From Iocasia fonsfrigidae (GTDB taxonomy: Bacteria > Bacillota > Halanaerobiia > Halanaerobiales > DTU029), in contig NZ_CP046640.1 of assembly GCF_017751145.1 (NCBI RefSeq), positions 2,398,137-2,462,136 on the forward strand: DNA of 64,000 nucleotides, in the 5' to 3' direction. A program made the translations under genes and the position numbers. Of this stretch, positions 1 through 64,000 are shown one piece after another. Below the pieces are notes generated by a model that made no database searches, was not told the DNA's origin, and worked only from the letters and a program-made list of their open reading frames with translations. The stretch's first letter is position 1, and every line of letters starts with the position of its first letter.

Positions 1-179
1 TCAATTATAGCTATCTCTTCACCACTATTATTATAAAACATAATCTTATAATCAAGTCCTTTAATTACCTCTCCTACCACAGCCGGATTAATATCCCTCT
101 CCTTCATCCTTCTTAAAGCATGTGTAGTAGTTTCAATCCTGAAACCATAATCAATAATACTAAACTCAGCCAATAACAT
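1..179 (-). CDS. DUF4258-like small protein, 3' end outside window
   Basis: The frame is open from an ATG at 177-179 to the window edge, about 59 codons. A strong ribosome binding site (GAGGGGGG) lies just upstream. The translation has the pattern TTHALRRMKERDINP followed by VVGEVIKG and a short beta-rich stretch. This matches the 'tHa..RM.eRgI....v..vi..G' core of DUF4258-type proteins, which are small RelE-like fold proteins of mostly unknown role, some of them toxin-like. It lies downstream of the DUF1292 gene on the same strand but behind a terminator, so it is probably its own unit. The family call rests on the motif alone. Confidence 0.6.
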   Translation of the reverse strand, partial: MLLAEFSIIDYGFRIETTTHALRRMKERDINPAVVGEVIKGLDYKIMFYNNSGEEIAII

Positions 180-277
180 AATTAGCCCCCCTCTAGTTTC
201 TCTTAATAACATTATTTCCAGATAAGAAAAACTTATACTGTCAAAAATTGAGAGCAATTAACTATGCTATTGAGGAA

Positions 278-302
278 CAAAAAAGAGCCCCTTAAGGACT
301 CC
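278..302 (-). terminator. Rho-independent terminator after the DUF1292 gene
   Basis: Read on the minus strand, GAGTCC and GGGCTC form a 6-bp stem around a short TTAAG loop, followed directly by six T residues. It ends the alaS-to-DUF1292 gene run. Confidence 0.7.
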
Positions 303-328
303 AATTATTAGTCTATTATGTAATTTTA

Positions 329-598
329 CTATAACTCTAAATAAGCCTGTCTCACTTTAGCAAATTCTTCATCATTATCAATATGTGCTAAAACCTCTTC
401 ACCTTCGTTACCAATCAATTTCATAACAAAGGCTTCCTGTTCTTCATCATCCGCATTTTCAGCCGGGACCATAATAAAATAGCGCTGACTGTCAAGATTT
501 AACTCCTCTTCTATCACATATTTTTCTTCATTTTCTCCATCATTTATAATTAATTGTCCTTCTTTTTCATTGATCCAAAAAGTCCCTTCTTTATTCAT
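329..598 (-). CDS. DUF1292 family protein (YrzB-like)
   Basis: This 89-residue acidic protein has the core of DUF1292: a conserved ...YFIMVPAENADDEEQEAFVMKL segment (shown in part as YFIMVPAENADDEEQEA) and a C-terminal FAKVRQAYLEL tail. The family is widespread in Firmicutes, usually encoded next to ruvX, and its function is unknown. The ATG follows a GAGGGGGAAG ribosome binding site and overlaps the ruvX stop codon (ATGA), so the two are translationally coupled. It is the last gene before the terminator at 278-302. I see no signal peptide or membrane segment. Confidence 0.9.
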   Translation of the reverse strand: MNKEGTFWINEKEGQLIINDGENEEKYVIEEELNLDSQRYFIMVPAENADDEEQEAFVMKLIGNEGEEVLAHIDNDEEFAKVRQAYLEL

Positions 599-1041
599 AT
601 ACTCTTCCCCCTCTTTTCCTTGTTTTTTTTCCTATTCTTCAAGTCAAGATAACCCTGTAATATCAGGGCTGCTGCCACAGCATCAATTACATCCTTACGC
701 TTACTCCGGCTTAAGTCTGCCTCCAGAAGTACTCTTTCTGCTGCTACAGTAGTCAGCCTTTCATCCCATAAGTTGACTGGAATATCTACCCTTTTCCGTA
801 GAAAATTTACAAATTGATTTGTCTTTTCTACCCTTGGACCCAGGGTTCCATTCATATTTATAGGAAAGCCTACCACAATCTCTGTTATTTGATACTCCTC
901 AAGATAGTCCTGTAATTTAATAAAGTCTTCTGTAAGATTTTTGCGCCGAATAACCCCTTTACTCTGGGCTGTCAGACCCAGGACATCACTAATTGCCACA
1001 CCTATTGTTTTATCACCATAATCAAGACCCATTATCCGCAA
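595..1041 (-). CDS. ruvX: YqgF/RuvX family RNase H-fold nuclease
   Basis: This 148-residue protein begins MRIMGLDYGDKTIGVAISD, the first catalytic-Asp strand of the RNase H-fold YqgF/YrrK family. It continues with EIVVGFPINMNGTLGPR and LWDERLTT, then ends with the SRSKRKDVIDAVAAALILQGYL block that carries the last acidic residues. Family members are proposed Holliday-junction resolvases or 16S rRNA 5'-end processing nucleases. The start is a TTG nine bases after GGGGG; an ATG three codons later lacks good spacing. Its position between IreB/alaS genes and DUF1292 is the usual Firmicute order. Confidence 0.93.
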   Translation of the reverse strand: MRIMGLDYGDKTIGVAISDVLGLTAQSKGVIRRKNLTEDFIKLQDYLEEYQITEIVVGFPINMNGTLGPRVEKTNQFVNFLRKRVDIPVNLWDERLTTVAAERVLLEADLSRSKRKDVIDAVAAALILQGYLDLKNRKKNKEKRGKSI

Positions 1042-1068
1042 TTACTATAACCCCCAAAATTCTTATAA

Positions 1069-2610
1069 CTATTGCAAACCAAAAACCGCCAGACTATCAG
1101 GCTCCATAACCACAACTTTAATAGCAAAACCAAGCCTTGGTAATTTACTCTGCTCTGTCTTAATATTGAAATCATTTATATTAGAATATCCTTTTAAGAA
1201 ATCCCTGGCAGCGGCAATATCCATACCAAGTAAACTATCAGCTAAATCATCTGTATCAATAGCAGGTATAACAGGTGCCAGTAACCCCATTGTTATATTA
1301 TACATTCCCTGACCAGCATCTTCAAGTTTAAGTTCAGTAATATTAACACCTGAACTCATTAACTGCATATTATTATCTAGTTTATCCTGGATTATTCTGG
1401 TGGCCAGCCTATCTAATTCATTATTCCTTATTAAATACCCACTAGCGGTTAAACTCGCTGTTGCCTTAAGTGTGTCAGCCTCATCACCTACCTGATGATT
1501 AAAATTAATCTCAGGTTTAGAATAGCTCAAGCCCTCTTCAATGATGTAATAATTCCCTCCCAATTTTTTATACATCCTGGTAACCAGTTTTGATTCTAAT
1601 TCTTCTTTAATACTTGACTTTAAACTAGCTAGATCATTTTCAGTAACAAAGGGTATCCTTTTATCCCTACCACCACTTGTCGGTTCAGGGTTAATAACAT
1701 GGATGTCTTCTAATTTATGGACAAAGGTATTAATTCTCCCAATACCAACATTAGCAGTACTACCTTTTTCTAAGGCCTCAATTCTAACCTCACCCATACC
1801 AGCCTTCATACCTACAGCTACATCCATTAAATAATCCACTGTTAGCTTTGGTACGACAAGCTCCTCTAAAGTCTGATATTTTTTTCCGTCAGAGGTACTT
1901 AGCCAAGTAGCAGCCGGTATTCTTACATCCTCAGACCGCTCATTAATAATTTTAACTATACCTGATGATTTTGTCTCCCCAAGAAGTCTAATTCCAGTAG
2001 TTTTTACTTCATCTTCCCCAGTAATCTCTACCTCAGTCTGGTGGATAGGTAGTCTTTTACTATCCCAGTCAATCCTGGTAAGGCTGGTAGAGCCGGCAAT
2101 ATTAAATTGATAGTTCATCTCTTTTACTACTGGTCTTATTTCAATTATTACAGTAGGATATAGAAAATAAAAATAGGCCATAACTAGGATCAGCAAACAA
2201 AGAAAAACACCCATTAAAGCTGAAAAAACATTTCCCCTCTTTTCCTTTCCTAAACTGTCATCATTATCATCAAAGTTTTGTTCTTTTCCTGCGGCTTCTG
2301 CCTGAAAGGGAATATTTCTTTCCAGAGCATTGAGGTCAGGATAGATTACAAAATTAGAGCTAATTACCTTATCAGCTAAAACAGGGTCTGGATTGATAAA
2401 AATAATTTCTTTTTTATACCTATCAGCATATTTTTTAATTAATTTTAAATTAACTGTACTATTTAAAATTAATAAACCATTACGTATCACAAGTGCAAGT
2501 TTATCAACAGGGGTAGTCCTGATTAATTCTATTAAGTCCCTAACTCCTTCTTCTTCATCTATATAAAAAACCCTATAGCCCCTTACTTTCAAGATAAACC
2601 ATCCCTTCAT
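1069..2610 (-). CDS. Membrane-anchored protein with baseplate-J-like domain
   Basis: The 513-residue protein has a cytoplasmic N-terminal part of about 130 residues with an acidic linker, and one membrane helix near residues 131-150 (LMGVFLCLLILVMAYFYFLY). A long extracytoplasmic part follows. Residues of about 220-300 (KSSGIVKIINERSEDVRIPA, then VAVGMKAGMGEVRIEALEKG, GSTANVGIG) resemble the beta-rich baseplate J / gp47-like fold. It overlaps the FtsA-like gene upstream by 38 bases, so the two are probably coupled. A later TTG near residue 7 is an alternative start. I infer a cell-envelope assembly role with the FtsA-like partner. A phage origin is unlikely because no other phage gene is near. 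Confidence 0.6.
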   Translation of the reverse strand: MKGWFILKVRGYRVFYIDEEEGVRDLIELIRTTPVDKLALVIRNGLLILNSTVNLKLIKKYADRYKKEIIFINPDPVLADKVISSNFVIYPDLNALERNIPFQAEAAGKEQNFDDNDDSLGKEKRGNVFSALMGVFLCLLILVMAYFYFLYPTVIIEIRPVVKEMNYQFNIAGSTSLTRIDWDSKRLPIHQTEVEITGEDEVKTTGIRLLGETKSSGIVKIINERSEDVRIPAATWLSTSDGKKYQTLEELVVPKLTVDYLMDVAVGMKAGMGEVRIEALEKGSTANVGIGRINTFVHKLEDIHVINPEPTSGGRDKRIPFVTENDLASLKSSIKEELESKLVTRMYKKLGGNYYIIEEGLSYSKPEINFNHQVGDEADTLKATASLTASGYLIRNNELDRLATRIIQDKLDNNMQLMSSGVNITELKLEDAGQGMYNITMGLLAPVIPAIDTDDLADSLLGMDIAAARDFLKGYSNINDFNIKTEQSKLPRLGFAIKVVVMEPDSLAVFGLQ

Positions 2611-3814
2611 AATTATCTAGTTTAGCTCCATATAAGGCAAGAGAACGCGGAGTTGTATGTTCAACACCTGTCAGGAGTCTATTATTATCAGATATTTTAG
2701 CAATATTCTGTCCGTTTAGCAGTTTTATAAGCGGTTTTTGAATAAAGGGGAGACATTCCTGTAGATTTAATATACTAAAACCCTCTATCAATCCCTTTAA
2801 ACCACTACCCCCACCACAGAAATAAATATTAGCAGGTAGCGGCTCCCCGGCTGCTAATTCGTGTAGTGAAAACTCAATACCCTGATATAATATCTGTAAA
2901 TCCCCTTTTATTAATTTGTCTACCTGTTTATAATAATTACTTAGCTTTCGTTTGGAATAACTTAATTTAATAGCTTCTGCCTCTTGCAGTGAAACATGTA
3001 GATTCCTGGCCAGAGTACGGGTAAAAGCACGCCCCCCCATAGCAAACATCTTTGTCCCCTCTACACCACCATTTCTGAGCAATGCAAGATCAGTTGTTCC
3101 TCCACCAATATCAATTATTATGGCCCCAAACTCATATGACTCATTATTCATAATACCCTGAGCTACTGCATAAGGTTCTGCCACAGTACCTACAAGTTTG
3201 CAATTTAATTCCCTGGCAATAGTCCGAATAGCACCAAGCTGAACCAGCGGTGCAAAGGTATAAAAAACCACAAGATTAAGATTATTACCCTGAAATTGAT
3301 AAGGATTATTTACCCGGTATCCATCTATCTTAACCTCAACCAGGGAGTAGTGTATCAATTCAAGTTTAATATCACTTACTCCTGTTTCCTCTGCTGCCTT
3401 TTTAAGGGCTTGCTGGTAAGCCTTTTCCCGGCCCCTCTCAATCAACTCATTTAATTCCTTGTAATTTATTTTTTTATCTGAATTACTGCGAGCTTGTTTA
3501 ACAGAAATCAACACTCCTTTGACAAATTCACCAGCAATACCACTAACCATTTCCCTGGGTCGGTATGGTGTGTAGTTTTCAGCCCCTTTGACCGCTTTTC
3601 TGGCTGTTTTAACTACACCAACTATATTTGTAATTGCCCCTCCATCCATATTACCATAATCCTGTTTAACCCTGCTGAAACCTAAAATATTTTTCTCATC
3701 ATTATTATACTCAATAATAGCTGCCTTTAAATATTCTGTACCTATGTCAAGAATCAAACGATGTGAAAAATAACTCTTCTTCTTTTTGGCTAGTATAGAA
3801 TTTAATATACCCAT
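2573..3814 (-). CDS. FtsA/PilM-like actin-fold ATPase
   Basis: The protein of about 413 residues has the actin/Hsp70 ATPase core. Phosphate-1 motif LILDIGTEYLKAAIIEY is near residue 20, phosphate-2 motif IIIDIGGGTTDLALL is near 235, and the adenosine motif YFCGGGSGLKGLIEGF is near 335. This is the layout of FtsA and of PilM-type ATPases that dock on cytoplasmic tails of membrane partners. The start is the ATG at 3814 because GGAGGGTGAG sits just before it; a longer frame from 3829 would place the start on that ribosome binding site. The downstream baseplate-J-like membrane protein overlaps it and is the natural partner. It is not the main cell-division ftsA, whose usual neighbour ftsZ is absent. 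Confidence 0.75.
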   Translation of the reverse strand: MGILNSILAKKKKSYFSHRLILDIGTEYLKAAIIEYNNDEKNILGFSRVKQDYGNMDGGAITNIVGVVKTARKAVKGAENYTPYRPREMVSGIAGEFVKGVLISVKQARSNSDKKINYKELNELIERGREKAYQQALKKAAEETGVSDIKLELIHYSLVEVKIDGYRVNNPYQFQGNNLNLVVFYTFAPLVQLGAIRTIARELNCKLVGTVAEPYAVAQGIMNNESYEFGAIIIDIGGGTTDLALLRNGGVEGTKMFAMGGRAFTRTLARNLHVSLQEAEAIKLSYSKRKLSNYYKQVDKLIKGDLQILYQGIEFSLHELAAGEPLPANIYFCGGGSGLKGLIEGFSILNLQECLPFIQKPLIKLLNGQNIAKISDNNRLLTGVEHTTPRSLALYGAKLDNYEGMVYLESKGL

Positions 3815-3878
3815 TTTCTCACCCTCCATGATATATTATTACCATGTTTCTCCTATATTATTACCAATATAAGGATAA

Positions 3879-5969
3879 TTATTTATATAAATATAATAGT
3901 GTTAACATGGGAAAAAAAAGTATTGTTGCAGAAGCAACTACACCGGAATCATTTACCAAAATAGTAACTATACTACCGGCAAGCCCGCCGAAGAAACCTG
4001 CTTTAAGATAAGGTCTTTTTATAAAGAGATCTTTTAATCTAGGACCAGGTTTTTTGAAAACAAATAAGAGATAAATAATAAAAGCAAATATTACCCTGGT
4101 CCAGATTGTCCATCTTAATAATTTGAGATTCATACTTAATTTTCGTTTTATCACTAATAATATATACTGCCAGTCCCCCTGAATTATTCTAAAAACCGCC
4201 TGGCCAATATGACTCCTTATTCTCAAAAAGCCACTATAATCCAGATAAATAATTAGCAGAAATACTATTAAAGACAGCAGTATAATCCTAAAAACATTTT
4301 TTTTACCACTCAGGTAATAATATGTTATTCCTCCTGCCAAAAGAAAGGTAACCATCCCACCAAAATTTGCTCCCAGGGTTGGAGATCCGATTAGATAAAC
4401 TATTGACAAAAATATAGGCACAGCAGCTGGTATTAAATATTTTTCTATCCCATTCTTATAATCCCTGATTATTTCTATTAAGCCAGTAAAAGAGATCAAA
4501 AAACCCCCAATAAATATTCCCATATATTCATTACCAATTCCATAAAAGCGAGCACCAATTATTGAAGAATACCCCAGTAATGAATCAGCCATTAAAGAAT
4601 AATCATGAAAAAGGTCATAACCTATAGTAAGTATTGTAAGCAGAGCAATAAACACTACTCTATATAAATAATGCCGTATTAAACCTTCCACGACTATTAA
4701 CTCAACTAAGGTTAAAAATAGGAGTGAAAATATCATCGCAAATGCTGTAAGGATAGGTAGGTTAGAGATGATAAGATAATTGAAGGGTACAAACAATACT
4801 GCTATTAAAAGATATTCAGATATAAAGTTAATTATGCTAAAAGTTTTAAACTTACCCCAAACAATCCCCAAAATAGCAATTATAATTAATAAAAGTTGTA
4901 ACAAAATAAATCCTTTGATAAATACAGGCCGAAATTTAGAAATCAGAGTAATCCTTTTATTTAAGAGTTTTAATTCAGACCAGCTAAATTTGCCTGGGTA
5001 AGAAATTATTTTCATCTCCTGTTTAATACCATTAGTCAACATAAAGATTGACAGCAGGTCAGTAATCCTGATAACCCCTTTTCTACGGGTTGTTGATGTT
5101 GATAAATAACCTGGACAGATATTTCTCCCTGCCAGCAGGAGCCAACTCAATCTGGCACCCTGCCTGATCATCTTATCAGGGGGGGTAGGTACTATTATTC
5201 CTATCTGAGTTTCAGTCAGATCAAGTTGTGTTAATAAAAACCCCAGAAAGCTATCAACCCTTTCCAGAGCCTTTTGTTTCTCAAAGTTAATCATATCAAC
5301 TGGCAGCTGCCCTCTGAACTCCTCTATCCTGCTTAGATCCCCGGTTTCAATTACCAAAGCATCAACTAAACTGGTATACTGATAATAACGCTTTTTTATA
5401 GCCTGCCAGTTTGTCTGGTATCCCCAGGGATATTTGCTTAATTCCAGGCTTGTTAATAAATCCTTACCAACATCACCCCGGGGGATATAACCATTTTCAT
5501 CCATAAGCATGGCAACTACTGTTCTCTTTTCATTCCAGTATGTATCACTATTACCCAGTACAGCTATTTTAAGGTCATTTTCTCGGGCAATTTTTCCCCA
5601 TAAACCAATTTCCGGGTTATAGTTATTCCCCTTATTATCTTCTTTAATTAAGGAAATTTGATTATTCAAGACAGCAGAACCAATATTTCTTCCCGTTTGA
5701 GAATATTTACTTTCCAGACATTTTTTTCCGGCGCCAGCAGATAAATAGGCACTTTCAGTTTGCAAACGTCCTGCTGTCCGGACATTCATTAAACTAAAAG
5801 CACCTTTTTTTTGTAAATAATCTATATTTGGTGTTTTAGCAGAGTTGAGCTCATCCAGGCTCAATTTATCGGTAATAAGCCAGATTACCTGTGGTTGTTC
5901 TGCCCCCTGAGCAATGCCTGGTAGGAGAAAAAGTGTTAAGGCAGAGAGAAAAAACAGTAATCTCTTCAT
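3879..5969 (-). CDS. Alkaline-phosphatase-fold domain fused to polytopic membrane domain
   Basis: The 696-residue protein starts with a signal peptide (MKRLLFFLSALTLFLLPGIAQGA). An exported domain to about residue 330 resembles alkaline-phosphatase-superfamily proteins (VIWLITDKLSLDEL, TPNIDYLQKKGA). The canonical metal ligands are only partly recognisable. From about residue 345 on there are ten or more hydrophobic segments, including a GARFYGIGNEYMGIFIGGF loop and a final VNDSGVVASATILFF helix. Such fusions occur in Clostridia and Halanaerobiales without known function. It lies between ireB and the FtsA-like gene on the same strand, which suggests an envelope role. Confidence 0.6.
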   Translation of the reverse strand: MKRLLFFLSALTLFLLPGIAQGAEQPQVIWLITDKLSLDELNSAKTPNIDYLQKKGAFSLMNVRTAGRLQTESAYLSAGAGKKCLESKYSQTGRNIGSAVLNNQISLIKEDNKGNNYNPEIGLWGKIARENDLKIAVLGNSDTYWNEKRTVVAMLMDENGYIPRGDVGKDLLTSLELSKYPWGYQTNWQAIKKRYYQYTSLVDALVIETGDLSRIEEFRGQLPVDMINFEKQKALERVDSFLGFLLTQLDLTETQIGIIVPTPPDKMIRQGARLSWLLLAGRNICPGYLSTSTTRRKGVIRITDLLSIFMLTNGIKQEMKIISYPGKFSWSELKLLNKRITLISKFRPVFIKGFILLQLLLIIIAILGIVWGKFKTFSIINFISEYLLIAVLFVPFNYLIISNLPILTAFAMIFSLLFLTLVELIVVEGLIRHYLYRVVFIALLTILTIGYDLFHDYSLMADSLLGYSSIIGARFYGIGNEYMGIFIGGFLISFTGLIEIIRDYKNGIEKYLIPAAVPIFLSIVYLIGSPTLGANFGGMVTFLLAGGITYYYLSGKKNVFRIILLSLIVFLLIIYLDYSGFLRIRSHIGQAVFRIIQGDWQYILLVIKRKLSMNLKLLRWTIWTRVIFAFIIYLLFVFKKPGPRLKDLFIKRPYLKAGFFGGLAGSIVTILVNDSGVVASATILFFPMLTLLYLYK

Positions 5970-6032
5970 TCCTGTCCTTACTCCTTCTTTTTCCTTAAGT
6001 ATACCATAAAAAGGCCAATCCTATTCCAGGTA

Positions 6033-6299
6033 TTACAATAATTCCTGGAGGTAATTCCTTAAAAGTTCTTCTATGATATCATCTCTTTCAATTGTCCTGA
6101 CCATAGTCCTGGCATCATTATAACTGGTGATATATGCAGGGTCACCAGATAGCAAATAACCAACAATCTGATTGATAGGATTATACCCCTTATTCTCCAA
6201 TGCCTTATAAACCTTTTTTATTACATAGCCCGTTTCACTTAACTCTTCTTTGTTTAATTTAAACCTCATTGTCTTATCATTAAGATTATCTTCAGGCAT
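6033..6299 (-). CDS. IreB family regulatory phosphoprotein
   Basis: The 88-residue protein contains [18 protein letters not shown] and the block [20 protein letters not shown], then [20 protein letters not shown]. These are characteristic of the DUF965/YrzL/IreB family. In Enterococcus, IreB is a target of the IreK Ser/Thr kinase; the MRF threonine region near the N-terminus is the phosphorylated segment in that family. The ATG at 6299 is chosen because GGAAG lies seven bases upstream; a TTG one codon earlier is too close. Its place just downstream of alaS and before ruvX is the conserved Firmicute order (alaS-yrzL-yrrK). Confidence 0.92.
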
Positions 6300-6401
6300 C
6301 AAATCACTTCCTTTTTTAAGCCAGCCAGGCTTTAACTTTTCCTAAATTAATTATTATGTTATTTATAATATTCTTTGTTACCCTGCTAATTCCTCTTTAA
6401 T

Positions 6402-9032
6402 TTACTTATTTTCAATTATTTTTTTTGCCTCGGCTAAAGCCTCTGGAATCTTTTCAACCTTTTGTCCACCTGCCTGAGCCATATCCGGGCGGCCGCCTCC
6501 ACCTCCACCTGCTATCCTGGCAACCTGGCCAATAAGTTTCCCAGCATGATAACCCTTACTGAGCAGGTCTTCACTAACTGAAGCTACAAAAATAACCTTC
6601 TGGCCCAGGTCAGAAGCAAGGACAATTACCCCTGAACCCATCCTGGAATTTAACTGGTCAGATAATTTACGTAAACCCTCATTATCAATACCTTTTAATC
6701 CAGCAGTGAGCAAGGAAATACCATTAATTTCTTGTATATTATTTAACAGATCATCTACTTTCAAATTTGCTAATCTATCTTTCATTGACTTCACTTCATT
6801 TTCAAGTTCTTTCTGCTGATTTAACAGTGCTTTAACCCTCTCTAAAAGCCTGGACCGGTCAGTTTTCAGTAAAGAAGCAGTCTCAGCTATTAATTCCCTT
6901 TCTTTATTGACATAATTAATTACCTCCATACCTGTCACCGCTTCAATTCTTCTAATTCCAGCTGCAACACTTCCCTCACTAATAATCTTAAATGAACCAA
7001 TCTCAGCTGTCCAAGCAATATGTGTTCCACCACATAATTCTCTGCTATAGTCCCCCATAGTAACGACCCGGACATTTTTACCATATTTCTCCCCAAAAAG
7101 GGCAGTTGCTCCCATTTCACGTGCTTTATCTATTTCAGTCTCTATAGTCTCCACTCTGAGATTCTCCAGAATAACCTGGTTAACCTTTTTTTCTACTCCA
7201 TCAAGCTCAACAGCAGTCATTGCAGAGAAATGATTAAAATCAAAACGCAGTCTATTTGCTTCAACCAGTGAACCAGACTGATTAACATGTTCACCAAGTA
7301 CCTCTTTTAAAGCCTTATGAAGCAGGTGTGTTGCTGAATGATTACGGGCAGTAGCTTTTCTCAGGTCAGCATAAACCCTAGTTTCAACAGAACTGCCCTG
7401 TTTGATTACCCCTTTTTTAACCTCAACACTATGGACTATTAATTCTGCCTTTTTCCTGGTATCAAAGACCTCAGCTATATTTTCAGCTGTTCTTAGTATC
7501 CCTTGATCACCAATCTGGCCTCCACTCTCAGCATAAAAAGGTGTCTGATTAAGGATTACCTCTCCCTTTTCACCACTCTGTAGCCTATCAACAGATTTAC
7601 CATCTTTAATTATAGCAAGAATTTCTGCCTCGTTTTTTAAATCACCATAACCAACAAAATTAGTCCCTGACAGGTCTTTCTTTAATTTGCTATAGAGTAT
7701 TTCATTCCCGATTCCGCTAAAGCCTATATCCTCTCTGGCAGAACGTGCCCTTTCCCGTTGTTTTTCCATCTCTTTTTTAAATTCATCTTCATCAATGGAA
7801 AAATCCGCTTCTTCCAGAATATCCTTAGTTAAATCAAGGGGAAATCCATATGTATCATATAATTTAAAGGCATCTTTGCCTGATAGTGTATTCTGATTAC
7901 TTGCCTTTAATTTCCCTAACATCTCCTGAATAATGGATAAACCCTGGTCAAGGGTCTGTAAAAACCTTTCCTCCTCAGCTTTAACAATCCTACTGATATG
8001 CTCTTCCTTAACAGATAATTCAGGGTACCCAGCAGCCAGTGTGTCTATTACTACTGGAACCATACGGTACAAAAAGGGTTCTTGATAACCTAGTTTCCCA
8101 GCATAACGTACAGCCCTCCTCAAAATACGGCGAATAACATATCCCCGGCCCTCATTGCTCGGTAAAGCACCATCAAATACTGCCATAGTAATACCCCTGA
8201 TATGGTCAGCAATAACCCTGAAAGCAGTAATAGTATCTTCATCTCTAGTATAATTAATACCAGTATCCTTTGCTATATATTCTATCATTGGTTTTAATAG
8301 ATCTGTTTCATAATTAGATTCGCAATCCTGTAAGATAGAGGCAACCCTCTCTAAACCCATTCCTGTATCAATGTTCTTATTCGGCAGTGGAAGATATTCT
8401 CCATCCTCAGATTTATCATACTGAGTAAAGACAAGGTTCCATATCTCCAGAAAGCGGTCACCTTCACCACCAATTACATCCTCATCACCTGTTCCATACT
8501 CTTCTCCCCTATCATAATGTATCTCAGAGCAGGGGCCGCAAGGCCCAGTTCCTATCTCCCAGAAATTATCCTTTTTGCCCATACGTATTATCCTGTCTTC
8601 ACTAAGACCTATTTTATTATGCCAGATCTGAAAGGCTTCATCATCATTTTGATAGATAGTAATCCATAATCTCTCCTCAGGCAATTTTAATACTTCAGTT
8701 ACAAATTCCCAGGCCCAGGAAATAGCCTCTTCTTTAAAATAATCACCAAAAGAAAAATTACCCAGCATCTCAAAAAATGTATGGTGTCTGACTGTTTTAC
8801 CTACGTTTTCAATATCATTGGTTCTGATACATTTTTGACTGGTGGCAATCCTATTTCTTGGTGCTGTTTTACGTCCATCAAAATATGGTTTAAATGGTGC
8901 CATACCAGCATTAATCCACAGTATACTCGGATCATCCTGTGGTATTAGCGGTGCACTCGGCATAATTAAATGCCCCTTATCTTTAAAAAAATCCAGGTAA
9001 GCCTGTCTTATTTCATTGCCTGTCATTGACAT
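6402..9032 (-). CDS. alaS: Alanyl-tRNA synthetase
   Basis: The 876-residue length is typical. The class II catalytic core is at the N-terminus (INAGMAPFKPYF, RHHTFFEMLGNFSFGDYF, WEIGTGPCGPCSEIHYD, IDTGMGLERVASIL). The editing domain carries the HxxxH zinc motif NHSATHLLHKAL near residue 565 and CGGTH near 665. A coiled stretch at about 715-760 precedes the C-Ala domain ending GGGGGGRPDMAQAGG. It charges tRNA-Ala. A near-consensus promoter lies at 9186-9214. The 150-base leader has no T-box GGTGG motif, unlike pheS and thrS here. Confidence 0.97.
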   Translation of the reverse strand: MSMTGNEIRQAYLDFFKDKGHLIMPSAPLIPQDDPSILWINAGMAPFKPYFDGRKTAPRNRIATSQKCIRTNDIENVGKTVRHHTFFEMLGNFSFGDYFKEEAISWAWEFVTEVLKLPEERLWITIYQNDDEAFQIWHNKIGLSEDRIIRMGKKDNFWEIGTGPCGPCSEIHYDRGEEYGTGDEDVIGGEGDRFLEIWNLVFTQYDKSEDGEYLPLPNKNIDTGMGLERVASILQDCESNYETDLLKPMIEYIAKDTGINYTRDEDTITAFRVIADHIRGITMAVFDGALPSNEGRGYVIRRILRRAVRYAGKLGYQEPFLYRMVPVVIDTLAAGYPELSVKEEHISRIVKAEEERFLQTLDQGLSIIQEMLGKLKASNQNTLSGKDAFKLYDTYGFPLDLTKDILEEADFSIDEDEFKKEMEKQRERARSAREDIGFSGIGNEILYSKLKKDLSGTNFVGYGDLKNEAEILAIIKDGKSVDRLQSGEKGEVILNQTPFYAESGGQIGDQGILRTAENIAEVFDTRKKAELIVHSVEVKKGVIKQGSSVETRVYADLRKATARNHSATHLLHKALKEVLGEHVNQSGSLVEANRLRFDFNHFSAMTAVELDGVEKKVNQVILENLRVETIETEIDKAREMGATALFGEKYGKNVRVVTMGDYSRELCGGTHIAWTAEIGSFKIISEGSVAAGIRRIEAVTGMEVINYVNKERELIAETASLLKTDRSRLLERVKALLNQQKELENEVKSMKDRLANLKVDDLLNNIQEINGISLLTAGLKGIDNEGLRKLSDQLNSRMGSGVIVLASDLGQKVIFVASVSEDLLSKGYHAGKLIGQVARIAGGGGGGRPDMAQAGGQKVEKIPEALAEAKKIIENK

Positions 9033-9185
9033 CCTTATTTGTCCCCCTTAATTATTCCACTTATATGTAATTTCACAGTTAAGCGTATTGCATAATTGAT
9101 TATTGCACTGACCCAGCACTCCCGGTATCATACATTAAGGTTGCCCTGCAAAAAATCTATTATGAAAGAGCCTTAGTTATAATAA

Positions 9186-9214
9186 ATGATACTAAAAATC
9201 AGATTATTTGTCAA
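9186..9214 (-). promoter_or_regulatory. Sigma-A-type promoter for alaS
   Basis: On the minus strand TTGACA (9209-9214) is followed by exactly 17 bases and TATCAT (9186-9191). The implied start near 9179 gives an alaS leader of about 150 bases, which includes an inverted repeat (TGCAATAATCAATTATGCA) but no recognised riboswitch. Confidence 0.7.
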
Positions 9215-9234
9215 TTGTACTGATACAGTAAATG

Positions 9235-10263
9235 TCAATATTCCAGACCCCTGATGATTAATTTAAAGACTACCTTAATAGTCCCTGCTATTGGGACAGC
9301 AAAAATCAAACCCCAGACACCCATTAATTCTGCCCCCACTAATAGAGAAAATATAATCCCCAGAGGATGTATTCCAACATTTTCACTCATTATTTTAGGG
9401 CTAATAATACTACTTTCCAGCTGTTGTATTACAAAATAGATTAAAGCAACAATAAGCGCCTTGCTCATTGAAACCCTTAATGCTATAAAGACAGCAGGTA
9501 CTGCACCTATAAAGGGACCAATAAAGGGAATCATATTACTGAAGGTTGCTATAACTGCTAAAATTGTAAAAAACTTCAGTTTTAAAATAAAAAGACTTAT
9601 TCCTGTTAAAAACCCTACAATTATGCTGATCCAGATCTGTCCCCTCAAATAAGCAATAAACATTTTGTTTAATTCTCTACCCACTTCCAGGAAAAGCTGT
9701 TTTCTGTCAGCAGGTATTATTTTTATGATCTCTCTTTTAATCTTGGGCAGATCTTTTAATATATAATAAGTTATAAATGGGGCTATTACTAAACTTATAA
9801 GTATTGACAGTGAATTTATTATTATTTCTGTAATATTTTGTATAAAAGCAATCATCTGTTCTTCCAGCCTTGATAATGTCCCATCTATTACCTCTTTGAT
9901 CACTACTGGCAGTTGTATACGGTGATATTCACGATTTAGATAACTAATATATTCATCAATAGTTCTTATATACTCCGGTATACTCTGTGTTAAACCCTCA
10001 AGTTCATTAATAAAAAGGGGGAGCATTATTAAAGCAATAAAACTACACATTAACAGAAATAGAAGCAGTAAGATATAAATTGCCCAGGACCGTGATACAT
10101 TCCTTTCCCTTAAAAAACATACAATAGGATAAAAGAGATAGGCCAGTATAATACCAAATACAAAAGGAATCACAGCTGTCTTTACACTCATTAAAAAATA
10201 AATTATGCCCCATGTTAAAAGGAGCATAATTATTATTTTAAAATCCTTTTTCTCTATTTCCAT
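9235..10263 (-). CDS. AI-2E family transporter (YrrI-like permease)
   Basis: This protein of about 342 residues has a hydrophobic N-terminus (two to three helices within 75 residues) and a central extracytoplasmic coil (SIPEYIRTIDEYISYLNREY). A C-terminal helix bundle carries NMIPFIGPFIGAVPAVFIAL and the ESSIISPKIMSENVGIHPLG segment. Both are signatures of the AI-2E transporter / UPF0118 family (PF01594), whose members include ion antiporters and putative AI-2 exporters; the substrate here is unknown. The ATG at 10263 is preferred because a TTG four codons earlier touches the AGGGG ribosome binding site. It lies directly upstream of alaS, as yrrI does in Bacillus. Confidence 0.88.
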   Translation of the reverse strand: MEIEKKDFKIIIMLLLTWGIIYFLMSVKTAVIPFVFGIILAYLFYPIVCFLRERNVSRSWAIYILLLLFLLMCSFIALIMLPLFINELEGLTQSIPEYIRTIDEYISYLNREYHRIQLPVVIKEVIDGTLSRLEEQMIAFIQNITEIIINSLSILISLVIAPFITYYILKDLPKIKREIIKIIPADRKQLFLEVGRELNKMFIAYLRGQIWISIIVGFLTGISLFILKLKFFTILAVIATFSNMIPFIGPFIGAVPAVFIALRVSMSKALIVALIYFVIQQLESSIISPKIMSENVGIHPLGIIFSLLVGAELMGVWGLIFAVPIAGTIKVVFKLIIRGLEY

Positions 10264-10284
10264 ATAGTATTTCAACCCCTGGTT

Positions 10285-10695
10285 TTATTGTGTACTCTCT
10301 TCCCTCAGTTTTTTTAAGGCCTCTTCAAGCTGGTTTATTTTTTTCCCAAAACTTATTTTACTGGTAATCTCCTTACCGATAAACTCACCCTCTTTAGCTG
10401 CCTTTTTTTTTGCCTCTTCCTGGGAATTTCTGAGCTCTTTTTTTTGATCACCAGTTTTTTCCGAATCTTCCTCACTGGCTACTTTCTTTATTCTATTAAA
10501 ACCTGTTTCATCATTTCCTTCTCCATTATCTGCTGTTTCCTTATCATTACTTCCCTTATCAACTCCAGTTTCAGTATCATCTTTTTCCCCATCTTTCTTT
10601 TCCCCTGTCGCTTTTTTTTTCTGAGTAAGGAAAAAAACAGTCAAGCTCAAGAGACCGCCAAAAAAAACACCACTCCAAAAGCCATCTCTATTGAT
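10285..10695 (-). CDS. YtxH-like small membrane-anchored coiled-coil protein, probable AUC start
   Basis: From the ATC at 10695 the product is about 136 residues. It starts NRDGFWSGVFFGGLLSLTVF after the initiator and ends in a lysine/glutamate-rich coiled coil (GKKINQLEEALKKLREE). The FWSGVFFGGLL glycine-rich helix is the YtxH-type membrane anchor. No ATG, GTG or TTG starts the frame before the anchor; the first TTG (10650) would cut the helix in half. An AGGGGGTG ribosome binding site is nine bases before the ATC. I therefore infer a non-canonical AUC start, or a G-to-C change in the start codon. The acidic middle is low-complexity. Function is unknown. Confidence 0.6.
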   Translation of the reverse strand: MNRDGFWSGVFFGGLLSLTVFFLTQKKKATGEKKDGEKDDTETGVDKGSNDKETADNGEGNDETGFNRIKKVASEEDSEKTGDQKKELRNSQEEAKKKAAKEGEFIGKEITSKISFGKKINQLEEALKKLREESTQ

Positions 10696-10770
10696 AGGTA
10701 GACACCCCCTGTATATAGTTCTTTACCTATTATCCCCTTAATACAGTATTTTAAACTAAAATAAGGAAGC

Positions 10771-11427
10771 CTACTGACTCCCTTTTAAAATACCAGACAA
10801 ACCCTCCCCATCAATGCCAACGTAAACCTGTGGAACCTTACCGAGTATAACTACCTCTGTTACCGGAATATCAGCATGTATATCAACACTATGACTTTTA
10901 AAGGGTACTATCAACTTTATTTGAGCAGCTACATCAAGATAAATCTTATGACGGGTCTGATTAATCCCGGCAGAAGTGAAACTGTCCTTGATTTTAGGTG
11001 GTTCAGTAAAACCAGCAGGTATTATTCTAGCTTCCAGTTTCGGCCCAAAACCTGCTAGAAGCTCAATGCCAAATATCTGTGCCAGTGGAACAGAGACTGT
11101 TTCCTGACTGGCCTCTGCTAACTTTTCCTGAATTCTTAATGATATACTGGAGGTGAATTTATTAATATTTTTAGTGTTAGGCTGCATTAGTACAATAGCA
11201 TCACCACTCTTATTATAAACATAATCAATCATATCCTGATAATCAACTTTTTCTGCCCCCAGGTCAACTGCCTCATTTATGGCACTATTAGCAATCTTCA
11301 CCGCTTCAACCTCAGCCAGACTAAAAAATATAGGGGTGATAGTATTATGTAGAAATATAAAAAAAAGCAGTAGTAAAATAATAAACACTATTAGTATTTT
11401 ACAGATTGAAAAATTATTTAAAAACAA
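10771..11427 (-). CDS. yunB: Sporulation protein YunB
   Basis: The 218-residue protein has one N-terminal membrane helix (ILIVFIILLLLFFIFLHNTI) and an outer domain. The YunB pattern is clear: EAVKIANSAINEAV near residue 43, VPLAQIFGIELLAGFGPKLE near 115, and VPVTEVVILGKVPQVYVG-type C-terminus (here IPVTEVVILGKVPQVYVG). In Bacillus, yunB is under the mother-cell sigma factor SigE and needed for full sporulation. The start is a TTG six bases after GGGGGG. Its presence, with ytxC at 30910, argues that the organism belongs to an endospore-forming lineage. Confidence 0.9.
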   Translation of the reverse strand: MFLNNFSICKILIVFIILLLLFFIFLHNTITPIFFSLAEVEAVKIANSAINEAVDLGAEKVDYQDMIDYVYNKSGDAIVLMQPNTKNINKFTSSISLRIQEKLAEASQETVSVPLAQIFGIELLAGFGPKLEARIIPAGFTEPPKIKDSFTSAGINQTRHKIYLDVAAQIKLIVPFKSHSVDIHADIPVTEVVILGKVPQVYVGIDGEGLSGILKGSQ

Positions 11428-11472
11428 AACAATCCCCCCTTCTACTATCCTATGCAGAAAGGGGGAAATGTG

Positions 11473-12693
11473 TTAATCAATTTTCACTTTAGCAAAACGC
11501 CGCTTACCAATTTGAATAATCATACCATCTGTCACATCAGCATCAATATTTATCTTCTCCTGTTTCTCATCATTTATTGAAACTGCCCCCTGTTTTATCA
11601 TCCGACGAGCCTCACTATTACTACTTAAAAGCCCAGTCCTGGCAATAAGATTAACTATCCACATCTTACCATCCTCAAGTTCACTCTCTTTGATGGTAAA
11701 TTCAGGTATATCTTCAGGGAGTTTACCCTCTGAAAAAACCCGGTCAAATTCTGCTGCACTCTCATCTGCTGCAGTCTTTCCATGATACTGCTCGACTATT
11801 GTTAAAGCTAATTGCTTTTTATATTTCATGGGATTAAGCTGACCTTGGGCAAGACTCTGCTTAATTTCCTTTAATTCATCTTCAGGGAGATCAGTCAATA
11901 ATTCAAAATATCTACTTATTAAATCATCTGGAATAGACATCACCTTACCATACATATCATTAGGACTATCATTTACACCAATGTAATTACCCAGGCTTTT
12001 ACTCATTTTATTGACACCATCTAAACCCTCAAGTATCGGCATCATCATTACAACCTGCGGTTCCTGTCCATACTCTCGTTGTAAATCCCGGCCAACCAGG
12101 AGATTAAAGCGCTGATCTGTTCCACCAAGTTCAACATCTGCTTTTATAGCTACAGAATCATAACCCTGCATTAAAGGATAGAAAAATTCATGAACACTAA
12201 TTGCCTTTTCATTACTAAAACGATTGGAAAAATCCTCCCTCTCCAGCATACGAGCAACCGTATACTTGGAGGAAAGGTCTATAACATCCGCAAACTTAAG
12301 CTCACCTAACCATGAACCATTAAAAACCAGTTTAGTTTTATCTTCATCAAGTAGTTTGGCAAATTGTTCCTGATATGTCCGGGCATTTTCCTGGACTTCC
12401 TCTTCGCTCAGTTGTTTTCTGGTTTGAGATTTACCGCTTGGATCACCAATCCGACCAGTAAAATCACCTATTATAAGATATACCTCATGTCCCAGGTCCT
12501 GAAATTGCTTTAGTTTGCGCAGTACAACTGTATGTCCTAAATGAATATCAGGTGCACTGGGATCAAGACCCAGTTTAACCCGTAAAGGTCTACCCTCTTT
12601 ATCGGCCTTTATTAACTTCTCTTCTAATTCTTTTTTTGATATTAAATCCTTAACCCCTCTTGTTAATATTTTTAGCTGTTTTTGTATATTCAA
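11473..12693 (-). CDS. tyrS: Tyrosyl-tRNA synthetase (TyrZ type)
   Basis: The 406-residue class I synthetase has KLGLDPSAPDIHLGHTVVLR (HIGH variant HLGH near residue 50), the tyrosine pocket YPLMQGYDSVAIKADVELGG and the KMSKS loop (GVNKMSKSLGNYIG, near 232). A C-terminal S4 RNA-binding domain follows (ARTGLLSSNSEARRMIKQGA). The start is the TTG at 12693 with AGGTG seven bases upstream. That ribosome binding site lies in the arm of a hairpin (12702-12723). There is no T-box upstream, which is unusual for a Firmicute tyrS. It is divergent from pbp1A. Confidence 0.95.
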   Translation of the reverse strand: MNIQKQLKILTRGVKDLISKKELEEKLIKADKEGRPLRVKLGLDPSAPDIHLGHTVVLRKLKQFQDLGHEVYLIIGDFTGRIGDPSGKSQTRKQLSEEEVQENARTYQEQFAKLLDEDKTKLVFNGSWLGELKFADVIDLSSKYTVARMLEREDFSNRFSNEKAISVHEFFYPLMQGYDSVAIKADVELGGTDQRFNLLVGRDLQREYGQEPQVVMMMPILEGLDGVNKMSKSLGNYIGVNDSPNDMYGKVMSIPDDLISRYFELLTDLPEDELKEIKQSLAQGQLNPMKYKKQLALTIVEQYHGKTAADESAAEFDRVFSEGKLPEDIPEFTIKESELEDGKMWIVNLIARTGLLSSNSEARRMIKQGAVSINDEKQEKINIDADVTDGMIIQIGKRRFAKVKID

Positions 12694-12701
12694 CTATCTA
12701 C

Positions 12702-12723
12702 ACCTGGTAAACTATTACCAGGT
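12702..12723 (-). promoter_or_regulatory. Hairpin overlapping the tyrS ribosome binding site
   Basis: ACCTGGTAA and TTACCAGGT form a perfect 9-bp stem with a 4-base loop. The AGGTG ribosome binding site of tyrS (12701-12705) sits in the proximal arm. The stem has no T-run after it, so it could act on translation rather than termination. Its function is inferred only from position. Confidence 0.5.
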
Positions 12724-12884
12724 AAACCCCCCTTCATAATAACCCTTAAAATTTTTTAAAAAATAAATTCCTATGTAAAAGTTTCTATTATATTATAACA
12801 GATAGAGTTATAGGTAACAAGGGGGGTATAATTTTGGGTGGTTTTATGTTATAATAGGTAATAATATTGAGAGGAGGACAAGCA

Positions 12885-15293
12885 ATGGCTAAAAGTAAAC
12901 GCCAGATAATTATAGCGTCAATCATCCTTTTATTTGCCTTGATTTTTGGTATTTCTATCGGCGCTATAACCTGGATTATACAGGACACTCCTGATATATC
13001 TAGTTACAAAGGCACTAATGAAGCCAGTATGATTTATAGTGCTGATGGGCAACTTTTGACTAAATTATATCGGCAAAATAGAACCAGCGTCCCCCTGGAA
13101 CAGATTCCGGCCGACCTTAAAAATGCTATTATTGCTGTAGAAGATACTAATTTTTATGTTCACCATGGTGTTGATTTCTGGGGAATCATCAGGGCGGTTA
13201 TTACCAATATCAGCAACCTAGGTTCACGACCACAAGGGGCTAGCACTATTACCCAGCAATTAGCAGGTAATGCCCTCTTAAATAGACAGAATGTATCTTA
13301 TTACCGTAAGATTCAGGAGGCCTATCTAGCATTACAATTTGAAAGACATTATACCAAACCAGAAATACTTGAAATGTATTTAAATGAAATTTACCTAGGA
13401 CATAGTGCCTATGGTGTTGAAATAGCTGCCCAGCAATATTTTAATAAACATGTCTGGGAATTAAATCTAAGTGAGTCAGCTTTAATTGCCGGCCTGCCAA
13501 AATCACCTAATTATTATTCTCCTTTTAATAATTTTGATGAGGCCATTAGGCGGCGCAATATAGTGCTTAATCGCATGCAGGAAGTAGGTTATATCACAGA
13601 GAAGAAAGCACAAGAGGCTAAACAATATGAAGTTAAGCTCCGCTCTAAGGAACTAAAACAAGAAGAACTGGCCCCTTATTTTATTCGTTATATCAGGGAT
13701 CAATTGATTGATCGTTTTGGTGCTCAGTTAGTGTATGATGGAGGCCTAAAGGTCTATACTACTCTTGACCCTATCATGCAAAAGGCAGCCGAAGACGCTG
13801 TCACCAGTGCCCTTAAGGATAAATATATCCCCAGTGTTGAACGGGAAAACACTGCTGATAAACTACAACCGCAGATGGCTATAATTAGCATTGACCCCAC
13901 TACTGGAGCAATCCGGGCTATGCTGGGAGGCAGAGGGAATGATCAATTTAACCGTGCAGTTCAGGCAGTACGCCAACCTGGTTCAGCCTTCAAACCCTTT
14001 GTTTACACTACAGCTATTAAAAATGGCTATACTACCTCCTATGTAGTCAATGATATGCCTATGTTAGCCAAAAGTGAAAAAGGGAAGTCTCTAAGAATCT
14101 GGCCGAATAATACTGCAAAGGAGTACAGGGGGTATGTTAGTTTGAGAACAGCCCTTAATCATTCTATTAATGTAGCAGCAGTCAAATTACTCCAGGAGGT
14201 TGGTGTTGATAATACAATTAATACTACTAAAGAAATGGGGATATCAACCTTTGAAACAGCAGATGGCAATAAAGAACATCTTTCACTGGCCCTAGGTGGA
14301 TTAACCAGAGGTGTTACACCCCTAGAAATGGCCTCAGCCTATGGAATTTTTGCTAATCAGGGTATCTTGGTTGAACCAATTGCTGTTACCAAAGTCCTGG
14401 ATAAAAATGACAATGTAATCTATGAAGCACATCCTCGCAAAAAAATTGTCCTCAAAGAAGATACTGCTTATATTATGACTAATATGCTTCAATCAGTAGT
14501 TAACAACGGAACAGGTTGGAGGGCAAGGATTAACAGACGGGCTGTTGCTGGTAAAACTGGTACAACAAATGGATATTCTGATGCCTGGTTTGTCGGTTTT
14601 ACACCAGACCTGGTTACCAGTGTCTGGATCGGTGAGGATAATGTAACTCCTATGGAATATAATCAAAAGGATGAACAGGGAAACTACCTCTTCCCTGAAG
14701 GCAGTGGTGGGCGGATAGTATCTAGTTCAGAGGCAGTCAGGTTATGGGGTAATTATATGCGGGAAGCGGTTAAAGATATGCCTGTAAAAGACTTCAAGGT
14801 TCCAGCTAATATTACTAAAGCTGAGGTAGACCCAGTTACTGGCTTACTGCCTAATGAATATACCCCTAGGACTGTTCAGGAAATATTCAGAAAAGGAAAT
14901 GTACCAACAGAGGTAGAATCACTCCATCAGGCAACTGAAAAGCTTAGCATTGATAAAGAGAGTGGTTTGCTGGCTACAGCCAACTGTCCGGAAGAAAATA
15001 TAGTAGAATATGAATATTTTGTTGATAGCGGCTACCGGGTAGGACCTGCCACAATTCATTTCAAACAGAAAGCTGACAAGGATAAAGACCCTGAAGATGA
15101 GGAACTTATTGAAGGTGTTTATCATGTTGCTGCCGGGGAACCTGTTCAGAAAATTGACCCTGAAACAGGTGTTCCTGAGAGGGATGAAACCGGGCAGGTA
15201 ATCTATGAAACAAAACCTACCCAGTATTGTGATCTACACGGAGAAACAGATAACTTTATAAATAGTATCTGGGATTTCTTTAACAGGTTTTAG
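12885..15293 (+). CDS. Class A penicillin-binding protein 1A
   Basis: The product of about 802 residues has a membrane anchor at residues 8-30. A GT51 glycosyltransferase domain follows (VEDTNFYVHHGVDFWGIIRA, GASTITQQLAGNALL, YLNEIYLGHSAYGVE). The transpeptidase domain carries SxxK in QPGSAFKPF, SxN in NHSINVAAV and KTG in VAGKTGTTNGYSDAWF. It polymerises and cross-links peptidoglycan outside the membrane. The ATG at 12885 is used because GAGAGGAGG lies just before it; the frame can be opened 18 bases earlier at a TTG that overlaps that site. It is the only plus-strand gene in the first 32 kb and converges with mutS2 with a 5-base gap. Confidence 0.96.
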   Translation: MAKSKRQIIIASIILLFALIFGISIGAITWIIQDTPDISSYKGTNEASMIYSADGQLLTKLYRQNRTSVPLEQIPADLKNAIIAVEDTNFYVHHGVDFWGIIRAVITNISNLGSRPQGASTITQQLAGNALLNRQNVSYYRKIQEAYLALQFERHYTKPEILEMYLNEIYLGHSAYGVEIAAQQYFNKHVWELNLSESALIAGLPKSPNYYSPFNNFDEAIRRRNIVLNRMQEVGYITEKKAQEAKQYEVKLRSKELKQEELAPYFIRYIRDQLIDRFGAQLVYDGGLKVYTTLDPIMQKAAEDAVTSALKDKYIPSVERENTADKLQPQMAIISIDPTTGAIRAMLGGRGNDQFNRAVQAVRQPGSAFKPFVYTTAIKNGYTTSYVVNDMPMLAKSEKGKSLRIWPNNTAKEYRGYVSLRTALNHSINVAAVKLLQEVGVDNTINTTKEMGISTFETADGNKEHLSLALGGLTRGVTPLEMASAYGIFANQGILVEPIAVTKVLDKNDNVIYEAHPRKKIVLKEDTAYIMTNMLQSVVNNGTGWRARINRRAVAGKTGTTNGYSDAWFVGFTPDLVTSVWIGEDNVTPMEYNQKDEQGNYLFPEGSGGRIVSSSEAVRLWGNYMREAVKDMPVKDFKVPANITKAEVDPVTGLLPNEYTPRTVQEIFRKGNVPTEVESLHQATEKLSIDKESGLLATANCPEENIVEYEYFVDSGYRVGPATIHFKQKADKDKDPEDEELIEGVYHVAAGEPVQKIDPETGVPERDETGQVIYETKPTQYCDLHGETDNFINSIWDFFNRF

Positions 15294-15298
15294 ACTAG

Positions 15299-17677
15299 CT
15301 AATTAATTTCTACAATTGTAACCCCACTCCCACCTTCTTCAGGCTTTCCCAACCTGAAGAAGGTAATATGGGGATTTTCTTTTAGCACCTCAGCAACAGC
15401 GTCTCTTAAGGCGCCTGTCCCTTTACCATGTATTACTTCTACCTGTTTTATGCCTGCCAGAAATACATCATCAAGGTATTTATCCAGGCGACCCTGGGCT
15501 GTATCATACCGTTCACCCCTAAGATCAAGTTTTGGTGAAACCTGCTGAGCCTTACTTACACGATATCTCTTAACCATTTCCTGTTTTTTATCATCAGGCA
15601 TCTCGGCCTTGATAAGTTCATCAAGACCTGCCTTCAAAGTGATTATACCAGCCTGAATTGTTGCCTCTCCCTTGTCTTTATTAATATCTGTTACCTCTCC
15701 CTTACGTCCAACATTCTTTAGTCTTACCTGATCACCGATCTCTATCTCATCTGTAACCCTACTATTACTATCAATCCCCTTACTATCCTCAAATTTCTTA
15801 TCAACTTCTTTAAATTTTTCGTTTAATTTGTTTCCCATTCTATCTATCTCTGAACGGGAATTAAGATCATTTTGCTTAAGTTCCTGTAGGATTTGTTTAC
15901 TTTCACGCCGGGCAGTATCTATTATCCCAGCAGCATCTTCCCTGGCTTTTTTGATAATATCCTGTTTATTCTGCTGTAAATCCTTTAACAGTGCTTGATA
16001 CTTCTCTTTTAACTCAGCAGCTTCTTTTTCTTTTCTGGCAGAGCTCTCCTTTAATTCACGATACCTTTTTCTTTCACTATTAAGACCAGCAATAATACTT
16101 TCTACTTCAATCTCTTCCCCGGAAAGCATGGTTCTGGCTTTTTCAATTATAGCAGATGGTATTCCTAATCGATGGGCAATAGTCAAGGCATTACTACCAC
16201 CTGGTATCCCCATTAAAATACGGTATGTTGGTTTAAGAGTCTCAAGATCAAACTCTACTGAGGCATTCTCTACCCCTGTTTGTTCATAGGCATAAGTCTT
16301 TAATTGACTGTAATGAGTTGTTACTATTGTAACTGCACCTATACTCTTTAGTTTTTCCAGTATTGCTATCCCCAGGGCTGCTCCTTCTCTAGGGTCTGTA
16401 CCAGCACCTAACTCATCCATCAAAACAAGGCTGTCCTGGTCTGCCTTTTCCAGAAAAGACCTTATCCTGGTAATATGAGAGGAGAAAGTACTTAAATTCT
16501 GCTCAATACTCTGTTCATCACCTATATCAGCAAAGACGTTTTTAAATATTGAAAGGGTAGTTCCCCTATCTGCCGGAATGTGAAGTCCAATTTGCATCAT
16601 CAAAACAAAAAGTCCCACTGTCTTAAGGGCAACAGTCTTCCCTCCTGTATTGGGCCCGGTTATAACAAGGGTGTTAAATTTATTACTGCCCACTGCTATA
16701 TCAATAGGTACAACCTCATCTTTCAAAAGGGGGTGTCTCCCCTGTTTAATATCGATCATACCTTCTTCATTAATTTCAGGAGCAATTCCTTTAAGCTGAT
16801 TACTATAAGCAGCCCGGGCAAAAATAAGATCAAGCAGTGAGACTATCTTCAGGTTTTCTTTAATTATCAGCATATCCTGCTGTACCAACCCGCTGAGCTG
16901 CTGGAGTATCCGGTATACTTCCTCTTCCTCTTGCCGCTGTAAGCCTTTCAGTTTGTTATTTAACTTTAGGACAGCCATGGGCTCCATAAAAAGTGTCATG
17001 CCACTGGCTGACTGGTCATGGACAATACCAGCAAAACTATTACGGTATTCTTGTCGAACAGGAACTACATACCTGTCCCCTCTTCTGGTTACTAAATTAT
17101 CCTGCAGCATTGACTGATATTTTTGATCTTTAATAATATTATCTAATTTATCCCGAATACGATTACCTATTATCCTTATCTCTGAACGTAGTGAGGCAAG
17201 CTTTTTACTGGCTCTGTCCTTTATTTCACCGTATTCATCAAGGGCATAGTCCAGTTCTTTTTTTAGTTCTGGCAGTGGGGTTAGTTTCTCACCCTGTTTT
17301 GTTACAGGGGCAAACCTCTGCTCAATCAAGCGGGGGTCTAGATTATTGATAAGGTCATTAAAATAAGCCTCCAAACGAGAATAAGCAGCAAGGGTATTTC
17401 TAACATTCATAAGCTCTTTAGCTGATAAGACAATACCCTTATCAACCTTCTTAAGTATCTCACGCAGGTCTCTAATTCCACCAAAGGGTGGATGACCATA
17501 TTCATTTAATATTTCTTTAGCTGCAGTAACTTCCTGTAACCTCTTTTTAACATATCTTATATCTGAAACTGGAGTTAATTTCTCTACAATTTCTCCCCCG
17601 ATTATAGTGGCTGTATGTTTTCTTACCTCTTCTTTAATTTTATTTAATTCAAGTATAGCAATAACACCTTTATCCAA
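15299..17677 (-). CDS. mutS2: Endonuclease MutS2 / ribosome-splitting ATPase
   Basis: The 792-residue protein has the MutS2 clamp and core, Walker A VITGPNTGGKTVALKT near residue 340, Walker B DSLVLMDELGAGTDPREG near 415, and a long coiled coil at about 515-640. The C-terminal Smr domain starts KLDLRGERYDTAQGRLDKYL and contains EVIHGKGTGALRDAV. It lacks the mismatch-recognition domain of MutS. Known roles in the family are suppression of recombination and splitting of collided ribosomes. The start is a TTG seven bases after GAGGGGG. The last codons form a 12-bp perfect hairpin (15332-15364). Confidence 0.95.
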   Translation of the reverse strand: MDKGVIAILELNKIKEEVRKHTATIIGGEIVEKLTPVSDIRYVKKRLQEVTAAKEILNEYGHPPFGGIRDLREILKKVDKGIVLSAKELMNVRNTLAAYSRLEAYFNDLINNLDPRLIEQRFAPVTKQGEKLTPLPELKKELDYALDEYGEIKDRASKKLASLRSEIRIIGNRIRDKLDNIIKDQKYQSMLQDNLVTRRGDRYVVPVRQEYRNSFAGIVHDQSASGMTLFMEPMAVLKLNNKLKGLQRQEEEEVYRILQQLSGLVQQDMLIIKENLKIVSLLDLIFARAAYSNQLKGIAPEINEEGMIDIKQGRHPLLKDEVVPIDIAVGSNKFNTLVITGPNTGGKTVALKTVGLFVLMMQIGLHIPADRGTTLSIFKNVFADIGDEQSIEQNLSTFSSHITRIRSFLEKADQDSLVLMDELGAGTDPREGAALGIAILEKLKSIGAVTIVTTHYSQLKTYAYEQTGVENASVEFDLETLKPTYRILMGIPGGSNALTIAHRLGIPSAIIEKARTMLSGEEIEVESIIAGLNSERKRYRELKESSARKEKEAAELKEKYQALLKDLQQNKQDIIKKAREDAAGIIDTARRESKQILQELKQNDLNSRSEIDRMGNKLNEKFKEVDKKFEDSKGIDSNSRVTDEIEIGDQVRLKNVGRKGEVTDINKDKGEATIQAGIITLKAGLDELIKAEMPDDKKQEMVKRYRVSKAQQVSPKLDLRGERYDTAQGRLDKYLDDVFLAGIKQVEVIHGKGTGALRDAVAEVLKENPHITFFRLGKPEEGGSGVTIVEIN
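15332..15364. repeat. 12-bp inverted repeat at the convergent pbp1A/mutS2 3' ends
   Basis: ACCTTCTTCAGG and CCTGAAGAAGGT are perfectly complementary around a 9-base loop. The repeat lies inside the last 22 codons of mutS2 and 38 bases after the pbp1A stop. With no other terminator in the 5-base gap, it could slow or end transcription from pbp1A. No T-run follows at once on either strand. Confidence 0.5.
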
Positions 17678-17742
17678 AATTATTCCCCCTCAAATAGACA
17701 AGCAAATTAATTATTTCTTAAATCAAAAATTTATGGAGATGT

Positions 17743-17770
17743 TAAAAGACCATGATTTAAATCATGGTCT
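17743..17770 (-). terminator. Terminator containing the cvpA stop codon
   Basis: The 24-base perfect palindrome 17747-17770 (AGACCATGATTT and its complement) is followed on the minus strand by TTTTAAC. The TGA of cvpA is inside the 5' arm. It separates cvpA from mutS2. Confidence 0.65.
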
Positions 17771-18226
17771 AAATATATTCTGCAAATTCTGCTGAAGAAA
17801 GGGTGTCATAGACAATAACCTAGTTGCTAGAAATGAATTCTGTACCTGCTGGCTAATTGATGTTACTGGAAGCTTATTCAAAAATAAGACAAGAAAATAA
17901 GCCAGCAGTCCACCCTTAAGCAGTCCTAACAAAGCACCAGCAGCATGATCGATCGGTTTTAGAAACAGAAAATCAATGACATTCTTAAAAACCATACCAA
18001 GCAAATGGACTAATACATTGACTGCTATAAATAATACTGCAAAACTAATAAATTGTAATAACTGGGGTGAAGTTTCCACATATGGTGCAATATATTTTTG
18101 AAAACCATTATAATAATTAACAGCAATCAGTAAGGCAAAAACAATACCAATTATCATGCTTGTTTGTTTGATAAACCCTTTATTAAATCCTCCTATGACA
18201 AAATATAGAAACAGAATTAATAGCAC
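17762..18226 (-). CDS. CvpA family membrane protein
   Basis: The 154-residue protein has four membrane helices and the CvpA N-terminal pattern (VIGGFNKGFIKQTSMIIGI), with the conserved ALLGLLKGGLLAYFLVLFL helix near residue 105. CvpA/YshB proteins are linked to colicin V export and cell-envelope stress; the exact role is unknown. The GTG at 18226 is the only standard start. Alignment with YshB-type proteins suggests four more residues, which would begin at an ATA at 18238, five bases after GGGG. It sits between zapA and mutS2, as yshB does in Bacillus. Confidence 0.85.
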   Translation of the reverse strand: MLLILFLYFVIGGFNKGFIKQTSMIIGIVFALLIAVNYYNGFQKYIAPYVETSPQLLQFISFAVLFIAVNVLVHLLGMVFKNVIDFLFLKPIDHAAGALLGLLKGGLLAYFLVLFLNKLPVTSISQQVQNSFLATRLLSMTPFLQQNLQNIFRP

Positions 18227-18252
18227 TATATCAATTATTGTTACCCCATATC

Positions 18253-18600
18253 CTAATCAACCTCCTCCAGGAGAGATTCCAGCTCTTGATAGTCTTTTTT
18301 GAGTTTATTATGTTTATCTGCCAGCTTTTTAAACTCCTTTTCCAGGGTCTTAATATCCTCTGATTTTTCTTCATACTTATCCTTTAACTTATAATATTCA
18401 TCTGCAACATTCATAATTGCCAGATTGAGAATACGCTGACGTGATAGGCGGGGATAAGCCCTGGAGATATCCTGACCGATAATATTGATATGGTGTACCA
18501 GCTTTTTTACATACCTCTCAGATAATTGTCCAACTATCACCATATCTTCACCGAGCAGTTTTACATTGTATTTATCTTTATGCTTATCCTCCACAGCCAT
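18253..18600 (-). CDS. zapA: Cell division protein ZapA
   Basis: The 115-residue protein has the ZapA globular head (VKLLGEDMVIVGQLSERYVK; SRQRILNLAIMNVADEYYKL) followed by a coiled coil from about residue 75 (YEEKSEDIKTLEKEFKKLAD). ZapA dimers bundle FtsZ filaments at the septum. The ATG follows GGGGG. The order pheT-zapA-cvpA-mutS2 is the conserved Firmicute arrangement, so the gene call is secure. Confidence 0.92.
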   Translation of the reverse strand: MAVEDKHKDKYNVKLLGEDMVIVGQLSERYVKKLVHHINIIGQDISRAYPRLSRQRILNLAIMNVADEYYKLKDKYEEKSEDIKTLEKEFKKLADKHNKLKKDYQELESLLEEVD

Positions 18601-18675
18601 TTTTATTCATCCCCCAGAAAAATTTCTCTATATTTATTAAATTCACTATTTAGAAAGGAAATCCTGCCTGCTATT

Positions 18676-21081
18676 TTAATTTCCTCTAATTTCTGCGGAG
18701 AAGAAATTCCTTAAGAGTTTTAATATCTTATTAAAGAGTTCATTCACTTCTTCATCCCGTAATGTTCTATCCTCTGCCTGAAAAAGCAGCTTAAAAGCAA
18801 GGCTCTTAAGGCCTTCAGGGATTTGATCCCCTTCATAGAGATCAAATATCTCCACTTTCTTCAATATATCTCCAGCCTCCCGTTTAAGTAACCTTAGTAT
18901 TTCACCTGAATTAATCTCGTTTTTTACAAGGATAGCCAGGTCACGTTCAACTGCAGGATATTTAGGTAATTTACTATATTTTTTATCCAGATTAACTGCC
19001 TTAATAACAGCTGTTAAATCAAGCTGAAAAAGAGCTGTCCTCTCTTTCAGATCAAGTTCAGTAATTATAGCAGGGAGAAGCTCGCCAAGATAACCAATCT
19101 CCCCACCGTCAAGCTCAATACTTGCTGTCCGTCCAGGGTGAAGAAAACTCTGCCTGGCTGGTTTAAAGAGAAAACTATCAATACCAAGTCTGCTAAAATA
19201 GCTCTCTAACACCCCTTTTAAGTAAAAGAAATCAGCTGCAGCTGACTGCCAGCTATCCTCTGGATAGCCCATACTCCCCCCAGCAAGTTTCAATTCCTGT
19301 TGAAAGGGTTCTTCCCCTACCTGTCTGAAAAACACATTGCCTATTTCAAAGACAGCCATCCTATCAATCTGTCTTTTAGCATTATTAGATAAAAGTTCAA
19401 CTATACCCGGTAGTAGAGAAGTCCTCATTAAAGCATATGATTCATTTAAAGGGTTTTTAATCCTGACCCATTCCCTGAGCCTGCTATCTTCAGGGAGCCT
19501 GAACAACTCATAATCTTCTTTACCTTGAAGACTAAAATTGATAATCTCATCCAATCCAGCAGAAATCATTAGCTCCCTGCTGATATCCTCCAGAGACTGT
19601 TGAGAGGTCTTTCCACCCTGCTGTTTGCTTTCTGGAACAGTTACCGGGATATTATTATAGCCGTAGACACGAGCCAGTTCTTCAATAAGGTCTGCTTCCC
19701 GCTCTACATCATTACGATATGAAGGGACAGCTACCTTGACCAAACCCTCCTTTTCCCCCTTAATGAGAAAACCAAGTTTATTAAGCATCTGACTAATATC
19801 TTTGGCAGTTAAGGAAATACCTAATATATTATTTACATAATCAGTCTCAAGTACTATTTCTAACGGCTGGTAAGGTTCAGGATATATATCAATTATTCCA
19901 CTTACTACTTCACCAGCAGCATACTCTTGCATTAGGTAAGCCGCCCTCCGGCCGGCTTCAACAACACCTTCAATATCAATACCGCGTTCAAAGCGGTGTG
20001 ATGCCTCACTGGGAAGGCCCAGTTTTTTAGCAGTCTTTCTAATATTAACAGGATTAAAATAGGCTGATTCCAGAAATATTGTACTAGTATCCTCAGTTAC
20101 CTCACTATTTGCTCCCCCCATAACCCCTGCCAGGCCAACTGCTTCTTTAGTATCAGCAATAACCAACATCTCCTCATTAAGCTGACGCTCCTGGTCATCA
20201 AGAGTTATTAATTTCTCCCCTGATCTGGCCCGACGAACAATAATTTTTTTCTCATTGATTGTATCAAAATCAAAGGCATGTAGTGGTTGATTGTACTCAA
20301 GGAGTACATAATTAGTAATATCTACTACATTATTAATCGGTCTAATTCCTGCTGCTTTGAGGTTTTGTTGCATCCATTCAGGTGAAGGCCCTATCTTAAC
20401 ATTCTTGATAATTTGGCCGGTATAGCGGGGGCATAATTCTTTATCCATGACCTCTATGCTGACATAATCCCTTATATCTTCCTTATTATCATTATTAATC
20501 TTAATCTCAGGTCTCTTCACTTTTACATCTTCCTGAAGTGATTTTAACTCCCTAGCAATGCCTAGCATACCCAGACAGCGGGCATAGTTTGGTGTTAAAT
20601 CAAGATCAAAGACATAATCGTCCAGCCCTAAATATTTTACTAACTTTTCACCTGGTACAGCCTCTTCTCCCAGAATCATGATCCCTGATGCCCTTTCCTG
20701 ACTTAAACCAAGTTCATCAGTAGAACAGAGCATTCCATTTGATGGTTCACCACGTAATTTGGTCTTTTTAATCTTCATACCATTTGGTAGTTCAACACCT
20801 GTTCTGGCAACAGGTACCCTGGCACCTTCAACAACATTCGGTGCCCCGGTAACTATCTGTAACAACTCATCACCTGTATTTAGCTGACAGATAACCAGTT
20901 TATCAGCATTAGGGTGTTCCTCTATTTTCTCAATCTCACCTATTATGATATCCTCAATCCCCTCACCTAGATATTCCATGGAATCCACTTCCAATCCAGC
21001 CATAGTAAGTACATAATCCAGTTCTTCCGGGGTATATGAGAGATCAATATATCTCTTTAACCAATTATAAGAAACCTTCAT
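18676..21081 (-). CDS. pheT: Phenylalanyl-tRNA synthetase beta subunit
   Basis: The 801 residues match the bacterial family length. The N-terminal tRNA-binding domain carries GEIEKIEEHPNADKLVICQL near residue 50. The B3/B4 editing domain is near 210-400 (EYNQPLHAFDFDTI, LPSEASHRFERGID). The catalytic-like core is at 480-690, and the C-terminal anticodon-binding FDX-ACB domain starts near 710 (PAVERDLAILV). It lies 21 bases after pheS and shares its T-box leader. The alpha2-beta2 enzyme charges tRNA-Phe. Confidence 0.97.
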   Translation of the reverse strand: MKVSYNWLKRYIDLSYTPEELDYVLTMAGLEVDSMEYLGEGIEDIIIGEIEKIEEHPNADKLVICQLNTGDELLQIVTGAPNVVEGARVPVARTGVELPNGMKIKKTKLRGEPSNGMLCSTDELGLSQERASGIMILGEEAVPGEKLVKYLGLDDYVFDLDLTPNYARCLGMLGIARELKSLQEDVKVKRPEIKINNDNKEDIRDYVSIEVMDKELCPRYTGQIIKNVKIGPSPEWMQQNLKAAGIRPINNVVDITNYVLLEYNQPLHAFDFDTINEKKIIVRRARSGEKLITLDDQERQLNEEMLVIADTKEAVGLAGVMGGANSEVTEDTSTIFLESAYFNPVNIRKTAKKLGLPSEASHRFERGIDIEGVVEAGRRAAYLMQEYAAGEVVSGIIDIYPEPYQPLEIVLETDYVNNILGISLTAKDISQMLNKLGFLIKGEKEGLVKVAVPSYRNDVEREADLIEELARVYGYNNIPVTVPESKQQGGKTSQQSLEDISRELMISAGLDEIINFSLQGKEDYELFRLPEDSRLREWVRIKNPLNESYALMRTSLLPGIVELLSNNAKRQIDRMAVFEIGNVFFRQVGEEPFQQELKLAGGSMGYPEDSWQSAAADFFYLKGVLESYFSRLGIDSFLFKPARQSFLHPGRTASIELDGGEIGYLGELLPAIITELDLKERTALFQLDLTAVIKAVNLDKKYSKLPKYPAVERDLAILVKNEINSGEILRLLKREAGDILKKVEIFDLYEGDQIPEGLKSLAFKLLFQAEDRTLRDEEVNELFNKILKLLRNFFSAEIRGN

Positions 21082-21102
21082 TAATAAACACCTTCCCTAT
21101 CT

Positions 21103-22131
21103 TTAAAATTGATGCAGAAATCTTTTATCATTTTCATATAAAAGCCTGATATCTTCTATCCCATACTTTAGCATCGCAATCCTATCTAAACCCATCCCGA
21201 AGGCAAAACCACTATAAATAGAGGTATCAACACCAGCCATCTCTAGAACATTAGGGTGTACCATACCGGAACCCATTACTTCAAGCCAACCAGTCTGAGA
21301 ACAAAGACGGCAACCCTCTCCACCACATATTACACAGGAAATATCAACCTCTGCACTGGGTTCAGTAAATGGAAAATAACTGGGGCGAAACCTTGTTTTG
21401 GTATCTTCTCCATAAATAGCCTTTACAAATAACTCTATTGTTCCCTTAAGGTCACTAAAAGCAATTCCCTTATCAACAAGCAGGCCTTCTAGTTGATGAA
21501 ACACAGGAGAATGTGAAGCATCCAGCTCATCAGAGCGGTAAACACGCCCAGGGGCAATTATCCTGATTGGTGGTTGATTCTCTACCATAGTTCTAATCTG
21601 TACTGGTGATGTGTGTGTCCTTAAAAGGTAATTATCATTAATATAAAAGGTATCCTGCAAGTCACGGGCAGGATGGTGTTTAGGGACATTTAGAGCCTCA
21701 AAATTATTATATTCATTTTCTATTTCTGGTCCTTCAGCTATTGTATAGCCTAGACCTATAAATACCTCTCTAATTTTATTTGAAATATTTGTTAAAGGGT
21801 GTACATGTCCAATATTAGGCTCTTTACCAGGTAGGGTAACATCTATCTTTTCGTCAGCAAGCCTTTTTTGTTCTGCTAATTCTGTCAGTTCATCCTTTTT
21901 ATCTTGTAAGAGCTTATTGAGCTTATTTTTAAGCTGGTTAGCTATCTTACCAACTACAGGCCTTTCCTCAGCTGGTATTTTACCCATTTGACGGAGGACA
22001 TCGGTAATTTTTCCCTTCTTACCCAGAAAATCAATCCTTAACTCCTCTAATGTCTCTAAATCATTAACAGTACTGAAGATTTTTTTTCCTTCTTCTTCAA
22101 TCTCTTTAAGTCTTTCCTGTAAATTCACCAT
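21103..22131 (-). CDS. pheS: Phenylalanyl-tRNA synthetase alpha subunit
   Basis: From the ATG at 22131 the product is 342 residues, the normal length. An N-terminal coiled coil of about 85 residues is followed by the class II core: HVHPLTNISNKIREVFIGLG, motif 2 TSPVQIRTMVENQPPIRIIA with RVYRSDELDASHSPVFHQLE, and motif 3 SGFAFGMGLDRIAMLKYGI. A C-X2-C cluster (CVICGGEGCRLC) occurs near residue 265. The frame can be opened 13 codons earlier, but TGGAGGTG lies just before the ATG used here. Expression is under the Phe T-box at 22153-22385. Confidence 0.97.
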   Translation of the reverse strand: MVNLQERLKEIEEEGKKIFSTVNDLETLEELRIDFLGKKGKITDVLRQMGKIPAEERPVVGKIANQLKNKLNKLLQDKKDELTELAEQKRLADEKIDVTLPGKEPNIGHVHPLTNISNKIREVFIGLGYTIAEGPEIENEYNNFEALNVPKHHPARDLQDTFYINDNYLLRTHTSPVQIRTMVENQPPIRIIAPGRVYRSDELDASHSPVFHQLEGLLVDKGIAFSDLKGTIELFVKAIYGEDTKTRFRPSYFPFTEPSAEVDISCVICGGEGCRLCSQTGWLEVMGSGMVHPNVLEMAGVDTSIYSGFAFGMGLDRIAMLKYGIEDIRLLYENDKRFLHQF

Positions 22132-22152
22132 AAAACACCTCCATAAATATAT

Positions 22153-22385
22153 AAAAAATCTCTCATCCAAGGGACGAGAGATCGCGGTACCACCCTACTT
22201 TACCTCCACCTAAGTAAAGGTTACTTGTTTAATATAACGGAACAATAAATCCCGGTTAGACCTACTCAATTTCAGCCTACAGCTCCAGAGTGAACTTCAT
22301 TACCACAACTTCAGACTGTTTACAGTCGATGACAGCCATTCCCTGTGAAGTCTATCAGGCAACTACTCTCTCTTTCATCACTTTT
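22153..22385 (-). ncRNA. T-box riboswitch (Phe) upstream of pheS
   Basis: The minus strand carries the T-box sequence AGGGTGGTACCGCG (22183-22196). A terminator follows in which ATCTCTCGTCC pairs with GGATGAGAGAT before a T-run. Stem I begins near GATGAAAGAGAGAGTAG (about 22380). Its specifier loop reads GAAG-TTC-ACTC, with the Phe codon TTC at 22292-22294. Uncharged tRNA-Phe would stabilise the antiterminator and allow pheS-pheT transcription. Confidence 0.93.
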
Positions 22386-22390
22386 AAACT

Positions 22391-22554
22391 ATATGAATTC
22401 CTGTTTGTTTGGGGTATATCTCATCATTAGATACATCTGTTTATAAACCAGATATGCATTAATAGAACCCGTTTCTTCAAAAAGCCTCCAGAAAAATGTT
22501 GCGGTCAAGCCCATTAGGACCACATCCTTCCAAGAGAGATATATTATGATTATA
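22391..22554 (-). other. Unassigned structured leader ahead of the Phe T-box
   Basis: The only good promoter (22561-22589) would start transcription about 165 bases before stem I of the T-box. This extra leader contains possible stems (ATGTGGTC with GACC-GCA-ACAT; ATCTG-GTTTATAAA-CAGAT) and a GC-rich core unlike the surrounding AT-rich spacer. I do not recognise it as a known riboswitch. It could be a small RNA that ends before the T-box or part of the leader. Confidence 0.35.
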
Positions 22555-22560
22555 TTTAAG

Positions 22561-22589
22561 ATTATATCATACTCCCTTTATATTGACAA
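22561..22589 (-). promoter_or_regulatory. Promoter for the pheS leader
   Basis: On the minus strand TTGTCA (22584-22589), a 17-base spacer, and TATAAT (22561-22566) form a near-consensus sigma-A promoter in the gap after the TrmH gene. Confidence 0.7.
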
Positions 22590-22636
22590 GGATTTAGACC
22601 TATTTTTTGAAAAAATTTCTGAAAATAACAAACATT

Positions 22637-23437
22637 TTATTCTATTTTTTCTTCCAGCGCTTTATACATTATAATACCAGCAGCGATAGCAGCATTTAAG
22701 GAATCTATATCACCTATAATGGGTATCTTAATAAGTCTATCAGCCATTTCCAATATCTCCCGGGAGACCCCATGGGCTTCATTACCAATAACCAACATAC
22801 TCCTGGGATTATAGTTAATATTATAATAGTATTCTTTCCCACTTAAATCAGCAGCAATCAGATTATAAGTAGAGAGCTGTGAAACTAATAATTCTTTAAA
22901 GGCAGCCAGTTCTATATCTGTTATTATCGGGATATTAAAGACAGCACCCATAGTAGCCCTGAGCACTTTCAGATTATATATGTCAACACTACCTTTAAGT
23001 ACTATGATCCCGGCAACCCCTGCTGCTACTGCAGTGCGAATTACAGTACCCATATTACCCGGATCCTGAAGTCTATCCAGCACAAGTATAATTCCTTTGT
23101 CAATAAAATCATTAATATGATAGACAGGTTCATCAACAACCCCTATAACCCCCTGAGGGGTAACTGTATCTGCTAATTCATTTAAAAGACCTTCTTCAAC
23201 CAGAACTACCATATCCCTACCGACCAGATTAGTAATCTTTTGTCCTTCAGGGGAGTCATAAAAAGAAGGAGTTAAAAATATAGTCTCAAAATCAGCATTG
23301 CTATTTAAAGCCTCATTTATAATCCGGTATCCCTCAAGAATAAACTTGCCCTCTTTCTTTCTGTATTTACGTAGGTATAATTTCTGCAGGTATTTTATTC
23401 TGACATTCCCGGTACTACTTATTACTCCATTCATCAT
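22637..23437 (-). CDS. TrmH/SpoU family RNA 2'-O-methyltransferase
   Basis: The product of about 266 residues has the SPOUT knot motifs: VLDRLQDPGNMGTVIRTAVA (motif 1), LVIGNEAHGVSREIL (motif 2) and IPIIGDIDSLNAAIAAGIIM (motif 3). The N-terminal substrate-binding domain covers residues 1-100 (LQKLYLRKYRKKEGKFILEG). It methylates ribose in rRNA or tRNA with SAM. Its site next to pheS matches Bacillus ysgA. The start is set at an ATG after GGGGGTG; another ATG follows at once, and an ATG four codons upstream overlaps the ribosome binding site. The ribosome binding site adjoins the rplT terminator. Confidence 0.9.
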   Translation of the reverse strand: MMNGVISSTGNVRIKYLQKLYLRKYRKKEGKFILEGYRIINEALNSNADFETIFLTPSFYDSPEGQKITNLVGRDMVVLVEEGLLNELADTVTPQGVIGVVDEPVYHINDFIDKGIILVLDRLQDPGNMGTVIRTAVAAGVAGIIVLKGSVDIYNLKVLRATMGAVFNIPIITDIELAAFKELLVSQLSTYNLIAADLSGKEYYYNINYNPRSMLVIGNEAHGVSREILEMADRLIKIPIIGDIDSLNAAIAAGIIMYKALEEKIE

Positions 23438-23451
23438 TAACACCCCCATAT

Positions 23452-23479
23452 AAAAACCCCCGGAAGTAATTACCGGGGA
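23452..23479 (-). terminator. Terminator of the infC-rpmI-rplT operon
   Basis: On the minus strand CCCCGG and CCGGGG pair around TAATTACTT and are followed by GTTTTTATA. The stem ends only about 15 bases before the trmH start, so leak-through could feed that gene. Confidence 0.85.
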
Positions 23480-23542
23480 ATATATATTGGCCTGACTATA
23501 CTTTATTGCTCCAACAAATATACTTGTTAATCTTTAAACTCG

Positions 23543-23902
23543 CTAAAGACCTAATTCCTCTTTAGCAACAGATACCAGTTCACTAAAGCTATTTTCATCA
23601 CGAACAGCCATATCAGCTAACATTTTACGATCAATTTCAATATTAGCCTTTTTTAAACCATTGATAAACTTACTATATGAAAGACCATCTTTACGTGCCG
23701 CAGCATTGATTCGGGTTATCCATAGTTTCCTGAATTCCCTCTTTTTTGCCCGGCGGTCTCTATAGGCATAGTGAAGTGATTTCATAACAGCCTGATTGGC
23801 TGGTCTATATAATTTACTCTTAGCACCAAAATAACCCTTAGCCATCTTTAATACCTTTTTTCTTCTACGGCGGGCTTTAGTACCCCTCTTTACACGTGGC
23901 AT
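23543..23902 (-). CDS. rplT: 50S ribosomal protein L20
   Basis: The 119-residue basic protein begins [20 protein letters not shown] and contains [19 protein letters not shown] and [20 protein letters not shown], the L20 signature. L20 binds 23S rRNA early in assembly and is the autogenous repressor of this operon in Firmicutes. It is the third gene of infC-rpmI-rplT, 24 bases after rpmI. The upstream leader (24772-24911) is its likely control site. Confidence 0.98.
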
Positions 23903-23926
23903 ATTCTATTTCCCCTTTCAACATTA

Positions 23927-24124
23927 TTATTTATAAGGTAACAATTTTTTATATCTTTTTTCATAGGTTTTATCAATTAAAGTACTTTTCCTGAGATTTC
24001 TCTTTCTTTTACCAGTTTTTTTGGTTAATATATGACTATGAAAGGCCTTACTCCTCTTGAGTTTGCCTTTACTGGTCTTTTTAACCCGTTTAGCAATACC
24101 TTTATGGGTTTTAATCTTAGGCAT
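23927..24124 (-). CDS. rpmI: 50S ribosomal protein L35
   Basis: The 65-residue basic protein starts [20 protein letters not shown] and contains [20 protein letters not shown], the L35 pattern. It lies 22 bases after infC and 24 before rplT in the conserved operon. A GGAGGA ribosome binding site precedes the ATG. Confidence 0.98.
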
Positions 24125-24146
24125 AACATAATCCTCCTCTTATATT

Positions 24147-24665
24147 TTATTTATCCATATCAGGGGTCAAGAACATAAACATATTACGCCCTTCCATCCT
24201 AGGTTTACTCTCTACTTTACCCAGGTCTTCAGTCCCTTCTATTAATCTATCCATTAAACCATATCCTAATTCTTTATGGACAAGTTCCCGGCCGCGGAAC
24301 TTAACCCTGACTTTAACCTTATCTTTATCCTTTAAAAATCTCCTGGCCATTTTAAGTTTTACATTAAAATCATGGTCTTCAATCTTTACACCCATCTGCA
24401 CTTCCTTGATATTCATAACATTTTGGTTCTTTTTAGCTTTCTTGGCCTTTTTCGCCTGTTCATACTTATATTTACCATAATCCATCACTTTACATACAGG
24501 CGGTTTGGCCTGTGGGGCAACCTCAACCAGATCAAGTTCCTTTTCTTCTGCCATCCTTAAAGCATCATTTCTAGAAAGTATCCCGACCTGTTCTCCTTCC
24601 GAGGAAATCAATCTTACCTCTCTTGCCCTGATATTATCATTAATCCTTAAATCATTACTACCGAT
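24147..24665 (-). CDS. infC: Translation initiation factor IF-3, AUC start
   Basis: The 172-residue product has the IF-3 N-domain (RINDNIRAREVRLISSEGEQ, VGILSRNDALRMAEEKELDL) and C-domain (VMNIKEVQMGVKIEDHDF, VKVRVKFRGRELVHKELGYG). A shorter frame from a TTG at 24611 would lose the conserved N-terminus. Extension is limited by an in-frame TAA just after the AGGAGGTG ribosome binding site. The only plausible start between is ATC at 24663-24665. Non-AUG starts (AUU, AUC, AUA) are the known basis of IF-3 autoregulation, so the AUC start is probably real and functional. Confidence 0.95.
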   Translation of the reverse strand: MGSNDLRINDNIRAREVRLISSEGEQVGILSRNDALRMAEEKELDLVEVAPQAKPPVCKVMDYGKYKYEQAKKAKKAKKNQNVMNIKEVQMGVKIEDHDFNVKLKMARRFLKDKDKVKVRVKFRGRELVHKELGYGLMDRLIEGTEDLGKVESKPRMEGRNMFMFLTPDMDK

Positions 24666-24771
24666 TTTTTATGCACCTCCTGATTTTTCAAACACATTTT
24701 AATTTTGACATAATAATCTTCAGCAAAAATCTGTGATTATTTCACAAGCTCAAAAGATTAGTGCCTATAAT

Positions 24772-24911
24772 AAAAATAGCGGATGGAATACCACCCGCCT
24801 AAAAAACATAAGATACAGCTATAGAAAAGTAATCAAAACTCTTCTAATAAGCCTTTATCTATTAACCAGTGTCTTTTACTGGTGAGAAACGGGGGTTTCT
24901 ACTTTATTATC
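24772..24911 (-). ncRNA. L20-type leader with attenuator upstream of infC
   Basis: The minus-strand leader starts with the GTAGAAACCCCCGTTTCTC block and an ACCAGT...ACTGGT hairpin, as in the Firmicute infC/L20 leader. It ends with a terminator: GCGGGTGG pairs with CCATCCGC at 24779-24798, followed by TATTTTTATT. L20 binding is known in Bacillus to favour termination. Another 106 bases separate the terminator from infC. Confidence 0.8.
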
Positions 24912-24917
24912 TATCTT

Positions 24918-24946
24918 AGTATAACACAGTATATAATTAAAGTCAA
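24918..24946 (-). promoter_or_regulatory. Promoter of the infC operon
   Basis: TTGACT (24941-24946), exactly 17 bases, and TATACT (24918-24923) on the minus strand. The target duplication of the IS begins three bases beyond the -35 box (24950). Confidence 0.85.
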
Positions 24947-25005
24947 TTATAACATAATAAATGAGTTTCCCCATTTTTAAAAATAGCAAAAACTAACCTT
25001 TACTG

Positions 25006-26268
25006 TCATAGTGGTAAAGAAAGTTGTAAATTGTTTTGTGATCGCTGTTTTTGGTAATAACTTTTTAAAAACGAATTTATTCCAGTGTATGATTTCTCTA
25101 AAATAGCTTTAAAACCATCTGCTATTGCATAATAATCAAAATCCGGGAGATTAAATATTCTATCAGAAACCTTCTTTACAATTATCTTGAGTTCGGTCTG
25201 TTTTTTCTTGTTTGAAAATAGAGCTAAAAATCCTATTGCTATTGATAAAATTAAATCTAAATTTCTTATTCTTTTTAAAGATCTTACTCTAAAATTTTCA
25301 AAGTCAAACTTCTGTTTTTTGAATCTAAAATATTCTTCTATTCTCCATCTTTTAATATATGCTTTTAAAATGATAAGAGTAAGTTTTTTAGCCTTTGGCC
25401 TTAAATTTGTAATTAACATCATTGGATTATTTCCAAGGCCTCTAACGATTACAAGAGTTAACTTTTTATCTTTTAAAGCTGGTAATTTAATTGGAGCATA
25501 ACTAAATTTTAATTTTCTTTTTTTGTTATCCTGGTTGGTATAGCAATAGACATATTTACCTTTGTATAGATCAGCTATTTTCTTAATATTTATGCTTCTG
25601 CCTTTATAAATAAGATTGCGGTTACTTTTAGCCCTAATTACAAAATCTTTATTGCTATCAGTAAAATATTTATAATAAAGATTGGCATCATAGCCTCTAT
25701 CAAGGGCATAAATACCTTTTTTTCCAAAATGCTTTTCAATAAAATTAAGACCTTTTAATGCTTCAATATTTCTACTTTTAAAACCAGATTCTAAACTTGA
25801 GTAGATATGAGAGTATACTTCTATAGGCAGTTCTTTATTATCAGTTAGAGCAGCTATTTCAAAAGTATCATAACCTTTTTCAGTTTCACCTTTGCTACCA
25901 TCTCTAACTCTATCAAGAGCCTCCAGTTCTTTACTGTAGGGTTTTACTATATCTGATTTGTCACAGCAGAAAACAGTATTATCATCAATATGTGGTTTAA
26001 TCTTATTTAGATAATCAGTAATTAGTTCTTCTTGTTGATTAAAATTTTCAAGGTTTCTGGATAAACGTTCAACAGTTTTTTTGAAAAGGATATCTTCTTT
26101 AAGAGAACGAGCAATATTACTTAAAAGTACTGATTGACCTTTTAGTAAACCATAAATCATTTGAGTAATAAATTTAGTTTTAGGTTTTGATAGGTTTTTA
26201 GAAATACTTTTAGAAAAATTGCTTACTTTTCGTTTCAATTGGTAAATAAATTTGGTATAATTACTCAT
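25006..26268 (-). CDS. IS4-family DDE transposase
   Basis: The 420-residue protein has the DDE catalytic residues in context: Asp in FCCDKSDIVKPYS near residue 104, Asp in GIYALDRGYDANLYYKYF near 190, and Glu in IKRWRIEEYFRFKKQKFDFE near 310, which is the IS4-family Y-(2)-R-(3)-E-(6)-K type region. The N-terminal 80 residues are helical and basic. The ATG follows AAAGGAG at 11 bases. The frame is intact and both element ends are present, so the element may still be active. Confidence 0.92.
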   Translation of the reverse strand: MSNYTKFIYQLKRKVSNFSKSISKNLSKPKTKFITQMIYGLLKGQSVLLSNIARSLKEDILFKKTVERLSRNLENFNQQEELITDYLNKIKPHIDDNTVFCCDKSDIVKPYSKELEALDRVRDGSKGETEKGYDTFEIAALTDNKELPIEVYSHIYSSLESGFKSRNIEALKGLNFIEKHFGKKGIYALDRGYDANLYYKYFTDSNKDFVIRAKSNRNLIYKGRSINIKKIADLYKGKYVYCYTNQDNKKRKLKFSYAPIKLPALKDKKLTLVIVRGLGNNPMMLITNLRPKAKKLTLIILKAYIKRWRIEEYFRFKKQKFDFENFRVRSLKRIRNLDLILSIAIGFLALFSNKKKQTELKIIVKKVSDRIFNLPDFDYYAIADGFKAILEKSYTGINSFLKSYYQKQRSQNNLQLSLPL

Positions 26269-26350
26269 AGGTGGAACAACTCCTTTTGGTTTTTGTGTCC
26301 AAACAAATTATACCAAATTCAGGAGCTTGTTTCACCTTTTTTGCGTAATC

Positions 26351-26412
26351 TGTGGATAACTATTTTTAAACCATTCTCAACATGAATTATCCACAATTTT
26401 GCCTGTTGATAA
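26351..26412. other. Three DnaA-box-like sequences in the transposase-upstream end of the IS
   Basis: TGTGGATAA (26351-26359) and TTATCCACA (26387-26395) are perfect DnaA boxes in opposite orientation; TGTTGATAA (26404-26412) is one base off. They lie inside the element between the transposase start and its right end. DnaA sites are known in the ends of some other transposons, such as IS50. Chance is possible in AT-rich DNA. Confidence 0.45.
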
Positions 26413-26482
26413 CTTTTTCTTTATATACACTCAAAAAATGGGGAAACTCCTGTAACATAATTAATTTTTTTACAAATTTTAT

Positions 26483-28444
26483 TTATTCTGTCAAAAGTAT
26501 ATAGTCATGGACATTCTCATATACTTCCCTGGGGATCTCAATATATAGATTGAAATCATCAGTCTTAATCGGTAATAAGGTTTTTAACTTTCCTTTTTCT
26601 TCTATTTTAATCGCTCTGATAGACTGATTTTTAAATGATTCGCGAAACAATTTACTCTTTTCACTGATAATAAAACTTGTAGTAATAACTTTATTATATA
26701 TAAGGGAATATAAGGCAACAAAAAAAGCCTTACTAATATCAGCATTTATTTCCTTAAGTAATGGTATAAATTCAATATGAAAATCACGTTGATTAATTGC
26801 CTTCCTTATTTCTGTAGATTTCCCTTTAATATTGACAAAAGATTTTTTAAGCTGTTTCATTATCTCTTTATCATAGGTATTTACAAAACTCAATCTACCT
26901 TTCCCATAGGAGTAAGATTTTATTTTAACCTTTAAGATGGCCAGTTCATTATTATTTATTATCTGCCCTATGTAGATAACTCCTGGTTCTGGCAGTTTTT
27001 GTTTTAATTGATAATTATATTTATCCTCTGGGAGTGAAGGTATTACTTTTTCACTACCACCTACAGCAGCACATTCAAACAACTGCTCAGAATATTCAAA
27101 GGGATAAAATTTTACTAGATAGTCTTTGATTCTCTTTCTACCTTCTAAAGCCAATTCTAAGTAATTTTTAAGCCTTGCTTTACTAACATTACCATCTGGA
27201 TGTAATAATTTTATATACCCTGCTACCGTTTTTTTAACAGATCTACTATCTCTGGTATCCAAATTTTTATCAAGTTGAAAATAATCCTCAACAATTTCTG
27301 TATAATCCTCATCCCTTAGTCTATTAAACGCAGCAAATAAATAATTATCTAGTAAACCATTTTTTCCGGTCAGGCAATCAGTTAATAGTTTATTGATTTC
27401 CCACCCCGGTAGATAAAAATTCAAACGATCAATCAAAGCCATATCCCGTAATAATTCCGGTAAGGGAGTAAAAACATTTTTATTCAATAAAAGTTTTATA
27501 TCTTCATTTATATTTCCCAGCAAGACAATAGAACTATCAGCATATATATCATGACTTCCTCTACTAAATGAACCTGATTCCATATAATCTTTCATAATCT
27601 GCACAGCAGTACTATCTTTAAAATTAACATGGGCTACTTCATCAAAGGCAATGACATTTTTTCTACCAACTAAGCCAATCTGTCTAGTACCCAGATTATA
27701 AAACATATTGGCAATAGTAGTTTTACCCCCAGAAACAAGAATAGAATCGTCTGTCATTTGTCGGTAAAGATATGATTTCCCTGTTCCCCTATAACCAAGT
27801 TCAATCAAATTATAATTTTTTTCCACAAAAGGAATCAAACGTGCCAACAAAAGATAAGATTGTCTTTGAGTTAACTGGTCTATTTCAAGTCCAATACTCC
27901 GAAATAACAAATCAAGCCAGTGTTCAGTATCCAGGCTGGCAACCCGTTTAACATAGTCTTTAAAATCAAATGAATTACCCTGCAGTAAAATTAATTCCTC
28001 TAAAGCAAATTCAATATCAGGACTAGCTACATCATTGAGATATTTTATTTTAATTTCACACCACTGTTCTTTTTCTAATAAACAGGGGTTTTCCCTTATT
28101 AATTCTTTCTCAACTAACACCCTGTTAATACCTAAATTTAAACAATCAGCTAAATATTTTTTATTACTTTGAAAATACTTTACCTTTAATTTATCTATGA
28201 TGCTGCAGGTTCCCTCACCCCTGATCTTTGACAGTAAACTTGCACTTTTCTTAGGGTCTACTAATTTACCACTAATCATTTCGCTAAACAAGTCAGGGTC
28301 TGTCGGAGGTTTTTCAGAGCGATGGATAATATTCTCGATAACATAATGAGGAATATTATGATTATTTCTCAGTTTATTAATATATTCCTTTTTGATTAAT
28401 TTATCAGAGAATACTTCATCCCCTTTTTTTTCAACTGTAGGCAT
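26483..28444 (-). CDS. Stand-alone BrxL-like (Lon-related) AAA+ protein
   Basis: The 653-residue protein follows the BrxL layout. An N-terminal domain (residues 1-190; KIRGEGTCSIIDKLKVKYF) precedes LDTEHWLDLLFRSIGLE. The AAA+ domain has Walker A LIELGYRGTGKSYLYRQM near 220, TTIANMFYNLGTRQIGLVGR, Walker B NVIAFDEVAHVNFKD near 265, and QIMKDYMESGSFSRG, VLLGNIN and RLNFYLPGWEINKL. The C-terminal Lon-like domain (from about 510) lacks an obvious Ser-Lys dyad. No brxA, brxB, brxC, pglX or pglZ lies nearby, so this is not a BREX locus. It sits between thrS and infC, among core genes, which suggests a resident role. The IS has separated it from infC. Confidence 0.85.
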   Translation of the reverse strand: MPTVEKKGDEVFSDKLIKKEYINKLRNNHNIPHYVIENIIHRSEKPPTDPDLFSEMISGKLVDPKKSASLLSKIRGEGTCSIIDKLKVKYFQSNKKYLADCLNLGINRVLVEKELIRENPCLLEKEQWCEIKIKYLNDVASPDIEFALEELILLQGNSFDFKDYVKRVASLDTEHWLDLLFRSIGLEIDQLTQRQSYLLLARLIPFVEKNYNLIELGYRGTGKSYLYRQMTDDSILVSGGKTTIANMFYNLGTRQIGLVGRKNVIAFDEVAHVNFKDSTAVQIMKDYMESGSFSRGSHDIYADSSIVLLGNINEDIKLLLNKNVFTPLPELLRDMALIDRLNFYLPGWEINKLLTDCLTGKNGLLDNYLFAAFNRLRDEDYTEIVEDYFQLDKNLDTRDSRSVKKTVAGYIKLLHPDGNVSKARLKNYLELALEGRKRIKDYLVKFYPFEYSEQLFECAAVGGSEKVIPSLPEDKYNYQLKQKLPEPGVIYIGQIINNNELAILKVKIKSYSYGKGRLSFVNTYDKEIMKQLKKSFVNIKGKSTEIRKAINQRDFHIEFIPLLKEINADISKAFFVALYSLIYNKVITTSFIISEKSKLFRESFKNQSIRAIKIEEKGKLKTLLPIKTDDFNLYIEIPREVYENVHDYILLTE

Positions 28445-28649
28445 ATATTATCACCATCTGTCAACATTATATAGATCAAAAATTATCTAACTAGGACTAT
28501 TATATCAGATTTTATTATATTTTTTCAATAATTTATTTCATAATTATCCATTTCTCGACACATATCTATATCACTTATATTTTTCAACAACTATCTTAAT
28601 TTTTAATGGGTACAGATATGTGCCTATTTTATTATTCACTTTCAATTCC

Positions 28650-29792
28650 TTATTTTTTCTCTACTATTTCCTGTTTGATCCTTTTTTGAAACTCATTTAT
28701 TCCCATAACACCTATATCACCTTCGCGCCGTTCCCGGACAGAAACCGTCTTATCCTCCTCTTCATTACTCCCAACAATTAACATATAGGGAATTTGTTGT
28801 ACTTGAGCTTGACGAATCTTATAGCCAAGTTTTTCATTACTATCATCGATCTCTACCCTGATTTTTTCTTCTTCCAGGTTTTTTTTCAATGTTTTAGCAT
28901 AGCTTAGCTGATCATCAGAGACAGGGATAATGGCAACCTGTACAGGAGACAACCAGACTGGAAAGGCGCCTGCATAATGCTCAATCAGAATACCCATAAA
29001 CCTCTCCAGACTACCATAAATTACCCGGTGAAGCATTACTGGACGGTGGTCATCACCATCTCTACCGACATATGTCAAATCAAACCGTTCCGGCATCTGA
29101 AAGTCAAGTTGGATTGTACCACACTGCCAGGTTCTTCCTAGTGAGTCCTCTAGATGAAAATCAATCTTTGGACCGTAAAATGCCCCATCACCTTCATTTA
29201 TCTCATAATCAAGATTGTTCTCTTCAATGGTGTTTTTTAAGGCCTCTGTAGCCCTATCCCATAACTCATCAGAACCCATGGCTTTTTCAGGTTTAGTACT
29301 CAGTTCAATACAATAATCAAAACCAAAAGCACTGTAAATAGTATTAACCAGCTTTATAACACCAGTTATCTCATCTTCTATTTGTGAAGGCAGACAGTAT
29401 ATATGGGCATCATCCTGGGTAAAATTACGCACCCGCATTAACCCATGTAAGGTGCCAGACAACTCATGGCGGTGAACCAGGCCTAATTCAGCCATTCTAA
29501 TAGGAAGGTCACGATAACTATGCATTTTATCTTTATAAACTAGAATACCACCTGGGCAGTTCATCGGTTTAATGGCATGGGCCTCCTGGTCTATCTCTGT
29601 ATAATACATATTATCTTTATAGTGATCCCAGTGGCCAGATCTTCTCCAGAGTGATTGATTCAAAATAATCGGTGTCTTAATCTCCTGATAACCAGCTTTA
29701 CGGTGCTCATCCCTCCAAAAATTAGTCAGCTGATTCCTTAAAACCATGCCTTTGGGATGGAAGAATGGGAAACCCTTTCCTTCATCATGCAT
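28650..29792 (-). CDS. thrS: Threonyl-tRNA synthetase, catalytic and anticodon part (split gene)
   Basis: This 380-residue frame holds the class II core of ThrRS: FPFFHPKGMVLRNQLTNFWR, NMYYTEIDQEAHAIKPMNCP, motif 2 VRNFTQDDAHIYCLPSQIED, and motif 3 RPVMLHRVIYGSLERFMGI. The anticodon-binding domain (WLSPVQVAIIPVSDDQLSYA) follows. The residues RDHRKLGRELDLF expected before its first ATG are encoded directly upstream in this frame, so it is the second half of one gene and not a separate one. The join needs a -1 shift at a six-A run (29834-29839). No convincing ribosome binding site precedes the internal ATG. Confidence 0.9.
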   Translation of the reverse strand: MHDEGKGFPFFHPKGMVLRNQLTNFWRDEHRKAGYQEIKTPIILNQSLWRRSGHWDHYKDNMYYTEIDQEAHAIKPMNCPGGILVYKDKMHSYRDLPIRMAELGLVHRHELSGTLHGLMRVRNFTQDDAHIYCLPSQIEDEITGVIKLVNTIYSAFGFDYCIELSTKPEKAMGSDELWDRATEALKNTIEENNLDYEINEGDGAFYGPKIDFHLEDSLGRTWQCGTIQLDFQMPERFDLTYVGRDGDDHRPVMLHRVIYGSLERFMGILIEHYAGAFPVWLSPVQVAIIPVSDDQLSYAKTLKKNLEEEKIRVEIDDSNEKLGYKIRQAQVQQIPYMLIVGSNEEEDKTVSVRERREGDIGVMGINEFQKRIKQEIVEKK

Positions 29793-29815
29793 ACTAAATA
29801 AATCAAGTTCCCGGC

Positions 29816-30556
29816 CTAATTTCCGGTGATCTCTTTTTTAGCCTCTTCCAGACGTTCTAGGTATTCTTCAAGTTCTGACTTTTTGCGGAAGGATGTACCA
29901 TAAATCCTCTGTAACATCTTATTATTTTCATCACCGCGCCAGTAAGCACCTGCAATGTTTAACAGTTTATAGGCCTTTACCTTCCCGGTAGAAAAAAGGT
30001 GTGGTCCACGGCAGAGATCAGTAAACTCCCCCTGATGATAAAGACTTACATATTCATCATCAAAACTATTGATTAATTCCACCTTATAGTTTTCACCTTT
30101 TTCTTTCATTAATTTGACAGCATCTTCTTTTTTGATTAGCTCCCTTTCAATTGGTAAGTCTTCCTTAATTATTTTTTTCATCTCAGTCTCGATCTCTTTA
30201 AGGTCTTCAGGTGAAAACCTCTCCTTCTGGTCAAAATCATAATAAAAACCATCTTCAATAGTTGGCCCAATCGCCAGTTTTACATCACCATAAATACGTT
30301 TAACTGCCTGGGCCATAATATGGGCAGTAGTATGCCTCATTATATCCAGACCTTTTTCTGAATCAGCTGTCACAATAGACAGTTGAACATCATCTTCAAT
30401 ACTTGTCCTCAAATCTACCAGTTCACCATCAATCTCCCCAGCTACTGCGGCCCTTCCCAGACCAGTACCAATGCTAAAAGCCACCTCACTAACAGTTACA
30501 CCAGCTTCAAAACCCAGCTGTGATCCATCTGGTAAAGTAATACTAATCTCTGACAT
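29816..30556 (-). CDS. thrS: Threonyl-tRNA synthetase, TGS and editing part (split gene)
   Basis: From the ATG at 30556 (GGAGGGG six bases upstream) the frame encodes about 246 residues. The TGS domain (ISITLPDGSQLGFEAGVTVS, residues 1-65) is followed by the editing domain with HTTAHIMAQAV (HxxxH) near 80 and FTDLCRGPHLFSTGKVKAYK near 185. It ends prematurely at AKKEITGN; one extra A in the AAAAAA run would continue as AKKRDHRKLGRELDLF into the catalytic frame. The full gene would be about 635 residues, the normal ThrRS length. Either the genome has a sequencing indel, or the protein is made by frameshifting. Confidence 0.9.
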   Translation of the reverse strand: MSEISITLPDGSQLGFEAGVTVSEVAFSIGTGLGRAAVAGEIDGELVDLRTSIEDDVQLSIVTADSEKGLDIMRHTTAHIMAQAVKRIYGDVKLAIGPTIEDGFYYDFDQKERFSPEDLKEIETEMKKIIKEDLPIERELIKKEDAVKLMKEKGENYKVELINSFDDEYVSLYHQGEFTDLCRGPHLFSTGKVKAYKLLNIAGAYWRGDENNKMLQRIYGTSFRKKSELEEYLERLEEAKKEITGN

Positions 30557-30595
30557 ATATATCCCCTCCATTTTATAATCCTTAATTAAATATGC

Positions 30596-30848
30596 AAAAA
30601 GGCCTTATCCTCCTCTATTCTAGAGACGGATAAGGCCGCGGTTCCACCCTAATTAATCTTAAACAAGCATTTGTTTGCTGTTTAAAATTCACTTAACTAG
30701 ATAACGGTATATGAACCGGATAGAAATACTTCAAGTTCATTCTATCAACTCCAGGGTGGTCTTCAGATATAAACATCCTGAGTGCTTTCAGCCAGGGCAA
30801 CTCTCTCTGTATGGAGCCTTATACCTTACTCTCCCCTTCGCAGTCTTT
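30596..30848 (-). ncRNA. T-box riboswitch (Thr) upstream of thrS
   Basis: The T-box AGGGTGGAACCGCG lies at 30637-30650. The following terminator pairs GGCCTTATCC with GGATAAGGCC before TTTTT. The stem I specifier loop reads GAAG-ACC-ACCC, so the specifier is the Thr codon ACC (30758-30760). The GAAG-NNN-AC context is the same as in the pheS leader. Confidence 0.93.
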
Positions 30849-30863
30849 AGTTAATTTTTTATA

Positions 30864-30892
30864 ATTATAATACCTCCAAGCGGGATTGTCAA
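30864..30892 (-). promoter_or_regulatory. Consensus promoter for the thrS leader
   Basis: TTGACA (30887-30892), a 17-base spacer and TATAAT (30864-30869) on the minus strand: a perfect sigma-A consensus about 10 bases before the T-box start. Confidence 0.9.
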
Positions 30893-30909
30893 GTTCCCTG
30901 CCCTTAAAT

Positions 30910-31755
30910 TTAATTCTTTTTACACATCTGACAGCCAGTACATACTTCTACTCTATCACCAAATATTTTTTTGACTGTCTCCTCAGTTTCACTATCATCA
31001 AAATGAAGTATGATCTTAACAGGTGCCACATTAATAAGGGCACTAATCAGTAAATCTTCATGTTCTACGTCTTCATCAAACATTTCGGATAAATACCCTT
31101 CCAGATACTCATTATTAATCTTATTACCCAGTTTATCATAGATTTGAAAAGATTTATCCTCTTTCTGTAATACATGAACCATAGATATTCTGGGTTCCTG
31201 AAGATCCACAAAATACTTTAGTAATTCAATAAATTCATTATATTCTTTTTCGATAATGTAGTCATCTACCGCTTCCTCCACAGCACAATTCAAATCACTA
31301 ATATAATCCTTTAATCTAAATCTTACAAAACCTTCTATATTAATATCCTGATTCTTATTAAAGTATTTTTGAATTTCTTTCATAACCTCCTGTTTCCTGA
31401 CCAGTTTATTAAACATTTCATCAGGACGCAGTTTATTCTTTCTCATACCCTCTTCATTTAAACGATTTAAGGTTAATTCCTGGATCTTATCCCGCTCATC
31501 ACCAGAAAACTGCTGATATTTATGTCTAATTATCCGAGTAATAAATTTTATTTCCAGACTGTCAATTACTATATCAGCTATAATACCTGCAATATATTCC
31601 AGGGCATTTATTTTTTTGTTTTGCTCAAAATCTATTTTAAAAAGGGTATATCCTTTACTCTCTTCTTCAGCAAAAATTAGGCTTTGACCTAATTTCTGCT
31701 GCAATTTATCCTTTATCTCATTTGAGAAATCCAATGTTGAGATAGTTATCCCCAT
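30910..31755 (-). CDS. ytxC: Sporulation protein YtxC-like
   Basis: The 281-residue protein starts MGITISTLDFSNEIKDKLQQ and has the YtxC core INIEGFVRFRLKDYISDLNC, then EAVDDYIIEKEYNEFIELLK and FVDLQEPRISMVHVLQKEDK. It ends with a short cysteine motif CTGCQMCKKN. YtxC is found in endospore formers, is encoded just upstream of thrS as here, and has no known biochemical activity. The ATG at 31755 has AAGGAG eight bases upstream; an in-frame GTG three codons earlier overlaps that site. It ends 18 bases before the thrS promoter. Confidence 0.9.
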   Translation of the reverse strand: MGITISTLDFSNEIKDKLQQKLGQSLIFAEEESKGYTLFKIDFEQNKKINALEYIAGIIADIVIDSLEIKFITRIIRHKYQQFSGDERDKIQELTLNRLNEEGMRKNKLRPDEMFNKLVRKQEVMKEIQKYFNKNQDINIEGFVRFRLKDYISDLNCAVEEAVDDYIIEKEYNEFIELLKYFVDLQEPRISMVHVLQKEDKSFQIYDKLGNKINNEYLEGYLSEMFDEDVEHEDLLISALINVAPVKIILHFDDSETEETVKKIFGDRVEVCTGCQMCKKN

Positions 31756-31883
31756 TATTATCACTCCTTATATCTATATTATTATATGAACCAGCTGAAA
31801 TTTGTATACAACTATTAGCCGCAAAATAAAAACCGTACATCTATAGAATGTACGGAATTGTAATTACTATTAAATTTTAAATA

Positions 31884-31960
31884 TGGTGTGGGTAAACGGA
31901 CTTGAACCGCTGACCTCCACGATGTCAACGTGGCGCTCTAGCCAACTGAGCTATACCCAC
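31884..31960 (-). tRNA. tRNA-Val (anticodon GAC)
   Basis: A full cloverleaf is visible on the minus strand. The acceptor GTGGGTA pairs with TACCCAC. The D loop contains AGCTCAGTTGGC, the anticodon stem CCACG-loop TTGACAT-CGTGG gives GAC, and the T loop is GGTTCAAGTCC. CCA is encoded at the 3' end. Confidence 0.97.
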
Positions 31961-31970
31961 AACTATAAAG

Positions 31971-32059
31971 TGGTGCCGGGGGTCGGGCTCGAACCGACAC
32001 GGGTAAAAATACCCACCGGATTTTAAGTCCGATGCGTCTGCCAATTCCGCCACCCCGGC
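31971..32059 (-). tRNA. tRNA-Leu (anticodon TAA)
   Basis: Class II tRNA with acceptor GCCGGGG/CCCCGGC, anticodon loop CTTAAAA (TAA) and a long variable arm (GGTGGGTATTTTTACCCG-type). The T loop is GGTTCGAGCCC and the CCA end is encoded. It lies 11 bases before tRNA-Val and is probably co-transcribed. Confidence 0.97.
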
Positions 32060-32268
32060 AAAACAATAAAGTATCATTTAACTTAATGACAATTAGTATT
32101 ATAGCATTATCCAATATTGCTGTCAAGAAAATCAAGTAAAAATTTTAATATATATTTAACATAATATTAATGAGTGTAATTGATATAATCACCCCATTTA
32201 TCGACAAAAGCTGTTACACTTAGGAAAGAAGAGAGAAGAGTTATAATAACACTGGAGACAAGAATCTA

Positions 32269-32306
32269 AGGTCAGCACCTCACTTACAATGAGTCAGTGC
32301 TGACCT
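32269..32306. repeat. 10-bp perfect inverted repeat in intergenic DNA
   Basis: AGGTCAGCAC and GTGCTGACCT pair perfectly, with an inner CTCA/TGAG stem. It lies about 35 bases past the stop of the small exported protein gene. It may be its terminator, but no T-run follows on the minus strand. Confidence 0.45.
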
Positions 32307-32340
32307 ATTTAGTAATTAAAACTGTACTATTGATTTTTAA

Positions 32341-32661
32341 TTAATCAACAACATCTAATTCAATAATCCTTAAATCAAGATTACCTTTTTTATATTCCTG
32401 GTCAATTTTTTCTACCATCTTTTCAATAGTGTTAGCTTTTATAAAAGGAACATCTTCACTCCCCTGAGACATCTGTTCTACAATATTATTGATTCCCGCT
32501 ACTAGCCCGGAGATATAATAGACTTTTTGCTCATAATTCATCTTCTGCCAGTCATGGCCATTCCATAAGTCTGTCCTATCCTTTCCCGGCAAATTCACCT
32601 TTGCAATTACAATCGAAGAAATCAACAATACTATCAAAAGACTAAAAATAATTTTCTTCAA
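32341..32661 (-). CDS. Small exported protein of unknown function
   Basis: The 106-residue protein has a signal peptide (MKKIIFSLLIVLLISSIVIA) and a mature domain with DLWNGHDWQKMNYEQKVYYI and SGLVAGINNIVEQMS. A 'W....K..Y..G...G' pattern of this type occurs in small periplasmic or exported proteins of several unnamed families, but I cannot assign one. The start is a TTG after AGGAGAGGG. It stands alone on the minus strand, divergent from the M23 peptidase gene. Confidence 0.7.
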   Translation of the reverse strand: MKKIIFSLLIVLLISSIVIAKVNLPGKDRTDLWNGHDWQKMNYEQKVYYISGLVAGINNIVEQMSQGSEDVPFIKANTIEKMVEKIDQEYKKGNLDLRIIELDVVD

Positions 32662-32942
32662 GTATAACCCTCTCCTTTTTAGACACTTTTTAGTATATTT
32701 CTAGATATAATATTATTTTCCTGCATTAAATCCAATAGAATTCTGTCTAAAATCAGCAAAACATCGTAAATTTACGTTAAATTATTTATATGATATAATT
32801 ACTAATAAATAATTTACTTAAACAATCAACTGTTATTTATATCTAAACAACTACTATTATAGTACTGCTTCCCGGAGATAAACAAAGTGTTAATTATAAA
32901 TGTGAAAACCTGATAAAGAGACAGAAAACATTAAAAAGGGGA

Positions 32943-33830
32943 ATGATATTATTGTTGGTCAGAAGACAATTCAACTTGGTATTAGCTCTGGTCATTATTC
33001 TTGGTCTAATTACTATTTTTCCCATTAAAGCTGTTGGGGAAAGAGAAAAAAATATTTTTCTTAATAACCAGCAGTTCAAACAGGGAGAACTGATAATAAT
33101 AAGGACTGAAAATCAGCATATCTACAGGATTAATTTTAATCAAAAGGAATATCATCTTTACAAAGATAATAATACAACTGGTTTCTTGGCTCTCATCCCC
33201 ATTTCCTACTGGCTTAAACCAGGAGAATATAAACTTGAAATAAATGGACAAAATTTCAATATGCTTAAGGATATTAAAGTCCTACCAGGAAATTTTAGAA
33301 AAAGCTATCTAGATGTTGATAGTGAAAAAGAAGAAATAGTCAGACCCCAGAGCAAAGAAACAATTGAAAGAAAGAAAAGAGACAATCAGCTAATAAATAA
33401 AGCCCGTAAAAATTCCTCTAGCACACGACTATGGCAAGGTAAATTTATCTGGCCAGTAGATGGTACTATCTCTACCCCTTTTGGAGCAACAAGATATATC
33501 AATAACAGATTACAAAACCGTCATTCCGGTTTAGATATTGCTGCCTCCAAAGAGACTGCTGTTAAAGCTGCTGCCAGTGGAATTGTAGAACTGGCAGCAG
33601 AATTGCTGGTAACTGGTAATACCATAATTATTGACCATGGTTGGAATATCTCCAGTTCCTACTGCCACCTGGACGACATCAAAGTAAGTGTTGGACAAAA
33701 AATAGAAAAGGGAGATATTATCGGCAGTGTAGGGTCAAGCGGTTTTTCAACTGGACCCCATCTTCACTGGACAGTAAAAGTTAATGGGGTCTTTGCTAAC
33801 CCCGAATGGTTTATAAATTCTTTATTTTAA
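32943..33830 (+). CDS. M23 family (LytM-type) metallopeptidase, membrane-anchored
   Basis: The 295-residue protein has one N-terminal membrane helix (FNLVLALVIILGLITIFPI), an outer beta domain, and a C-terminal M23 domain from about residue 170. The zinc ligands are visible as RHSGLDIAA (H and D) and GPHLHW (the HxH histidine), with a second histidine in SSSYCHLDDIKVSVGQKIEK. Such enzymes cut peptide bridges in peptidoglycan outside the cell. The ATG lies one base after AAGGGG; a TTG three codons later is better spaced and may be the true start. No partner gene is adjacent. Confidence 0.9.
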   Translation: MILLLVRRQFNLVLALVIILGLITIFPIKAVGEREKNIFLNNQQFKQGELIIIRTENQHIYRINFNQKEYHLYKDNNTTGFLALIPISYWLKPGEYKLEINGQNFNMLKDIKVLPGNFRKSYLDVDSEKEEIVRPQSKETIERKKRDNQLINKARKNSSSTRLWQGKFIWPVDGTISTPFGATRYINNRLQNRHSGLDIAASKETAVKAAASGIVELAAELLVTGNTIIIDHGWNISSSYCHLDDIKVSVGQKIEKGDIIGSVGSSGFSTGPHLHWTVKVNGVFANPEWFINSLF

Positions 33831-33848
33831 TTTAGAGAGAACTATATT

Positions 33849-34238
33849 TTACTTGTCTTGATAGAGAAACAAATCCGAACCAGCTACAAGTGCAGGTATA
33901 TTGATAATAACCTGTGTCTGGTCTAATGATAAATTAATATCCTTTTCAATTTCTTTACCAACAGCTTTACCTTCTTTAATCTCCTGTAAGACTATTTTAT
34001 GTTGAGGCCCTGCTAAATAAACCACATTTCTTTTCCCAGGATTAAGTGTTGTTCTACTGAGTTTTTCTCCGTCAACCCAGACTTCATATCTGACAGCTGC
34101 AGTAAAAGTTTTTCCAGCTATAGTCAGATCCCGGTTATCAATAAATACCTTATGTTCCTTTCCGATAATAAAGAATATAATCCCCAGCATAATCAAAAAA
34201 ACTACAAGAATAGCTCTAAATATAATTTTTTTCTTCAC
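33849..34238 (-). CDS. Unknown membrane-anchored protein of the BMP-type transporter operon
   Basis: The 129-residue protein has an N-terminal helix (AILVVFLIMLGIIFFIIG), then KEHKVFIDNRDLTIAGKTF and VDGEKLSRTTLNPGKRNVVY in a small beta-rich outer domain. Its GTG start overlaps the permease stop (GTGA), so it belongs to the transporter operon. Proteins of this shape accompany BMP-type ABC permeases in several anaerobes. I cannot name a function; an accessory role in uptake is inferred. Confidence 0.7.
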   Translation of the reverse strand: MKKKIIFRAILVVFLIMLGIIFFIIGKEHKVFIDNRDLTIAGKTFTAAVRYEVWVDGEKLSRTTLNPGKRNVVYLAGPQHKIVLQEIKEGKAVGKEIEKDINLSLDQTQVIINIPALVAGSDLFLYQDK

Positions 34239-35386
34239 GAAAAATCACTCTTTTCACTATCTCCTTGTAGAGAAACCCTATGTAATATCATGGCTTTTTT
34301 CCTCGCATTCTCCTTCTCAACTCTACTTTTCCAGGCATATAAAGCCAGGGAAAAAGCAATCACACCATAAGTAATAAATACCCTGAAATACTCACCCAAT
34401 TGGGCTGAACCAATTAACTCTTTACCAGCCCTGGGTGAAACAATAAAAACTGTATGAAAGAGAATAACACCAACAAAAACATTAAATACCGAAGCCCTGG
34501 CTACTGAAGCCCCACCAACCAGGAGGGCAGCAATAGCAAAAAACCCAATCTGTTCATGACTGTTATAGGTATTAACTGTTCCGATATTCTGCAGATAGAT
34601 AATCATCCCATAAGAGGCCAGTACTGTAGAGATAATAATAGCGATAATCCGGGTTTTTTCTACATCAATCCCGGCAGACCTGGCTACTTCCATATCCTGA
34701 CCTACTGTTCTCATATCCTGTCCTAATTTTGTCTTCTTAAACCAGATAATAAATAGGCATAAACCAGTTATTACAATTATAGTTAAAACCGGGATCTTTA
34801 TTCCAAAAAGGTTTAATCTAATTAAATTATCAAGGCTTTGTCTAACACCATCTAGATTAACAGCATTCCTGATTCCATATCCCCTGCTTAAGAGGATCTC
34901 ATTATTAGAAACAGGAATGATATTTCCCATACCATAGAGAACAATTAACTGGTAAATACCATTCATAAAAAATCCCAACATAAGACCTGTTACCATTTCT
35001 CTACCCTTCGCCTTATTAAGGACAACACCAGCAAAATAACCAAATACAATAGCAAAAGGGGTAGCCAGTAATATGGCCAGTAATATCCCGGGGAGACCTA
35101 CTATATGCCAGTCTGTAATAAAGATTAAGCCTATCTCTCCAGCCATTGCTCCTAAAACTATTCCAAAATTCATACCCATACCTGCCATTACAGGAATTAA
35201 TAGAGATAAAATCAAAAAAGAATTCCTGGTCAGTCTAGTCATAACCTCATTTGCTAGAAAACTTAGGGAAAATCCTGACATAGGTGCTGCCAGTACAACT
35301 ATTATAATAAACATAATTGGTACAGCATAATCAATTAAAAACTTTTTAAACGGATTTATGGCCTTTAATGTACCTTGATTTATCAT
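34235..35386 (-). CDS. BMP-type ABC transporter permease 2
   Basis: The 383-residue protein has about ten membrane helices and the branched-chain/ribose permease pattern: LGAMAGEIGLIFITDWHIVG, NKAKGREMVTGLMLGFFMNG, the coupling loop KLGQDMRTVGQDMEVARSAG and AALLVGGASVARASVFNVFV. This is the subfamily used with BMP (Med/TmpC-like) binding proteins. The ATG overlaps the stop of permease 1 (ATGA). The C-terminal tail is charged (SRVEKENARKKAM). Confidence 0.88.
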   Translation of the reverse strand: MINQGTLKAINPFKKFLIDYAVPIMFIIIVVLAAPMSGFSLSFLANEVMTRLTRNSFLILSLLIPVMAGMGMNFGIVLGAMAGEIGLIFITDWHIVGLPGILLAILLATPFAIVFGYFAGVVLNKAKGREMVTGLMLGFFMNGIYQLIVLYGMGNIIPVSNNEILLSRGYGIRNAVNLDGVRQSLDNLIRLNLFGIKIPVLTIIVITGLCLFIIWFKKTKLGQDMRTVGQDMEVARSAGIDVEKTRIIAIIISTVLASYGMIIYLQNIGTVNTYNSHEQIGFFAIAALLVGGASVARASVFNVFVGVILFHTVFIVSPRAGKELIGSAQLGEYFRVFITYGVIAFSLALYAWKSRVEKENARKKAMILHRVSLQGDSEKSDFS

Positions 35387-36429
35387 GCTCTCACCCTCAT
35401 TTTTCTGGTTAACGCATAGACAATCATACCATTAGAGATAATGATCCTGATCGTCTCAGACATATCACTTTTTATAATATTATTCATAACTGAAGGGGTC
35501 ATAGTTAAAATGCCCTGGAATAATAAAGCGCCTACAATTACATTCCACATCTTTACTTTACTAACAGAAGCCCCTCCAAGTAGAAGTGCTGCAATAGCTG
35601 GAAAGGCCATTAATAATGGTGCATTATAAAGCTGAATAAAACCAAAACTCTGCTGATAAACCAAGATACCAATAGCAGCAATAATTGTTGACATTATAAT
35701 TGAATTCGTCCTGACCCTATCAACATTTATCCCACAGGAACGGGCATAATCAGGATTAGAACCAACAGCTTCCATTGCTGTTCCTGTCTTTGTACGAAAA
35801 AATGCCCAGACAATAAGACATAACAAAGCAAAAAATAGTATGGTTCCAGTAGGAACAGTAATATGCGAGCCCAGTTGAAAACCCAAAAAACCATTTAAGA
35901 TATGAAACCAGTAACCCTCTGTACTAATAGTTGTTCTAAGACCCTCTCCCCCATAAGCCCAGATCATATTGGGGTTTTCAAAGGGAAGGAGCAACCACAT
36001 AATACTCATAAAGGAAACAGAGGAAAAACCCACATAAGTTGCAACTACCATTTCATCACCTTTAACCCTGTTTAAGAGCAGACCATAAAGATAACCCAAA
36101 ACAAATGCCCAAAAAACAGCAACTACTATTGCAGTAAAAAAACCAATAAAGCCAATCAATTCCAATTCCAGACTAATTACTGCCCCCAACAGGCCTGCAA
36201 TAATCCCTAACTGCAGACCAAAGTTAAGCCCACAGCCTGATTTAACCATCGGTACCAGTGATAGTACTAGAACAGCATTCATACCAAACCTGGCAATAAG
36301 ATCATTTATTGATGTATCAACCCTTACACCAACAAAAGGGGCAATGATAAATAAAGAAAAAAGAAATAAGGCAATTAACAATCTGGGTAAACCTATTTTA
36401 CCAATCATTTTTTTAATTTTATCTTTCAA
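35383..36429 (-). CDS. BMP-type ABC transporter permease 1
   Basis: About 348 residues from a TTG at 36429 that has AGGTG six bases upstream; the frame can be opened 33 bases further inside the ATPase gene. It shares the permease pattern with its neighbour: FGLQLGIIAGLLGAVISLEL, NRVKGDEMVVATYVGFSSVS, the coupling loop KTGTAMEAVGSNPDYARSCG and AALLLGGASVSKVKMWNVIV. Two related permeases would form a heterodimer with the duplicated ATPase. The start is uncertain. Confidence 0.87.
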   Translation of the reverse strand: MKDKIKKMIGKIGLPRLLIALFLFSLFIIAPFVGVRVDTSINDLIARFGMNAVLVLSLVPMVKSGCGLNFGLQLGIIAGLLGAVISLELELIGFIGFFTAIVVAVFWAFVLGYLYGLLLNRVKGDEMVVATYVGFSSVSFMSIMWLLLPFENPNMIWAYGGEGLRTTISTEGYWFHILNGFLGFQLGSHITVPTGTILFFALLCLIVWAFFRTKTGTAMEAVGSNPDYARSCGINVDRVRTNSIIMSTIIAAIGILVYQQSFGFIQLYNAPLLMAFPAIAALLLGGASVSKVKMWNVIVGALLFQGILTMTPSVMNNIIKSDMSETIRIIISNGMIVYALTRKMRVRA

Positions 36430-38029
36430 TCTCAACACCTTCTTCTGCTTTAGATTTACCAACCATTAAGAGACCAAATTCAACCCGTTCAGCAGTAGGG
36501 GGTAAAATACCCGCAATCTTCCCCTCATTAATAATAGCAATCCGATCAGAGATAGACCTTAATTCTTCCAGTTCAGAGGAGGTAATAATAATTGTTGTTC
36601 CATATTTTTCATTATACTGACACAAGGTATCAAGTACTAGCTTCTTGGCACCCACATCAATACCTCTGGTAGGCTCAGAAACAAAGAGGAGTTCAGGCTT
36701 TAAGGCAAAGGCTTTAGCCAAACAGATTTTCTGCTGATTCCCCCCGGAAAGTTCTCGGGCATACTGCCTCTCATTAACACATTTAATATTAAGTTTAGTA
36801 ATATATTCTCTACTTAATTCAGTAATAGCTTGATCATCACGCCATTTAATTAAACCACCCAGATATTTTTTGATAAACTCCTCTTTAACCTGCATAACAG
36901 TAAAAGCTATATTCCAATTTAAAGATTGATCTAATAGCAAACCAGTTCCCCGTCTGTCTTCAGAAACAAAGGATAAGCCCTGCTGCAAGGGATTCCTGGG
37001 GTTATTTAGCTGAACAGTTTCACCTTTGAATAGCACTTCACCTTCTGAAGGATAAAGGCCCATAATTCCATTGGCAATCCCCAGTTTTCCCTGACCAGTT
37101 AAACCCCCTATTCCCAAAATCTCCCCTTTTTTTGCATCAAAAGAAATACCATTAACCTGCTCACCTGGCATATCTACCCAGAGATTTTTTACCTCTAAGA
37201 TAGGATCTTTAAACTCCCTTGTCCTTTTTTTATGTATCACTTTTTCCTGACGAGCTTTTCCAACCATATATTCAGCTATTTCACGTTCACTGGTCTCAGC
37301 AGGATGCAGTTCTTTTTGAATCTCTCCATCCCTTAAGACAATAATATAATCTGAAACAGCAAGTATCTCCTGCAGCCTGTGGGTAATAAAGATAACAGCA
37401 ATACCCCTTTGTGAGATCTTTTTAATTGAATTTAAGACTATATCGGCTTCACTCTCTGCCAGAACAGCTGTTGGTTCATCAAGTATCAATAATTTTGTAG
37501 ATTCACGCTTAAGCTCCCGTGCTATCTCAGTAAACTGCCTGTACCCTACCGGCATATCCTTAACCAGCATATCCAGGTCAAGGTCCACCCCCAGGAGTTT
37601 AATGGCTTCACTGGCCTGTTTCTTCATTTCTACCCTATCCAATATATTCATTCTTTCACCAAATATTTCTGCTATTATATTTGGTCTACTAACTTCAAAA
37701 TTTAAAAGGATATTCTCTACCGCTGTAAAGCCCGGAATTAGAATAAACTCCTGATGAACCATCCCAATACCAGCCTCTAAGGCCTCAAGAGATGAGCTAA
37801 AATTAACTTCTTCTCCATTAAAAATCAACCGTCCACCAAAACCACCGGTCTGACGAATATCTTCTAAGCCAAAAAGGATATTCATTAGAGTAGATTTTCC
37901 AGCTCCATTTTCCCCTACAAGTCCAATAATCTCACCAGACCTAACATTTAAATTAACATTCTTTAAAACCTGATTTCCATAAAATTCCTTACTGATATTC
38001 TCCATCTTTAGTAAATATTTTTCTTCCAT
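36419..38029 (-). CDS. Sugar/nucleoside-type ABC transporter ATPase, two ABC domains
   Basis: The 536-residue protein is a tandem ATPase of the RbsA/YufO type. The first domain has Walker A GLVGENGAGKSTLMNILFG near residue 38 and Walker B STKLLILDEPTAVLAESEAD near 165. The second has the degenerate Walker A GIGGLTGQGKLGIANGIMG, signature ELSGGNQQKICLAKAF and Walker B LFVSEPTRGIDVGAKK. It powers import through the two downstream permeases. The ATG follows AAGGTGAG. A long hairpin (38063-38138) separates it from the binding-protein gene and probably lowers its expression. Confidence 0.93.
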   Translation of the reverse strand: MEEKYLLKMENISKEFYGNQVLKNVNLNVRSGEIIGLVGENGAGKSTLMNILFGLEDIRQTGGFGGRLIFNGEEVNFSSSLEALEAGIGMVHQEFILIPGFTAVENILLNFEVSRPNIIAEIFGERMNILDRVEMKKQASEAIKLLGVDLDLDMLVKDMPVGYRQFTEIARELKRESTKLLILDEPTAVLAESEADIVLNSIKKISQRGIAVIFITHRLQEILAVSDYIIVLRDGEIQKELHPAETSEREIAEYMVGKARQEKVIHKKRTREFKDPILEVKNLWVDMPGEQVNGISFDAKKGEILGIGGLTGQGKLGIANGIMGLYPSEGEVLFKGETVQLNNPRNPLQQGLSFVSEDRRGTGLLLDQSLNWNIAFTVMQVKEEFIKKYLGGLIKWRDDQAITELSREYITKLNIKCVNERQYARELSGGNQQKICLAKAFALKPELLFVSEPTRGIDVGAKKLVLDTLCQYNEKYGTTIIITSSELEELRSISDRIAIINEGKIAGILPPTAERVEFGLLMVGKSKAEEGVEIER

Positions 38030-38062
38030 TATAGTCTCACCTTCTGTTCTTACTGGTTAATT

Positions 38063-38138
38063 AAAAAAGGAAGGGAGGAGATAATTTCCCCTGATATTTG
38101 CCTTAACATATATCAAATCAGTTTATCTCCCTTTTTTT
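38063..38138 (-). terminator. Partial terminator between binding-protein and ATPase genes
   Basis: On the minus strand AAGGGAGATAA pairs with TTATCTCC-T-CCCTT around an inner hairpin (CTGATTTG with CAAATATCAG), followed by CCTTTTTT. Such a stem after a binding-protein gene usually keeps the downstream transporter at lower level. Confidence 0.75.
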
Positions 38139-38141
38139 ATG

Positions 38142-39323
38142 TTATTGACCTATTTCGAAGTACTTAGCTGGAACCTTTAAATCAGTCATACCTAAATACC
38201 CCTTACCAAATATATAAGTATCCTGATATATGAGCATAAAATTCTCCCTTTCAATACCATCGGCATCAACATAGAGACTACCATTCCAGCCAGCACCCGG
38301 TGTAAACTCCTCATAAGCAGACATAATATCTTCCATATCCAGCAATTCTGAATTCCCTTCAATAACATTTTTAGCATGTTCTGCTAAAGCAGCTGAAGTA
38401 GAAAACCCAAAAGAATAGGCCCAGGTACCCATTCTACCAGAACCACCAGCCTGAATAACCTTTTTTTCAACCTTATCTAAAATCTTAGGCCAGTTCCCCT
38501 TCTCTTCATTACTAAATTCTACACCTAGAGCACCAGGATAACCCATAGTTGGTGAAGGTAAATCTGCTTCAATAAAATACCCACCTAATTCAGCAATCCT
38601 TTTTAACAGTGGCTCAGTATGGGCATCATTAGTACAGAAAAAAGCTGTTTTTTCCCCGTACTGTTCCAACCAGGCAGGAACTTTCTCTAAAATAAATTGC
38701 TGGGCGCCAGCAACACCTATATCACTTACCGGATCAGGTGAACCCATATCCACATAGTTCAGTCCCAGATCATTTGCAGTCTCACGCATAATATCCCTTC
38801 TCCGGGAAAGCATTTCATAACTCATATGCCTGGGAAAGGAGATATGCATAAAGGTATTTGCCCCCAGTTCCTGGGCAGCCTTAACAATTAAATACCCACG
38901 GGCAACAGCATCCGGATAGAGTGTTAAATCTGCCTCATCTGATAACATGTCAGGGTCTTCGTGAGGTGTACCAGCCAGCAGAAGAATATCCGGCCTCACT
39001 TCACGAATCCTTCTAAATGCTTCAACTGTACCCGGTACTGCCTGGTTAACAACAACTGCTTTCATCATCGGGTCGTCTGCCAGGGCCACAATCTGAATAA
39101 TAGTTGTCTCCATCTCCTGCATGAAGTTATCAGGATAAGTTATATTGGTAATCATCCCACCCTCTGAACTATCACCATACCGCCTAATCATCTCTTCTGC
39201 CCCTCTAAGATCATCCTCTGATTGGGAGACAGTCCCTGTAACAATACCAATGTGAAAATTTTCTGCCATTACAGAAAAAGATAGCACTAAGATAAATACT
39301 AACACCAGTAATATTTTTTTCAT
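38142..39323 (-). CDS. DUF3798 family exported binding protein
   Basis: The product of about 393 residues starts MKKILLVLVFILVLSFSVMA, a signal peptide with no lipobox cysteine, then FHIGIVTGTVSQSEDDLRGA. Internal blocks KAVVVNQAVPGTVEAFRRIR and RRDIMRETANDLGLNYVDMG fit a periplasmic-binding fold of the DUF3798 family. It replaces the usual BMP lipoprotein in this operon. The ligand is unknown. The ATG at 39323 is used because the preceding GAGGAGG is its ribosome binding site; the longer frame starts with a TTG on that site. Confidence 0.85.
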   Translation of the reverse strand: MKKILLVLVFILVLSFSVMAENFHIGIVTGTVSQSEDDLRGAEEMIRRYGDSSEGGMITNITYPDNFMQEMETTIIQIVALADDPMMKAVVVNQAVPGTVEAFRRIREVRPDILLLAGTPHEDPDMLSDEADLTLYPDAVARGYLIVKAAQELGANTFMHISFPRHMSYEMLSRRRDIMRETANDLGLNYVDMGSPDPVSDIGVAGAQQFILEKVPAWLEQYGEKTAFFCTNDAHTEPLLKRIAELGGYFIEADLPSPTMGYPGALGVEFSNEEKGNWPKILDKVEKKVIQAGGSGRMGTWAYSFGFSTSAALAEHAKNVIEGNSELLDMEDIMSAYEEFTPGAGWNGSLYVDADGIERENFMLIYQDTYIFGKGYLGMTDLKVPAKYFEIGQ

Positions 39324-39338
39324 CCTCTTCCTCCTCAA

Positions 39339-39698
39339 AATTTAATAATCAAACAAATAACTTTAATAACCCTTCCTTTTTTATATAAACATTAGGAAAA
39401 ATACTAAATATTTCTTCTAATGTAATGTCCATATATTTCACATTTTAGTAATAAGCATCTTTTAGATATTTCTGTATAAATTTATTAATTCCTTCTTTAT
39501 ATTACTAGTAAACTTATTTTTAGTAAAAAATGAAAAATCCCCTTATAAGCAAATTATTTGCCTAAAGAGGAAATTATTACAGTATATCTATTTTTGAAAT
39601 GATTTTTATCTCCTATATATTAACTTCACTAGCCTTTCCAGTTACTTATTTTTTTTCTAAGTAATATATATAGCTGGCATATCAATAAATAGTATGTA
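39339..39698. other. AT-rich intergenic region with two hairpins
   Basis: No gene is visible. An inverted repeat at 39389-39423 (ACATTAGGAAAAATA with TATTTCTTCTAATGT, two G-T pairs) lies 65 bases before the DUF3798 start and could be an operator or leader hairpin. At 39533-39572 a minus-strand hairpin (CCTCTTTAGGCAAA with TTTGCTTATAAGGGG) followed by ATTTTT looks like the terminator of the upstream helical-repeat gene. I see no known riboswitch. Confidence 0.5.
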
Positions 39699-40340
39699 TT
39701 ATATCTTGTACTTCCTGATTAGTTGTTTGGCCTTTTTTCTTGTTTTAGGACTAATACTAGAGGTCTTCTTTTTAATAAAATAAACAATTTCATTCATATA
39801 ATTGTTCTTAAGAAACACATCGTCAAATATATTTAAAACATCACATTCTAATAGTGCTATCTGTTTTTCATTATAATGACATATCTTATCAATATTTAAA
39901 AGTCTAGTAACCACTTCATCGATTAAATCAAGTCTGGTTTTTAAAATAACTCTTATATTGTTTAAACAACATTTTCCAGTCATAAACTTTTTATCATTAA
40001 TATGCTCAATAAATCTTGGCCATATTAAGGAAAAACGATCTTCATCATCAACCTTAACTAAGTTTGCAATTAATGTCAATCCAATATCTCTATGATAAGA
40101 ATTATCATGATCTAATAATTCCACAATTTTATCCCAATATTTATAGTATAAAGAAGGTTCCTTCTTACTAGCCTCTGAAACCACGTAATAACAATGATAG
40201 TATATCATAATATCATTGTTTAAAAGTAATTCATTTACAATAAATTCTCTTATATTTGAATCATTATTGATGAACCTTACAAAATAATCCCGATCAAAAT
40301 TCTTTTGAGAAATCTTCTCCAAAATCTCCTTTTTATTCAT
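39699..40340 (-). CDS. HEAT-like helical-repeat protein, unknown
   Basis: The 213-residue protein is all-helical and lacks membrane segments. Repeats of about 35-40 residues can be seen (SLYYKYWDKIVELLDHDNSY, SLIWPRFIEHINDKKFMTGK, NIDKICHYNEKQIALLECDV), as in HEAT/ARM scaffold proteins. The C-terminus is basic (KTRKKAKQLIRKYKI). The function is unknown; protein or nucleic acid binding is the usual role of such repeats. It is a single gene with its own terminator at 39533-39572. Confidence 0.65.
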   Translation of the reverse strand: MNKKEILEKISQKNFDRDYFVRFINNDSNIREFIVNELLLNNDIMIYYHCYYVVSEASKKEPSLYYKYWDKIVELLDHDNSYHRDIGLTLIANLVKVDDEDRFSLIWPRFIEHINDKKFMTGKCCLNNIRVILKTRLDLIDEVVTRLLNIDKICHYNEKQIALLECDVLNIFDDVFLKNNYMNEIVYFIKKKTSSISPKTRKKAKQLIRKYKI

Positions 40341-40465
40341 TTATTCTCTCCTTAAATAATATACAAATTTAAAAATGTTAAAATTAACAAATCCAGCAAT
40401 TTTGATAGTTATACCTTATTACTCTTTTATATATTTTTAATCGTATTATCTAAGACTATAACTAT

Positions 40466-41023
40466 TTATACCTTTTTTTCATGTTCTAGAAGCCATTTTT
40501 TTCGCCAAAGACCTCCCCCATATCCTACTAACTTACCATTGCTACCTATTACTCTATGACAGGGTATAATAATACCTATCTTATTTTTATTATTGGCATT
40601 TCCTACTGCCCTACTTGCATTTTCATTTCCAATAGCTACTGCTATTTCTTTATATGCTAAAGTTTGTCCATATGGAATATTAATTAGTTCCTTCCAGACC
40701 TTGGTTTGGAATTTTGTCCCAGTTATTTTAAGGGGTAAATCAAATGTTTTTCTTTTTCCACTAAAATATTCACCTAACTGCTTTTTAGCTTCTATTAATA
40801 CATCTTCTATTTTTTCCTGATACCTTTTTTCTTTATGAAATGTTAAACCTATTATGCTTCCTTCTTTAGACTGTATCTTTATTAACCCTAAAGGAGAATC
40901 ATAATAACTCACATTATTCCCAACATCAAAAGCATCAGTTGAATCAAGTGACATCCTCATTTTACTATCTTTACTTTTTAAACCCTCTATTTCACTTTTT
41001 GTAATATTTATTTTTTTATGCAT
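40466..41023 (-). CDS. ogt: Methylated-DNA--protein-cysteine methyltransferase
   Basis: The 185-residue protein has the Ogt/AGT C-terminal domain: IPYGQTLAYKEIAVAIGN, ASRAVGNANNKN and the active-site IIPCHRVIGSNGKLVGYGGG, whose cysteine takes the alkyl group from O6-alkylguanine. About 35 N-terminal residues precede the usual start of the family; a GGAGGAAG site before the ATG supports this longer form. It follows the AdaA-like gene by 47 bases on the same strand, as in the Bacillus adaA-adaB adaptive-response operon. Confidence 0.93.
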   Translation of the reverse strand: MHKKINITKSEIEGLKSKDSKMRMSLDSTDAFDVGNNVSYYDSPLGLIKIQSKEGSIIGLTFHKEKRYQEKIEDVLIEAKKQLGEYFSGKRKTFDLPLKITGTKFQTKVWKELINIPYGQTLAYKEIAVAIGNENASRAVGNANNKNKIGIIIPCHRVIGSNGKLVGYGGGLWRKKWLLEHEKKV

Positions 41024-41070
41024 AGGTTTCTTCCTCCATAGTACCCATTAAAATATACATGAATTTTAAA

Positions 41071-41619
41071 CTAATCCCTAAACTCACCAGGTGAACATCC
41101 AGTTTGTTTACGAAACACAGCATAAAAAGCTGATATACTCGCAAATCCTACTTCCAACCCAATTTCAGCATTATTTAATATGCCATCTTCTAGTAATTCA
41201 CAGGCTTTTTCTATTCTAATTTTCTCTAGATACTCTTTTGGTGTAAATTTCAGATATTCTCTAAATAATCGATAAACTTGTGTTTTACTTAACCCTATTT
41301 TTTCAGATATACTGGATACGTTTTTTAATAAATAATATTCTGTTTCTATTAATCTTTTGATTTCATTTACTAATTTTTTCTCTGGATTATACCCTATTAG
41401 ATCAGGCCTACATCTTTTACAGGGGCGAAATCCTTTTTCTATAGCCTCATCTACATTTCTAAAATAAACAACATTATCTTTCAATGGTGTTCTTGAATTA
41501 CATGATGGTATACAAAAAACACCTGTAGTTTTAACACCATAATAAAACATATAATCATAATTCGAATTATTATTTTTAACAGCTTCCCACATTTCTATTG
41601 GGGCAAATGATTTTCGCAC
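41071..41619 (-). CDS. adaA: AdaA-like methyl-phosphotriester sensor and AraC-type activator
   Basis: From the GTG at 41619 (GGAAG eight bases upstream) the product is about 182 residues. The Ada zinc domain has the four cysteines in GVFCIPSCNSRTPLKDN and FRPCKRCRPDL; one is the methyl acceptor. The AraC-type helix-turn-helix domain (residues 90-180) ends EVGFASISAFYAVFRKQTGC. Methylation turns the protein into an activator of its own operon and ogt. The frame can be opened 18 codons earlier without a ribosome binding site. Confidence 0.9.
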   Translation of the reverse strand: MRKSFAPIEMWEAVKNNNSNYDYMFYYGVKTTGVFCIPSCNSRTPLKDNVVYFRNVDEAIEKGFRPCKRCRPDLIGYNPEKKLVNEIKRLIETEYYLLKNVSSISEKIGLSKTQVYRLFREYLKFTPKEYLEKIRIEKACELLEDGILNNAEIGLEVGFASISAFYAVFRKQTGCSPGEFRD

Positions 41620-41757
41620 ACAAATCACTTCCTGAACTCTTAGTCTTTGTCTTCTAAATATAATATAACCCAAAATATATGATTTTTCTTCCTGTTTTTA
41701 ACCAAGTAATTTTAGTACACTAATCACTAAAATATTTCCCATAACTATGTTTCTCTT

Positions 41758-42747
41758 TTAGTCATTATTTGTTTTCTTTACTTGTACGGAATATATACTA
41801 AAATCATTTTCACTTTTTACAAAATTTAATCTTTCTTTACCAATATTTTTCTTGTTAACTAGATATAAATCAGGCGATAAAAATTGTTCAACAAAAGGCA
41901 GATCTGGGGTATAGAAAAAACTGCCTCCTGATTTTAAAGAATTGAGTAATTCCATATATCTTCTGGCATAATTAATGTAATTCCCATTCATTTTAAAATG
42001 AGTTCTTTTAAAATGATTTGTAAAAGATAGATGTGAAATAATAGTTCCCCAATAATTTGGTTTTAGTTTAAATTTAAACCAATCGATTTCTATTACATAT
42101 GGTTTCTTTTCTACATTTCTATCTATACCATAGGTCTCTATACCCTGCTCATGTAAATATTGAACTAATCTGGCACTGGAACCACAACCAATATCTAAAA
42201 CTGGCTCACACATCTCTTCTATATTAATACCCAGAATATCAAGTTGAAAAACTGCTCTATACTCTGAACAGGGAATTTCATCTACAATTTTTTTCTCTCT
42301 AGGGAAAATTTTTAACTCTTCAATATCATTTAAAATTTCTCTTAATTGCACCTGATGTTCAATTACAAGTCCATTTAACCAATTTAAGCCAATCGCTTGA
42401 TTTGAACTTAATCTATTAAATATAGTCTCCATAAAATTTCTATACAGATTATTCATCCTGTTCCTTAGTTTATCAGTTATTTCAACATATTGATTTAATT
42501 TAAATATAGTCTCAATTATTGTTTTAGTAGAATATTCTGCTACTACTCCAATAAATTTTTTTCTTTGCAATTTATCAGTAAAATTAAAATAATCAATAAA
42601 TTCTTGTCTGTGAGATATTATATAATCAACAGCATAATTCCCTAATAGGAAATGCTTATCTTGAGATGATTCATAAAAAATATTTTTTCTGTAGTTTACT
42701 TTATTTAATTGTTCTATGAACATCAATAAATTATTTTCAATATTCAT
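41758..42747 (-). CDS. Class I SAM-dependent methyltransferase
   Basis: The 329-residue protein has a helical N-terminal part of about 180 residues and a Rossmann-type methyltransferase domain with motif I EPVLDIGCGSSARLVQYLHE near residue 190. Further blocks are GIETYGIDRNVE and SGGSFFYTPDLPFVEQFL. The substrate is unknown; the closest general type is small-molecule methyltransferases. The ATG follows GGAAGG. It lies upstream of adaA on the same strand with a 138-base gap. Confidence 0.75.
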   Translation of the reverse strand: MNIENNLLMFIEQLNKVNYRKNIFYESSQDKHFLLGNYAVDYIISHRQEFIDYFNFTDKLQRKKFIGVVAEYSTKTIIETIFKLNQYVEITDKLRNRMNNLYRNFMETIFNRLSSNQAIGLNWLNGLVIEHQVQLREILNDIEELKIFPREKKIVDEIPCSEYRAVFQLDILGINIEEMCEPVLDIGCGSSARLVQYLHEQGIETYGIDRNVEKKPYVIEIDWFKFKLKPNYWGTIISHLSFTNHFKRTHFKMNGNYINYARRYMELLNSLKSGGSFFYTPDLPFVEQFLSPDLYLVNKKNIGKERLNFVKSENDFSIYSVQVKKTNND

Positions 42748-42909
42748 ATGGTCCTTCCTTTCCCAAAAAACAACATAATAAAACCGGTTATCATAAAAAT
42801 CTATTTTTATAACAAATCTATTTATATAATAAAATTAGAGATAGCAAATGCTATCCCGGTGTTATTACTATTTTTTAATGTCTAGAATCTTAAAGTATGT
42901 AGTATAAAT

Positions 42910-43367
42910 TTGTTTAAATTTAAAGGTTTACTTGCAAATCTAATACTGCAGCTTCTTATAATAATCAATTACTGGAGACTAATCTTAGCTCAAAAAAATA
43001 TGGGCTAAAATTAACAGAAAAAGATGTTTCCGAAATTATTAAAGACAGAGAACGTGTACTAAATCATCAAGGTAGAGTTGAACTAGATATAAAAGTAACA
43101 GTAAAGATAATCGAATTTCTTTATTCGTCACCTTATGTAAATCAAGATAATTATTCTGATACAGTTATAGGATTACAAGAAATATTCTATTATTTAAAAA
43201 GTGAGACTGATGACCAAATTGCAGATGATATATTATTAAATAAAATATTCAAGCTCTACGAAAATATCTGTGCCGGATCCCTTGAACTTTTAAGGGGTAG
43301 AGAAGCGGATAAATTAATCAATAAAATTAAATATCAAGATCCAGATAAGGAGGTTGCTGATGCATAA
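42910..43367 (+). pseudogene. DUF6323 family gene, broken near the 5' end
   Basis: From about 42946 one frame encodes ASYNNQLLETNLSSKKYGLK and continues as LTEKDVSEIIKDRERVL and YSDTVIGLQEIFYYLKSETD to GSLELLRGREADKLIN. This matches the DUF6323 family over nearly its whole length. The expected N-terminus (NLFKFKGLLAN) is present in another frame from a TTG at 42910. One missing base near 42930-42940 would join them, and no start codon serves the main frame. The stop overlaps the start of the DUF6179 gene, so the pair was an operon. A sequencing error is possible. Confidence 0.6.
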
Positions 43368-44754
43368 TAAAATTGTTACAATATCAAAATTAAAAAAAGA
43401 AAACATTAATAAATATCATTATACGCTCTCTCTTCTCCTAGAAGGGCAAAGAAAAGGACTTATAAATAAAAAAACAATCAATAGTATTCACCAACAAATA
43501 ATAGTGATATTAAGAGAATTAATTCTAAAATATACTAAGGGAAACAGTACTTCTGTTAAAGTAGAGACTGCTGAAAATATTCAGAAATCCATCCTTTACG
43601 TTATCGATTTTAAGCTGGCTAGTTATTCCAATCTGGAAAAAAGTTTATTTATAATCAAAAAAACTGATGTAAAAAAAATATACGAAGAAGGTCTAATACT
43701 ATTAAAGAGAATTATAGAAGATGCAGAAAATTTATATGCGTATATCAAAGAAAATAAGCTTAAGATCCCATTGGAGGTATATAACTCAACAATTGAAGAA
43801 GCACTTCCTGTGTTTTTTGCAAGTTACGACATAAATTATAATGCACACAATACTGTAACTTATGTAGACTATCCTTTAGTTTTCAATGATCTGAAAATGC
43901 AGGGAATAATCTATATTAACGATTATCTTAAAAACCTTAACCTGGAAACCAATTTTTGTGGACATTTCAACATTAACGATATTAAAAATGTTTTAAATAA
44001 TTATGGTCACCTTTATAATATTGACTACAGACAGACCCCCATTAATATATTTGAAATCGTAATTAACAATTCAATATTTTCTGCAATATTAAGTAATAAT
44101 ATAACTGACCTAAATATATCAGAATCACAATATAAAATCTTAAAAGGGATATTTACACAATCAACAGCTTATGAAAATAAAGTTATAATTAATGAGGCCA
44201 TTAACAAAATTATTGCTAAAATAAAGAATAAAGATAAAAACTTAATTAATTATATTCAACAATATAAGCCACTTCTAATTACTAAAATACTAAACACAAT
44301 AAAAAATGATAGTCTCCATAACCTTATTATTACAGATAATACAGGGGTAAAAAAAGAAAAGATTGTCTTTTCTTCAAGCAAGAGTATGAGCAATGATATA
44401 TTCCGCAGTTTAGTTGAAAAAATAAGAAACAGTTCAGATACCGCTGATAAAATAACTATAATAACAAGTAAAGTTAAATCAATGGATGATCTGATTGATA
44501 TTTTATCTGCTGATTGTTTATATGCAGATGAGTTTAAGGAACTATATAAACAGATCAGTAATGTAGAATTAGCAGTATTAGCCAAAATGATATTTCTTGA
44601 AGAAATAAGGGCTGGCCAATTTCATTTAGCTGGTTTAATAGTCAACGAAGATTTTGATGAAGAATGGCAACAGCAATATGTAGAGTTTATTCTTGAATTA
44701 AGTAAAATCCAGCAAAGAAAGATTGAACAATTAATAGATAAGATAGAATTATAG
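43360..44754 (+). CDS. DUF6179 family protein
   Basis: From the ATG at 43360 (AAGGAGG six bases upstream, overlapping the DUF6323 stop) the product is 464 residues. It is soluble and helical, with YHYTLSLLLEGQRKGLINKK near the start and FFASYDINYNAHNTVTYVDY near residue 150. The C-terminal part ends in AVLAKMIFLEEIRAGQFHL. DUF6179 and DUF6323 genes are paired in many Clostridia; no function is established. A longer frame from a TTG at 43354 covers the ribosome binding site. The frame is intact although its partner is broken. Confidence 0.75.
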   Translation: MHNKIVTISKLKKENINKYHYTLSLLLEGQRKGLINKKTINSIHQQIIVILRELILKYTKGNSTSVKVETAENIQKSILYVIDFKLASYSNLEKSLFIIKKTDVKKIYEEGLILLKRIIEDAENLYAYIKENKLKIPLEVYNSTIEEALPVFFASYDINYNAHNTVTYVDYPLVFNDLKMQGIIYINDYLKNLNLETNFCGHFNINDIKNVLNNYGHLYNIDYRQTPINIFEIVINNSIFSAILSNNITDLNISESQYKILKGIFTQSTAYENKVIINEAINKIIAKIKNKDKNLINYIQQYKPLLITKILNTIKNDSLHNLIITDNTGVKKEKIVFSSSKSMSNDIFRSLVEKIRNSSDTADKITIITSKVKSMDDLIDILSADCLYADEFKELYKQISNVELAVLAKMIFLEEIRAGQFHLAGLIVNEDFDEEWQQQYVEFILELSKIQQRKIEQLIDKIEL

Positions 44755-44928
44755 CTGTATTTATCCTTATTATCTTTTATAATGGCAATTTCCCTTTCCA
44801 TTAACAACAGCACTTACTTTACCATTACTGTTTAAATCAAGTATTTTAGTATCCTAAATTTTCGTCAATTATAACAATTTTAATTCTATTTTTCTTTAAA
44901 ACCCATAAAATTCACCACTTTATGATAC

Positions 44929-45417
44929 TTAATTACTCTCTATGACTGCTTTTGCATTTTTAAAATCTGAATTAACCGTTCTTTTTAAATATAACCATGC
45001 TAAGAAATTAAAGTCTTCTCTTTCACCGATATGTACTACTAAAGTTTCATTATCTTTTATGGAAAATAATCTAGTTCTTGAAACCTCACCTTCCATATAT
45101 AAATCAATAATTCCTTTTTCTTTATCTAATACTGCTTTTGCTTCATAAGTATTATTATACTGATCTGAAATTATATATCTTTCTTTATTAACTTCTTTAA
45201 CTTCATCTACCCAAGCTGGATACAATTTGGGATAATTATTGACATTAGAGAACCATTTCCATACATTATCATAAGATTCATCAATAATTTTTTTATTTAT
45301 ATGAATCTTTCGGTTAATTTTAGTAATAAATTCTCTCCAAACAAACAAAAATATTAATATAAACCCCGTTGTTATTAACGCTGTTAATAAGATTACTCCA
45401 CTATATTCAATGCTCAT
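44929..45417 (-). CDS. Membrane-anchored SRPBCC (START-like) protein
   Basis: The protein of about 162 residues starts MSIEYSGVILLTALITTGFI with one membrane helix. A SRPBCC-type fold follows (IDESYDNVWKWFSNVNNYPK, LYPAWVDEVKEV, then VVHIGEREDFNFLAWLYLKR). SRPBCC proteins bind lipids or other hydrophobic ligands. The ATG at 45417 has GGAGAAGTGAG just upstream; the longer frame has no such site. It lies 26 bases after the AraC-type regulator and is probably co-transcribed. Confidence 0.7.
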   Translation of the reverse strand: MSIEYSGVILLTALITTGFILIFLFVWREFITKINRKIHINKKIIDESYDNVWKWFSNVNNYPKLYPAWVDEVKEVNKERYIISDQYNNTYEAKAVLDKEKGIIDLYMEGEVSRTRLFSIKDNETLVVHIGEREDFNFLAWLYLKRTVNSDFKNAKAVIESN

Positions 45418-45442
45418 TATACTCACTTCTCCTTTTATTCTT

Positions 45443-46303
45443 TTATTCAATCGAAATCCAAATTTCAGCTTTACATTCAAAATCTTTTGGATTTCTTAAA
45501 TAATAAGCTTCTAAATCAGGTTTTTTAGCATATTGATATCCTGTACTAGGAAACCATTCTGAAAATATACGTTGCCAAAGTTTATGAATACTTTCAGGCA
45601 TTTTACCTATAACCTCAAATATTGCCCAAGTTGAAGCAGGAATTATTCTTTCCACTAGATCAAATTCGTCGTCTAATTTAGCCTCGGTTTTTTCTACCGC
45701 CGATAAATAAGTTAACATTTCCTTTTCATAATTAATATCCAAACAAACTCCCAGAATTCCTAAATCCCTCTGACTCTCAAATAGCTTGTTACATAGTCCC
45801 ATTTTTTCGCACTCATCCCAAAAAATTGGAATACGCTCAAAGTTTTCTTTCATATTTATAGAAGCGTTCATTTCTTTACCAATAATAGTAAAAGATTCTT
45901 TTTCTTTGATCTTATATTTTATTTTATCATTCCCCTTGACCTGAATTTGAAAATAAAATCGTGGATATGCTTCTAAAGTTATCTCCTTTTCCTGTACAAA
46001 AGAAGGGCTTATCCCATGTAATTTCTTAAAAGCTTTAGAAAAAGATTCTGGTGTAGAATAACAATACTTTAAAGCTACATCAATTACTTTTGATTTAGGT
46101 TTTAATAATTCGTGAGCTGCTAATGTCAATCTGCGGTTACGAATATACTCAGATACAGTTACATCTGTCAACATATGAAACATTCTCTGAAAATGAAACT
46201 TAGAAATTCCGGCCACCTTTGCAGCTTTTTCTATTTCAATATTACTACAAAGGTTTTTTTCTAAATAACCAATGCTCTTATTAATTCTTTCAAATCCCTC
46301 CAT
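45443..46303 (-). CDS. AraC-type regulator with GyrI-like ligand domain
   Basis: The 286-residue protein has an N-terminal AraC double helix-turn-helix (residues 5-105; AAKVAGISKFHFQRMFHMLT, CYSTPESFSKAFKKLHGISP). A C-terminal GyrI/Rob-type effector domain follows (residues 125-286; FTIIGKEMNASINMKEN, FSEWFPSTGYQYAKKPDLEA). Members sense small amphipathic compounds and activate stress or efflux genes. The ATG follows AGGAG. It is the last non-cassette gene before the integron array tail. Confidence 0.9.
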   Translation of the reverse strand: MEGFERINKSIGYLEKNLCSNIEIEKAAKVAGISKFHFQRMFHMLTDVTVSEYIRNRRLTLAAHELLKPKSKVIDVALKYCYSTPESFSKAFKKLHGISPSFVQEKEITLEAYPRFYFQIQVKGNDKIKYKIKEKESFTIIGKEMNASINMKENFERIPIFWDECEKMGLCNKLFESQRDLGILGVCLDINYEKEMLTYLSAVEKTEAKLDDEFDLVERIIPASTWAIFEVIGKMPESIHKLWQRIFSEWFPSTGYQYAKKPDLEAYYLRNPKDFECKAEIWISIE

Positions 46304-46394
46304 TTCTTTTCTCCTTTCTTTAATTATAACAGTTATAGTGGTAATAAATCATGTTATTATATGCTTTTTAATGACAGATTTATTTATAAGCCAT

Positions 46395-46535
46395 ATAATT
46401 TAATACACAATCTGGTAGGTCAGGCGGGTTATCCCGCCCTTCCCCCATCAGAACTGTGCATGATAGTTTCCCATCACACAGCCCAAGCAGCCTGACCCAA
46501 CCTTCGGATTGACGGTAACAAATATTAAATTTGTT
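46395..46535 (-). mobile_element. Group II intron 3' remnant (domain V and VI)
   Basis: On the minus strand a domain-V-like hairpin (GGGCTGTGTGATGG, GGAAAC loop, CTATCATGCACAGTTC) is followed by GATGGGGGAAGGGCG and a domain-VI-like stem GGGCGGGATAACCCGCC ending TGACCTACC. An AT-rich 25-base palindrome (near 46514-46538) may be a domain IV stub. No reverse transcriptase remains. It lies at the tail of the cassette array beside the damaged last attC, and differs in sequence from the two other introns here. Confidence 0.6.
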
Positions 46536-46614
46536 ACCTAACCTTTCAGAATATATGGTCTGACTTTCCTACTTGACATTCCCTTAAGACCCTTGCGTGA
46601 ACATGTTGTTAGCT
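46536..46614 (-). repeat. Degraded attC site 11 (array tail)
   Basis: The R'' core AGCTAAC (46608-46614) exactly complements R' of attC10. A possible R' (GTTAGGT at 46536-46542) lies 79 bp away, but the arms between them do not pair. The intron remnant next to it probably destroyed the site. Confidence 0.5.
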
Positions 46615-46787
46615 GTTGGAATGATATAAGCAACTTAACTTTCATTAATTTTTTTCTAATTCACATAAATACTTAAGCATCTACTAATTAATTATTAAAC
46701 ACTTCAGATTATGCTCAATTAACGTAACGACAAACTGGAATTTATACTTTTCGACTTATCTTCAACTGAATACAATAAAAATTAAAA

Positions 46788-47135
46788 CTAATCGAAAAAC
46801 TTTCCCTTATAAAAATTCTCATTCCCAAGTTTCTTTGCCGTCAACCTGAACATAACACAACCATCTGGACATACAATATCTTTGCTATATTTGCTAGTTC
46901 CGCCGATATTCTCTAAATCCCCACCACTTCTGACAGCCTCCATGATTGGAAACATAATGATCATTGCTTTGGAGCATATACCCTGTCCATCTGCATTTAC
47001 AGGACAGCCATAGGTGCAGGTATACTTATCTCCGATTTCCTCGCCATTTCGACAATACCGCTCTGTATGGTCACCACGCAGAAACCCTATTACCTCGATT
47101 TCCCATTCAAACTCCTCATCATACCATTTTTTCAC
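46788..47135 (-). CDS. TIGR04076 family protein (cassette 11)
   Basis: The 115-residue protein has several cysteines in YTCTYGCPVNADGQGICSKA and KDIVCPDGCVMFRLTAKKL, and the IMFPIMEAVRSGGDLENIG helix. This is the layout of the TIGR04076 family, which is common in anaerobes and has no known function; a metal-binding role is possible. The GTG start follows GGAGG six bases upstream. It is the last cassette before the array tail, with attC11 on its 3' side. Confidence 0.8.
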   Translation of the reverse strand: MKKWYDEEFEWEIEVIGFLRGDHTERYCRNGEEIGDKYTCTYGCPVNADGQGICSKAMIIMFPIMEAVRSGGDLENIGGTSKYSKDIVCPDGCVMFRLTAKKLGNENFYKGKFFD

Positions 47136-47267
47136 GATAAACCTCCAACTTCAAATTTGTCTTATCATTGTTTATAAATAATCTTTACTAAATTAATAGC
47201 TATTTTGATAACTTTAACTACGTTTTATAGACCCTAATTCTATACTCTGAAATTATATCATTCTTTC

Positions 47268-47449
47268 AGCTAACGTTTTTGTGTTTACGACGTTGGTGTT
47301 CCTGGTCATCCTTGCTTTCATAAATTAACAGAAGGATTGGCAGGACTTTTGCTCATCCTTACGCATAAACCCTATTGCAAAAGTCATGACAAAGCCAATG
47401 TCCCGTAGGGTCGCCGGTTTTTGGCGAACGTAAACACTGTGTGTTAGAT
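47268..47449 (-). repeat. attC site 10 (long form, 182 bp)
   Basis: R'' ATCTAAC (47443-47449) and R' GTTAGCT (47268-47274). GTGTTTACG occurs in both outer arms, and a long internal palindromic region lies between. R'' complements R' of attC9. It is longer than the 101-133 bp of the other intact sites. Confidence 0.8.
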
Positions 47450-47582
47450 GATGTCCCCCCTCAGAAGTTGCCAATAAACTCGAACAGAATAACTTCTGCC
47501 TTAATGTTTTTTTACTCATTACGCAAAAAAATATTATTTTATTAATATCATTAGCAAATTGGAATTTGTTACTACCATATTC

Positions 47583-48413
47583 CTACGAAAAAGCCTTCAT
47601 CAACTCTTCATAGGAAATCCTCCCCAAGGTAAATCTTTCTAATGCTATACATGTTTTTTCCGCTGAAGTATTCACTCTATTATGACATTTATCCACTAAT
47701 TTTTTTTCATTTGTTAATGGTTCATATATATGCTCTTTTTTATGATACGCTTCATAGTATCTTATGCCAAATATTCTCTGTGACATAGCATTTATATGGA
47801 TACCGTCTGGGTTAGATGTAAGTCCTTTAGCAGTAACATAATAGCAATTTTCTTTACCCTGTGCATATTTTTGAAGTTCTTCGTTAATGAGTTGGTATTC
47901 CACACACCCTGCACCAAATCCCACCTTACCCAAATAATCGCCTAAACCACCTATAATAAATGGAATATTAGGTACGGATAATTCTCTTCTTATTTCATTA
48001 AAGATTCTTAATATTTTTTCGTAGTATTCTTTGTATTTTCCATCTTGGCTATCACTTTCCCCTTGATGCCATAGTATTCCTACCAATTCGCTATCTTCCA
48101 TTGCAAATTTTGCTTCATTCATTGCGTGACGAAATAATGTTCCATCTATCGACCACTCATTAATGGAGCTACCACCTTCTGCACATGGAATGAGACCAAT
48201 TTTTTCTCCCTCATTATCCTTACACCAAGCCTCTGCAAATGACGCCGCAAGCCCTATGCCCGCAACTGGTCTATCAAAATGAATTGGTTCAGTCATCATT
48301 TGCCATCTGCCATTTCGCAACATCATAATTCTTTCATTATAAATCGGAGGCACTTCATGTGTAAATCCACGACCTGCCATATTTGATTGTCCAATTAGTA
48401 AAAATGACTTCAT
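47583..48413 (-). CDS. Sialate O-acetylesterase-type SGNH hydrolase (cassette 10)
   Basis: The 276-residue protein has block I LLIGQSNMAGRGFTHEVPP with the nucleophile serine (GQSNMAGRG), ACAEGGSSINEW-type block III (here PCAEGGSSINEWSIDG), and VGILWHQGESDSQDGKYKEY. The C-terminal Asp/His motif is NPDGIHINAMSQRIFGIRYY. This is the SASA/CE6-like family that removes acetyl groups from sugars. The ATG follows AGGAGAGAAG. A 198-base leader (48414-48611) lies between attC9 and the gene; it contains a TATAAT box and a 30-codon frame (MPHIELSDIFIEED...). Confidence 0.88.
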   Translation of the reverse strand: MKSFLLIGQSNMAGRGFTHEVPPIYNERIMMLRNGRWQMMTEPIHFDRPVAGIGLAASFAEAWCKDNEGEKIGLIPCAEGGSSINEWSIDGTLFRHAMNEAKFAMEDSELVGILWHQGESDSQDGKYKEYYEKILRIFNEIRRELSVPNIPFIIGGLGDYLGKVGFGAGCVEYQLINEELQKYAQGKENCYYVTAKGLTSNPDGIHINAMSQRIFGIRYYEAYHKKEHIYEPLTNEKKLVDKCHNRVNTSAEKTCIALERFTLGRISYEELMKAFS

Positions 48414-48611
48414 TCTTCTCTCCTATCTACTAAATATTGATATCGATAAATTCAAATTTGTCTGTTATAAATACTTTCATATCCTCTTCAATAAATATAT
48501 CAGAAAGTTCAATGTGGGGCATGCATTAATTAGAATTAAATTATATATACTCTTTACTTCTACAATTGATATTATACTATGATACTACCCTTTTACTAGA
48601 GGGGGGATGTC

Positions 48612-48723
48612 ATCTAACGTAACCGCATTTCCGAAGTCCAGCAACCCTTAGTTAGCTCTTAACTTGGGTTGCTGGATTTGGGTGCAGAGACGAAGGAACG
48701 GAACCGGAAATATATTGTTATCT
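48612..48723 (-). repeat. attC site 9 (112 bp)
   Basis: R'' AGATAAC (48717-48723), inner arms TTTCCGG/CCGGAAA-type, central stem AATCCAGCAACCC with GGGTTGCTGGA, R' GTTAGAT (48612-48618). Its R'' complements R' of attC8 although intron 1 now separates the two. Confidence 0.9.
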
Positions 48724-48741
48724 GAAGTCCAGCGGTTTTTA

Positions 48742-49188
48742 TTATTTTATCTCTTTAATAGCTTCTTCTCCCACTGGTGGTAAATCAACCCCTTGTTCTA
48801 TCAAAACTCCTAATCTTTCTATATTATTAAATAATTTTCTTTTCAATTCTTTATCCTCTTTATTCAGTTGATAAAAATCTGATACTTCAAGTGTAGCTTT
48901 TTTAAAAGTTTTTCTAGTTTTGGGATCTAAATATAAACAGTTATTATACCACCATTCTTGACATTTATATGCTACTTCATGAATGCTTTCATTATGGAGA
49001 TTAAAAAACATCTCACGCCAAAGACTATATGCCTCTTGATGAATTTCTAATCTTTTTTCTAATGCAGCAAGCCTAAACTGACTTGTCCGATCTGTTTTTG
49101 CAATAGTAAACTGTACTTTAATTGTTATTATAACACCAAGTATTGTTCCAGCAAATCCTATAATTGCTATCCACAAATTAACACTCAT
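48742..49188 (-). CDS. Small membrane protein, unknown (cassette 9, second gene)
   Basis: The 148-residue protein has one N-terminal membrane helix (LWIAIIGFAGTILGVIITIK) and a cytoplasmic helical domain (FRLAALEKRLEIHQEAYSLW, CQEWWYNNCLYLDPKTRKTF). I do not recognise the family. Single-span proteins of this shape are frequent integron cargo. The ATG follows AAGGAG. It is the promoter-distal gene of a two-gene cassette, directly before attC9. Confidence 0.65.
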   Translation of the reverse strand: MSVNLWIAIIGFAGTILGVIITIKVQFTIAKTDRTSQFRLAALEKRLEIHQEAYSLWREMFFNLHNESIHEVAYKCQEWWYNNCLYLDPKTRKTFKKATLEVSDFYQLNKEDKELKRKLFNNIERLGVLIEQGVDLPPVGEEAIKEIK

Positions 49189-49223
49189 TTAACCAACTCC
49201 TTATTAATATCAAAAAATTATTG

Positions 49224-49472
49224 CTATTTATTAAGTAATCTTTCCATCACTCTTTTCGACGCATAAATTTCTTGAATAAAAACATCAATTTTTTCATCTT
49301 TTGATGCATTAAATAGATATTCTCGTCCAAGTGTTTCAAGGTTACCTTGAATTATATCACCTGTTGCAATATGATAACTTCCTAATATTTCAATCACTGT
49401 ATAATCATTATTCTCAGTAAATATAGCAGCAAAACCTCTTCTTGAATTAATTTTTGTTATTTTACCTTCCAT
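49224..49472 (-). CDS. Small beta-rich protein, unknown (cassette 9, first gene)
   Basis: The 82-residue protein starts MEGKITKINSRRGFAAIFTE and continues NDYTVIEILGSYHIATGDII. The pattern of a glycine-rich first strand, then 'G.II.G', suggests a small OB-like fold. This is inference from sequence pattern only. GGAGG precedes the ATG. Only 25 bases separate the gene from the 3' end of group II intron 1, so the intron sits in its leader. Confidence 0.6.
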   Translation of the reverse strand: MEGKITKINSRRGFAAIFTENNDYTVIEILGSYHIATGDIIQGNLETLGREYLFNASKDEKIDVFIQEIYASKRVMERLLNK

Positions 49473-49497
49473 AATTAACCTCCAATTTGCTGGATTT

Positions 49498-51390
49498 GTC
49501 GAGTAGAAGGCACCTCACGATGCCGAACCCTCACAGATCCGGACGGGCCCAATTCGGGCATCCGGCTCCTCACTCCATCTCACATAAAATCAAAACTATC
49601 CATATATATTTACACATATTCTTGCTTTTGGTATGTGTTTATCAATTATATATTTCTTAAATTTCTCCCATATAAAGCTTTTCCTCTGACTTCTTCTATT
49701 CAACCATTTAAATAGTATTCTGATAATTGCCTGTCTAAAATTATCTATAGACTTACTATTATCTGTTATTCCATAATATTGATAATGTCCCCTCAACTTG
49801 GATTTAACCTTATCTACTATTTCGTTGGTCGTCAACATATTCCTCCTTAGCTTTATCCATCTTGTGAATTCTACTATCTTGGCGTTGATTTTTTTCTTCA
49901 TCGTCCTACGTTTTACCCTAAATCTACCTTTTCTGCTTGTACTACAGTAGTGAGTAAAACCTAGAAAGTCAAAGGTTTCCGGTTTGCCTCTACCTAATCG
50001 TCTGCTGTTACTGGCTGCAAATCTACCAAATTCTATTATCTTGGATTTATCTTCTGCCAGTGCTAAACCGAATTTTGCTAGTCTTTTCTTTAGTACATGA
50101 AAGAATATCTCTGCTGCTCTTTTGTATTGAAAGCAGCATACATAATCGTCAGCGTATCGCACTATCTCAGCTTCATCGTTGATACGATAATGTTTGCGAA
50201 TTATCCCCATAAACCATAGGTCTAGTACATAATGAAGATATATATTTGCCAGTAATGGAGATATTATTGCTCCCTGAGGTGTTCCCTGCTCAGTTACTGT
50301 GAGTTCCCCATCTTCTATTATTCCAGCTTTGAGAAACCTTACTATCAACCTTTTTATATTCGGATCTGCTATATTTACTCCTATAAATTTCATTAACCAT
50401 TCATGATTTACATTGTCAAAGAATCCCTTTATATCTGCATCTACCACATAGCTGATTTTCTGCTTTTCTATTACTATGTTTAGCTTCTTTAAGGCGTCAT
50501 GACAACTTAGTCTTGGTCGAAATCCATATGATATGTCCAGAAATATGGCTTCATATATCGGCTCCAGTATCTTCTTTAATCCCAGCTGCACTAGCTTGTC
50601 TTCATATGCTGGTATCCCTAGAGGTCTTACTTTTCCTTTTCCTTTACCTTTGGGTATATATCCTTCTTACTGGCTGGGGTCTATATGAGTGTGTTTTTAA
50701 TTTTTCCACAAGAGCACTTATATTCTCTTTTAAGTTCTCCTCATATTCTGCTTTAGTTACTTCATCTACACCTGTTGCCTTACCAGCTTCCAATTCTTGA
50801 TGACATAACAGCAGTAATTCCTCATTCAGTAAGTGATACAGTGAAGTGAATACTGTCTTTGGATTTTGTTTTGCTTTTATTGCTATCTTTGCTAATTTTG
50901 TTGACATTATTTATCCACCCCTGTGTGTGGTTAATGTGTCCTTAACAAATACGATTTCGTGCAGTTTTCCTTTTCTCCACCGGCATTACCCGGCTTCATC
51001 AATACTATGAAAACTGTCCGACTCCCTGCAACCTTCAGCATTCTTCCTTTTTATCAGTTGTTTGCTATACTTCTTTTCAGAAGAATTGCAGGGTCTCCTG
51101 AGTTATCATATAGTCATTGTATAACATGCCTGGCTCTTAGACCCCGGGGAGGTTTTAAGAAACTAGCCATTAATGTCTCATAAAATGTTGCTTTCCAGAT
51201 ATCTGAAACTGTCAGCCTTTCCCAACTGTACGATTTCGAGGCTCAATCACTTTCAGGCCTATTACCTAACTGTCTACACTTAAATCAATAAATCACTTTA
51301 TTGACTCCAAGACTCGCTACTGATGATTTGGCTTAATCTTATCAGGTAGGATTTCCACCTACTAAACTATATACCATTGCTCAGTCGTAC
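49498..51390 (-). mobile_element. Group II intron 1, adjoining attC8
   Basis: The intron begins GTACGACTGAGCAATGG at 51390 on the minus strand and ends at CTACTCGAC (49498). A domain V hairpin (GAGCCGGATGCCC, GGGCCCGTCCGGATC) and domain VI stem lie at about 49505-49570. The 5' exon ends with R' of attC8 plus one base. It encodes an RT/maturase (49596-50907) that is broken by a frameshift and has no endonuclease domain. Its 5' end is only loosely similar to intron 2. Confidence 0.8.
49596..50907 (-). pseudogene. Group II intron reverse transcriptase/maturase, frameshifted
   Basis: The N-terminal frame (50644-50907) encodes LATGVDEVTKAEY-type RT-0 sequence (GKATGVDEVTKAEYEENLKE) and stops after RRIYTQR. 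The second frame (from about 50650 down to 49596) gives KGKGKVRPLGIPAYEDKLVQ, YGFRPRLSCHDALKKLNIVI, QGTPQGAIISPLLANIYLHY and the catalytic RYADDYVCCFQ. It ends with maturase domain X (NRRSQRKSFIWEKFKKYI). Two bases missing from a TA run (AGGATATATACCC) explain the shift. The RT active site is otherwise intact. No HNH domain is present. Confidence 0.85.
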
Positions 51391-51391
51391 C

Positions 51392-51524
51392 AGATAACGT
51401 CCCTGAGCTTCACGACGTCCTCGATAATAATCATAATTTCATATAAAGCATAAAATCTTACATAAGTCATCCCAAACCCTCATCTATTCACCTCAACTAG
51501 GATGTCGTTAAGCTCATGTTATGT
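51392..51524 (-). repeat. attC site 8 (133 bp)
   Basis: R'' ACATAAC (51518-51524) and R' GTTATCT (51392-51398). The outer arms pair almost perfectly: GAGCTTAACGACATCCT against its near-complement ending GAGCTTCACGACGTCCT on the other strand. The central region is AT-rich. Intron 1 starts two bases beyond R'. Confidence 0.85.
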
Positions 51525-51571
51525 GATGTTTCTGGCGGGCTCTTGACCTTTAGCTCTTGACCTTTAATTCT

Positions 51572-51961
51572 TTAAACATCTACTTTATAATTTAAAACTA
51601 ATTCATCTCCTGTACTTCCTCTTATTCCCCAATTACATGCAGGCGTTTCAAAAATTGTTATCTCAATATCTTTAGGAGATATCTCTAATTCTTTTTCTAT
51701 TTTCTCAAATAATAGTTTTATCAATTTCTTCTTAGTTTCTTTCTTCCTGCCTTCAAATATACTTATTTCAATTATCGTATAATTCCCACTTCTACTCGAT
51801 GGAAAATAAAAATCTTCCTCTTTCATCGAAAAAAATCTATGAAACCTTTTATCTTCAGGATATTCAAATGCCTCAACTACACATGAATGAATTACATCTG
51901 ATAAATCCTTTTTAATTGGATTTAAATATTTCTCTAAACCATATATCTTAATTTGTCCCAT
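51572..51961 (-). CDS. Tautomerase-like protein (cassette 8, second gene)
   Basis: The 129-residue protein has a beta-alpha layout with GQIKIYGLEKYLNPIKKDLS near the start and NYTIIEISIFEGRKKETKKK, then IEKELEISPKDIEITIFETP. This matches the tautomerase (MIF/4-OT superfamily) double-repeat proteins such as MSAD-like ones. The N-terminal proline after Met is absent (Met-Gly), so tautomerase chemistry is doubtful. GAGGAGG precedes the ATG, which lies 3 bases after the methyltransferase stop. Downstream is a short direct repeat of CTCTTGACCTTTA (51540-51570). Confidence 0.7.
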   Translation of the reverse strand: MGQIKIYGLEKYLNPIKKDLSDVIHSCVVEAFEYPEDKRFHRFFSMKEEDFYFPSSRSGNYTIIEISIFEGRKKETKKKLIKLLFEKIEKELEISPKDIEITIFETPACNWGIRGSTGDELVLNYKVDV

Positions 51962-51964
51962 AAT

Positions 51965-52666
51965 TTATTCCTCCTCTGATAAAATAATTTTCAAAACTTG
52001 ATTTCCACCTTTTACAAATTCATAATCTACATCTTCCTTTTTAAAACTAAATTCTTTAAAATCTTTATCTTCCATAATTCTCTGAACAAAACCTGATTTT
52101 TCACTCTTTAAATTCACTAATGGAAATATCCTAATCTCTTTTTCAGTAATTCTTATTAATTCCTCTAATGTTCTTTTATGAAAATCATAATCTAAATGCT
52201 CATCATACATAAATAGAAAATGAGATACCAAAGAGATACTAAACTCCTTATCTCTAAAATTACTACTTGGATACTCAACAACTTTATAGTTAACACCTTT
52301 ATTTTCTGAAAAGTCTTTTATAAAGGTCTTATATGCTGTTTCTCTATGTTTTTTCAAATGGTTTATATCATTGAAAAAATCCCATCTATAAAGTTCCTTA
52401 ATTCCCTTCAACTTATGCATAACTTCTACTAAGTCCTTGGAACACTTATTCTCAATTTTATCAGAATTAAATTGATATATTCTATCACTACTTATCACAT
52501 CATATCCATCTTCCCTAGCCATCGCTCCAAATGAAGATACACCAGAAGCAACATCTAAAATTCTTTCTTCTACTAAATTTAACTCTTCTAATGCAAACAT
52601 CTTATAATATTCCTTAAAAGTCCTCCCAATTAAAACTATCTCTTCTAATTCTAATCCTCTACTCAT
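51965..52666 (-). CDS. SAM-dependent methyltransferase-like protein (cassette 8, first gene)
   Basis: The 233-residue protein has ERILDVASGVSSFGAMARED near residue 35, a variant of motif I (DxASGxSSFG), followed by YDVISSDRIYQF. A later SLVSHFLFMYDEHLDYDFHK block matches the motif IV-V region. The substrate is unknown. TAGGAGGAG lies upstream of the ATG. It forms a two-gene cassette with the tautomerase-like gene and lies 64 bases after attC7. Confidence 0.7.
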   Translation of the reverse strand: MSRGLELEEIVLIGRTFKEYYKMFALEELNLVEERILDVASGVSSFGAMAREDGYDVISSDRIYQFNSDKIENKCSKDLVEVMHKLKGIKELYRWDFFNDINHLKKHRETAYKTFIKDFSENKGVNYKVVEYPSSNFRDKEFSISLVSHFLFMYDEHLDYDFHKRTLEELIRITEKEIRIFPLVNLKSEKSGFVQRIMEDKDFKEFSFKKEDVDYEFVKGGNQVLKIILSEEE

Positions 52667-52730
52667 CTAATCTCTTCTCTCCTCCTATGGTTTCAAAATT
52701 ATTTTATAGCCAGAAATGTTACATAACGTA

Positions 52731-52831
52731 TCCGTATTGCCGAAGTTTATCAACCTTAGTCAGACCTGACTTGGGTTGACAAATTTGGGTGAAATGACGG
52801 TAGGAATGGAACCGGCAATATTTTGTTAGGC
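52731..52831 (-). repeat. attC site 7 (101 bp)
   Basis: R'' GCCTAAC (52825-52831), inner arm TTGCCGG with CGGCAA, central stem TTTGTCAACC with GGTTGATAAA, R' GTTATGT (52731-52737). R'' complements R' of attC6. Confidence 0.9.
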
Positions 52832-52846
52832 GATCGTGGCTCAAAT

Positions 52847-53560
52847 CTACCCAACATCTTTATTTGTATTTATTTCTTTAATTATCTCTGGAATTACTTC
52901 TAACGAATTAATAATAAAACCGTTCTCAACATACTCAATTTTTTTATCTGCTTTTCTATCAATTAACGCACCATATAGTCCAGAACTAATAGCTCCTATA
53001 AAATCTTTTTTATAATTATCCCCAATATATAAAGCTTCATAAGAATTAATATCCAAATCATTTAAGCATTTTTTGTATATCCTCTTATCAGGTTTAGATA
53101 TACCTAAATCACCAGAAATAACTACTGTATTAAAATAATCTATTATGCCTTTATTTTTTAATTTCTGTCTTTGTTGATCTGAGTCTCCATCAGATATAAT
53201 TCCAAGCAAATATTCATTTAGTAAGTCTAAACATACATCAGAAAATAAAGTCCAGTTATTCTCATAAGCGGATAAATAATAATTAAAATATTCTTTTGCT
53301 TCTGCACTAGATATATTTTCGCCAAACCTTGAAAAAACACCTTTTAATCTCAATATTCTTTGTTCTTGAAATGTAATCTCCTTTTTTAAATATTGTTCCA
53401 CATACTTATCATGCTCTTCTTTCCATATTTCTTGAAATTCACTTAGTGTGATTCCCTTTTCAGCTATAAACTCACCATAAAAATCCTTACTTCCCTGTTT
53501 AATTGCTAGTGTATGACTAATTAAGGTATCATCAATGTCAAAGATAACTGCTTTTATCAT
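52847..53560 (-). CDS. HAD family hydrolase (cassette 7)
   Basis: The 237-residue protein has HAD motif I KAVIFDIDDTLISHTLAIK at the N-terminus, motif II in LLGIISDGDSDQQRQKLKNK, motif III lysine in DLGISKPDKRIYKKCLNDL, and motif IV ALYIGDNYKKDFIGAISSGL. A helical cap lies at residues 18-90. These are phosphatases of sugars, nucleotides or other small phosphates; the substrate is unknown. The ATG follows AAAGGAGAG. It is not closely alike in sequence to the other HAD cassette (59197-59850). Confidence 0.88.
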   Translation of the reverse strand: MIKAVIFDIDDTLISHTLAIKQGSKDFYGEFIAEKGITLSEFQEIWKEEHDKYVEQYLKKEITFQEQRILRLKGVFSRFGENISSAEAKEYFNYYLSAYENNWTLFSDVCLDLLNEYLLGIISDGDSDQQRQKLKNKGIIDYFNTVVISGDLGISKPDKRIYKKCLNDLDINSYEALYIGDNYKKDFIGAISSGLYGALIDRKADKKIEYVENGFIINSLEVIPEIIKEINTNKDVG

Positions 53561-53637
53561 TTTTTTATCTCTCCTTTACCCGCGTGAGCCATGTCGCCTA
53601 ACGTCCCGCAGGTTTACGAAGTTGATGAGTCTTAGCG

Positions 53638-55516
53638 GTCAAGTAAGCGGGGCTTTACAACCCCAACTCCTCACAGAACCGTACGTGCCCTATTTAGGCA
53701 TACGGCTCTTCACTCGATTATTCACCTAACATAACTAGCACCAGCACCTAATCTATATAAATTTACTTTTATTCTTGGCTTGACAATAGGATATTTCTCC
53801 AAGAATATTTCGAACTTCTCCCAGTCAAAGCTTTTCTTTTGACTGCGTCTGTTTAACCATTTATAAACTAGCTTTTGAACCTCATCATACAGGCTATCAA
53901 TACTTTTGCTGTTATCTGATACTGCATAATAGTTGTATGTTCCTGTTAGTTTTCTGTTTAACTTCCTCATAAGTTCTTTTACTGGAAGAGTTCTATTATA
54001 TTTTAGCCAGGATTTACATCTCATTATACTACGATGATATCGCTTATTACTTGTCTTTCTCTTTAGTCGTTTGATTCCATCCTTACATTTACCAATATAA
54101 TGGGTAAATCCAAGAAAATCAAATGTGTCATTGTCATCATCAGCAGATACATTTACTATCTTAGTTTTCTCTTCTGATAACTCTAAACCGAATTTGGATA
54201 TTCTTTCTTTCATTGCTTTATAGAAGTATTTTACATCTTCTTTATACTGTAGGCAAAATATTATATCATCTGCGTATCTCACCATATAAGCTTTACCCTT
54301 TAACTCTTTACGCATTGTTTTATTAAACCATAGGTCAACAACATGATGTAGATATAAATTCGCCATAATTGGAGAACAGACTCCACCTTGCGGTGTTCCT
54401 TGTGGAGTGTCATATTTTATTCCTGCCTCCATGACTCCAGCCCGAAGAAGTCTCGATATGAGTCGTTGTATATTAGGATCTTTAATTCGATGGTCAATGA
54501 ATTTCATCATCCACCCGTGGTCTACATTATCAAAGAATCCTTTAATATCTGTATCAACTACATAGTTAATATCATCTCTGTTAACTATTCTTCCTAATAT
54601 TCTCAAGGCATCATGACAGTTTCTTCCTGGACGAAAACCAAATGAACATTCAAGAAAGTCTTCTTCATATATCGCATTTAGAATCTTTGATAGTGCCTTT
54701 TGAACTAGTTTGTCTTCGTATGCTGGAATCCCTAGCGGTCTCTTCTTCCCATTTTCTTTTGGAATATATACCCTTTTCGCAGGTAATGGCCTATATGCCC
54801 ATCTTTTCATTCTAGCTATTAAGCTCTTAACATTCCCTGGAAGATTCTTTCCATACTCCGCTTTTGTTACTTCATCTACTCCAGCTGCTTTGTTTCCAGC
54901 TAGTTCATGATGACATTTGACTATCAATTCATAATTAATTAGATGTATTAGTGATGTAAATCTTTCATTAGGTCTATTTCTAGCTACTTCAGCTATTCTT
55001 GCAAGTTTCGTTTCCACATTTTCACCTATCTCTGTGTATAGAATATGTTTCCCTTTTAAGATTAATCTTGTGTAATCGCCTTCCCATCCACAGGCATTAC
55101 TCTGCTTCCTCGGTACTATGCGATTATCCGACTCCCTGTAATATTAGATGTCCTTACTTTGTTATCGCTTGGTTACATCCTATCTCTCTGCGTAGAAATT
55201 ACAGGGCCTCCCAAGTTAACAATATCATATCTATGTATAGCATGCGGAGGTCTCCGACCCCGGGGTGTTATTGTATTCTCGCTTATCGAATACTATAATG
55301 TTGCCTTCTGCTCAGTCGACAGCATCGGCCTTTCCCAATCTCCAAGATTTCGAGGCTCAATCCCTTCAGCTAGATGCTTACCGCCTACTACCTAACTGTT
55401 TACGCTTAACATCTATGGTTACCCAATAAATGTCCAAAACTCGCTATGAGTGGTTTGCTAAACCTTCCTCAGTAGGAATCCCACCTACTATATGATATGC
55501 TCTTTTCTTGGCGCAC
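53638..55516 (-). mobile_element. Group II intron 2, inside attC6
   Basis: On the minus strand it starts GTGCGCCAAGAAAAGAGC and ends CTTACTTGAC. Domain V (GAGCCGTATGCC, GGCACGTACGGTTC) and domain VI (GTTGGGGTTGTAAAGCCCC) lie at about 53645-53715. The 431-residue RT/maturase is intact and has no endonuclease domain. Group IIC-attC introns are a known class that targets attC sites, and this insertion fits that behaviour. Exact 5' end is inferred from the GTGCG start. Confidence 0.85.
53722..55017 (-). CDS. Group II intron reverse transcriptase/maturase
   Basis: The 431-residue protein has RT domains in order: GNKAAGVDEVTKAEYGKNL, RPLGIPAYEDKLVQKALSKI, CSFGFRPGRNCHDALRILGR, VVDTDIKGFFDNVDHGWMM (catalytic Asp), GTPQGGVCSPIMANLYLHHV, and YMVRYADDIIFCLQYKED with the YADD motif near residue 248. 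Maturase domain X ends with NRRSQKKSFDWEKF. No HNH endonuclease follows, so insertion would use single-stranded or replicating DNA, as for IIC-type introns. The start is a GTG after AGGTG. Confidence 0.95.
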   Translation of the reverse strand: METKLARIAEVARNRPNERFTSLIHLINYELIVKCHHELAGNKAAGVDEVTKAEYGKNLPGNVKSLIARMKRWAYRPLPAKRVYIPKENGKKRPLGIPAYEDKLVQKALSKILNAIYEEDFLECSFGFRPGRNCHDALRILGRIVNRDDINYVVDTDIKGFFDNVDHGWMMKFIDHRIKDPNIQRLISRLLRAGVMEAGIKYDTPQGTPQGGVCSPIMANLYLHHVVDLWFNKTMRKELKGKAYMVRYADDIIFCLQYKEDVKYFYKAMKERISKFGLELSEEKTKIVNVSADDDNDTFDFLGFTHYIGKCKDGIKRLKRKTSNKRYHRSIMRCKSWLKYNRTLPVKELMRKLNRKLTGTYNYYAVSDNSKSIDSLYDEVQKLVYKWLNRRSQKKSFDWEKFEIFLEKYPIVKPRIKVNLYRLGAGASYVR

Positions 55517-55611
55517 CGACTGCGCTTGGCGAATCAATTTGGGCGAAACGATAGTGGAGCCGTAAACCTTGCTGTTATATGAAGTTTGGGCTCTTCACAT
55601 ATATATTATTT

Positions 55612-56313
55612 TTAGTTAATATCCCCGAAGTTTTCTCTTCCTAAATCTATTATTTTATGATAATTATTCCATGCTTCCGTAGCAGTATTATTTGCTTCAC
55701 GTATTATTTTACTATATAAAACTGGATCATGTGACTTTAATGATCTATGTATTCTTAACATTTCAGTATTTCCAACAGTACTAGCATATTCTCCCAATAA
55801 TGAAGTTAATTCTGTTAATTTTTTGTTAAGTTTCTTTATTAATACTTCAATTTCTTTATTTTTAAATTTAAATTCAGGATTATCTTTTTCAGACAAAAAA
55901 TTATAAATCATTTCTAAATTTTCCCTAGAAAACTTATTGCCTAAATCTTTATCTTTTAAAAAATTTCTTACATTATTATAAGGTAAAACATCCTTTAGTC
56001 GTTTAAAAACAGCCTCATCTAATTTTTTATTATTATTTTTATTTTCTATTTCACATAGTTGTTTCTTATAATTATTTAATATAGTATCATATCTAAAAAA
56101 TACCTTTATTAAAATCCAGATAAAGATAAATACAATGATTAATAACATTAGTAATGAAATTGACATGGATATTTCTCTGCTTAGTAGATCCTTCAAGAAA
56201 CCTATTTTATTTTCACTATAATATTCAGGAGTATAAACAATTACAGCAAATACAGCCATTATAAAATAAATTAACTTTTCAAGCCATTTTAAAACTTTCC
56301 TTATTACTTCCAT
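55612..56313 (-). CDS. Two-helix membrane protein, unknown (cassette 6)
   Basis: The 233-residue protein has two membrane helices within the first 75 residues (YFIMAVFAVIVYT; ISLLMLLIIVFIFIWILIKV). A charged helical cytoplasmic domain follows (KKQLCEIENKNNNKKLDEAV; FKNKEIEVLIKKLNKKLTEL). I know no family. GAGGTG precedes the ATG. It lies between attC5 and the split attC6, so loss of attC6 function would lock it to the next cassette. Confidence 0.65.
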   Translation of the reverse strand: MEVIRKVLKWLEKLIYFIMAVFAVIVYTPEYYSENKIGFLKDLLSREISMSISLLMLLIIVFIFIWILIKVFFRYDTILNNYKKQLCEIENKNNNKKLDEAVFKRLKDVLPYNNVRNFLKDKDLGNKFSRENLEMIYNFLSEKDNPEFKFKNKEIEVLIKKLNKKLTELTSLLGEYASTVGNTEMLRIHRSLKSHDPVLYSKIIREANNTATEAWNNYHKIIDLGRENFGDIN

Positions 56314-56362
56314 AATTCACCTCATTCTTTAATTTATTATAAACTCACGTAGCCCAAATTTC

Positions 56363-56468
56363 ATATAACGTCCCGAGGGTTTAAGAAGTTCATGAACCTT
56401 AGATAGCTCATATCTTAGGTTCATGAATTTGGGTGCAGCGAAGCGGAACCTTAAACCCTCTGTTATGC
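56363..56468 (-). repeat. attC site 5 (106 bp)
   Basis: R'' GCATAAC (56462-56468), arms AGAGGGTTTAAGG with the CCGAGGGTTTAAG half-site, central stem AAATTCATGAACC with GGTTCATGAACTT, R' GTTATAT (56363-56369). Confidence 0.9.
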
Positions 56469-56520
56469 GATGGATGACTGGTCTATTTTCTTAATTCTTA
56501 CTCTGCAAATTATAGTAATT

Positions 56521-57156
56521 TTATATACAAATATTTTTTCTTTCTAATGCTTGTCTGATTTTAAAAATAAACAAATCATATTTATCATTTTCATTATTTT
56601 TTTCTAGAATATCAATTAATTCTACTAATGATTGTTTTACTTCTTTAATTTTTTCTTCATTTGAATTATCAATACAACTAATAATAAAATCAACAGCAAA
56701 ACTTACCCTCTTAAGTGAATTTGCCTCTATCCCCTGTTTTGCAGACTTTATATAACCTATTAAAGCTGATTCATAATTTTTACTGGTATATAAATTATTT
56801 GCATTTACAAAATTTATTATAGAGTTAGTGTTTAATATTTGATTATCAAACATTTCTCTAAATTGACTTGTTTTTATATCTACTTTACTTTCAATATCAT
56901 CAATTAATGACTGTTTAGCTTTTTCGATTTCTTCTTTGACAAACAGCTTTATTTCTCTTTCTTCGATTTTAAAAAGACGTTTTTGATACCAACCAATGAA
57001 TATAGGAACAAGTATAGTAAGTATTAAAAAAAACCCACTAAGAATAACAATTAATTTATTCCACGAAGAATTATAAAAATTGTCAACTTTATTTATTATT
57101 TCAAGAATATCTGTAGCACTTTTATTTATTGTTGTTGCAAGTGCTATTAATATCAT
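56521..57156 (-). CDS. Membrane-anchored coiled-coil protein, unknown (cassette 5)
   Basis: The 211-residue protein has one membrane helix near residues 33-55 (IVILSGFFLILTILVPIFIG-type segment) and a coiled coil (RLFKIEEREIKLFVKEEIEK). A helical C-terminal domain follows (YESALIGYIKSAKQGIEANS). The family is unknown. AAAGGAGG precedes the ATG. It has the same general shape as cassette 6 but no visible sequence likeness. Confidence 0.65.
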   Translation of the reverse strand: MILIALATTINKSATDILEIINKVDNFYNSSWNKLIVILSGFFLILTILVPIFIGWYQKRLFKIEEREIKLFVKEEIEKAKQSLIDDIESKVDIKTSQFREMFDNQILNTNSIINFVNANNLYTSKNYESALIGYIKSAKQGIEANSLKRVSFAVDFIISCIDNSNEEKIKEVKQSLVELIDILEKNNENDKYDLFIFKIRQALERKNICI

Positions 57157-57209
57157 TATATTACCTCCTTTTCTACTACAATTATAATTAATAGCTTAAG
57201 TCATCTTTG

Positions 57210-57314
57210 GCATAACGTCTCCGTATTGCCGAAGTTCATGAGTTCTAGCCAGACTTGGCTTGAATTCATGAATTTGGGTGCAGCGACAGCGGAACCGGCA
57301 ATATTTTGTTATGT
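57210..57314 (-). repeat. attC site 4 (105 bp)
   Basis: R'' ACATAAC (57308-57314), inner arm TTGCCGG with CGGCAA, central stem AAATTCATGAATTC with GAACTCATGAACTT, R' GTTATGC (57210-57216). Confidence 0.92.
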
Positions 57315-57333
57315 GAAGTCACTCATTATCTTG

Positions 57334-57981
57334 TTATTTAACACTATCTTTCATAATATACTTAATAGCAATGATTAATAATGGCATATACATACTTGCC
57401 AGTAATAATCGTTGCCAAAGTCCACTTAAACCCACTATAGTATTTTGATACGATTCTTTTTCTGAAACTACAAATAAAACAAATAAAACAAGACTAATTA
57501 AGAAAAAAATAAGTGATATTATTGCAGTTGTATTATCATTACTCTTATACAAAAGAAAACATACTATTAACGGAATAAATGTCAAAGCTATAAATCCTAA
57601 TCCTGACCCAATTCCATGAACTTTAGAAGCAAGAGTTTCTAATTCTTTACTTACATTTACACTAAATATACCAGATAAAATACCAGCACCTATTGCAAAA
57701 ATCAATAGTAAAATAAATCCTATCATTGCATAACTTTTAGACACTGAAGAAAAAACAATATAAAAATTTATAGCAGAATAAATAAATAATAATCCTAAAA
57801 TTACTAACCAAATATTATAAATTATTGAAACAGGACTTTGAGGACTACCCAAAACACTCATAACTTGTTTAGTATGGCTATATTTAGGATAATAGAACGA
57901 CAATACATAAGCAACTATAAAATCTCCTAAAATTGCTATTATTAAAATAGCCCAACTTAACTTAGAATTCCATAAATTCAT
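57334..57981 (-). CDS. DUF998 family membrane protein (cassette 4)
   Basis: The 215-residue protein has six membrane helices and the DUF998 layout: FYYPKYSHTKQVMSVLGSPQ after helix 1, then SVNVSKELETLASKVHGIGS between helices 3 and 4, and SGLWQRLLLASMYMPLLIIA at the end. DUF998 proteins are six-helix proteins of unknown function. TTGGAGG precedes the ATG. Multi-span proteins are unusual but not unknown as cassette cargo. Confidence 0.82.
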   Translation of the reverse strand: MNLWNSKLSWAILIIAILGDFIVAYVLSFYYPKYSHTKQVMSVLGSPQSPVSIIYNIWLVILGLLFIYSAINFYIVFSSVSKSYAMIGFILLLIFAIGAGILSGIFSVNVSKELETLASKVHGIGSGLGFIALTFIPLIVCFLLYKSNDNTTAIISLIFFLISLVLFVLFVVSEKESYQNTIVGLSGLWQRLLLASMYMPLLIIAIKYIMKDSVK

Positions 57982-58019
57982 AAATAAACCTCCAATATAA
58001 ATATTATACTTACGATTTC

Positions 58020-58130
58020 ACATAACGTTTTTGTATTGCCGAAGTTCAAGAACCTTAGTCAGACCTGACTTAGGTTCTTGAATTTGGGTGTAATGACGTT
58101 AGGAATGGAACTGGCAATACTGTGTTAAGC
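58020..58130 (-). repeat. attC site 3 (111 bp)
   Basis: R'' GCTTAAC (58124-58130), inner arm TTGCCAG with CGGCAA, central stem AAATTCAAGAACC with GGTTCTTGAACTT, R' GTTATGT (58020-58026). Confidence 0.92.
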
Positions 58131-58144
58131 GAAGTTTGACGGTT

Positions 58145-59050
58145 TTATGTATTTGATTTATGATCATTATCCCCAATTAAAGGACTATTCAATACCCTGA
58201 ATTTTTTTTCATTATTCCAAACATTAATCAATTTTTCAAAGTTTTTATCAGGTTCTAACATAAGTTTTGCCAATTTATCTATTTCTTTAAATTCTTTTTC
58301 GGTCAATTGTTCAAATCTACCTGAAATATAACTTGGTTGGAAATTATAAGATATTTCATTATTCATCAAACTATGAAAATCATAAAATATTGCTCTAATT
58401 GCAGCTTCTAACCCATGTTGACCAGCAGCATAAACAATTTTATTACTATCTTTTCTTCCTGTTCTAATATCAAGCCATGTTTTTGCAGCCCAATCAAATT
58501 CATCATCAGGAATATCAAACTGACTAAAATCTAAATCATCAAAAAAACCATCAGCATCAATATTAATCCACCTATTTTCTTTTATACTCCAATATTGATT
58601 TATCCAGTGATCAGCACTAATATCAGGTAATAGATATGGTGCAAAGCCTGACCTGCATCGTGTTGGAACACCTTTTGATTTAAGAATTGAAGTCATTAAC
58701 ACAGATACATACCGGCATGTAACTACAATTTTGTCTTCCACAGCCCTATCTTTTTTAAATCCTCTTTCATCTAATCGTAAAAGTTCACCAACCATTGCTA
58801 AAGATGTTAAAAGAACATCATCATCACATCTTAATCTATGCCAAGGATATCTATCCATATCCCCGTATTTTTTATCAGAATTTGCACTAGTATTTCCATT
58901 TTTTAATGTTACTCTATGAATTACTTGGTGAGTTATTAAATTACCTAGTTCAGAAATGTCATCTGTTAATGATTTTAGAAAATCTACATAGCAACCTGGA
59001 TTAGTATAAGTGCTAAATTGTAAATAATAATTTAATATTTTTTCTTTCAT
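58145..59050 (-). CDS. Transglutaminase-like protein (cassette 3)
   Basis: The 301-residue protein has the papain-like triad of transglutaminase-like proteins in order: Cys in VVTCRYVSVLMTSILKSKGV near residue 110, His in ISADHWINQYWSIKENRW near 145, and Asp in WINIDADGFFDDLDF near 160. No signal peptide is seen, so it is probably cytoplasmic. The substrate is unknown; proteases, peptide N-glycanases and amidases share the fold. GGAGG precedes the ATG. Confidence 0.82.
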   Translation of the reverse strand: MKEKILNYYLQFSTYTNPGCYVDFLKSLTDDISELGNLITHQVIHRVTLKNGNTSANSDKKYGDMDRYPWHRLRCDDDVLLTSLAMVGELLRLDERGFKKDRAVEDKIVVTCRYVSVLMTSILKSKGVPTRCRSGFAPYLLPDISADHWINQYWSIKENRWINIDADGFFDDLDFSQFDIPDDEFDWAAKTWLDIRTGRKDSNKIVYAAGQHGLEAAIRAIFYDFHSLMNNEISYNFQPSYISGRFEQLTEKEFKEIDKLAKLMLEPDKNFEKLINVWNNEKKFRVLNSPLIGDNDHKSNT

Positions 59051-59072
59051 AATCTACCTCCAGTCAAATTTT

Positions 59073-59184
59073 GCTTAACGTAACCGTATTTCCGAAGTCC
59101 AGCAACCCTTAGATATCTCCTATCTTGGATTGCTGGATTTGGGTGCAGTGACGAAGGAACGAAACCGGAAATATTTTGTTAGGT
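59073..59184 (-). repeat. attC site 2 (112 bp)
   Basis: R'' ACCTAAC (59178-59184), inner arm TTTCCGG with CGGAAA, central stem AAATCCAGCAATCC with GGGTTGCTGGACTT, R' GTTAAGC (59073-59079). It resembles attC9 closely. Confidence 0.92.
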
Positions 59185-59196
59185 GAAGTTCTGACT

Positions 59197-59850
59197 TTAA
59201 CCCACATAATTATCTAGTTTTACAATATTATCCACTATTTTTTTAACACCATTTTTTTCAAATTTACTCTTTGTTGTAGTACCTGTTGTTACCGCAACAA
59301 AATCAACCCCTGCATTTTTAGCTGTCTTTAAATCAGTCATACTATCTCCAACATAAAGAATATCCTCTTTATTCTTCTTTAATTTTTTTATTGCTGATAA
59401 TAAACCATCGGGACTAGGTTTGTTTTCTTTAACATCTTCTCCACCAATAATAATATCAAAATATCCTATCAATCCGTCTCTTTTTAGTATATTTTCAATC
59501 CTATATCTAAATTTTGTTGAAACAATTCCTAACATAAATCCTTTATCTTTAAGTTTTTCTATCTCATTTTTTATAGGCTCAAAAAGAAATGTCATTTCAG
59601 CCATTACCTCATCTGCTCGCTTAACAAATAGCTCACTAAACAGATAAAAATTATCATGAGAATGATATTTTTTATCTGTTAAACTTATAAAAGTATCTTT
59701 TAATGATAATCCAATTGTATTACTGGCATCTTCAAATGGTACACATGAAAGTTTCATATTATCTAGGGCATAATTAATACACTCTACTGTACCTTTTGAA
59801 GAATCAGCTAAAGTATAATCAAAATCAAATATTATTGCATCATATCTCAT
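59197..59850 (-). CDS. HAD family phosphatase, Gph-like (cassette 2)
   Basis: The 217-residue protein has motif I DAIIFDFDYTLADSSKGTVE, a helical cap (residues 18-85), motif II FMLGIVSTKFRYRIENIL, motif III EDVKENKPSPDGLLSAIKKL and motif IV DILYVGDSMTDLKTAKNAGV. This is close to phosphoglycolate-phosphatase/PpaX-type enzymes, which clean up damaged or stray phosphometabolites. The ATG follows GATAGGTG. It is the second cassette from the head. Confidence 0.9.
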   Translation of the reverse strand: MRYDAIIFDFDYTLADSSKGTVECINYALDNMKLSCVPFEDASNTIGLSLKDTFISLTDKKYHSHDNFYLFSELFVKRADEVMAEMTFLFEPIKNEIEKLKDKGFMLGIVSTKFRYRIENILKRDGLIGYFDIIIGGEDVKENKPSPDGLLSAIKKLKKNKEDILYVGDSMTDLKTAKNAGVDFVAVTTGTTTKSKFEKNGVKKIVDNIVKLDNYVG

Positions 59851-59912
59851 ATCTTTTCACCTATCATTTGTTTATTTTTTTACATGCTTTTAAGCTATCG
59901 TGTCAGAATTTC

Positions 59913-60025
59913 ACCTAACGTATCCGTATTGCCGAAGTCCATCAGACCTTAGATAGCTCCTATCTTGGTCTGATGAATTTGGACGAAATGACGGCAGGAA
60001 TGGAGTCGGCAATATATTGTTATGC
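59913..60025 (-). repeat. attC site 1 (113 bp)
   Basis: R'' GCATAAC (60019-60025), inner arm TTGCCG with CGGCAA, central stem AAATTCATCAGACC with GGTCTGATGGACTT, R' GTTAGGT (59913-59919). R'' complements the GTTATGC junction at the array head. Confidence 0.93.
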
Positions 60026-60044
60026 GATCGTTCCTGTCATCTTT

Positions 60045-60806
60045 TTATAACCACTTTTTAATTTCTGTAGGATATAAAATCTTTTCCTCATTTAAAAACT
60101 CATGCTTATCTATCCATAGAGCTTTTCCTATAGCTCCATTTTCATTTAATATCATTTCTTCTTTTTCATAATACTCGTTTGGCAATTTCACTTCATATAT
60201 AAGAATTATTTCGTGTTTCTTTTCACCTTCAAACTCAAATATATTCTCTATTTTACATAAATAGTTAGCAGACAATATTTCCGCATTTAGTTCTTCCATA
60301 AACTCTCTTTTCAATGCCTCTTCACTAGTCTCCCAAAATTCAACCCCTCCACCAGGAAACCTATAAAAGTGAGTATCAGCTAGTGCATCAACTCCCTCTG
60401 TTACTAAAATTTCATCTTGTCTTCGGGCTAATCCTAATGTAGTTACTCTTATATATGGTTTTGTTTTTCTACTCCCACAACATATAATTTCTGTATCAAA
60501 AAATCTTTCTTGAAACTCTGTTAGTACTTCTATATCACTCTTACTATAACTATTTAAAGTTTTAGCAACTACTAATTTATCTTCATTATCATTTTTTCTT
60601 TTTATAACTGCTATAACTCTACCTCTAAACTTTTTAATAGGTTCAAATTCACCTAATACATAAGCATCTATTTCTTCTCCATCAGGTGCTAAAGTATTTG
60701 GAATATACCCGTAATTAATAGGATAGAAAAAATCGTGTTTTGGATGTCTTGAACCTAACGGTCTATCAATTTCCACATCAACTATGGTTCCTAAATATTC
60801 ATTCAT
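60045..60806 (-). CDS. Inorganic pyrophosphatase-like / NUDIX fusion (cassette 1)
   Basis: The 253-residue protein joins two domains. Residues 1-115 follow the class I pyrophosphatase-like proteins of Firmicutes (EIDRPLGSRHPKHDFFYPIN, YGYIPNTLAPDGEEIDAYVL, VIAVIKRKNDNEDKLVVA). Residues 118-253 are a NUDIX hydrolase with box G-x5-E-x7-R-E-x2-E-E seen as GGGVEFWETSEEALKREFMEEL near 150-170 (part: FWETSEEALKREFMEELNAE). A linked NUDIX and PPase could hydrolyse a nucleoside diphosphate derivative and its pyrophosphate product; that coupling is inference. TTTGGAGG precedes the ATG. It is the cassette nearest the array head. Confidence 0.88.
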   Translation of the reverse strand: MNEYLGTIVDVEIDRPLGSRHPKHDFFYPINYGYIPNTLAPDGEEIDAYVLGEFEPIKKFRGRVIAVIKRKNDNEDKLVVAKTLNSYSKSDIEVLTEFQERFFDTEIICCGSRKTKPYIRVTTLGLARRQDEILVTEGVDALADTHFYRFPGGGVEFWETSEEALKREFMEELNAEILSANYLCKIENIFEFEGEKKHEIILIYEVKLPNEYYEKEEMILNENGAIGKALWIDKHEFLNEEKILYPTEIKKWL

Positions 60807-60858
60807 TATATTCCTCCAAATTAAATAACTGACAAAATCAACAGTCTACAGGAATGTC

Positions 60859-60954
60859 GCATAACTACTATCTTTACGTATTTCGTATAAATACAAAATT
60901 TAGATATATAACGAATTTCGTAAAGATTTATCTTTGCGTATTTCGTGAAGATAC
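60859..60954 (-). promoter_or_regulatory. attI-like head with three 25-bp palindromic repeats
   Basis: The GTTATGC core (60859-60865) complements attC1 R''. Next to it are three copies of an ATCTTTRCGWAWTTCGT unit: 60870-60894 (direct), 60903-60927 (inverted) and 60930-60954 (direct). Each is itself an imperfect inverted repeat with TTTACG and CGTAAA-type arms around a 5-base centre. Such paired arms are the usual form of tyrosine-recombinase binding sites. Confidence 0.6.
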
Positions 60955-61069
60955 CCTTTGGCTGAAGTGTTTTATTGCAATATTTTACTAATTTATATAA
61001 ATTGTATTACAACTTTTATATATTTGTCAATAATAAAGACTTACTCTTGCTTAATAACACATTATATTT

Positions 61070-61490
61070 TCACTGATTTTTTAGTAGTTGGTCTAATGGA
61101 CTTTTAATCTTTTTATATTGCGTTTTACTTACATAGGTATATATTTCTGTAGTTTTAGTAACTTTTATGACCTAAAAACTCTTGGATATACCTGATATCA
61201 GTACCGTTTTCTAAAAGCTGTGTTGCAAATGAGTGGCGTAATGAATGAACAGATACATCTTTTTTTATATTTGCTTTACTAACTGCTTTTTTAAAAAGTT
61301 TTTGAACAGACCTTACGCTTAAATGTTTTTCTCCCCGTCCTGGAAATAACCATTCATAAATTTTATATTTTGCTCTATATGCTCGAAGATACAAAAGAGC
61401 AGTATCAGAAATAATTGTATATCTATCTTTTTTACCTTTACCTTGAGGAACTCCTTCCTTTAATTGCAAATTTTTTATTTTCCTTTTATT
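61070..61490 (-). pseudogene. Tyrosine recombinase remnant at the array head
   Basis: The frame 61155-61469 encodes GKGKKDRYTIISDTALLYL (beta-hairpin Lys), SVHSLRHSFATQLLENGTDI (HxxR) and YIQEFLGHKSY (His). It stops before the catalytic tyrosine. One extra base near 61171 hides the rest, KTTEIYTYVSKTQYKKIKS and LDQLLKNQ, which ends at 61070. The N-terminal core-binding domain and first arginine are gone. The IntI-specific insertion of classical integrases is not seen, so it may be XerC/D-like. It is read in the same direction as the cassettes, with its 3' end facing attI. Confidence 0.75.
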
Positions 61491-61614
61491 TTTTAAGGCA
61501 TTTTTTTAATTAGAGTGAATTTAATAAGTTTAACAGGTAATAATAGAATTATCAAAACAATACACTTTTAAAACAAATTATTACTAATGTGATAATTAAA
61601 AAAGGAGACAAAAC

Positions 61615-63216
61615 ATGCTGGTTAAAGATCTAATTATAAAACAACTTGAGAAGTTTGGGGTAAAACACATATATAATTATCCAGGTGATACGACATTAAA
61701 ATTCATATCTTCCTTAAAAGATTCAAATATAAAATTATTTTCACCTAAGCATGAAGGAACAGCTGGCTTAATGGCCTCTGCCGAATCCAAACTAACCGGA
61801 AATATATCTGTCTGTCTATCACATAGTGGACCTGGTACAGCCAATATTCTAAATGGAATAGCCGATGCAGCAAGTGACCGTGTACCCATGTTATTAATTA
61901 GCGGACAGGTAGAAACATATAATATGGGTACAAATTATAAACAATTTGTCAATCTAGCTGAACTAACAAACCCATTAACTGTATACTCATCTGTTTTAAT
62001 TAATCCTGAAAGCACAATTGATCTGTTATACAAAGCTGTAAGTATGGCAATTGCTAGAGGTGGTGTCAGTCATATTATAGTACCTATGGATATATGGGAC
62101 ATGGAAAGTACCGCTACTTGTCGGGAATATCCTGAGCATCTGAAAGTAAAGAAAATACCAGACCCTGGTTTAATTCAAAAGGCTGTAGAAATAATCAATA
62201 AATCAGAAAAACCAGTAATTATTTATGGTAGGGGTTGTAAAAATATACGCAATGAACTGATTGAAATAGCAGAAAAAATTTCAGCGCCGATAATATCCAC
62301 TCTACCTGCTGCTGGAATTGTCGATTATGGTTTTCCTTATGAAATGGGTGTTTTAGGTCATAGTGGTAATCAATATGCCTCTGAACTATTAAAAAAATCC
62401 GACTTAATAATAAAACTAACAGCGACCTGGTGGCCAAGCGATTATACACCAAAAGAACCGAATATAATACAGTTTGATACAGCAAAAGAAAACATAGGGG
62501 CTTCTCATCCTGTTACCCTGGGTATACCTGGTGACATCTCCCTTGCAATAAAACAATTAAAAACTAATCTAAATGAAAAAAATAATAAAATGTGGATAGA
62601 TCATATGAATGAAATTAAAAATAAATGGATAAAAGAAGTAAACCAAGGCTATGCAGAAAATGAATGGCCTTTGTCACCATCACAGATTATCAAGGCCTTC
62701 AGTGAAAACTGTGATGAAAATGATATCATCTCCCTGGATTCAGGAGATAATGTTATTTTCTTTGGAAAATTTTTCGGCAATAAATGTAAGGATGTATTAA
62801 TATCAGGAACATGGCGAACTATGGGGTTTGGTTTATCTGCTGCACTGGCAGCAAAAATAAACTATCCCCAAAATAATTCAATTGTAATAACCGGTGATGG
62901 CGGACTAACTATGGTAATGGCAGAACTTTTAACTGCTAAAAGATATAATCTACCAATCACCATTATTTTATTAAATAATGGAAACCTGTCCATGGAAAAA
63001 AATAGAATGATAGCAGCTGGACTCCCTACTGAAGAAGTAGAATTAACCAATCCTGATTTTGTAAAACTCGCAGAGGCATGTGGGATAACAGGAGTTCGTG
63101 TTGACAACTTAGATAACTTCAAAAAAATAATAAAAGAAACACATAATAATGAACAAGCAGTCTTAATAGATGTACCTGTTAGTAGTCCTATTATACCTGG
63201 TACCAAATTAATGTAA
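61615..63216 (+). CDS. TPP-dependent enzyme, pyruvate oxidase/acetolactate synthase type
   Basis: The 533-residue protein has the three-domain TPP fold. The PYR domain carries the catalytic Glu in SPKHEGTAGLMASAESKLTG near residue 47. A central domain follows (EKPVIIYGRGCKNIRNELIE). The PP domain has the TPP motif GDGGLTMVMAELLTAKRYNL near 425 ending IILLNNGN. The overall layout is closest to PoxB-type pyruvate oxidases and related 2-oxo acid decarboxylases. No acetolactate synthase small subunit is adjacent. The ATG follows AAAAGGAG. It diverges from the recombinase remnant. Confidence 0.82.
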   Translation: MLVKDLIIKQLEKFGVKHIYNYPGDTTLKFISSLKDSNIKLFSPKHEGTAGLMASAESKLTGNISVCLSHSGPGTANILNGIADAASDRVPMLLISGQVETYNMGTNYKQFVNLAELTNPLTVYSSVLINPESTIDLLYKAVSMAIARGGVSHIIVPMDIWDMESTATCREYPEHLKVKKIPDPGLIQKAVEIINKSEKPVIIYGRGCKNIRNELIEIAEKISAPIISTLPAAGIVDYGFPYEMGVLGHSGNQYASELLKKSDLIIKLTATWWPSDYTPKEPNIIQFDTAKENIGASHPVTLGIPGDISLAIKQLKTNLNEKNNKMWIDHMNEIKNKWIKEVNQGYAENEWPLSPSQIIKAFSENCDENDIISLDSGDNVIFFGKFFGNKCKDVLISGTWRTMGFGLSAALAAKINYPQNNSIVITGDGGLTMVMAELLTAKRYNLPITIILLNNGNLSMEKNRMIAAGLPTEEVELTNPDFVKLAEACGITGVRVDNLDNFKKIIKETHNNEQAVLIDVPVSSPIIPGTKLM

Positions 63217-63411
63217 TTTCTTCTTCGCACTACTATGATTTTCATGATTTTGGGGTATAAGTATATTTTACTAGCCAGTTATATTACTAAAGCAATTATC
63301 CTACAGCAAAAACAATAGTATCTGTTTACATATACAAGGCAGTGATAATCAAAAGTAAAATAAATATAACCAGCTAGTATTGTTCTATTTTAGACATGTC
63401 ACCTGAGTTAT

Positions 63412-64000
63412 CTAAAATACTGGGACAACAGCCCCCTTATATTCTTCTAAAATGAAATTCCTTATCTCCTCAGATTTCATTACCTTTACAAGTGTTTGGA
63501 CTAATTCATCATTTTGATTTTTTTTGCTAACTACTAAAATATTAGCATAAGGGGATTCATCACCTTCAATAATCAGAGCATCTTTAAGGGGATTTAAACC
63601 AGCCTCAAGAGCATAATTAGTGTTTATGAAAGCAGCTGTTACATCAGGTAAAACCCTCGGTAGTTGTGCTGCCTCTAATTCCTTGAATTTCAATTTCTTA
63701 GGATTACTACTAATATCAAAAGGAGTTGCCTCTAGCTCATTTTCAGCATCTAATTCAATGTAACCCTTATTTGCCAGTAATAATAAGGCTCTTCCTTCAT
63801 TTGAAGGGTCACTTGGTACCGCTATTATCCCTCCATCTGGTAATTCATCTATTGAATTAATTTTAGTTGAATATAAACCAAAAGGCTCAACATGTATTTT
63901 AGCAACTGATACTAGATTAAGACCGTGGTCTGCATTAAAACTTTCTAAATATGGGAGGTGCTGAAAGAAATTAACATCTATACTCCCATCATTTAAGGCT
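63412..64000 (-). CDS. MetQ/NlpA-type methionine-binding lipoprotein, 5' end outside window
   Basis: The minus-strand frame is open from the window edge to a stop at 63412, 196 residues. It begins GSIDVNFFQHLPYLESFNAD and continues with VEPFGLYSTKINSIDELPDG, IIAVPSDPSNEGRALLLLAN and LPRVLPDVTAAFINTNYALE. These are hallmarks of the NlpA/MetQ family that feeds MetNI transporters with methionine. The signal peptide and lipobox lie beyond the window. A 195-base gap to the TPP enzyme gene holds an imperfect 16-bp inverted repeat (ACTAGCCAGTTATATT with AATATAACCAGCTAGT, near 63270-63385). Confidence 0.93.
   Translation of the reverse strand, partial: ALNDGSIDVNFFQHLPYLESFNADHGLNLVSVAKIHVEPFGLYSTKINSIDELPDGGIIAVPSDPSNEGRALLLLANKGYIELDAENELEATPFDISSNPKKLKFKELEAAQLPRVLPDVTAAFINTNYALEAGLNPLKDALIIEGDESPYANILVVSKKNQNDELVQTLVKVMKSEEIRNFILEEYKGAVVPVF

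What the first reader, a model, noticed from the sequence alone, without database searches (positions are those of the whole stretch)
53596..55580. Group II intron with intact maturase inserted inside attC6
The two attC halves are 1.9 kb apart with matching outer arms, and the intron fills the gap. The maturase lacks an endonuclease domain, as in IIC-type introns. Group IIC-attC introns that recognise attC stems are known from Proteobacteria; here the same strategy appears in another host type. The insertion should block cassette excision at this site unless the intron splices or leaves at DNA level.
Basis: partly seen in the sequence, partly recalled or inferred. Interest (0 to 1): 0.72.

Follow-up and report, generated by a model that had tools for sequence, protein, structure and literature searches.

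The report
IIB-type intron in attC loop
A self-copying RNA element (a group II intron) sits exactly in the tip of an integron recombination-site hairpin in a salt-loving Firmicute; it is not the known integron-hunting intron type but a different class that finds the tip by a six-base match, and relatives of it hit three other positions of the same kind of site.

Summary
Window 55516-53638 (minus) is a complete 1,879-nt group II intron with an intact endonuclease-less RT/maturase. It splits an attC (55580-55517 / 53637-53596) in its apical loop. The genome is Iocasia fonsfrigidae NS-1 by exact length. It holds 11 near-full-length copies (0-10 differences among the nine intact): 8 split attCs, 3 sit inside conserved genes. 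All 8 split attCs rejoin into full attCs, and the three genes rejoin into open frames.

It is not IIC. The IEP tree puts it outside class C and with S. meliloti/Azotobacter-type class D/E-like IEPs, and its RNA matches the same Rfam family as those. EBS1-IBS1 pairing is 6 bp (CGACUG/CAGTCG, the hairpin tetraloop plus its closing pair). Unlike IIC-attC introns it lies in the top strand, in cassette orientation. A second family in the window targets TATCTG at the attC 3' edge. Relatives target TTAGCG (5' arm) and ACGTTA (the core). EBS1 complements IBS1 perfectly in all four attC-targeting lineages. Every perfect apical target in the genome is occupied.

Splicing and mobility are inferred, not shown. 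The adjoining integrase lacks the IntI-specific insertion.

The parts
53638..55516 (-). complete group II intron, family A (1,879 nt); IIB-like, class D/E-type
   Evidence: RF02005 and RF00029 matches; boundaries from 11 copies; class from tree and RNA family
53722..55017 (-). intron-encoded RT/maturase (431 aa, YADD present, RVT_1 + GIIM, no endonuclease domain)
55517..55580 (-). 5' half of the split attC (R'' and L'' arms plus the 5' side of the apical hairpin)
   Evidence: attC HMM
53596..53637 (-). 3' half of the split attC (3' side of the apical hairpin, L' and R' arms, core ACGTTA)
   Evidence: attC HMM
55517..55522 (-). IBS1 CAGTCG: tetraloop AGTC plus closing C-G pair of the attC apical hairpin
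   Evidence: comparison of 11 insertion sites; DNA fold
55313..55318 (-). EBS1 CGACUG, perfect complement of IBS1, in the RF02005 EBS1 column
55342..55347 (-). candidate EBS2 UCUUGG, complementary to IBS2 CCAAG(C/G)
   Evidence: among the best-scoring windows across 11 targets; weaker than EBS1
53638..53710 (-). domains V and VI; 3' end ACUUGAC fits the AXX(X)XRAY consensus
   Evidence: RF00029 48 bits; fold z -4.48
49498..51390 (-). second intron, family B, at the 3' edge of another attC (GTTATCTG|AAAT); maturase frame broken
   Evidence: EBS1 CAGAUA / IBS1 TATCTG
51391..51524 (-). complete attC of a second subtype, immediately 5' of intron B
48611..60026 (-). cassette array with seven further intact attC sites (48611, 52720, 56362, 57209, 58019, 59072, 59912)
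   Evidence: covariance model R1, 103-116 bits each
61155..61469 (-). fragment of an integrase like P0001, at the head of the array, same direction
   Evidence: 85% identity to P0001 residues 235-344

Best explanation
The element is a mobile, endonuclease-less group II intron of the IIB-like (class D/E-type) lineage that has specialised on integron attC sites. Its RNA finds the target by pairing EBS1 CGACUG with IBS1 CAGTCG, the tetraloop and closing base pair of the attC apical hairpin, helped by EBS2 UCUUGG against CCAAG. It reverse-splices into the top strand of attC, which here is the template of lagging-strand synthesis, and is then copied by its reverse transcriptase, probably primed by the nascent strand. 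Because it lies in the same direction as the cassette genes it can be spliced out of cassette transcripts, so it costs the array little. Shown: the anatomy, precise insertion, target pairing, copy number, target saturation and strand. Inferred: splicing, reverse splicing, priming, and low cost.
For: Eleven copies share one target, GCAG[TGC]CG|: 8 in attC apical loops and 3 in genes. Removing the intron rejoins all 8 attCs and all 3 gene frames (940, 438 and 443 codons open across the junction). EBS1, in one fixed RF02005 column, complements the last 6 nt of the 5' exon perfectly in A, B, G054, G057, G048, G021, G036, G001, G017, G026, the G038 attC copy and a Nitrospinia contig. A plain search finds the same relation in about 35 further loci. 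None of 44 attCs without a family A insertion has CAGTCG in its apical loop, while 6 of 8 occupied ones do, and AAGSGCAGTCGC has no hit in the genome. Nine copies have an open 431-codon frame. The nine undamaged copies differ by 0-10 of 1,879 nt, and two attC copies are identical to two gene copies. With dnaA at 397 and the GC-skew sign, all 11 copies lie in the lagging-strand template. IEP tree and RNA family agree on the class.
Against: No RNA data, so splicing is not shown. Eight of the 11 copies sit in arrays of fixed orientation, so the strand bias has few independent points (the three gene copies plus the arrays). Two of the 8 occupied attCs and one gene site have a one-base mismatch to EBS1. 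One relative (L135) matches only 5 of 6, and one G038 copy sits at AAGTTA outside an attC. The EBS2 call is weaker. The exact class (D, E or a neighbour) is not settled, because no verified RmInt1 reference was in the tree.
Confidence: 0.86

Rival explanations
1. It is a member of the known group IIC-attC introns, transferred to Halanaerobiales.
For: Endonuclease-less IEP, attC target, multiple copies.
Against: IEP lies outside the class C clade; RF02005 RNA shared with S. meliloti and Azotobacter introns and not with four other Halanaerobia introns; 6-bp EBS1-IBS1; opposite strand, orientation and position to the TTGT/T bottom-strand site.
Confidence: 0.04
2. The intron recognises only a short sequence, GCAGTCG|C, and attC enrichment merely reflects that this sequence is common in these attC loops; hairpin structure and integron biology play no part.
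For: Three copies lie in protein genes, at least one without an obvious strong hairpin; EBS1/EBS2 pairing explains the sites.
Against: 8 of 11 copies are in attC. Three other lineages (B; G054/G057; G017/G026/G038) have EBS1 matched to other attC positions, so attC itself is a recurrent target.
Confidence: 0.3
3. The copies spread mainly as passengers of cassette shuffling by the integrase rather than by retrotransposition.
For: The attC type and cassettes recur in several places and the array carries an integrase.
Against: Each occupied attC has different flanks, gene copies lie far from any array, and removal restores exact target sites.
Confidence: 0.06
4. The intron has been kept because it helps build cassettes, as proposed for IIC-attC introns (joining a gene to an attC by recombination between intron copies).
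For: Identical copies sit in attC and in genes; a G038 relative sits both at an attC and at a terminator-like hairpin.
Against: Family A gene copies interrupt reading frames rather than follow terminators; no recombinant cassette was found.
Confidence: 0.08

Closest known systems
Group IIC-attC introns (Proteobacteria; UHB.F1 in a soda lake)
   Same: Endonuclease-less mobile introns that use attC sites as targets and occur in cassette arrays
   Different: Class C/IIC; bottom strand at TTGT/T in R''; opposite orientation to cassettes; 3-4 bp EBS1-IBS1. Here IIB-like, top strand, apical loop, cassette orientation, 6 bp
IIB introns in halophile integrons (UHB.I2, CL1/IIB1; H.ha.F1/F2, class E), PMC7923331
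   Same: IIB introns in cassette arrays; UHB.I2 lies after an attC in cassette orientation
   Different: Single or truncated copies, different IEP class as reported (CL1, E), no targeting rule shown; none described inside an attC hairpin loop
RmInt1/RmInt2 of Sinorhizobium meliloti (class D, IIB3), PMC5894124
   Same: Endonuclease-less IEP, EBS1/EBS2 target pairing, preference for the lagging-strand template, targets inside other mobile elements (insertion sequences, their inverted repeats)
   Different: Targets are insertion sequences, not attC; IEP about 41% identical to the S. meliloti pSymA intron used here, whose identity as RmInt1/2 was not verified

Membership tests
group II intron | domains I-VI with ORF in domain IV, GUGYG 5' end and AY 3' end | tested here: met
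   RF02005 155.6 bits, RF00029 48 bits; GTGCG...GAC ends fixed by 11 copies; D5/D6 fold
group IIC / IIC-attC | IEP of class C | tested here: not met
   GsI-IIC and E. rectale IIC form a separate 100/99 clade
group IIC / IIC-attC | short EBS1-IBS1 (3-4 bp) with an upstream hairpin in place of IBS2 | tested here: not met
   6/6 EBS1-IBS1 and a candidate EBS2-IBS2
group IIC / IIC-attC | insertion in attC bottom strand at TTGT/T, opposite to cassettes | tested here: not met
   top strand, apical loop, cassette orientation at 8/8 attC copies
class D / IIB3 (RmInt1-like) | IEP in the class D clade, no endonuclease domain | tested here: inconclusive
   inside a 95/99 clade with S. meliloti, Pseudomonas and Azotobacter IEPs; no endonuclease; no verified class D or E reference in the tree
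class D / IIB3 (RmInt1-like) | IIB-type RNA with EBS1 and EBS2 | tested here: met
   RF02005 shared with those introns at 187-195 bits; EBS1 clear, EBS2 probable
integron attC site | R''/R' and L''/L' arms, GTT core, hairpin, in an array of cassettes | tested here: met
   49 matches in the genome, joined site 71 bits, hairpin
integron | integrase of the IntI family with its specific extra domain | tested here: not met
   P0001 scores 203 against a cut-off of 265 and lacks the insertion present in IntI1 and IntI2
integron | recombination of attC by the neighbouring integrase | not testable with these tools
   needs an excision or integration assay

The most novel reading that the evidence does not exclude
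A lineage of IIB-like, endonuclease-less introns ('IIB-attC') has specialised on integron recombination sites and repeatedly re-targeted to different positions of attC (apical loop, 5' arm, core, 3' edge). It lives in a Halanaerobia integron-like system whose integrase lacks the IntI-specific domain.
Probability: 0.6. Interest if true: 0.75.

Novelty: new variant of a known kind. Interest (0 to 1): 0.64.

Why it matters
Introns aimed at integron sites were thought to be almost only IIC, on one strand, at one position. Here a different class does it on the other strand, at several positions, and in the direction that allows splicing. Matched EBS1/target pairs give a ready set of natural re-targeting events for testing how a retroelement chooses folded single-stranded DNA. 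The array also shows that the intron burden and saturation of an integron can be read directly from sequence.

Tried and rejected
IIC assignment: rejected by the IEP tree and RNA family. An intron 5' end at the earlier TTCGCC, where some copies still match: rejected, because the gene frames rejoin at GCAGTCG|GTGCG and all copies share the IBS1. A regular-expression attempt at collecting EBS1 motifs failed and was replaced. No close strain was held to look for the same attC without the intron; paralogous empty attCs in the same genome were used instead. The Rfam D5 match at 46410-46486 belongs to another intron remnant, not to this one.

Full report
WHAT IS THERE. The window is part of a single 3,926,493-bp chromosome, the exact length given for Iocasia fonsfrigidae NS-1, Halanaerobiales (PMC8652127). 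At 55516-53638, minus strand, lies a complete group II intron of 1,879 nt. Rfam RF02005 matches D1-D4 with 155.6 bits and RF00029 matches D5-D6 with 48 bits. D5 and D6 fold well (z -4.48). The 431-aa RT/maturase (53722-55017) has RVT_1 and GIIM domains and no endonuclease domain.

INSERTION SITE. The genome holds 11 near-full-length copies at 97-100% identity; nine have an uninterrupted maturase frame. The nine undamaged copies differ from each other by 0-10 nt, and two attC copies are identical to two gene copies. All share the 5' exon end GCAG[TGC]CG. Eight split an attC. The other three interrupt an SMC-like ATPase, a LarA-like protein and a sugar-acid-kinase-like protein; these names come from reading the sequence and were not checked against a family library. 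With the intron left out, each gene reads open across the junction (940, 438 and 443 codons). Joined attC halves score 69-93 bits on an HMM made from intron-less attCs; single halves score 19-49. In the window attC the insertion lies one base pair past the tetraloop, so IBS1 (CAGTCG) is the loop AGTC plus its closing pair.

TARGETING RULE. In the RF02005 alignment EBS1 occupies one fixed loop. Family A has CGACUG against CAGTCG. Family B has CAGAUA against TATCTG. G054 and G057 have CGCUAA against TTAGCG. G048, G021, G036 and G001 also match their own sites 6/6. G017, G026 and the G038 attC copy have UAACGU against ACGTTA, the attC core itself, directly after a full attC. A Nitrospinia contig has UAACGA against TCGTTA. 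A plain search finds the same relation in about 35 further loci. Exceptions: L135 matches 5 of 6, and the second G038 copy sits at AAGTTA beside a terminator-like hairpin. Candidate EBS2 pairings exist for A (UCUUGG/CCAAG) and B (CGUAC/GTACG, read from the sequence).

SATURATION. Model R1 finds 49 attC matches in the genome. Of 44 inspected without a family A insertion, none has CAGTCG in the apical loop, whereas 6 of 8 occupied ones do. The pattern AAGSGCAGTCGC is absent from the genome. All four model-found attCs ending GTTATC[TC]G carry intron B; one further attC with that ending, split by intron A at 1838659, is free of B.

CLASS. In a 34-sequence ML tree, A groups with IEPs of G048 (Acetohalobium arabaticum by its exact contig length), G021 and Halanaerobium (100/100), then with family B and a Peribacillus IEP (97/97), and lies in a 95/99 clade with S. 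meliloti, Pseudomonas, Azotobacter and Klebsiella IEPs. GsI-IIC and the E. rectale IIC IEP form their own clade outside. RF02005 matches the S. meliloti, Klebsiella and Azotobacter introns with 187-195 bits and does not match four other Halanaerobia introns whose IEPs branch elsewhere. IIC is therefore rejected; class D or a neighbour (class E) is likely but not settled.

STRAND. dnaA lies at 397, and GC skew is positive up to 1.86 Mb and negative from 2.40 Mb in the stretches fetched. All 11 A copies and 6 B copies read with the leading strand, that is, they lie in the lagging-strand template. This agrees with the priming route described for endonuclease-less RmInt1 (PMC5894124), but the arrays have fixed orientation, so few points are independent.

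MECHANISM. Most likely: reverse splicing into single-stranded attC top strand at the fork, guided by EBS1 and EBS2, then reverse transcription. Splicing from cassette transcripts would keep the cost low. Whether the insertion blocks cassette excision is open: the arms of attC remain but are 1.9 kb apart at the loop. None of these steps was shown here; the sequence shows only the precise outcome.

KNOWN OR NEW. IIC-attC introns enter the bottom strand at TTGT/T, opposite to the cassettes. IIB introns in integrons have been reported from hypersaline settings, one of them after an attC in cassette orientation (PMC7923331). Insertion inside the attC hairpin loop, matched EBS1/attC pairs at four positions, and saturation were not found in the open-access library searched; subscription papers were not searchable.

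HOST SYSTEM. The integrase P0001 (362 aa) scores 203 bits on the IntI model (cut-off 265) and 223 on the XerA model (cut-off 220). It lacks the IntI-specific insertion, as do five relatives. In six loci the integrase or its remnant heads an attC array in the same direction. IntegronFinder 2.0 reported one complete integron in Firmicutes, in Limnochorda (PMC9024848).

Noticed in passing
L019:3126-4214 (genome 1543126-1544211); window 61155-61469: Integrase P0001 heads the attC array in cassette direction, is XerA-like with an N-terminal extension and lacks the IntI-specific insertion; the same layout occurs in G003, G030, G041 and G058. It may be an integron-like system without a true IntI.
   Followed up: partly
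window 46410-46486 and 46596-46615: Domain V match of another intron remnant shortly after the left half of an attC (CAGCTAACAACATGTTCACG): possibly a third intron-hit attC in this window.
   Followed up: no
genome 1637936-1640412: Two family A introns in tandem in one attC; the second lacks most of the maturase gene.
   Followed up: partly
L140, L141, L216: Intron lineage whose EBS1 (UAACGU) matches the attC core ACGTTA and that sits directly after complete attCs in three Halanaerobia genomes; 5' ends GAACG or GTACG rather than GTGYG.
   Followed up: partly
L208: A copy of that lineage outside attC, just after a terminator-like hairpin, as the cassette-formation model for IIC-attC introns would need.
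   Followed up: no
genome 1595896-1596705: A second tyrosine recombinase beside a gene resembling an IS91-type transposase, with a further fragment of it in the array region.
   Followed up: no
window 49596-50907: Family B maturase in the window is broken by a stop; intact copies exist elsewhere in the genome.
   Followed up: partly
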